Below, piece by piece: positions 1 through 24,502 of a DNA stretch of 24,502 bases. The notes below the pieces were generated by a model. It worked only from the letters and a program-made list of their open reading frames with translations. It was not told the origin of the DNA and did not search any database. The position numbers were made by a program, and so were the translations under genes. The stretch is taken from positions 1-24,502 of the IMG/VR virus record IMGVR_UViG_3300021225_000024; one strand, 5' to 3'. Source of the DNA: a virus. The first letter of the stretch is position 1; each line of letters begins with the position of its first letter.

Positions 1-516
1 TTACCTTTTCTTTATTGGTCGCATTGTTTGATTTGCGCTTACTGCGGCTTCTTTTAAATTAACAGGGGCTTTTTGTTGTTTTGGTTTTTCGTTTCCAACT
101 GGAGTAGATTCCCATAAATCAGCAAAAGTTGTTGCTGGTTCTTCAGTAGAAGTTGATGCCGTTTTAGGCGTAAAATTTTGCATAGCCTCAACATGAACTG
201 GGTCTTTTTTTCCATAAGGTCTGTGTAGACCAAATTGATTCAAAAAAGTATCAGGAATATCTGCTGGTATATCGGCGGCTTCACCAGTTTCATGCAAACT
301 TGTGCCTGGTTTTGCAACTAAATTAGGATTAGAGCCACGAGAATTCCAAAGCTTAATCTGCTTTTCAGGAGTTCTGTATCCGCTATTTATTTGAATAGGC
401 TTACCAGTTTGAGCCTGCCAAGCATCATTTGCCGCCTGTAGTCGGCTGGCAAAATCAGACTTTAAGCCTGCATAAGCGTCGTTGCCTGATTCCCAAAGGT
501 CTGCAAAATTAGCCAT
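1..516 (-). CDS. M15-family peptidase (VanY-like, probable murein endopeptidase)
   Basis: Predicted zinc peptidase of the M15 (D-Ala-D-Ala carboxypeptidase/L-Ala-D-Glu endopeptidase) family, which cuts the peptide stems of peptidoglycan. The 171-aa protein has the family landmarks in order: SGYRTPEKQ at residues 45-53, the SxHxxGxAxD-type motif SLHETGEAADI at 73-83 (H75 and D82 as zinc ligands), and DPVHVE at 105-110 (third ligand H108, with D105 as likely general base). The catalytic domain ends near residue 112. A linker and a roughly 40-residue tail follow, and the tail repeats the N-terminal motif FADLWES (residues 4-10 and 131-137). The start codon overlaps the stop of the preceding gene as TAATG, so translation is probably coupled. 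Being joined to ejection-protein genes, it could be a virion-borne lysin as well as the lysis endolysin. No signal peptide or holin is visible. The stop codon is the first codon of the window, so the gene is complete. Confidence 0.85.
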   Translation of the reverse strand: MANFADLWESGNDAYAGLKSDFASRLQAANDAWQAQTGKPIQINSGYRTPEKQIKLWNSRGSNPNLVAKPGTSLHETGEAADIPADIPDTFLNQFGLHRPYGKKDPVHVEAMQNFTPKTASTSTEEPATTFADLWESTPVGNEKPKQQKAPVNLKEAAVSANQTMRPIKKR

Positions 517-1790
517 TATTGAATAAGCCCTAATTCTCTTGCTCGTTTAATTTTTCTACTCATTTCTGCTTGTTGATCTTTAGACATAGATGATTTAAGT
601 CTAGCAACTTGTGCAGGAGTAGCTTCTTGGAATAACCTAAAGTCATTCACTTCATTAAATGTATTTAAAGCTTGAGAGTATTTCTGTGGATCATTAGCAA
701 AAGGAGCCAAATACTTAGCTTTTGCTTGCTTCATTCTTTCTACGCCAATAAGCTGATCAGCAACATCTTTAATGGCTTGCTCATTCATTTTCTTGTTAGG
801 GTTTGCGGCTTCAGCCAATAAACGAGCCGCATCAGTATTGCCGCCAACCATAGCCAATAATGCACTATTTTTTGCCAACTCATCAGTTGCTGTTTTCTCT
901 GCTGTATAGACATCTATACCAATTGCATTTGCAATACCAGTAGCGAGTTCTTTGCGCTGACCGCCAACGCCTGTAAATGCTTCAGGAGCCAGTTTCTTAA
1001 TGTTTTGAAATAACGCAATTCTAGGAGTTGCCTCACTAGCTTCTTTTTGTGCATTTGCAAAATCAGTAGAGTAAGCTTCGGCCTGCCTGTTAGTCATTCC
1101 AACTTCAGCAGAAGAAGGATTAGGATTATATGGCTGGCCTTTTACTGGCTCAACAGTTCCTGTTGCAGGAGTTGTTCTAACAAATTGACCAGCTTGATTT
1201 GTAGTAAACGATGGCTGATTTTGCTGTGCAATATTAAGCGCACCAGCTAATGTCTGAGTAGCTCTTTTTATTTCATTAGGTGCTCTTCTAGCATCTTGCA
1301 AAATTGAAGCCTCAAAAGGATGGGCATACTGAGCAATGTCAGCATTACTCCAGCCCTTAGCTTTTAATTGTTTTTTAACTTCTTCACTAATATCAAATAA
1401 ACCATTTTGAACAGACTTAATTTGATCAGGCGTTGAATTAGGATTAAGCTTTTCAGCTTCAAGCAATCTTGGATCAGAGCCATAAGGAGCAAGAACAGAA
1501 TACATACTATTCATCTGTTCGTTTCCAAGCGTTACATTTGCCCTTTTAGCTTCTGATTGAGCTCTATCTGAATCAGCTTTTGCCTTAGCAACATCAGCCT
1601 CATAAGTTTCTCTTGCTCTTTGTGTTGCTAACTGACTTGCTCTAGTATTTTGTTGCGTTGCATTAATATTAGTAATGTCTGCCAAAGAAGCTAATGTGTT
1701 TGCGTTTACAGGCGCACCCATTTGTGCGCTTTGTGGCGCATTAAAAGCTTGTGATGTAACGCTACCGCTAGGAGAGAATTGGAATGCCAT
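516..1790 (-). CDS. Putative virion/DNA-ejection protein, 424 aa
   Basis: No precise function can be assigned. The protein is Ala-, Gln- and Asn-rich. Residues about 1-45 are low-complexity, residues 45-90 form a predicted charged helix (ATQRARETYEADVAKAKAD), and the C-terminal third is helical with a conserved-looking stretch NSALLAMVGGNTDAARLLAE followed by ANPNKKMNEQA. I recognise that stretch from proteins encoded beside the tail genes of many podophages. The extreme C-terminus is basic (SRKIKRARELGLIQ). Its place, directly after a P22 gp7-like gene and before a peptidoglycan hydrolase, matches the slot of P22 gp20/gp16, the ejection proteins that travel in the virion and form the conduit across the host envelope. 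The role is therefore inferred from position and composition. It starts 11 nt after the preceding gene and ends in a TAATG overlap with the peptidase gene. Confidence 0.6.
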   Translation of the reverse strand: MAFQFSPSGSVTSQAFNAPQSAQMGAPVNANTLASLADITNINATQQNTRASQLATQRARETYEADVAKAKADSDRAQSEAKRANVTLGNEQMNSMYSVLAPYGSDPRLLEAEKLNPNSTPDQIKSVQNGLFDISEEVKKQLKAKGWSNADIAQYAHPFEASILQDARRAPNEIKRATQTLAGALNIAQQNQPSFTTNQAGQFVRTTPATGTVEPVKGQPYNPNPSSAEVGMTNRQAEAYSTDFANAQKEASEATPRIALFQNIKKLAPEAFTGVGGQRKELATGIANAIGIDVYTAEKTATDELAKNSALLAMVGGNTDAARLLAEAANPNKKMNEQAIKDVADQLIGVERMKQAKAKYLAPFANDPQKYSQALNTFNEVNDFRLFQEATPAQVARLKSSMSKDQQAEMSRKIKRARELGLIQ

Positions 1791-1801
1791 TTATTTATTC
1801 C

Positions 1802-2659
1802 TTAAGCTACTCTTACAAGTTGTTGTGGCCTAGGATTGTATGCATCGCCAGCACCCTGGAATCCTTGACCAACAGTTCCATATAAAGCCGCAGTATTGCC
1901 AGCGGCGGCATTACCAGCATTAATATTGTTTCCTGCCAACAGATTGCCTTGACCAGTATATAAACTAGCCAAACTTTGACCTTGACCAATATTCATATTA
2001 GCTAAATTTTGACCTTGATTAGCCAACAAATTAGACTGTGCAGAACCATAACCGCTTTGTAAATTAGCTAAAGCCGTTGTAGGAGCCGCCGCCATTTGTG
2101 AAACACCAGTTAAATTACCAAAAATGTTATTACGCTGAGTTTGAAAATTATTAAAAGCGTTTTGATAAGCATTTGCCGCAAAATTTTGCGTAAAAGTGTT
2201 TAAACCTTGCAAAGCATTACCGCTTAATTGACCGCCAGCTGTGTTTGCCAAAGCCGCCGCATTTCTTTGACCCTGATCTAGCTGAAAAGCATAGTTAGGA
2301 GCCATTTGTGCATTTAAATCTTGGTTATTAAACTGCCTAGTTCCATAACCTGAAGTAATAAGATTTGAAAGAGCACCATTGGAAACATTGGCTAAATCAC
2401 CATAGGACTGCAAAGTTCCTGTTGCAACAGGATAAATGTCTCTTAACGCATTTCCAGCCGCAGTATATTGATTATTTAAGTTTGTTTGTGCGTTGTTATA
2501 ACCAGTATTTATCTGATTTCTAGCTTCAGGATAATATTGATTAATAATTCCGTTGGCGTTGGAATAGCCTTGCTGTTGCTGTCTATTCGCTTGGTCTAAG
2601 CCAAACGCTGTAGTTCCAGCATTTAATACGCTTCCAACTGCGGATGCTATTGCGCCCAT
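1802..2659 (-). CDS. P22 gp7-like DNA transfer (ejection) protein
   Basis: Probable internal virion protein that is ejected with the genome and helps DNA cross the cell envelope, as P22 gp7 does. The 285-aa sequence opens with a small glycine/alanine-rich apolar segment (MGAIASAVGSVLNAGTTAFG) that could insert in membrane. A long Asn/Gln/Ala/Gly-rich repetitive region follows, with recurring units such as NLANMNIGQGQSLASLYTGQ. By my count about 45 of 285 residues are asparagine, while lysine and most other charged residues are nearly absent. This composition and the N-terminal apolar patch are typical of phage 'DNA transfer protein p7' annotations. A clear AGGAG Shine-Dalgarno sequence stands 5 nt before the ATG. 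Its order after gp4-like and gp10-like genes supports the call. The low complexity keeps the assignment from being certain. Confidence 0.7.
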   Translation of the reverse strand: MGAIASAVGSVLNAGTTAFGLDQANRQQQQGYSNANGIINQYYPEARNQINTGYNNAQTNLNNQYTAAGNALRDIYPVATGTLQSYGDLANVSNGALSNLITSGYGTRQFNNQDLNAQMAPNYAFQLDQGQRNAAALANTAGGQLSGNALQGLNTFTQNFAANAYQNAFNNFQTQRNNIFGNLTGVSQMAAAPTTALANLQSGYGSAQSNLLANQGQNLANMNIGQGQSLASLYTGQGNLLAGNNINAGNAAAGNTAALYGTVGQGFQGAGDAYNPRPQQLVRVA

Positions 2660-2667
2660 TTTTTCTC

Positions 2668-3135
2668 CTAATGCCTAATTATCGGCTCTTGCAACAATTT
2701 AGTAAATACTTTATCTATTGGCTTACAGCCTAAATATTTAAAAAGGCTGGAATTATCAAACTCAAACTTTGTGCAATACAGCACTAAATCAACTCCAATA
2801 GCTTTTAAATGCTCTTGAGCAAACTTAAACATTTTAATTCCGTTATGCCCTTTTCTGTATTCTTGTTTTAAAAAATATATGTCCTCATGAGCAGTCAAAC
2901 AATTTTTAGAATGCATATGAGGAGCAACAAAAAATACAATATAACCAACTAATTCATCACCATCTTTGGCCGTTACAAACACAAGTTTTCCAGCCTTGTA
3001 AATGCTTTCGTAAGCATCAAAATCTAAATCTAAAGGAAAATCCTTTAAAACCTCAATTTCATCATAATGAGCAACAGAAAGCGCCTTAAATTTAGGCAAA
3101 TTTTCCATCCAATCGTCTATTTTGTATGTAATCAT
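2668..3135 (-). CDS. GNAT-fold N-acetyltransferase-like protein
   Basis: A 155-aa protein with the layout of the GNAT superfamily, which transfers acetyl groups from acetyl-CoA. A beta strand at 51-56 (LVFVTAKD) is followed by ELVGYIVFFV (61-70), then a motif-A region DIYFLKQEYRKGHNGIKMF (85-103), where the acetyl-CoA pyrophosphate loop would lie, and a helix FAQEHLKAIG. A C-terminal strand-turn VLYCTKFEFDNSSLFKYLGC is typical of motif B. The loop reads EYRKGHNGI rather than the ideal Q/RxxGxG/A, so catalytic competence is uncertain. The start ATG overlaps the preceding stop (ATGA). The gene lies between gp10-like and gp7-like genes, the slot of gp26-gp14 in P22, so a structural or head-modifying role is as possible as a metabolic one. 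The substrate is unknown. Confidence 0.65.
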   Translation of the reverse strand: MITYKIDDWMENLPKFKALSVAHYDEIEVLKDFPLDLDFDAYESIYKAGKLVFVTAKDGDELVGYIVFFVAPHMHSKNCLTAHEDIYFLKQEYRKGHNGIKMFKFAQEHLKAIGVDLVLYCTKFEFDNSSLFKYLGCKPIDKVFTKLLQEPIIRH

Positions 3136-3371
3136 GGATTGTAGTAAGGCACTTTATAAGGTTTACCATCTACAGTCACATTCATAAATCCTGCTGGATT
3201 TGCTGGCAAAGTAGCCGATCCTGTTGTGGCAGTAGTCGATGAAGTGTTATTTAATAAATTTAGAAAAAACTGAGTCCAAGCAATCGTTGGCCTATTAATT
3301 GGTGCTGGCTCTAAAAAATCCGTTTGTGGCAAAGGATTAACTGTATTTCCAGCAAATATTTGGTTAGCCAT
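3132..3371 (-). CDS. Small putative tail/structural protein, 79 aa
   Basis: I do not recognise a characterised family. The protein has an N-terminal Asn/Pro-rich part (NTVNPLPQTDFLEPAPINRP), a short amphipathic helix with WTQFFLNLLNN, a Ser/Thr-rich linker, and a C-terminal beta-hairpin-like ending NVTVDGKPYKVPYYNP. Similar endings of the form VxVxGxxYKVPYY occur in small proteins near tail genes of other phages, going by memory. It is locked into the operon at both ends: TAATG overlap with the gp10-like gene upstream and ATGA overlap with the acetyltransferase gene downstream. In P22 the gene after gp10 is the tail needle gp26. This product has the position but is far too short for a long trimeric coiled-coil needle, and no heptad pattern is seen. 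Confidence 0.6.
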   Translation of the reverse strand: MANQIFAGNTVNPLPQTDFLEPAPINRPTIAWTQFFLNLLNNTSSTTATTGSATLPANPAGFMNVTVDGKPYKVPYYNP

Positions 3372-5362
3372 TAGTTCTCTCCGACAGAAGCTTTAAGATT
3401 AGCAGAAACAATAACCGCTTTAACAGGGTCTGTTACCACAACTTCAAATATTTTATCTCTTGACCAGCCTAAACGCCGCCAAATTGAACGATGTTTGTAT
3501 TTTCCCTGTTGTCCAATATCTTGCCAATATTCTTTAGACCATGTTGAGCCGCCGTCATTAGACCAGCGAAGCATGGCTTTTGGATTGTATAGCGTGTCAT
3601 TAGCTTGTATTTGACCTGGATAACCTAATACATAAATTTCCTGAACATCCAATTTCAAAGGATCATTTAATTCGATTGTATAAGGACTTCCAAGGTAAAT
3701 ATTTCTGTCTCTTGAAAATCCACCATTGCCAACGCCAGGCTGAAACTGTATTTGCAATTCGTCAAAATATTGTCTTTGTAAGTCAGAAACAATATGTGGA
3801 GCTCTACGCAGTCTGCGAATTTCCTGACCATTATCAGTATAGAAACTTTGATCTAACTGATAAAGATTGCCATTTTCCCAATCTCCAACAACAACAATTC
3901 CTTGGAATACGGCGGCGCAATTACTGCGATGGCGATGATAAACATTATTATCATCTACCCATAACCACTTATGCCATAAACCAGTAGTTAAATCGTAAGC
4001 CCAAGTTATATCTATTGTTGGAAAACTGACAACATATACTTCATGGCCTTCAAGCTGATATGTATATGCAACAGCATCTGCCGTATATTGATCTAACAAG
4101 CTATTTTCAACAGCATGAGTAGAAATACGCTGTGGAGTGTAACCATTCATTAAAACCACTTGATTGACACCACGAATATTCTGTGAAACATAAGCAAAAG
4201 CATTCCCAAGCCTTGCCACAGAATAAGGAGCAACAATACCTTGCTGTGTTGAGCTACCTGGAATGCGTTGGTAAGCTAATGGAAATGTGCCTTGGTCAGT
4301 CCATACTTCTGATGATTTTTCGCCCAATAAATAAAGCTGACCATTGTTAGCGACCAAAGAAACCAAGTTATCAGGAGAAGTAAATTTACTTCCAAAGCTT
4401 AATGGCTGTGTAATTGGGCTAAGAATGTCAGAAACGGCAAATTGTTGGCTATTTGGTCTGCTATAAATGAAATAATTGTCATTTACATCAACAACTTGAC
4501 CGCCTTCAAAAGCACCATCTGTTGATGGCAATATAGCAAATTGATGGGCATACATTGTTTCTGAACTAACAGTTAAAGAGCCGCCGCTTAATATATAAGT
4601 TCCTGCTCCACCTGTTCCTGTCCCTAAAGCTGTAATAATGGTGTTTACAGGAATTCCTGAGCCAGTAATAGTTGTTCCAATTGATAAAGAGCCTGATGTA
4701 ACAGAAGAAACTGTTAATGTAACAACAACTGGAGAACCAGCAGATGCTATTGATCCTGTAAAAACACAGCAAGCTGGATCGGTATTAAATGTTTCCGATG
4801 CTATATATTGTGTATTATTTACAGTCCAACTAAAACCTGATCCAGCAGTAATAGTTGTTCCAGGCAATACACCAACTCCAAAAACTTGAGAACCAATACT
4901 TACAGTTCCATTAGTAAGGTTTGTAATATTTAAAGTATTGCCACCAATTGATCCTGTAAAAGTTGTTGTATTAGGAGTATCAATTAGCCATGAATAACGA
5001 TTGTTTCCATCAACAATATAAACATAAATACCATTATCCGTAATGCTTACAGGGCCAGTAGTGGTTAAAAGCTGACCAATAATTGCAGATGCACCATTGT
5101 AAGAAACGGCATAAACATACTCTCCACAAACTGCAATTAATTGAGAGCCTCCTGAAGATATTGTTCTTAAACCACGAACAGGAGCATCAGGCTGTAAATT
5201 AGTTAGAAACTTTAAGCCTGGAGTAGGATAAAGAGCAACAACACCTCTTTCGCCCTGCGCTTTTGTAGGGTCTATTTCAGGTCGCCAATTAATACATTCT
5301 TGGTCATCCTGATAGATGGAAGGGGCTGTGTAGGATGCTCCTACAAATCCAAAGTCTGCCAT
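3371..5362 (-). CDS. P22 gp10-like head-completion (packaged DNA stabilisation) protein
   Basis: Predicted tail-hub protein that seals the portal after packaging, in the family of P22 gp10 (phage stabilisation protein). The 663-aa sequence starts with the typical opening, FVGASYTAPSIYQDDQECIN, followed by a run of short beta-propeller-like repeats: LYPTPGL, RGLRTISSGGSQLIAVCGE, NGIYVYIVDGN, DNYFIYSRPNSQQFAVSD, LYLLGEKSSEVWTDQG and AFAYVSQNIRGVNQVVLMNG, then WAYDLTTGLWHKW. The C-terminus carries a strand-rich SNDGGSTWSKEYWQDIG segment. Residues about 132-268 are foreign to this pattern: two successive Thr/Gly-rich modules sit in the first third, and the propeller sequence resumes at AHQFAILPSTDG. 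Without the insert the length would be near 525 aa, close to the usual family size. The start overlaps the gp4-like stop (TAATG), so the two completion proteins are translationally coupled. Confidence 0.88.
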   Translation of the reverse strand: MADFGFVGASYTAPSIYQDDQECINWRPEIDPTKAQGERGVVALYPTPGLKFLTNLQPDAPVRGLRTISSGGSQLIAVCGEYVYAVSYNGASAIIGQLLTTTGPVSITDNGIYVYIVDGNNRYSWLIDTPNTTTFTGSIGGNTLNITNLTNGTVSIGSQVFGVGVLPGTTITAGSGFSWTVNNTQYIASETFNTDPACCVFTGSIASAGSPVVVTLTVSSVTSGSLSIGTTITGSGIPVNTIITALGTGTGGAGTYILSGGSLTVSSETMYAHQFAILPSTDGAFEGGQVVDVNDNYFIYSRPNSQQFAVSDILSPITQPLSFGSKFTSPDNLVSLVANNGQLYLLGEKSSEVWTDQGTFPLAYQRIPGSSTQQGIVAPYSVARLGNAFAYVSQNIRGVNQVVLMNGYTPQRISTHAVENSLLDQYTADAVAYTYQLEGHEVYVVSFPTIDITWAYDLTTGLWHKWLWVDDNNVYHRHRSNCAAVFQGIVVVGDWENGNLYQLDQSFYTDNGQEIRRLRRAPHIVSDLQRQYFDELQIQFQPGVGNGGFSRDRNIYLGSPYTIELNDPLKLDVQEIYVLGYPGQIQANDTLYNPKAMLRWSNDGGSTWSKEYWQDIGQQGKYKHRSIWRRLGWSRDKIFEVVVTDPVKAVIVSANLKASVGEN
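4559..4969 (-). repeat. Tandem pair of inserted beta-type modules in the gp10-like gene
   Basis: This stretch encodes residues about 132-268 of the gp10-like protein. Two related modules are seen. Copy 1 (about 4778-4963) opens with FTGSIGGNTLNIT, continues with SIGSQVFGVGVLPGTTITAG and closes with NTQYIASETF. Copy 2 (about 4565-4765) opens with FTGSIASAGS, continues with SIGTTITGSGI and ITALGTGTGGAGTYILSGG, and closes with TVSSETM. The order of motifs is the same in both: an FTGSI strand, a GxxIxGxGI turn, a TxITA strand and a SET[FM] exit. The same module occurs twice in the neighbouring gp4-like gene. The function is unknown. An immunoglobulin-like or other small beta fold exposed on the tail surface is inferred. 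Confidence 0.75.
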
Positions 5363-6561
5363 TAGCCAGTAAATCCGCCGTTAAGAATCCAGCCAGCGTC
5401 ACGAGCTTTGCCTGAAAGCATGGCATCAGGAAAGCTTGCAACAGTAACAGGCTTCATATTAGTCCGTTTTAGCGTTGCTTTTGATTGTGCCGCATAAGCA
5501 TTAATCATAGTAATTTGTGTTGCAGAAGCTTTTCCATACATAGGCATTAAGCGTTCAGCCAAATTCCATCTTAAAGCCATAGAGTAGCCTTGTGGGAAGC
5601 TTAAATTCTCATATAGATTGTCATAAGTGCTAAAAATAGTCTCAGCAAACAAATGCATTTCGCCTTGAGAAGGATTAGGCCACAAAGTTACATTTCCTGA
5701 CTCTGATCCTGGATTGAAATAAAGAGCTTTAGGCCAAGGGCCATTTAGCGTTTTTAGTCCAATTTGATTGTAGTTATCAAGCGAAAGAATTCCTACTTGA
5801 TAGTCTAATCCGCCGTTCAAAACAGGCTGTCCGTTGCTAGTAGTATTAACCCTAACGAAAGCAGAATTAATATTTAATGGCTTTTGATAGTAGAGAGTGA
5901 TTGAAATATCGGTCACAGTTGCCGTCATAGCTACGCTGGCAACGCTTTGGCTTGCGCTTACTTGGTATGTGCCAACTCCACCACTTGCGTTCAATACAGC
6001 CGTTATAGTCGTTCCTGATGTAACGCCAGTTCCGCTAATAATTGCGCCAGTTCCTAGGTATCCAGCAGAGATTGCGCTAACAGTTAGCGTAGTGCCTGAA
6101 ATAGAGCCTGTAAAGGCTGGTGTGGGCGTTGTCGCATCATTATTTAGCCTATATGTTCCAGCTTCATTTACATTACCGCCTGCTCCAGTTAAAAACTCAA
6201 CAATTTTTGTATTTACACCGCTTATGCCAACGCCACTTAGGGTTTGCCCTTGGGCTACTGCGCCACTTGTAACACCAGTTACAGTTAAAACTTTTCCTGA
6301 AATAGTGCCTGTAATTGCCGCACCAATGTAATTTGCTGTGCTAGGGTCAGGGCCAATCGTATATTGAGTTTGACCTGGAATTACAGGGAATACAATTTCG
6401 GTCACATTGTAGACCATCATGCCTTCATTTGACCATTGGTCAATAAGGTCATTTAACATATCTAAAGCATCTTGAGCCGCTTCAGGAGTTGGAGTTTCAC
6501 CAGCTTCTAATGCGCCAATGTCTTTTAAAGCTCTGCTAATAATGTCAATTGGCTGAGTCAT
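5362..6561 (-). CDS. P22 gp4-like head-completion protein (tail accessory factor)
   Basis: Predicted first adaptor ring below the portal, of the P22 gp4 family. The N-terminus is the family's helical part (DIISRALKDIGALEAGETPT, then AAQDALDMLNDLIDQWSNEG), which docks onto the portal. FPVIPGQTQYTIGP at 58-71 follows. Residues after about 218 resume the family pattern with NINSAFVRV, LDNYNQIGLKTLNGPWPKAL, SGNVTLWPNPSQG and the helix YSMALRWNLAERLMPMYGK. P22 gp4 is about 165 aa; environmental relatives are near 200-260 aa, so 399 aa is long. The excess is explained by residues about 75-216, two tandem modules of the same type as in the gp10-like protein. Only a weak GGAA precedes the ATG. The gene's own stop overlaps the next start as TAATG. 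Confidence 0.85.
   Translation of the reverse strand: MTQPIDIISRALKDIGALEAGETPTPEAAQDALDMLNDLIDQWSNEGMMVYNVTEIVFPVIPGQTQYTIGPDPSTANYIGAAITGTISGKVLTVTGVTSGAVAQGQTLSGVGISGVNTKIVEFLTGAGGNVNEAGTYRLNNDATTPTPAFTGSISGTTLTVSAISAGYLGTGAIISGTGVTSGTTITAVLNASGGVGTYQVSASQSVASVAMTATVTDISITLYYQKPLNINSAFVRVNTTSNGQPVLNGGLDYQVGILSLDNYNQIGLKTLNGPWPKALYFNPGSESGNVTLWPNPSQGEMHLFAETIFSTYDNLYENLSFPQGYSMALRWNLAERLMPMYGKASATQITMINAYAAQSKATLKRTNMKPVTVASFPDAMLSGKARDAGWILNGGFTG
5914..6339 (-). repeat. Tandem pair of inserted beta-type modules in the gp4-like gene
   Basis: This stretch encodes residues about 75-216 of the gp4-like protein. Copy 1 (about 6136-6327) reads ITGTISGKVLTVTGVTSG, then QGQTLSGVGISGVNTKI and EAGTYRLNND. 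Copy 2 (about 5926-6117) reads FTGSISGTTLTVSAISAG, then ISGTGVTSGTTITA and SGGVGTYQVSASQSVAS. The strand-turn order matches the pair in the gp10-like gene. Copy 2 is closest to the apparent consensus, while copy 1 has drifted at its TxITA strand (NTKIVEF). The pair separates the conserved YTIGP and AFVR segments of the gp4 family, so it appears to be an insertion into a loop. Confidence 0.75.
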
Positions 6562-6570
6562 AATATTCCG

Positions 6571-6879
6571 TTAAATTTTGACTGTAAAAGTAGGAAGAAC
6601 CCAAGGCTTCTTTAATGAAACTGGCTCTTTTGCCATCAATTGCTTTTCTAAATTATCCTCAATAATACATTTTTCATCAATTATTGATTCATTTTTTATC
6701 CAAGCAATTACATCTTTTTCTGTTGTTAGTTTTTGCAAAAAATGAGTTTTATCTTTAAAAGTCCAAAAACCTTCAGTTGTAACTGAATTTTCATTGTCAG
6801 AAGCTGTAACGCTGTATTTAACTTGCGTTATTTCATCAGCTTCTTCAATAATTTCTAAGACTTTCCAAGAAAAAATCAT
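6571..6879 (-). CDS. Small conserved phage protein, DUF7936-like, 102 aa
   Basis: No molecular function is known. The layout resembles a small phage family I know as DUF7936: an N-terminal strand MIFSWKVLEI, a second strand QVKYSVTASDNENSVTTEG with a following aromatic FWTF, a helix EKDVIAWIKNE, an acidic helix EDNLEKQLMAKEP, and a Pro-rich exit KKPWVLPTF. Members of this family typically lie beside tail-fibre genes, as here, where it sits between the glycine-rich fibre gene and the gp4-like gene. A virion or chaperone-like role for the fibre is possible but unproven. The start overlaps the fibre-gene stop (ATGA). The family name is given from memory of the pattern, not a search. Confidence 0.55.
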   Translation of the reverse strand: MIFSWKVLEIIEEADEITQVKYSVTASDNENSVTTEGFWTFKDKTHFLQKLTTEKDVIAWIKNESIIDEKCIIEDNLEKQLMAKEPVSLKKPWVLPTFTVKI

Positions 6880-7955
6880 GCTGTGTAAGTCCCTGAAGTG
6901 GTAAATTTCATAACTGTATTAGCACCATAAGTTGTTACAGTTGGAGAACCAGTAGTTGTGCCTGAATAATTTACTGTAGGAACAGAAACAATAATTATTC
7001 CTGATCCACCATTTCCACCATTTTTGTCTACACCATTCCATCCTGCTCCACCACCACCACCGCCAGTATTAACAGTTCCATTTGAGCCATTATTGTCTCC
7101 ACTTCCATTTCCGCCGCCGCCAGTTCCGCCAGTTCCGCCACTATTTCCTCCTGAAAATAATGAAGAACCACCACCACCGCCACCAGCATAATAAATAGTA
7201 GAGCCAGTTAATCCATTAGTTAATCCAATACCGCCATTTCCTGCGCCAGTATTAGTTCCATTTCCACCAGCCGCACCAGCACCGCCTCCGCCACCAGCAC
7301 CTTGTGCGCCGCTACCTGAACCGCCGTTGTTTCCCTGACCGCTAGTTCCAACTCCTGAGTTTCCTCCTCCTGAACCACCTGATCCGCCAGTATTACCTCC
7401 ATAGCCACCACCAATTGCATCAGCTATTCCAGTAATAGAAGAGTTTGCGCCTGAAGAACCGCTACCACCTCCTGAACCAATAACAAAGTAATAAGTGTTT
7501 CCTGGCGTAAATGAAACAGAACTTGCAATAAAACCGCCAGCACCTCCACCGCCACCAATCACATTTCCTGGTGAAGGCGATCCGCCACCACCACCAGCAA
7601 CAACTAAATAATTTGCTGTATATAAACCTTCAGGAACTGTGGTAAATTTTTCCCAAGAACCAGCAACATATCCTTCAAAAAAACCGCCTGCATCTGTGCA
7701 GTAACGAATTTCTCCATTAGTAGGCGATGTTGGTCTTTGTGCTCCAGTTCCAACAGGAAGTCCTAAAGCAGTTGTTCCTGTAAATAATGGAAGCCCTGTA
7801 ACAGTTAAATTTGGAACAGTTAAAGTCCCTGTGTTGTCTATATATAAAAGCGTTCCATTAGCCGCTGGAAGAGTCATGGTGTAATCAGATGCAGTATCTG
7901 CATTTGATAATGTGACAGTTCCGCCTGAATTACCTAAAAATATTAATTGCGACAT
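6876..7955 (-). CDS. Glycine-rich tail fibre/adhesin, 359 aa
   Basis: Probable receptor-binding fibre. The N-terminal part (1-60) has GNSGGTVTLSNADTASDYTM and a run of short strands, then the linker GTGAQRPTSPTNGEIRY (69-85) that often precedes phage fibre tips. From YLVVAGGGGG (116-125) to about residue 316 nearly half the residues are glycine, in blocks such as GGGGAGGF, GGSGGGNSG and YYAGGGGGG. The protein ends in a beta-rich cap IIIVSVPTVNYSG and KFTTSGTYTA. Such domains can fold as a sandwich of polyglycine-II helices, as in the tip adhesin of Salmonella phage S16, where the loops contact the receptor. The C-terminal 290 residues are clearly paralogous to the end of the 862-aa fibre upstream. 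AGGAAG stands 4 nt before the ATG. Confidence 0.75.
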   Translation of the reverse strand: MSQLIFLGNSGGTVTLSNADTASDYTMTLPAANGTLLYIDNTGTLTVPNLTVTGLPLFTGTTALGLPVGTGAQRPTSPTNGEIRYCTDAGGFFEGYVAGSWEKFTTVPEGLYTANYLVVAGGGGGSPSPGNVIGGGGGAGGFIASSVSFTPGNTYYFVIGSGGGSGSSGANSSITGIADAIGGGYGGNTGGSGGSGGGNSGVGTSGQGNNGGSGSGAQGAGGGGGAGAAGGNGTNTGAGNGGIGLTNGLTGSTIYYAGGGGGGSSLFSGGNSGGTGGTGGGGNGSGDNNGSNGTVNTGGGGGGAGWNGVDKNGGNGGSGIIIVSVPTVNYSGTTTGSPTVTTYGANTVMKFTTSGTYTA

Positions 7956-7972
7956 GATTCTTCCTATGTATA

Positions 7973-8338
7973 TTAGGCTAATTCAATCCAAGATTGTGTT
8001 GCTTCATTCCATTGATAATATTTGCCATCATTAGGATAAGGAATAGGAGCTTCCCATAGCCAACTTGAAGTATTTAATATCCAACTTGCATAAGGTTTTG
8101 GAGCATAAAAAACATCATTTGTAACATCGTATGTATCGCCAATTGATGCGTAATTTGCCCTTAATGGTATTCCACCATCAGGTTGACCATCCTGACCATA
8201 GTGAACATTTCCACGAGTGTTATAGGATGTTTGAATCCATTGACCTGGGCTTGAATCTACGAATGTATTAAAAAACTCAGGATCAGCAACAATAACTTGC
8301 GTGACCTTTCCATCTAATACTTTTGCAAAATGCGACAT
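7973..8338 (-). CDS. Conserved phage protein of the MSHFA type, 121 aa
   Basis: The function is unknown. The sequence matches a pattern I recognise from many marine and freshwater phages, including T4-like cyanophages: MSHFAKVLDGKVTQVIVAD at the start, GQWIQTSYNTRGNVHYG in the first half, a region of LRANYASIGDTYD, then YASWILN, WLWEAPIPYP, DGKYYQWNEATQSW. Tryptophan and tyrosine are abundant, and the last third contains repeated W/Y strand motifs (WILN-SSWLWEAP-YYQWNE-SWIELA) suggestive of small beta hairpins. The family is usually next to structural genes. Here it is between two fibre genes that share a glycine-rich tip, so a fibre-associated or virion role is inferred. GGAG lies 6 nt before the ATG. 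Confidence 0.6.
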   Translation of the reverse strand: MSHFAKVLDGKVTQVIVADPEFFNTFVDSSPGQWIQTSYNTRGNVHYGQDGQPDGGIPLRANYASIGDTYDVTNDVFYAPKPYASWILNTSSWLWEAPIPYPNDGKYYQWNEATQSWIELA

Positions 8339-8350
8339 GAATTGCTCCTT

Positions 8351-10939
8351 TTAAGCTGTGTAAGTTCCACTAGAAGTGAATGAATGAACATAGTAAGTAG
8401 TTCCACCTGATTGATAAGAAGTTACTGTTCCGCCAGTTCCTTTTTGTGATGCGCTTGCATAAGAAATAATTACTATACCTGATCCACCACCAGCACCGCT
8501 GGAGCCGCCGCCACCACCGCCTCCTGTATTAACAGTTCCAGCAGTTCCGTTAGCTTGACCACCTCCTGCTCCACCACCACCAGTTCCTCCTGAACTTCCT
8601 GTTGCTCCAGCAGTTCCTGAACCGCCTCCACCTCCGCCAGCATAGTAGACGCTTGCGCCTGTAATTGTGGAAGCAATTCCTACTCCACCATTACCGCAAA
8701 CACGATAACCGCTTGCATCACTTCCAACTGCGCCAGCGCCACCGCCGCCGCCTGAAATATTTGGATTTGCGCCACTCTGACCATAGCCACCACGATTGCC
8801 TTGGCCTGAAGTTCCTGTTCCTGGAGTTCCTGAATCTTGTGCTCCAGCACCACTTCCACCATTTCCGCTGTTACCATTACCGCCACCGATTGCAGTTGCT
8901 ATGCCGCTAATAACCGAATTAGACCCTGCCGAACCAGCACCGCCACCAGCACCAACAGTAACTGTGTAGGCGGTTGTTGGCGTCACAGTTGCAGTTGCAG
9001 TAAGCAAACCTCCTGCGCCTCCGCCACCGCCTGAACCGCCACCGCCGCCAGCAACTACTAAATAAGTGATCGTGTAACTTTGAGAAGTCAGCCCTGTCCA
9101 ACCAGTTCCACTATAAACTTCATATTGATTTAGTGTTGTGTTATAACGCATCGCACCATTAGCAGGGCTTGATGGTCTTTGTGCAGTTGTGCCACTAGGA
9201 GGATTAATTGCTCCAGTAGCACCGCTTAAGTTTAAAATTCCTAAACTTGGATTCCAAGAAAGCTCTGTGGAACTTGTATTAATTCCAGTAATTGTTCCGC
9301 TAGTTGCGCTAGTAAATGTTAAATAACGAGTTGCATTTGTGCTTGTATCGTCAGTTACAGTTAAACCAGCAGAAATAGTAGACCAAGCAAATGCGCTTCC
9401 ATTCCATCCTAAATAGGAGCTAGTTACAGTTGGAGCAGTAATAAAGCTAGTTGCCCCTGCGCCTGTTTGATAAGCTATTTGATTTGCTGTTCCGCTTGCT
9501 AAATTGGTTGCTGTAGTTGCGCTTGTAGCAGAAGTTGCTGTTGCCGCATTGCCACCAATAGAAAGACTTGATGCAGTTCCAGTTAGGCCAGTTCCAGGGC
9601 CACTAAATTGAGAAGTGGCTGTAATTGTTGTTCCACGCACTGTGCTGGCAGTTGTGCCACCAATTGCAGGAGGACTAGAAAGGTCTAAAGAGCCGCCTAA
9701 AGTTAAACTTCCGCTAGAAGTAACTGTTCCAGTAAGGGTAATTCCTGATACTGTTCCAGTTCCGCTAACTGATGTAACACCAGTTGCAGGAGCATTTGCC
9801 CATGTTGGAACTCCTGCCGCTAAAGTCAAAATTTGACCATTAGTGCCAATACCTAAGAATGTAGTTGCTCCAGCCGCAGATTGATAAGGCAAAGAACCAG
9901 CCGAACCGCCAGCTAAATTAGTGGCTGTTGTAGCTGATGTTGCACTTGTAGCTGTTGCGGCATTACCGCCAATAGACAATCCAGTAGCAGTTCCAGTTAA
10001 TCCTGTGCCTGGGCCTGTAAATTGCGTTCCAGCAGTAATAGTCGTGCCAGTTACTGCGGCGGCAGTTGTTCCACCAATAGGTGTGCCATTAATTGTTCCG
10101 CCAGTAATCGCTACGCTGTTAGCATTTTGTGTAGACATAGTGCCAAGACCTGACACTTGCGTATTGGAAATAGCAATTGTTGTGTCGGTTGCACTAGTAA
10201 TTTGACCTTGAGCATTTACCGCAACAACAGGAACAGAGCTTGCAGAGCCATAAGTTGCCGCAGTAACGCCAGTATTGGTAATGCTAAAAGTGTATGCGGC
10301 TAAGGTTAATCCTGTTCCAGCAAAATAAGTGCCAGCAACGCTAAAATTTGACCAATTAATATCGGTTACGCCTAAAGTTCCGCCACCTTGGGCAGAGCAA
10401 TACCATGCAGAGCCTTTTTGTGAGCCATATTCTACAAATCCAATCGCAGAAATATATTCATTCCAAGAGTCGCCATCGCTTGCATAAGACCAAGATCCAC
10501 TAGAAGCCACATAAATGCCGTTTTGAGCCGCATTTGCTTGGTTTTTGACCAATACTCTATCACCAGCAACAGTTTGGTATGTGTCGATGATAGGAAAACC
10601 TGAAAGCGTAATTGGTGCAGTTGTAGCCACTTGGAATGGTTGTTTCCAACTTAATCCTGAAGCCACAGAATCTACATATAGCTTATTAGCAATATCTGTG
10701 GAGCCTACTGGAGTAGCCGCTACTTGACCGCTTGTAAATGATCCAGTTGATGGAGTAATTGAGCCAATTGGACTGCTGTCAATTGTGCTGTTTGTAATGT
10801 GTAAACCAGATTGATCAGGATCAATAGTTGCTACAAATGGCTGTCCCTGACCAATAAAAGTCTGAAATTGACCATCAACACTAAAATAAGCCTGAACAGG
10901 CAGTAAATTCTGAACTGTAGAATTAGCTGGATTAGCCAT
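8351..10939 (-). CDS. Long tail fibre protein, 862 aa
   Basis: Predicted tail fibre. Four regions are visible. Residues 1-90 hold an attachment segment including NLLPVQAYFSVDGQFQTFIG (11-30), related to the N-terminus of the next upstream gene, and then DIANKLYVDSVASGL. Residues 95-205 contain a fibre domain with AGDRVLVKNQANAAQNGIYV, common in phage fibres. Residues 205-530 are a low-complexity Thr/Ser/Gly/Ala shaft that includes a 72-residue unit twice (289-361 and 427-499). Residues 583-862 hold the linker GTTAQRPSSPANGAMRYN, a glycine-rich tip (628-822) and the cap HSFTSSGTYTA. The tip is probably a polyglycine-II-type receptor-binding domain. The ATG follows AAGGA at 5 nt. No chaperone or auto-cleavage domain was recognised. 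Confidence 0.8.
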   Translation of the reverse strand: MANPANSTVQNLLPVQAYFSVDGQFQTFIGQGQPFVATIDPDQSGLHITNSTIDSSPIGSITPSTGSFTSGQVAATPVGSTDIANKLYVDSVASGLSWKQPFQVATTAPITLSGFPIIDTYQTVAGDRVLVKNQANAAQNGIYVASSGSWSYASDGDSWNEYISAIGFVEYGSQKGSAWYCSAQGGGTLGVTDINWSNFSVAGTYFAGTGLTLAAYTFSITNTGVTAATYGSASSVPVVAVNAQGQITSATDTTIAISNTQVSGLGTMSTQNANSVAITGGTINGTPIGGTTAAAVTGTTITAGTQFTGPGTGLTGTATGLSIGGNAATATSATSATTATNLAGGSAGSLPYQSAAGATTFLGIGTNGQILTLAAGVPTWANAPATGVTSVSGTGTVSGITLTGTVTSSGSLTLGGSLDLSSPPAIGGTTASTVRGTTITATSQFSGPGTGLTGTASSLSIGGNAATATSATSATTATNLASGTANQIAYQTGAGATSFITAPTVTSSYLGWNGSAFAWSTISAGLTVTDDTSTNATRYLTFTSATSGTITGINTSSTELSWNPSLGILNLSGATGAINPPSGTTAQRPSSPANGAMRYNTTLNQYEVYSGTGWTGLTSQSYTITYLVVAGGGGGSGGGGGAGGLLTATATVTPTTAYTVTVGAGGGAGSAGSNSVISGIATAIGGGNGNSGNGGSGAGAQDSGTPGTGTSGQGNRGGYGQSGANPNISGGGGGAGAVGSDASGYRVCGNGGVGIASTITGASVYYAGGGGGGSGTAGATGSSGGTGGGGAGGGQANGTAGTVNTGGGGGGGSSGAGGGSGIVIISYASASQKGTGGTVTSYQSGGTTYYVHSFTSSGTYTA
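9443..9661 (-). repeat. Fibre shaft repeat, copy 2
   Basis: This encodes residues 427-499 of the 862-aa fibre. It matches residues 289-361 with a period of 138 residues. Shared landmarks are GGTTA, TVRGTTIT, GPGTGLTGTA, LSIGGNAATATSATSATTAT and QTGAGATSF. The DNA has drifted at third positions but is still visibly related. Confidence 0.75.
9857..10075 (-). repeat. Fibre shaft repeat, copy 1
   Basis: This encodes residues 289-361 of the 862-aa fibre, with the landmarks GGTTA, AVTGTTIT, GPGTGLTGTA, LSIGGNAATATSATSATTAT and QSAAGATTF. It is the partner of the copy at 9443-9661. Between the copies lies a stretch with GTNGQILTLAAGVPTWANAP, a strand motif frequent in phage fibre shafts. Confidence 0.75.
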
Positions 10940-10947
10940 ACTTTTCC

Positions 10948-11544
10948 TTAACTATATTGAATTCTAATGGCTGGAATACTTACGCCTACAGAACCAGGCA
11001 AAGCATAAGTTTGCAATTCAACTTTACTATCGTTTGAGTAAATTTTATATCTTGTTTGTTCACCAGCTTGTCTATAAATAGCTTGGGCATAAATGACTTG
11101 AGTTAGCTGATTGTTTGCAAGTTGATAAGATTTACCTGAATTTGCGTTTACAACCCATCCTGAACCAGTATTTTTTTCAGCATAAATATAAACAAATTGA
11201 GAAGCCGCAGATGAAATAGCGTTTACAACCAAAGAAAGGCTGTAGCTTCCTGCATTTGTAAATGTGTATATTCCAGTAGAAGAACTGTAAGTAATACCGC
11301 TTGATCCTGACAATGTGGAAGCTGGAGCCAATAAAGATGGCGTTCCTGTCAAAGCTATAGAAGCAGATAAGTCATAAGTTTCTATATGAGGCTGATTTGT
11401 AACATTGCCAAATGTAACAGGAGGAGAAAAATATTCACCGCCTGGGCCTATTAAACTAATGCAGTTTCCATTTGAATCAAATAGCCCCTGAACAGGAACT
11501 ATGTTTGTTGATACTGTTGAAGCTACTTGATTAGATGTTGTCAT
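10948..11544 (-). CDS. Short tail fibre/adhesin-like protein, 198 aa
   Basis: Probable short fibre or head fibre. The N-terminal 45 residues include NIVPVQGLFDSNGNCISLIG and GGEYFSPP. This is the same motif order as NLLPVQAYFSVDGQFQTFIG in the following 862-aa fibre, so both products may attach to the same virion site. The remainder is a beta-rich domain with SGITYSSSTGIYTFTNAGSY, SLSLVVNAIS, SQFVYIYAEKNTGSGW, YAQAIYRQAGEQTRYKIY and PAIRIQYS. That strand pattern resembles C1q/TNF-like or other jelly-roll trimerisation domains found at fibre ends. This is a likeness by eye, not a proven match. Its start overlaps the preceding stop (TAATG), and the next gene follows after 8 nt with its own AAGGA. 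Confidence 0.6.
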   Translation of the reverse strand: MTTSNQVASTVSTNIVPVQGLFDSNGNCISLIGPGGEYFSPPVTFGNVTNQPHIETYDLSASIALTGTPSLLAPASTLSGSSGITYSSSTGIYTFTNAGSYSLSLVVNAISSAASQFVYIYAEKNTGSGWVVNANSGKSYQLANNQLTQVIYAQAIYRQAGEQTRYKIYSNDSKVELQTYALPGSVGVSIPAIRIQYS

Positions 11545-11873
11545 TAGTTAATTCCTTCGCCTGGAGTTATTTCTACAGAAGCCGCAGAAGCAATAAACCA
11601 TGCATTTGGTGGAATTCCAGCAAAAACGCCTACTCCGTTAGCAGGAATAGCCAAAGTATTAGCAGATGGTGCGCCAGCAGATGGTGCTGTTACTACAGGA
11701 GTAACGCTTGCATCATTTGGTTCTTGTGGTTGCCAGCTTACTCGCACAAGGCTAGAAGTTAAATTGACGATGCGATAGCCAGTTGGATATACATTATTGG
11801 CGGATTTAACCTGAACTGCGGAAACGCCAACTAAATATGTAGGGCCAAATGGCGAAAAGGCTGAGTTATACAT
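11544..11873 (-). CDS. Putative structural protein, 109 aa
   Basis: No characterised family is recognised. It is the first gene after the terminator at 11920-11953. The protein opens with NSAFSPFGPTYLVGVSAVQV, continues with strands GYRIVNLTSSLVRVSW and a Pro/Ala-rich loop (PVVTAPSAGAPSANTL), and ends with GVGVFAGIPPNAWFIASA and VEITPGEGIN. The pattern (strand, YRIVN, W, a mid-chain apolar PxNAWF, final strand) is that of a small single-domain beta sandwich. A decoration, head-fibre or tail-tip protein would fit its position between head and fibre genes. I have the impression of similar proteins in other podophages but cannot name the family. The gene ends in a TAATG overlap with the 198-aa adhesin gene. 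Confidence 0.55.
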   Translation of the reverse strand: MYNSAFSPFGPTYLVGVSAVQVKSANNVYPTGYRIVNLTSSLVRVSWQPQEPNDASVTPVVTAPSAGAPSANTLAIPANGVGVFAGIPPNAWFIASAASVEITPGEGIN

Positions 11874-11902
11874 TCTTTTTTCCTTATTAAAAAGGTCATT
11901 TC

Positions 11903-11908
11903 ATTATA
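11903..11908 (-). promoter_or_regulatory. Candidate -10 promoter box (TATAAT) for the tail operon
   Basis: A perfect TATAAT hexamer on the minus strand lies just beyond the terminator and about 30 nt before the ATG of the 109-aa gene. No good -35 hexamer is seen 16-18 nt upstream, where the terminator stem and T-tract lie (best match TGGCTT). The call rests on the -10 match and the position in a short gap between two operon blocks. Confidence 0.35.
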
Positions 11909-11919
11909 GGTTAAATAAG

Positions 11920-11953
11920 AAAAAAAGCCACACTTTTTGGGCGTGGCCTTTTC
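11920..11953 (-). terminator. Intrinsic terminator after the head gene module
   Basis: On the minus strand a 7-bp stem GCCACGC/GTGTGGC (one G-U pair) closes a 7-nt loop CCAAAAA and is followed directly by seven T residues, with flanking A residues able to extend the stem. It starts about 20 nt after the stop of the 147-aa gene. It is the best terminator in the window and separates the head module from the tail module. Confidence 0.85.
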
Positions 11954-11972
11954 CTTTTACATCAATTGTTTC

Positions 11973-12416
11973 TTAGTTAGAAACGCTAAAGTCGTAACCA
12001 TAAACATAAACATCAAATGTTGCGCCAGCGACAGCTGTTGTCAATGGAGCAGTAACATTTAAGTATAGGTTTTGAACAGTAGTTGCAGTTGTTTGTGCTG
12101 AAGGAGCAACTAAAGACACACCTTGAGCAGAGCTCAAGTTAGCGGCAGTAATTGCGCCATACAAGCTAGAACCACCTGAAGTTGTCGCTACGCCCAAAGC
12201 TAGGCCAGTTGGCGTTACAGCCGCACCAGCGTTGTTTAGGTTAGTTACGATCAAAGACTGTGGCAAAAATACTGAACTGTTGTTCACTTGCATTGCATAA
12301 GAAGCAATAGCGTTAGCGTTTACATTTTTCAAAGTAGCGATCAAGCGTAGTGTTTGGCTTGTCGTTACATTTGATGGATGCGAACTAGATGTGACTGCTG
12401 GTCCTGGATTAGACAT
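11973..12416 (-). CDS. Putative capsid decoration or minor head protein, 147 aa
   Basis: The family is not recognised. The protein is rich in Ser, Thr, Ala, Val and Asn with very few charged residues. Visible strand-like segments are TSQTLRLIATLKNVN, SYAMQVNNSSVFLPQSLIVT, QNLYLNVTAPL and TFDVYVYGYDFSVSN. This is the composition of an exposed beta-sandwich virion protein. It lies 49 nt after the coat gene and right before the terminator, the place where many phages encode capsid decoration or cement proteins, so that role is inferred from context. A purine-rich AAAGGAAAA site lies just before the ATG. Confidence 0.55.
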   Translation of the reverse strand: MSNPGPAVTSSSHPSNVTTSQTLRLIATLKNVNANAIASYAMQVNNSSVFLPQSLIVTNLNNAGAAVTPTGLALGVATTSGGSSLYGAITAANLSSAQGVSLVAPSAQTTATTVQNLYLNVTAPLTTAVAGATFDVYVYGYDFSVSN

Positions 12417-12438
12417 AATATTTTCCTTTATAAATTAA

Positions 12439-12459
12439 AAGGGAAGGGCTTTTGCCCCT
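12439..12459 (-). other. Hairpin after the coat gene (possible weak terminator)
   Basis: On the minus strand AGGGGC and GCCCTT can pair around an AAAA loop (12444-12459), only a few bases after the coat stop. It is followed by TCCCTTTTAATTT rather than a clean T-run. A weak terminator or a 3' stabilising hairpin that lets some transcripts continue into the 147-aa gene is plausible. Confidence 0.35.
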
Positions 12460-12465
12460 CCGTTA

Positions 12466-13740
12466 TTAGGCGGCAACTCGGCAAGCAAGTTCTTGGTAGA
12501 GTGGAGCCCATCCATAAAGCACATCAACACGAGTCGGAATAGAGTCGTTATTGATAGTGTATTGACGAACCACACGCATAGAAAGACCAATTTCCTTGTC
12601 GCTTGCACGACCAGCAAAATGAACGCCTTCAGGCAACTCAAGGTCAGCCATAGCCAAAGTGTATGCATTGCGATGCATAACGATGTTCTGTGGAGAAACA
12701 ATGCCGTTTCCGCTTGCGTTGTATTGGCTTGCAAAGAATGTTACAGCGGCAGTTGAGCTTGTTGAAGGAATGCTCACATTCTGGAACTGACCAGCAGAAA
12801 TAATAGCTGGAGATACAGTTACAGAAACGCTAGAACCTGAGGCAACAGAAACAGCGGACTTAACAACGAAAGAACGCAGTTTGTTTGTGCCGTAGGGTTG
12901 GCGATTTTGTGGGTTAGTTGCATATACACCAGCAATGGTAAATGTGTCACCAGCGTTCAAATTGATTGTGCCAGTATTAGCGGCAGTCAAAGTGATAGTA
13001 GAGCTAGAAGCCCAGCCTGATGTCAAGAAACCAGTTGCAGTTGTAGTATTTACAGATGCAGTAACTGTGTTGGTGGTGAAGTTACCAAAAGTCTGTGACA
13101 CGATGTTTTGGTCAAGCTTCCAGTTCATACCGCCTGAATCACGACCCATCAAGCCTTTTGTATATTGCTCGCTGATGGAAGTCTGTGGGTTAAATAAGCC
13201 TTTCAAGCTGTCAACAATAGTTGCAGATGTAAATGGCTCAACGATACAGCTACGCTTACCATCACGAGGAGCACCTTCAGAATCAAGGTAAGCCTGTGCG
13301 TTCAAGTAAGTAATCAAAGATGTTGGAGGAGTTCCTGCTGTTCCAACGATGTTAGCTGTGTTCAAAGCGGCTGTAGTTGTGCCATCAAAGTCGATTTTGT
13401 TGGCAATAGCGGCTACTGCTGGCTTTAGGATACGATCAGAGAACATATCCAAAGACAAAGCTAAGTCTTGAGTAGTAAATTGTGTGTCCACATGGAACTG
13501 CGTGGAAAGAGTTACAGGAACTGAAGTTTCGTTCAAGTCCTCAACATTCAACGCAGGGCCAGTAGTTCCGATGAAACGACCAGGACGACGGACATTGACT
13601 GTTGCGCCGATTTTTGCGCCAACAACAGCAAATTGGTCATCATAGTTACGATCTACTTCAGATGAAAATGTAAGTTCGTTTTCCAAAACCATCAACGCTT
13701 CGTTGGTGATCTTGGAGATGGTTAATAAGGTATTACTCAT
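12466..13740 (-). CDS. Major coat protein, P22 gp5-like
   Basis: Predicted HK97-fold major capsid protein of the P22 coat type. At 424 aa it is close to P22 gp5 (430 aa). The N-terminus TLLTISKITNEALMVLENEL and the following VNVRRPGRF segment are the family's hallmark. FHVDTQFTTQDLALSLDMFS and ILKPAVAAIANKIDFD form the next helices, with GMNWKLDQNIVSQTFG in the middle. A Thr/Ser-rich beta stretch after about residue 215 (ASVNTTTATGFLTSGW, TLTAANTGTINLNAGDTFTI) occupies the place of the inserted I-domain. The C-terminus has QNIVMHRNAYTLAMADLELP and MRVVRQYTINNDSIPTRVDV. I chose the ATG at 13740 because GGAG stands 9 nt upstream. A TTG five codons earlier overlaps that Shine-Dalgarno site and is unlikely. 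Scaffolding and portal genes precede it. Confidence 0.9.
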   Translation of the reverse strand: MSNTLLTISKITNEALMVLENELTFSSEVDRNYDDQFAVVGAKIGATVNVRRPGRFIGTTGPALNVEDLNETSVPVTLSTQFHVDTQFTTQDLALSLDMFSDRILKPAVAAIANKIDFDGTTTAALNTANIVGTAGTPPTSLITYLNAQAYLDSEGAPRDGKRSCIVEPFTSATIVDSLKGLFNPQTSISEQYTKGLMGRDSGGMNWKLDQNIVSQTFGNFTTNTVTASVNTTTATGFLTSGWASSSTITLTAANTGTINLNAGDTFTIAGVYATNPQNRQPYGTNKLRSFVVKSAVSVASGSSVSVTVSPAIISAGQFQNVSIPSTSSTAAVTFFASQYNASGNGIVSPQNIVMHRNAYTLAMADLELPEGVHFAGRASDKEIGLSMRVVRQYTINNDSIPTRVDVLYGWAPLYQELACRVAA

Positions 13741-13769
13741 TTTAAAATTCTCCAAAAAAATTAGGTTTA

Positions 13770-14690
13770 TCAGCGTATCCGATTAGCTTTTCGTGCGGCT
13801 TTCCATTGGGCATATGAGCCGTAGAATTCACCATTGGTGTCTACAAGCACATCTACTCCAGCGGACTTACCACCCTTTAATGGGCTAATAGGTGCTGGTG
13901 CTTTACTTTGAGTAACAGTTCTCGCTTCAGTCTTTGGCTTATCTTCTTGTTTAGCCTCATACTTCGCTTCCAAACGACCAATTTCTTTAAGAGCTTTAAT
14001 AGCTGGCATTTTTGCGATAGATTCAGCGTATTCATCATCGGAAGCTAGGTGGTAAAGGATTTGTGCGCCAACTTCTGATTCGATAATTGCATCACGAATA
14101 GCGTCAGAAACTACGACTGTGCTACTTGCAACAATATCATCAAAATCAGGCATTGAGGCCTTAGCCTTTTCTACCTTTTTATTCCAAGATTCCATCACTT
14201 TATTGCGTTCTTCATCAGCTTTACGCTGTGCTTCAGCAATATCTCTATCTCTTAATGCCTTTTCAGCCGACCATTCCGCTAATGCTTCTGCAAATTCAAA
14301 AGCATCATTGAATTGATCTGCTCTAGGTTTATCATCAACATTAGCTGTTTGAGCTATTGGTTGAGGATTCGCCCTTGCTTCTAATTCTCTTAAACGAGCT
14401 TCTAATTCCGCCGCTTTAGCCTCAGCTTCCTGGGCTCTTTTGGTGACCTTAGAAAAACGCTTTTCTAACTTGTCTTTTGGCTTTTCTGTTTCCTCAGCGT
14501 CATCCTCTGCTTTCGGTTCACTCGAAGATTCCTCAGTTGCTGGCTCTGCCTCAACAGCCTCCACTTCAGGAGCCTCTGTTGGTTCAGCCACAGTTTCCTC
14601 AGCTAAATCCGCTAAACCTAATCTTTCTGCATAAAATTCTGCCGCATTACCACTAGTTACTACATTTGATGCTTCTTTTACTTCGGCCAT
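13770..14690 (-). CDS. Scaffolding protein
   Basis: Predicted capsid assembly scaffold that directs coat polymerisation and then leaves the prohead. The 306-aa protein is very acidic at the N-terminus (a Glu/Ala/Pro-rich stretch, residues 30-70), then has a long charged coiled coil (LEKRFSKVTKRAQEAEAKAA and onward to about 110), a middle helical part rich in Ala/Glu/Lys, and a basic C-terminus SYAQWKAARKANRIR. A C-terminal basic helix-turn-helix that binds coat is known for P22 gp8 (303 aa), which has nearly the same length. It lies directly before the coat gene, as in P22. Its residues 9-28 (NVVTSGNAAEF, then RLGLAD) closely resemble a segment of the 138-aa gene upstream. AGGAG occurs 11 nt before the ATG. 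Confidence 0.85.
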   Translation of the reverse strand: MAEVKEASNVVTSGNAAEFYAERLGLADLAEETVAEPTEAPEVEAVEAEPATEESSSEPKAEDDAEETEKPKDKLEKRFSKVTKRAQEAEAKAAELEARLRELEARANPQPIAQTANVDDKPRADQFNDAFEFAEALAEWSAEKALRDRDIAEAQRKADEERNKVMESWNKKVEKAKASMPDFDDIVASSTVVVSDAIRDAIIESEVGAQILYHLASDDEYAESIAKMPAIKALKEIGRLEAKYEAKQEDKPKTEARTVTQSKAPAPISPLKGGKSAGVDVLVDTNGEFYGSYAQWKAARKANRIR

Positions 14691-14744
14691 GATTTCTCAA
14701 GCTCCTAGTTATACTTCCGATTAAAATACTAAAAAATTTATTTG

Positions 14745-14918
14745 TCAATTATCTTCTTTTAGAAGTGACGCAATTTCTTCTTGATGCTTTTTGAGTTCTT
14801 CAGCACTCATTCCTTCATAAATACTTTTAGGCGTTTCAGGCTCATATTTCTTGCCAGCCCTTCTTGCCATTTCCCTTAAAATCCATTCTTCACGATTTGC
14901 TCCGATTACTGTTGCCAT
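14745..14918 (-). CDS. Small protein between portal and scaffold, 57 aa
   Basis: This short gene fills most of the gap before the scaffold gene. It begins ATG at 14918 with a strong GGAG 6 nt upstream and ends in TGA at 14745. The protein is helical and charged. It starts MATVIGANREEWILREMARR, goes through KYEPETPKSIYEGMSAEE, and ends EEIASLLKEDN. The NREEW segment matches NREEF in the preceding 138-aa gene, and the two coding sequences share a 14-nt identical stretch there. No function is known. Its position among head-assembly genes suggests a small assembly cofactor or structural protein. A good ribosome binding site, coding-like composition and snug fit (19 nt after the previous gene) make a real gene likely. 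Confidence 0.75.
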   Translation of the reverse strand: MATVIGANREEWILREMARRAGKKYEPETPKSIYEGMSAEELKKHQEEIASLLKEDN

Positions 14919-14937
14919 TATTTTCTCCGATTAATGG

Positions 14938-15354
14938 TTATTCTTTGCGAATGCCTTTGCCGCCAGCTTGCGCCCAAACACGATTGCCTTTGTAGTCATA
15001 CTCCGCTTCTTGCCAGCCTTTTTTATGTTTGGCTTTTTTACCAGTTTTAATGTATTCCTGGTCTTCATGCATAACACTAAAAGGAAACTTATCTTCAGAC
15101 TCTTCTTTTTCGGCCTCTTGCTCTTTTGGTTTGTCCAATTTTAGCTTTTTAGCCATAAATTCTTCACGATTTTCGGAAGTAACAATATTGCGTGTGCCAC
15201 GCTTTTCTCGTTCTTTACGCATCATTTCCTGAATTTTGCTTACAGTATTAGCGTCTTTTTCAGTTAGCTTTTTCTTATCTACAGCCTCGTTTACTTCAGG
15301 GTCATATTTGTCTTTATTGAGCAAATAACGATATTTAGCTTCAGGTTTTCTCAT
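14938..15354 (-). CDS. Charged protein following the portal gene, 138 aa
   Basis: The family is not recognised. The protein is highly charged, with Lys and Glu together making up about a third of residues. The first half is helical (KYRYLLNKDKYDPEVNEAVD, then KIQEMMRKEREKRG). Residues 55-78 carry the segment RNIVTSENREEFMAKKLKLD. A Lys/Glu-rich linker follows, and a basic, glycine-containing C-terminus (GKKAKHKKGW, YDYKGNRVWAQAGGKGIRKE) could be a small folded or nucleic-acid-contacting end. The start codon follows the portal stop with no gap (TAAATG), so translation is probably coupled to the portal. A head-assembly or internal head protein is inferred from position. The VTSENREEF segment recurs in modified form in both following genes. 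Confidence 0.6.
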   Translation of the reverse strand: MRKPEAKYRYLLNKDKYDPEVNEAVDKKKLTEKDANTVSKIQEMMRKEREKRGTRNIVTSENREEFMAKKLKLDKPKEQEAEKEESEDKFPFSVMHEDQEYIKTGKKAKHKKGWQEAEYDYKGNRVWAQAGGKGIRKE

Positions 15355-17436
15355 TTAAATGCCCCTTTCGATGGCTTCGTCTAGTGCGGCTCTTTCTGAT
15401 TTTAAATCCAGTTGAGCCAATATTAAGGCCAATGTGCCCTTCATTTCTTCAATTTCTCGGCGTGATTCGTCTTTAATTAGCTCAATTTCACGCTTAGTTT
15501 CGTTTTCAAGAACAGTCTTATTGGCCTCGGCATCAATACGCATCATTTCACGATTAGTTTCGGACTCTTGAACTTGTTGCTGAACAGTTGCACGATACTT
15601 CTTATCCATAAGTTCAGCTTGTAACTGTTGCTGTAACTGTTGAATAGTTTGCTGGCTTTGAGCAATAAGCATTTGAGCCTGCGCTGGAATATCAGACTTG
15701 TCGTCAACTTGCGCCAATGGATTAGCCGCCGCCAAACGATCAGCGATAATGTCTGCGCCTGGAAAGTCCATATTTCTAAAGATTAAATCGCCAGCTTGTT
15801 GCATTAATCCAGGATCAACGCCAAGCATAGAAATCATGGAATCTACTGCTTCTTGGCGTTTGCTGTTGTAGCCTGGGCCTGTTTCCATAACCACATCGTA
15901 TTCGCCAACAGTCACATCGTTCAGAATGGTTTCAACGCCCATTTCATCAATAGACTTTTGATTCACATTAATGATTTCGCCTTTTCCGTCATCGCCAATA
16001 ATGCGTAAGCATCTTTCTCTGTCGTAAACATGGGGAATCAAATCAAGAATAATGCGCCCAGTTTGACGGATAGAACGAGTCAAATTATCAAAATAATGAT
16101 AATTGGTCATGTCCACTTGTTGTTGCTGTGCATTAATTGCTTTGCCTGACTGATTGCCTTGCGGAAGCTGGCTAGGGTCATAAATGCCCACAACAGCCAT
16201 TAAATCGGCGTTTAGCCCTTCTAATGCTGTAACCATGCCAGTTGGCGGAGGCTCAGGCTGTAAACGCTGTGGAGGCGGTGCATCACGCCCTTCGCTATCT
16301 GTTTGCTTATAGCGCAATACAGGCATAGATTTGATATTAGCCTGCGCCCATTCATCTTCATGGCCTTCATCCTGACCCTCTGCCAATAGCCATTTAGCTT
16401 TAGGAGCAAGAGCTACAGACTCGGTTAGAGCAGTAGACCAGAAGTTATACATACGCTGTGGGTCTTTAGCCATGCGAGTAAGACCAAACTTCTTCTTCTT
16501 GCTATCAACCACCAATTGCTGACCATATACAGGCACAACAGGAATGTATTTACCAGCCCAATCACGCTTTTCTAGGATTTGCATACCAGTTAACTTGCAC
16601 CATTTAATCTGCTTTTTAACAGTAACTCGGCGGCTAACTTCATAAATACCAGCCTCTAACATGGCATCTTGGCTAGGCATTTCATCTTCATAAACTGTCG
16701 TGCCATCGCTTAAAAGCACCAGTTTTGTATGTGTGTATTCAGTATAAAAATACTCGGCTATGCGAATATCTTCTTTGGTGATCCATTCTGATTGACTATC
16801 GCCTGTCCCTCTAGGTGTAAACCCTGCATCTGTTTCCGCATCAGGATACATCTTGCGGAAGGCTTCTTTGCTTACGACCTCAGTAATTAGACACTTTTCT
16901 GCATCAGAACCATCAGGCTCATTACTATTAGGATCAAAATAAACCATAAATGGATTTTCAATCCGCTTGATATAAATTTCCTGGTCGAATGAGTCAGGTC
17001 GAACATAATCAGTAGTAATACGCCAAAAGCCCCAACCCATGCGAACAGCAAAATCAAAAGCAGTGTCATAAGCGGCATCAGCATCGGATTGTTCCTCTAC
17101 ATGGCGACAAATACCAGTAATGATTTGCGCCATTTTTTCATCAGATTCAGTATTTACACCATGACACTTGATTCTTGGTCTTTGTTGGCGTTGACTATTG
17201 GCAATTTGACGGCAATAAGCGTCAATTTTATTAATGGTCAAATATGGTCTAGATTCAAGTAAGCGGCTGTTTTGTATCTCTACAGGCCATTGATCGCCGC
17301 CAGCAAACTTTAAATCTTCTAGAGCTTCAACACGATTATTTGAGTCATTATCTGAGCAAAAGCGCAAGAATTGCTTGGCTTCTTCGATGATGCCAGCATC
17401 GCCATCATCTTCGTAATCTGAATCGTAGATACCCAT
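15355..17436 (-). CDS. Portal protein, P22 gp1-like
   Basis: Predicted dodecameric portal at the capsid vertex through which DNA is packaged and ejected, and onto which the gp4-like protein docks. The 693-aa length is near that of P22 gp1 (725 aa). Family landmarks include LKFAGGDQWP (42-51), RPYLTINKIDAYCRQIANSQ, RPRIKCHGVN, FDFAVRMGWGFWRI, ENPFMVYFDPNSNEPDGSDA, KWCKLTGMQILEKRDWAGKY, IPVVPVYGQ and ATQVTEKS-like central helices. SGKAINAQQQQVDMTNYHYF marks the crown-proximal helix. The C-terminal 120 residues are a Gln/Glu/Arg-rich coiled coil (QSQQTIQQLQQQLQAELMDK) suitable for the long barrel seen in P22. AAGGA stands 6 nt before the ATG. Terminase genes precede and scaffold and coat genes follow. 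Confidence 0.92.
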   Translation of the reverse strand: MGIYDSDYEDDGDAGIIEEAKQFLRFCSDNDSNNRVEALEDLKFAGGDQWPVEIQNSRLLESRPYLTINKIDAYCRQIANSQRQQRPRIKCHGVNTESDEKMAQIITGICRHVEEQSDADAAYDTAFDFAVRMGWGFWRITTDYVRPDSFDQEIYIKRIENPFMVYFDPNSNEPDGSDAEKCLITEVVSKEAFRKMYPDAETDAGFTPRGTGDSQSEWITKEDIRIAEYFYTEYTHTKLVLLSDGTTVYEDEMPSQDAMLEAGIYEVSRRVTVKKQIKWCKLTGMQILEKRDWAGKYIPVVPVYGQQLVVDSKKKKFGLTRMAKDPQRMYNFWSTALTESVALAPKAKWLLAEGQDEGHEDEWAQANIKSMPVLRYKQTDSEGRDAPPPQRLQPEPPPTGMVTALEGLNADLMAVVGIYDPSQLPQGNQSGKAINAQQQQVDMTNYHYFDNLTRSIRQTGRIILDLIPHVYDRERCLRIIGDDGKGEIINVNQKSIDEMGVETILNDVTVGEYDVVMETGPGYNSKRQEAVDSMISMLGVDPGLMQQAGDLIFRNMDFPGADIIADRLAAANPLAQVDDKSDIPAQAQMLIAQSQQTIQQLQQQLQAELMDKKYRATVQQQVQESETNREMMRIDAEANKTVLENETKREIELIKDESRREIEEMKGTLALILAQLDLKSERAALDEAIERGI

Positions 17437-17467
17437 ATAGAGTCCTTATAACATATTTATTGATAGT

Positions 17468-18757
17468 TTAAGACATCCAACTAGAAACTTGGTAATTTAT
17501 TTTCTTAACTTTCCGCTTTTTAGGCTCATTCAACATTAAGCCGATATATCTAAAAGCATCTGCTCCATGCGAATAATGGTCATGCAAAGGTTTCTGACTA
17601 AAGTTACCAGTATTAGGATCAACATCATACCGATAATGTCGCAGACATTGTAGCCCTTGATGGCAGTTTTCTCTATCAAAATAACATTTGCTGAAAATAG
17701 TTCGTGCCGCATTGATTGAATCCATAACTGGAACTCGGTCTAATATTCTTGTGTTGTATCCAGCCGACCTAACAATATCTTCAATGCTTCGACCCTGGGC
17801 CGCCAAAGTTTTATTTTGCGCATCGTGTGGAAGCCATAGCGTGTCAATCATATAGCCGTAGGTCTGAATCTTGGCTAGGATTTGGCTCATAGTGGTTTGA
17901 CTGGTTTCCTCGTATCGTATGAGCCTGGTCTCCATTCCCACCCATTGCAATACCCACCATGCCGTTTGATCCGACCAACCAAGGTCAAAAATAATATGCA
18001 CAGGCTTTGTAGCTTCGTAAGGCACTCTAGTAATCCTGCCCTCAAATTCAGCTTGTTGCATTTCTTTGGCAAAAATAGCCCCATCTACAGTCTGACGGCA
18101 CATTCCTTCCCAAACTGTGTTGTAGGCGTCACGATCTCGCACAAATAGCGAGTCTTTTTCAAGCCGTAGCGTTTCAGGAAACCAAGGATTATCTGACCAG
18201 TTAATCTTTTGTATTACTGCGTTATCAGGCGGACTTACTACAAATCGCTGGTAAGTTTCATCGGTTTCTAGCTCAGGATTAAAGGATACCCATATTTCGG
18301 ACAGTTCTTTACGAATAGTAGGTATCAGGGTCGACCAAGAAAGCTTAGAAACTGTATTAGCCTCTTCTACCCAGCAAATATCCACGCCCTCATAGGACTT
18401 AACATTGGCAACATTGTTTTTTAAGCCCACAAAGTTAAATTCAGAGCCGTTTTTGCCTCGGATGGTGTTTTGGGTAATTTCATAAAAGCCAGTCATATTC
18501 ATGGCTACGATTTGGTCGCTTAATAGCTTATGCACCGAATCTTTGATAGAAGTCTGAAACTCTCGAGCACACAAGATACGCAAAGGCTTACGAGCCGCCT
18601 TAATAAGCAAAGCACGAGCAATGCCCCAAGACTTAGCCCCACCACGACCACCAAAAAGCACACGATAACGAGAGTATTCAGGCTCGAATAATACGGATAG
18701 CTTTTCAGGAAATTCAGCATTAGCTATGCCTTGAACTAGCTCAATCTGATCTGTCAT
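17468..18757 (-). CDS. Terminase large subunit
   Basis: Predicted packaging motor: an N-terminal ATPase pumps DNA into the prohead and a C-terminal RNase-H-like nuclease cuts the concatemer. The 429-aa protein has Walker A FGGRGGAKS (residues 35-43), Walker B VDICWVEEA (125-133) with catalytic E131 or E132, and the coupling motif WVSFNP (156-161). The nuclease has acidic residues D258 (IIFDLGWSDQTAW), D312 (WLPHDAQNKT) and D400 (HDHYSHGADAFRY). This matches the Terminase_3 / PBSX-like group. The C-terminus is basic (PKKRKVKKIN). The start lies 17 nt inside the small-subunit gene, without a strong Shine-Dalgarno site, so translational coupling is likely. The packaging strategy (headful or cohesive end) cannot be read from the sequence with confidence. 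Confidence 0.93.
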   Translation of the reverse strand: MTDQIELVQGIANAEFPEKLSVLFEPEYSRYRVLFGGRGGAKSWGIARALLIKAARKPLRILCAREFQTSIKDSVHKLLSDQIVAMNMTGFYEITQNTIRGKNGSEFNFVGLKNNVANVKSYEGVDICWVEEANTVSKLSWSTLIPTIRKELSEIWVSFNPELETDETYQRFVVSPPDNAVIQKINWSDNPWFPETLRLEKDSLFVRDRDAYNTVWEGMCRQTVDGAIFAKEMQQAEFEGRITRVPYEATKPVHIIFDLGWSDQTAWWVLQWVGMETRLIRYEETSQTTMSQILAKIQTYGYMIDTLWLPHDAQNKTLAAQGRSIEDIVRSAGYNTRILDRVPVMDSINAARTIFSKCYFDRENCHQGLQCLRHYRYDVDPNTGNFSQKPLHDHYSHGADAFRYIGLMLNEPKKRKVKKINYQVSSWMS

Positions 18758-19097
18758 TTGGCTTTACAAATGTCACATTAATGCCAGTAAGCTCTGTGCC
18801 GTCTGCGCCAGTTAGCTCCTGCTTAACAGTTTCAGACCAACGCATCTGCGCTTTAGTCCACCAAATTAAAGCCGTTGTATCTCCGCCTTGAGCCTTGTTG
18901 AATAGCGACTTAGCTATTTGAGCAGAAGCTTTAGCCTTTCCAACAGCCAATTCTTCCTTGTAATGCTTTCTAAGGGTCTTGTCGCTAATACCAATCAAAG
19001 AGGCTATTTGCTCATGCGGTAAGCCTAATCCTGACGCAGTTTCTACTTGCGCCTTACTTGCATCGGTAGGTATATGCTCGTTATTTAAGTTAGCCAT
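18741..19097 (-). CDS. Terminase small subunit
   Basis: Predicted DNA-recognition subunit of the packaging enzyme, which finds the packaging site and loads the large subunit. The 118-aa protein has an N-terminal helix-turn-helix, SKAQVETASGLGLPHEQIAS then LIGISDKTLRKHYKEEL (residues about 14-50), and a helical oligomerisation part with AQIAKSLFNKAQGGDTTALI and WWTKAQMRWSE. It ends in a short beta tail GINVTFVKPN. The order (HTH, then helices, then a C-terminal tail) and the 17-nt overlap with the large subunit are typical. A weak ribosome binding site (AAGG lies too far upstream) suggests modest expression, in keeping with the low copy number of terminase. Confidence 0.88.
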   Translation of the reverse strand: MANLNNEHIPTDASKAQVETASGLGLPHEQIASLIGISDKTLRKHYKEELAVGKAKASAQIAKSLFNKAQGGDTTALIWWTKAQMRWSETVKQELTGADGTELTGINVTFVKPNDRSD

Positions 19098-19116
19098 TTT
19101 TATTAAGGGTAAACCT

Positions 19117-20325
19117 TTATTCTGTAGTATGCAATAACTCTTGTGAATTCAACAACTTAGCCGTTTTCCCTGTGAATTCTTCCCAACGCTTCACAATCAC
19201 ATCACAATACTTAGGGTCTAGCTCCATAAGGCGAGCCTTTCTGCCTGTCTTTTCACACGCTATTAGTGTTGATCCTGAGCCACCGAATAAGTCTAATACG
19301 ATGTCCATTCCTTTGGTGTTATTAAGGATTTGATACTCCATAAGCTCTACTGGCTTCATGGTCGGATGAATATCGTTTCTTTTTGGTCTTTTGCACTCAA
19401 TAATGGTCGTTTGCTTTCTATCCGCCGCCCATAGATGTGCCGCACCTTCTTTCCAGCCATATAAACAAGGCTCATGCTTCCAATGGTAGTCTTGTCGCCC
19501 CATAACCATTGTGTCTTTAGCCCAAATAAGGCATTGACGGACTTTCCAGCCAGCATCATGACACGCCCCTCTAAAGTTATATCCTTCGGAATCGGCATGC
19601 CAAATATAGAAAACTGCTCCAGGCTTCATTACGGCATCTGCCGCAACAAACGCATCTCTTAAAAATTGCCTAAATTGCTCATCGCCCATCGAGTCATTTT
19701 TGATGGTAAGAGCATCCTTAGTTTTGCCTTCATATGCCACATTGTAAGGAGGATCGGTTACCAATATATCCACCAAGCCGTCTGTGAGGGCTTCTACGGC
19801 CTCAATATTGCAACTATCGCCACACATTAGCCTATGACCCCCAAGTTCGTATATATCGCCTGGTTTGGTCTTTGGTTCGTCAGGAACTTCAGGAACGGCA
19901 TCTTCGTCTGTTAGCCCTTCAGATACTTCAGGCTCCAGCAGGGCATTTAACTCTTTAGGGTCAAAACCAATCAAATCTAAGTCAAAGCCCTCGTTTTGCA
20001 GTTCTGTTAGCTCAATCGTCAATAATCCTGTGTCCCAGCCTGAATTCATAGCCAATTGATTGTCGGCAATAATATAAGCCTTTTTTTGTAGGTCTGTCAT
20101 GCCCTTCAGCTCAATTACTGGGACTTGTTCCATGCCCAGCTTTCTAGCCGCCATAAGCCTGCCATGACCAGCAATAATGCCGTTGTCTCCATCCACTAGG
20201 ATTGGATTAGTCCATCCAAATTCTTTAATGCTGGCGGCAATTTGCGCCACCTGAGCATCAGAATGGGTTCGACTATTTTTAGCGTAAGGAATCAGGTCTT
20301 TAACGCTTTTTTGTATGATTTTCAT
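19117..20325 (-). CDS. ParB-like nuclease domain / DNA (N4/N6) methyltransferase fusion
   Basis: Predicted DNA methyltransferase with an N-terminal ParB/Srx-fold domain. Residues 1-100 have the ParB-type pattern: LIPYAKNSRTHSDAQVAQIA, IKEFGWTNPILVD and GIIAGHGRLMAARKLG, with GHGR at 53-56. An acidic Pro-rich linker (130-155) leads to the methyltransferase: GDSCNIEAVEAL, catalytic DPPY at 191-194, HPTMKPVEL (320-328), and the AdoMet-binding motif LDLFGGSGST (344-353). DPPY before FxGxG gives the beta-class order. Such fusions are frequent orphan methylases in phage genomes, usually beside terminase genes as here. They may protect phage DNA from host restriction or mark DNA for packaging. The target base and sequence cannot be inferred. 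It overlaps the 66-aa gene as ATGA. Confidence 0.9.
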   Translation of the reverse strand: MKIIQKSVKDLIPYAKNSRTHSDAQVAQIAASIKEFGWTNPILVDGDNGIIAGHGRLMAARKLGMEQVPVIELKGMTDLQKKAYIIADNQLAMNSGWDTGLLTIELTELQNEGFDLDLIGFDPKELNALLEPEVSEGLTDEDAVPEVPDEPKTKPGDIYELGGHRLMCGDSCNIEAVEALTDGLVDILVTDPPYNVAYEGKTKDALTIKNDSMGDEQFRQFLRDAFVAADAVMKPGAVFYIWHADSEGYNFRGACHDAGWKVRQCLIWAKDTMVMGRQDYHWKHEPCLYGWKEGAAHLWAADRKQTTIIECKRPKRNDIHPTMKPVELMEYQILNNTKGMDIVLDLFGGSGSTLIACEKTGRKARLMELDPKYCDVIVKRWEEFTGKTAKLLNSQELLHTTE

Positions 20326-20522
20326 TCGTTAGCCATAGAATCGCTATTAGCTTCAGCTTCGTTTACATCGTCTTGAAACTGTGAGCTATTAATGATGTTT
20401 GTATATTGGTCTTGAAGCTCTTGAGGCACTCCTGGCTGATAAATGATGGCACTTATATCATCCTGTAGTTGTTGCTCGGTTTGTGGCGTTGGATACGGCA
20501 CATATACATTTGGGCCGTTCAT
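20322..20522 (-). CDS. Hypothetical protein, 66 aa
   Basis: The family is unknown. The protein is acidic and Gln/Asn-rich: MNGPNVYVPYPTPQTEQQLQ, then a helix ISAIIYQPGVPQELQDQYT, and an acidic tail EAEANSDSMANE. No catalytic or metal-binding motif is visible. It is joined to both neighbours by ATGA overlaps (56-aa gene upstream, methyltransferase gene downstream), so it belongs to the same translation unit. This argues for a real gene despite the low information content. Confidence 0.55.
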   Translation of the reverse strand: MNGPNVYVPYPTPQTEQQLQDDISAIIYQPGVPQELQDQYTNIINSSQFQDDVNEAEANSDSMANE

Positions 20523-20689
20523 TCTGCGCTTTCTTCTTCTTTAGGTGCTTGTGCCTTAATTGCCTCTACTTGAGGAACAGCCTGACCATGAATTTTGCTT
20601 ACCAAAGGCGCACATTCTTCATAAGGATTTTTCCCTACGCTTTTGAGAATATAGTTAATTTCTTCAATAGTTAAGTCTAATTTAATCAT
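20519..20689 (-). CDS. Small conserved phage protein, 56 aa
   Basis: The gene starts ATG at 20689, with AGAGG about 8 nt upstream, and stops at TGA overlapping the next ATG (ATGA). The protein reads MIKLDLTIEEINYILKSVGK, then NPYEECAPLVSKIHGQAVPQ, and ends in a Lys/Glu/Ala-rich tail. The pattern (short strand, helix with xLTxEExNxIL, NPYE, xLVxKI) is one I recognise from small proteins of unknown function in many phages. It lies 17 nt after the 3' end of the tRNA-Asn gene, so its message leader would begin at the mature tRNA end if the tRNA is processed from the same transcript. Confidence 0.7.
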   Translation of the reverse strand: MIKLDLTIEEINYILKSVGKNPYEECAPLVSKIHGQAVPQVEAIKAQAPKEEESAE

Positions 20690-20706
20690 TTTTTTCCTCT
20701 TTTAGT

Positions 20707-20782
20707 TGGCTGACTCGGCTGGGCTCGAACCAGCGACCCACAGATTAACAGTCTGTTGCTCTACCTACTGAGCTACAAGTCA
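20707..20782 (-). tRNA. tRNA-Asn (anticodon GTT)
   Basis: A complete 76-nt cloverleaf with encoded CCA. The acceptor stem TGACTTG pairs with CGAGTCA (one G-T), followed by discriminator G and CCA. The D arm has AGCTCAGTAGGTAGAGC. The anticodon stem ACAGA/TCTGT encloses the loop CTGTTAA, giving anticodon GTT. The T arm GCTGG/CCAGC encloses TTCGAGC. All stems are intact, so it is probably functional. Its first three bases (TGA) are also the stop codon of the 49-aa gene before it, and the next gene starts 17 nt after its end, so it appears to be cotranscribed with protein genes. Confidence 0.96.
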
Positions 20783-20929
20783 ATGTTTACTTTTTGGTTT
20801 TTTTGCCGCCTCACGCTTTACTGCATAAGCAATAGCGACAGCCTGTTTAACAGGTTTGCCGCCTTCTTTAATTTCTTTAGCCACATTAGATTTAAATGCG
20901 GCTTTTGATGTGCTTTTCTTTAATGGCAT
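20780..20929 (-). CDS. Small basic protein, DUF6496-like, 49 aa
   Basis: The gene starts at ATG 20929 (TAATG overlap with the previous stop) and ends with TGA at 20780-20782, which are the first three bases of the tRNA-Asn. The product is lysine-rich: MPLKKSTSKAAFKSNVAKEI, then EGGKPVKQAVAIAYAVKREA and a basic tail. The KPxKQAVAIAYxV core is typical of a short family common in phages and some bacteria that I know as DUF6496, of unknown function. Nucleic-acid or capsid-interior binding would fit its charge but is a guess. If the tRNA is excised by RNase P, the stop codon is cut from this message. Confidence 0.75.
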   Translation of the reverse strand: MPLKKSTSKAAFKSNVAKEIKEGGKPVKQAVAIAYAVKREAAKKPKSKH

Positions 20930-21210
20930 TATTTACAGCCCCAATTCTTTAAGGATGCTTTGGCTCGTTCTGCTGGGCCTTTGCTATGTTTAACAACTCC
21001 TTCCATCCTGGCGCAAAAGCTCTTTTTACGACCTTCATCAGCTTTTGTCTTAGGATTTGGTGCAGGAGGCTTCAAATTAGCATTGTTTTTAGCGTTATAT
21101 TCAGCCCGACCTTTGGCTGTCATTCCTGCGCCCTTTTCTGTCGGATTGTAGTTTTTGCCTTTGCCAGTAGTCGTGTGAGCTATTGGCTTATCGTTTTTTT
21201 TAGTAGCCAT
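20929..21210 (-). CDS. Small basic conserved phage protein, DUF6321-like, 93 aa
   Basis: Function unknown. The sequence follows a pattern seen in many phages that I associate with DUF6321: a basic N-terminus with TGKGKNYNPT, then GAGMTAKGRAEYNAKNNANL and the Pro-rich KPPAPNPKT. The conserved RKKSFCARMEGV and a final PAERAKASLKNWGCK follow. Two cysteines (in SFCAR and near the C-terminus) are usual for the family and might bind metal or form a disulphide. The protein is strongly basic. Relatives are usually near terminase or structural genes, and a virion or DNA-associated role is possible. It overlaps the next gene as TAATG and begins at the stop of the 137-aa gene. Confidence 0.65.
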   Translation of the reverse strand: MATKKNDKPIAHTTTGKGKNYNPTEKGAGMTAKGRAEYNAKNNANLKPPAPNPKTKADEGRKKSFCARMEGVVKHSKGPAERAKASLKNWGCK

Positions 21211-21380
21211 TATTTAGCCTTTTTAGCTGTCTTTGCTGATTCTTTAAAAGCTTTGGCTGTAGGTGCGCCTTTAGTTCCAGGCTTACGCATGGTTTCTACA
21301 GGCTTTCCTTCCGCTTTTTGTTTTTCAATCCTAGCTTGCTTCGCATGGATATTGGCATAGAGTCCAGGTTTAGTTGCCAT
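21210..21380 (-). CDS. Nested short product of the 137-aa gene, 56 aa
   Basis: This is the same frame as the 137-aa gene, starting at ATG 21380 behind AAGGAG and a 7-nt spacer. The product MATKPGLYANIHAKQARIEK and onward has the length and start of the free-standing family (GLYANIH, then RKPGTKGAPTA). It may be the main product, with the longer form being a fusion or an extended variant. Confidence 0.6.
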   Translation of the reverse strand: MATKPGLYANIHAKQARIEKQKAEGKPVETMRKPGTKGAPTAKAFKESAKTAKKAK

Positions 21381-21623
21381 AGTCTTGCTCCTTGTGGTTG
21401 TTTTCTTTGCCGCTGGTTTTGGTGCTTGTTTATCTAATGCTTTAGCTACATCCTCTGCTTTAAAGTCTTTAGGCCAAACATCGCTTTTAGATTCTGTTTT
21501 AATTTTTTTTATAGCTTTTTTATAGACTTTATTGCCTTCAATAGCTGTTTTCCTTGCATTTACCAATGTTGGTGGATAGTAACCAATCCAGCATAAGAAG
21601 TCAGTTGCCCATTTTTTAAGCAT
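21210..21623 (-). CDS. Two-part basic protein with an internal start, 137 aa
   Basis: The full-length product has an N-terminal part MLKKWATDFLCWIGYYPPTL with an apolar WATDFLCWIGYY patch, a helical basic middle (YKKAIKKIKTES), a Lys/Ala/Pro linker, and a C-terminal part beginning MATKPGLYANIHAKQ and containing MRKPGTKGAPTAKAFKESA. I know the C-terminal part as a stand-alone small phage protein. An in-frame ATG at 21380 is preceded by AAGGAG at 7 nt, a near-ideal ribosome binding site inside the coding sequence. The upstream start at 21623 also has a fair site (AGAGG, 6-7 nt). Both products are probably made. Function is unknown. The gene overlaps the GroES-like gene by 8 nt. Confidence 0.65.
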   Translation of the reverse strand: MLKKWATDFLCWIGYYPPTLVNARKTAIEGNKVYKKAIKKIKTESKSDVWPKDFKAEDVAKALDKQAPKPAAKKTTTRSKTMATKPGLYANIHAKQARIEKQKAEGKPVETMRKPGTKGAPTAKAFKESAKTAKKAK

Positions 21624-21927
21624 TTTCAGCCTCTACAAAGCAAACATCCTGCCAAGACATGACCAAGTATTTAACTCCATCTTCTTCATATTTAAAGTAT
21701 TTTAGGTATTCTTCGCCAGGGTCTTTGTTCATAGTGCCAAAACGCACTCTTGCGCCCACTTCAACAGGCATTTCTTCTCTGCGACCACCTGAAAGCTTTT
21801 TTCCAGGGCCTACAGCAATGACTGTTCCCATGTTTGGCTGTTCTTTGTTGTCAATGATTAAAACGGATGATAGCTCACGCACATCAGGTTTTACGACAAT
21901 TTTGTCTGCCATTGGCTTTAATTTCAT
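21616..21927 (-). CDS. GroES-like co-chaperonin (Cpn10)
   Basis: Predicted co-chaperonin that caps GroEL and helps fold phage proteins, as phage T4 gp31 does. The 103-aa protein follows the Cpn10 layout: KLKPMADKIVVKPD (2-15, matching the KxRPLxDRVxVK start), a mobile-loop region with the apolar SSVLII (20-25), GTVIAVGPGKK (34-44), a short roof loop, VEVGARVRFGT (55-65), and a C-terminal strand YLVMSWQDVCFVE (87-99). A roughly 10-residue insertion between FGT and the last strands (NKDPGEEYLKYF) is unusual compared with bacterial GroES. It starts in an ATGA overlap with the four-cysteine gene. The most probable client is the coat protein, since P22-type coat folding depends on GroEL/S; this is inference. 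Confidence 0.8.
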   Translation of the reverse strand: MKLKPMADKIVVKPDVRELSSVLIIDNKEQPNMGTVIAVGPGKKLSGGRREEMPVEVGARVRFGTMNKDPGEEYLKYFKYEEDGVKYLVMSWQDVCFVEAENA

Positions 21928-22160
21928 GACTTTTTTGGCCTTCCTCTAGATTTTTTAAATTCAGAGATGGTTACTGGCTCGGTCATTGCTTGCACTAAAG
22001 CCTCCAAAGATAAGCTTGTTTCAGAAAGCACAAATTCCCCACACCAATCATTAACTCCTTTATTGATCAGGGTAGGGTATCTTCTGCAAGAGCCTAAATT
22101 AGAGTCTTTAGAAAAAAATCGACAAGAATTACAAGATTCTTTATTGTTTACATCAGCCAT
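21924..22160 (-). CDS. Four-cysteine protein with AT-hook-like tail, 78 aa
   Basis: A small putative zinc- or iron-sulphur-binding protein. The N-terminal half contains CNSCRFFSKD and GSCRRYPT, then DWCGEF. Cysteines 10, 13, 25 and 40 make a CxxC-x11-C-x14-C pattern. This layout is common in small phage and bacterial proteins of unknown function. The C-terminus ends in SRGRPKKS, which contains the RGRP core of an AT-hook, a motif that enters the minor groove of AT-rich DNA. A regulatory or DNA-binding role is therefore possible, but no partner is known. GGAG stands 7 nt before the ATG, and the gene ends in an ATGA overlap with the GroES-like gene. Confidence 0.65.
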   Translation of the reverse strand: MADVNNKESCNSCRFFSKDSNLGSCRRYPTLINKGVNDWCGEFVLSETSLSLEALVQAMTEPVTISEFKKSRGRPKKS

Positions 22161-22191
22161 GCAACTTCTCCGATTAGTTGTTTGGTTAGAG

Positions 22192-22219
22192 ATGCCCTAG
22201 ACCCTTCACGCTAGGGCAT
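22192..22219 (-). other. Perfect 9-bp hairpin between small genes
   Basis: ATGCCCTAG and CTAGGGCAT form a perfect inverted repeat around a 10-nt loop, starting about 6 nt after the stop of the 69-aa gene. On the minus strand no T-run follows (CTCTAACC), so it is not a canonical intrinsic terminator for the gene direction. On the plus strand a T-rich stretch (TTCGCTTTATTTC) follows. An mRNA processing or 3' stability element is possible. Confidence 0.5.
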
Positions 22220-22225
22220 TTCGCT

Positions 22226-22435
22226 TTATTTCTGACTCTTATCTTCTTTTGCGTAAGCTGTGCGCTTATGCTCATAGCAAATGCCTTCTGTGCGACCTGT
22301 ATTAAACAGTTTATCGCTTCCACAAGCATCTTCCATGCCCATAGCTACGCCGCCTTTGATTTTTTCCATGCGTTCACCTGATTTATCAGAAGAAGTGGCC
22401 GCTGGAATCTTTGCGCCTTGAGTGCCGTATGTCAT
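22226..22435 (-). CDS. Small conserved phage protein, 69 aa
   Basis: Function unknown. The sequence reads MTYGTQGAKIPAATSSDKSG, then ERMEKIKGGVAMGMEDACGS, and NTGRTEGICYEHKRTAY. The order (MTYG-x-x-GxKIPAA, KIKGGVAMGxxD, GRxxGxxYxHxR) is one I recall from several phage genomes. AAGGA lies 5-6 nt before the ATG. It is the first gene after a possible terminator at 22452-22472, and a perfect hairpin follows its stop, so it may be a separately expressed unit. No promoter was clear in the 58-nt gap upstream. Confidence 0.6.
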   Translation of the reverse strand: MTYGTQGAKIPAATSSDKSGERMEKIKGGVAMGMEDACGSDKLFNTGRTEGICYEHKRTAYAKEDKSQK

Positions 22436-22451
22436 ATATTTCCTTTTAGCT

Positions 22452-22472
22452 AAAAAGTCTGCAAAATTGCAG
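22452..22472 (-). terminator. Possible weak intrinsic terminator
   Basis: On the minus strand CTGCAA/TTGCAG form an inverted repeat with only TT between them (in practice a 5-bp stem with a 4-nt loop). AC and then TTTTT follow. It lies about 21 nt after the stop of the VRR-NUC-type gene and would close the DNA-metabolism gene run. The stem is short and AT-containing, so efficiency would be low. Confidence 0.35.
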
Positions 22473-22493
22473 TCACTTTATTTTAGGTCGATT

Positions 22494-22781
22494 CTAAGCC
22501 ATGTCAAGCATTTTGATAAGCCTAATAGCGGCATCAACTGAATCAATTCTACTTACTGGGCCACCACGCCAATTTTGCATAAATTTAATCTGTGGCTCTG
22601 TATATTTTGCTTTTTCATTACGCTTGATTTCTACTAGACAACTCTGATTTTTGTAGCCAACCAAAATATCAGGACAGCCTTCGCCGACCCTAGAAAGGTT
22701 TAAAACAGAAGCACCCAACGCAATAAATGTGTGAATGATCTGTTTTTGGTTCTCATCGACTCGTTTTTTGTAATAAGTCAT
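22494..22781 (-). CDS. VRR-NUC-type PD-(D/E)XK nuclease
   Basis: A 95-aa predicted nuclease of the VRR-NUC group, stand-alone members of which in phages can cut branched DNA such as Holliday junctions. From the ATG at 22781 the pattern is DENQKQIIHTFIALG (9-23), supplying the N-terminal acidic residue E10; SRVGEGCPDILVGY (30-43), with the catalytic D38; LVEIKR (49-54), with E51 and K53; and TEPQIKFMQNWRGG (61-74), with the family's Gln. All core residues are present. I chose the ATG in the ATGA overlap with the preceding stop over a GTG three codons earlier. It follows the PP-loop and Ref-like genes and is probably part of phage recombination or replication. Confidence 0.8.
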   Translation of the reverse strand: MTYYKKRVDENQKQIIHTFIALGASVLNLSRVGEGCPDILVGYKNQSCLVEIKRNEKAKYTEPQIKFMQNWRGGPVSRIDSVDAAIRLIKMLDMA

Positions 22782-23551
22782 TCTGTGCACTCACAAGGAA
22801 CGTCAAAGCCAATAAAAGGCAGAGTCATTTGCGATTTATGCATTAATATAATTTCCGACCAAGCATAATTTCTGCCCAATCCTTTAATTACTGTTAATTC
22901 TGCTTGTTTTTCTATATTTAAAGCTCTTTCTAGTAAATCAGGATGTTTTTCATATAAATCAACAATTTCTTTAGGTTTTGATGATGGGCAAAAAAAACAC
23001 GCTGATTTTCCTACATTAATAATTTCATGCCTTTTAAGAGCATCTAGGCAATCTTCTCTTTCCCATTGCCATTCAATTAATGGATAAATGTATTCATATT
23101 TTGGATCATTTCGTTTTGCCGCATTATCTGCCCTTCGAGTTTCTCCAGCATCATAACCTATGTATTTAACGCATTTTTGCCCTGTTTTCCACCAATCTAG
23201 TGCTGGTTGCCAATGATTGCAATATTTATCTTGTGGGCCAACTTTATGTTTAAGGCTACATTTTTTATAGCCATAGGCAATTGAAGGAAGAGTTTTTGAT
23301 CTTAAACTTTCTTCTTCTAGACTTTCATAACTTCCATCTTTTCGAGTTCTTTTTACAATCGTTATACCTGGTAATCCTTTACTTACAAGCCATTTGCTAA
23401 AATTATTAATATGTGTATAGGTTTCAGGTCTTTCACCACCAGTATCGGCAAAAAGAATTAAATCAATAGGTAATTGTTTTTCATATAAGCCAAGAATCAT
23501 GGCTGTGCTATCAACTCCGCCACCAAAGGCAACAATATGTGGTTTATTCAT
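22778..23551 (-). CDS. PP-loop ATPase, PAPS reductase-like
   Basis: A 257-aa predicted ATP-pyrophosphatase of the adenine-nucleotide alpha-hydrolase fold, related to PAPS reductase. The PP-loop FGGGVDST (9-16) is followed by LILFADTGGERPETY (31-45) and GYDAGETRRA (132-141), the E-x-x-R type motif. YPLIEWQWEREDC (156-168) comes next. Cysteines C98 (YKKCSLKHK), C111 (YCNHWQP), C185 and C188 (CFFCPS) could bind zinc or an Fe-S cluster. This arrangement resembles the phage 'PAPS reductase' group and is distantly similar to DndC-type enzymes. Its real substrate, whether sulphate activation, a nucleotide or DNA/RNA sulphur modification, cannot be told. It overlaps both neighbours by 4-8 nt. Confidence 0.8.
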   Translation of the reverse strand: MNKPHIVAFGGGVDSTAMILGLYEKQLPIDLILFADTGGERPETYTHINNFSKWLVSKGLPGITIVKRTRKDGSYESLEEESLRSKTLPSIAYGYKKCSLKHKVGPQDKYCNHWQPALDWWKTGQKCVKYIGYDAGETRRADNAAKRNDPKYEYIYPLIEWQWEREDCLDALKRHEIINVGKSACFFCPSSKPKEIVDLYEKHPDLLERALNIEKQAELTVIKGLGRNYAWSEIILMHKSQMTLPFIGFDVPCECTE

Positions 23552-23825
23552 TTAATAAATTATTTGTTTTTTCTATCAATTCTTCAGGACTAATTCCCCA
23601 GTATTTAGTAAAGCCTTTAGCTCCTAATGAATGGTAACTATTATCTCCTAGGCGATGATGGTAAGCGCATAAACCTATCACTTCTGCCAGGCTTCTCTTG
23701 CCGCCAAACCGCCTTACATGGTGCATTTCAACAGGCGTATCAGTAGTGTTGATTCCATGCTGTTTGCATAATATGCAACCAATCCTTGCTAATTTTTGAT
23801 AGCGTTCTTTTTCTGCCTTAGTCAT
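23544..23825 (-). CDS. Ref-like RecA-dependent HNH nuclease
   Basis: A 93-aa protein resembling the nuclease domain of phage P1 Ref, a RecA-dependent HNH-type endonuclease. Visible features are GCILCKQHG (16-24) with C17 and C20, the HNH core VEMHHVRRFGGKRS (32-45) with H35-H36, GLCAYHHRLGDNS (51-63) with C53, H56 and H57, and H65 before LGAKGFTKYWG. The two CxxC/CxxH half-sites suggest a structural zinc. Full-length P1 Ref has an extra N-terminal arm that is missing here, so RecA dependence is uncertain. It overlaps the preceding gene (ATGACTAA) and the following gene (ATGAATAA) by 8 nt each. Confidence 0.75.
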   Translation of the reverse strand: MTKAEKERYQKLARIGCILCKQHGINTTDTPVEMHHVRRFGGKRSLAEVIGLCAYHHRLGDNSYHSLGAKGFTKYWGISPEELIEKTNNLLNE

Positions 23826-24303
23826 CTAACCAATCTTTTTCTTTTTGTTGATAAATATTGTCGTTTAAATGATTTTGAGGAATCCAAAACTGGGGCTTTC
23901 TGCCAGCTTGCATTACACGCCAATATTGAGGCTTTTTGGCATCTTTGCCAAGTATCCAGCCACGAACCTTATAAGTTCCAAGCATTCCTGTTAGCAAATA
24001 ATAACGCCTGTCGTCTTTGTCCCATTCATGCATTTCCATGTGCCCATCTTCGTAATGAGTGCATCGAACATCTACATCATCGACATCAGCACCACCTTTA
24101 ACACCTTTAGACCAAAACTTATTAAGGTATTTAGCCAGGGCTGCCTCCGCCATAGCACCTTTGATCATTCGGTCAAAAAGCTGGTCAGGCGGCTCTCCTG
24201 ATCTACTCCATAAATCGCCGTTTTTAATGTTTTCTGTAGCCCTTTGACAGCCTACAAAAGATGCCATTTGTATTTCAGATGGTGTCAAAACGATGATGGT
24301 CAT
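23818..24303 (-). CDS. Putative PD-(D/E)XK-fold phage protein, 161 aa
   Basis: Function unproven. The pattern resembles a phage family with a restriction-endonuclease-like fold: a helix with KGAMAEAALAKYLNKFW (48-64, E53), then GGADVDDVDVRCTHYEDGHM (70-89) with an aspartate cluster, HEWDKDDRRYYLLTG (92-106), and a C-terminal VRGWILGKDAKKPQYW (113-128). Relatives I recall share the motifs DxxxxxVRxT, DKDD and GWIxGxDAK. Whether the metal-binding triad is complete cannot be shown by eye. I chose the ATG at 24303, 9 nt after GAGG, over a TTG five codons upstream. The gene starts within the end of the 57-aa gene (29-nt overlap) and overlaps the Ref-like gene by 8 nt. Confidence 0.6.
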   Translation of the reverse strand: MTIIVLTPSEIQMASFVGCQRATENIKNGDLWSRSGEPPDQLFDRMIKGAMAEAALAKYLNKFWSKGVKGGADVDDVDVRCTHYEDGHMEMHEWDKDDRRYYLLTGMLGTYKVRGWILGKDAKKPQYWRVMQAGRKPQFWIPQNHLNDNIYQQKEKDWLDD

Positions 24304-24448
24304 GGGCAATATCCTCAAGTTTCAAACAATTCTCAACCAATTCATTAGAAATTTTTGCCGCTAACTCTACATCCTGAGCAATCATAGCTTTGTAATAATC
24401 ATCTAATAAGCGTTTAGCCGCTAAATATGAAATTGAAAAATCCTTCAT
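24275..24448 (-). CDS. Small hypothetical protein, 57 aa
   Basis: The gene starts at ATG 24448 behind GGAGG with a 6-nt spacer, a very strong ribosome binding site, and ends with TGA at 24275. It overlaps the next gene by 29 nt, an unusually long overlap for this window. The predicted product is one helical unit, MKDFSISYLAAKRLLDDYYK, then AMIAQDVELAAKISNELVEN and a short His-rich tail (HDHHRFDTI). The family is not recognised. The start overlaps the stop of the gene upstream (TAATG). The strong Shine-Dalgarno site makes a real gene probable. Confidence 0.65.
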   Translation of the reverse strand: MKDFSISYLAAKRLLDDYYKAMIAQDVELAAKISNELVENCLKLEDIAHDHHRFDTI

Positions 24449-24502
24449 TAAATTCCTCCTTGTCTACGATTGCTGGATAAGGTGCGCCAAATATCAATAA
24501 TT
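24448..24502 (-). CDS. Partial upstream gene (C-terminal 17 residues)
   Basis: A reading frame entering from the right edge ends in TAA at 24448-24450, overlapping the next ATG as TAATG. The visible C-terminus is IIDIWRTLSSNRRQGGI. It is open for the whole 54 nt, and the junction is the same type seen four other times in this window. The product cannot be identified from so little. Confidence 0.5.
   Translation of the reverse strand, partial: IIDIWRTLSSNRRQGGI

Follow-up and report, generated by a model that had tools for sequence, protein, structure and literature searches.

The window analysed here, a virus record of 24.5 kb taken over its whole length, displayed a gene order typical of P22-like short-tailed phages, read on the minus strand: genes for the terminase, portal and coat protein are followed by fibre-like genes and then by those of a gp4-like and a gp10-like protein (Table 1). 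Assignment of the latter to P22 gp10 and head closure family Hc3 was consistent at both profile and fold level. Its AF2 model superposed on P22 gp10 (8eap_D) with a TM(target) of 0.83 in Foldseek, and the Pfam family PF11134 was matched below cut-off only (18.9 vs 25 bits).

The gp4-like protein matched profiles phrog_12985 (E 1e-40) and phrog_637 (adaptor Ad3). Its helical N- and C-terminal parts are common to P22 gp4, which was matched at these two parts only (profile search, E 3e-6) and whose counterparts were predicted as helices at residues 4-45 and 326-368 in the AF2 model. A beta sequence is found between them and contains the insert described below. Fibre-dock domains of this kind are present in the adaptors of SU10, T7 and KP32 and absent in those of P22 and Sf6 (PMC9509320). 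Likewise, the structures nearest to the gp4-like model in Foldseek were dock-bearing podovirus adaptors (9k09_d and others, e.g. that of cyanophage A4). The gp4 label originally given to this protein therefore suits its helical P22-type parts, but not its central beta region, which has no equivalent in gp4 of P22 or Sf6.

Table 1. Position of genes, inserts and modules (HMM spans) in the window, with the hits of a search using one module copy as query.
Feature	Position	Strand	One-copy search hit (E)	Remarks
gp4-like head-tail adaptor, 399 aa	5362-6561	-		P22-type helical N and C parts, beta (fibre-dock-type) domain between them holding the insert
Whole gp4 insert, residues 72-227	5881-6348	-		8 residues instead in insert-free relatives
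Module gp4a, residues 83-145	6127-6315	-	6145-6318 (4e-5)	Equals the sole module of one-module relatives; NVNEAGTY signature
Module gp4b, residues 150-213	5923-6114	-	5920-6117 (6e-33, self)	Presence or absence differs among close relatives
gp10-like head closure/nozzle protein, 663 aa	3371-5362	-		phrog_578 (Hc3), E 5e-92
Whole gp10 insert, residues 130-274	4541-4975	-		3 residues instead in insert-free relatives
Module gp10a, residues 135-192	4787-4960	-	4790-4960 (5e-7)	No GTY strand motif; fastest-diverging copy
Module gp10b, residues 201-271	4550-4762	-	4559-4741 (6e-6)	
Second gp10 insertion, near residues 546-592	3587-3727	-		Variable, unrelated to the module; low pLDDT
Proteins of one cluster	8351-10939 and 6876-7955	-		Common glycine-rich C-terminal region matching phrog_2295
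147-residue protein	11973-12416	-		Directly after the coat gene; no PHROG match

Three further observations were made in the window. The second insertion of the gp10-like protein ranged in relatives from absent to 548 residues (L306). The phrog_2295 region provided a second instance of one domain reused by neighbouring genes. Finally, the position of the 147-residue protein suggests a decoration protein.

Four copies of a small beta module

The inserts of the adaptor and nozzle proteins each consist of a tandem pair of a module of about 65 residues. Searching the record with one copy returned exactly four places, all on the minus strand and all within these two genes (Table 1; E 5e-7 to 4e-5 besides the query itself), and each of the six pairwise local alignments between copies scored above all 2,000 composition-preserving shuffles (z 5.7-10.0). 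The original prediction, which had recognized four homologous copies arranged as two tandem pairs, was thus confirmed. The same applied to the motifs it had listed: [FI]TG[ST]I, a GxGI/V turn and a TxI (TxITA-type) strand occurred in every copy, GTY in three. Three of the copies were 32-47% identical to the first and no recent DNA duplication between copies was visible in a DNA repeat search, so that the repeats are either old or were acquired separately.

Models of both proteins, inserts included, placed the modules among confidently predicted regions. The pLDDT was 85 for the gp4-like protein (modules mostly 81-97) and 89 for the gp10-like protein (modules mostly 85-97), and DSSP assignments were consistent with some six strands per module. 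In both hosts the module would therefore be a compact beta domain. Judging from strand order, the fibre dock is the most likely location of the gp4 insert, and the gp10 insert would emerge from a beta-hairpin of the propeller.

Databases provided few counterparts. Neither Pfam nor NCBIfam contained a model matching the insert; a weak Pfam match to FeoA (E 0.036) was treated as chance. PDB profile searches with three module alignments (A4, A8 and A10) yielded no convincing relative and no significant match. The module was included in profiles of PHROGs 21413 (unknown) and 38233 (tail fiber), yet these are whole-protein families rather than descriptions of the module, for which none was found among open-licence papers either.

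The best structural lead, although borderline, is the capsid decoration protein of Arthrobacter phage Bridgette (PDB 8eci chain 1). Foldseek aligned it to the gp4 model with a probability of 1.00 and 31% identity over 74 columns, the query being the whole model and the aligned part of gp4 not being given. It was also the best PDB profile match of the gp4 insert family, through a GIPAGTTITAV type motif. Only profiles built from that family picked it up, at the insert region, with E values of 0.011 and 0.027 that carried a high composition bias (in one case the bias term exceeded the score). The two further differ in that the Bridgette protein is free-standing on the capsid whereas the module of the window is an insert.

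Insertion sites and copy number among relatives

Relatives at 32-68% identity cleanly lacked all or part of the module stretch. Neither insert was present in Rhodoferax phage P26218 and environmental phage ctfPj964, while ctn9Y15 and cta1H496 (gp4 67-68% identical) carried a single module in gp4 and had an empty gp10 site. Insert-free gp4 simply reads YTIGP, a short linker and RP; among 66 gp4 representatives, this gap was 8-16 residues long when empty, and reached about 80-100 when it held one module and about 155 when it held two. The gp10 site was occupied by the short linker, by one module (L153), by one divergent module (L267, L272, L276 and L281-L283) or by two or more modules. The join points are visible in both proteins, and on this sequence comparison both inserts are true insertions, in agreement with the initial view that each pair interrupts its family sequence; neither region is an integral part of the fold throughout its family.

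Copy number was followed in 230 gp4/gp10 pairs (147 after dereplication), with a tree drawn from the concatenated gp4 and gp10 cores. It amounted to 0, 1 or 2 in gp4 and to 0, 1, 2 or 3 in gp10 (one locus reads 4), and the (gp4, gp10) states included (0,0), (1,0), (2,0), (1,2), (2,2), (1,3), (2,3) and rarer ones. On the tree, parsimony required one change for the presence of canonical gp4 modules and two for canonical gp10 modules. The second gp4 module (gp4b) required nine, against 27 with shuffled labels. In one sister clade, both sites were occupied by a divergent subtype that is likely, though not certainly, homologous to the canonical module (probability 79%, E 1.5e-5 in profile comparison). 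Among cultured relatives, Xanthomonas phage PBR31 had a divergent module in its gp4.

Modules were present in gp4 and absent from gp10 at 73 of the surveyed loci, among them five (L003 and L005-L008) whose gp4 is 84% identical to that of the window over its whole length. Since copy numbers vary and gp4 is often filled where gp10 is empty, the two inserts are independent in number and do not form a matched pair. This disagrees with the paired, coordinated insertion first envisaged. It also bears on the proposal that gp4 and gp10 modules co-evolved to bind each other as a mutual clamp locking the head-tail joint. Such a clamp would profit from the fact that gp4 and gp10 adjoin in P22-type tails, and the survey gave one hint in its favour: none of the 230 pairs had modules in gp10 together with an empty gp4, which leaves room for a functional link. 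Yet the abundance of gp4-only loci, down to such close relatives, the free combination of counts and the fact that gp10 copies are not nearest to gp4 copies of their own genome (see below) make the clamp very improbable.

Spread between adjacent genes had also been put forward, which would imply local copying. When each of 248 gp10 copies was compared with modules outside gp10, the nearest by identity was in an unrelated protein in 231 cases and in gp4 of another genome in the remaining 17; gp4 of the same genome was never the nearest (0/248). Copying from gp4 to gp10 within one genome was accordingly rejected. Being nearer to modules of unrelated proteins, the gp10 copies appear to have been drawn from a shared module pool; as consensus searches had enriched the set used for comparison, the result speaks for such a pool and not for any particular donor.

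Carriers among other virion proteins and selection on the module

Sequence collections were scanned with a DNA motif and a consensus query, the first module alignment (A4) being too divergent. With the bare module as query, tblastn against phage records returned nothing even at E 10, whereas gp4 including its module did retrieve such records; the low-complexity filter probably accounts for this, and the negative result does not speak for absence of the module. A module HMM run on the fetched loci recorded 313 carriers, which formed 77 clusters of unrelated host sequence once the module was masked, and it was internal in 65 of these clusters. An alignment of 64 unrelated carriers recovered only the module consensus, mean column identity being 7% overall. 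Carriers matched tail sheaths of two kinds, a neck terminator, Phage_capsid, Phage_capsid_4, the minor capsid protein gp53 of XM1, Phage_tube_2, Baseplate_J and T4 Gp8, as well as fibre, spike, collar and pectate-lyase families. In BFVD, an annotated HK97 major capsid protein shared 69 columns at 51% identity and an rmsd of 0.9 Å. The notion of a mobile domain, also part of the original prediction, thus gained support from unrelated hosts as well as from insert-free relatives.

Some loci carried the module in neighbouring genes. In four prophage-like loci from Rhizobium, Paraburkholderia and Sulfuritalea (L215, L222, L224 and L229), an adjacent terminator (phrog_1876) and sheath (phrog_205) were both carriers, a parallel to the gp4/gp10 situation in phages that appear to be contractile-tailed. 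The Sulfuritalea locus (L229, positions 1-8966) contained at least four module genes, namely a two-copy fragment, a head protein (phrog_1912), the neck terminator and the tail sheath.

Module-bearing contigs of the genome collection were spread over many phyla and included one archaeal bin; prophages or wrongly binned phage DNA may account for some of them. The module was also contained in at least one protein of a Chitinophagaceae genome (L226, positions 4353-7529), which bears FG-GAP and Por_Secre_tail domains, so that its occurrence is not restricted to phage proteins. Two Indivirus collagen-repeat proteins (BFVD A0A1V0SCQ2 and A0A1V0SDM6) aligned with the gp4 model (333-364 columns, 20-22% identity), with low TM-scores in the viral Foldseek search, and possibly represent module copies in giant viruses.

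In the clade of the window, mean identity was 63% and 73% for the gp10 modules as compared to 83-85% for the gp10 core, and 75-81% for the gp4 modules as compared to 83-88% for their core. In one-module lineages, the values for gp4 modules and core were 69% and 69-74%, respectively. From 13 non-independent pairs, dN/dS was 0.15 for gp4 modules, 0.19 for gp10 modules and 0.08 for both cores. The modules are under purifying selection, relaxed about twofold relative to the host cores; they are no mere ballast, but no rapidly switching receptor domain either.

Two alternatives have to be weighed against these figures. The modules could be specific receptor-binding domains that determine host range and are diversified by selection, as the faster divergence of gp10 modules and their vicinity to the likely fibre-docking region would suggest. 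We regard this as unlikely: dN/dS is well under 1, gp4 modules of one-module lineages diverge no faster than their core, and occurrence in sheath, tube, capsid and terminator proteins is unlike a dedicated receptor-binding domain. Alternatively, a compact, self-folding domain could be tolerated in exposed loops as a selfish or neutral hitch-hiker with little function. The very many unrelated carriers, the repeated gain and loss of gp4b among close relatives and the relaxed constraint are all compatible with that. Against it, purifying selection persists and the same two sites were repeatedly occupied, in one sister clade by the divergent subtype, and we consider it somewhat less probable still than receptor binding.

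A putative collar decoration and its known counterparts

The explanation we prefer, and hold to be probable, is that of a generic and mobile beta module that decorates virion surfaces, behaves much like phage Ig-like domains and, in the window, would ring the fibre-docking collar. The two proteins would have acquired their modules in separate events, gp4 in a loop of its fibre-dock-type beta domain and gp10 in a beta-hairpin of its propeller. Insertion into gp4 would have come first, its second copy being gained or lost repeatedly thereafter; gp10 would have been filled later within one clade, and independently in one or more distant lineages. In the virion, 12 adaptors would contribute 24 modules and six nozzle proteins another 12, forming a knobbly belt around the docking site of the tail fibres. 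Their exposure, which we infer from related structures, would offer additional solvent-exposed beta surface for weak multivalent contacts with host or environmental surfaces; alternatively, the belt could brace the collar and the fibre bases. The decorated collar of the original prediction therefore remains plausible as a mobile surface decoration, though not as a clamp between gp4 and gp10.

On a wider scale, a single uncatalogued small beta fold, akin to a free-standing capsid decoration protein, may occur in nearly every exposed class of virion protein of tailed phages, possibly also in giant viruses and some bacteria, and often in several neighbouring genes of one phage. It would then constitute a shared surface coating as broad as that of phage Ig-like domains, a generalization to which we give about an even chance.

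Phage proteins contain many small beta domains of unclear use, among which Ig-like domains are the best studied. The present module is apparently as promiscuous as these, yet it is absent from the curated models of Pfam and NCBIfam, and annotation therefore misses its carriers or calls them 'tail fiber' or 'unknown'. The gp4/gp10 lineage further provides a natural copy-number series at constant sites (0-2 in gp4, none to several in gp10), which makes the use of inserted surface domains directly testable.

Phage Ig-like domains (Fraser et al. 2006, as cited in PMC10684548; Hoc and capsid insertions, PMC10385173) offer the closest parallel. Like them, the module is a small beta domain shared by a wide range of unrelated virion proteins, in which it is commonly internal or in tandem and varies between close relatives; promiscuous insertion into virion structural proteins is a trait of both. 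Unlike them, it is shorter, with its 65 or so residues and about six predicted strands, and the insert matched no curated Ig-like family model in Pfam or NCBIfam.

A second parallel is the nozzle protein gp17 of SU10, in which four Ig-like domains are inserted between blades 2 and 3 of the propeller and, by rearranging, lengthen the nozzle when the genome is released (PMC9509320). In both cases, a short-tailed phage has beta domains placed in series within the beta-propeller of its nozzle; no sequence relation was seen between the domains of gp17 and the module.

As to function, decoration of the collar surface, either for adhesion or for bracing, is the likeliest role by analogy with two precedents. 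An environmental-adhesion role was suggested for displayed Ig-like domains, Hoc among them (PMC10385173). In Staphylococcus phage 812, loss of the neck decoration proteins accompanies deformed or broken necks, and these beta-containing decorations of the adaptor, stopper and terminator belt were proposed to brace the neck (PMC12886913). The belt envisaged here would resemble them, except that the decorations of phage 812 are separate proteins whereas the modules of the window are inserts.
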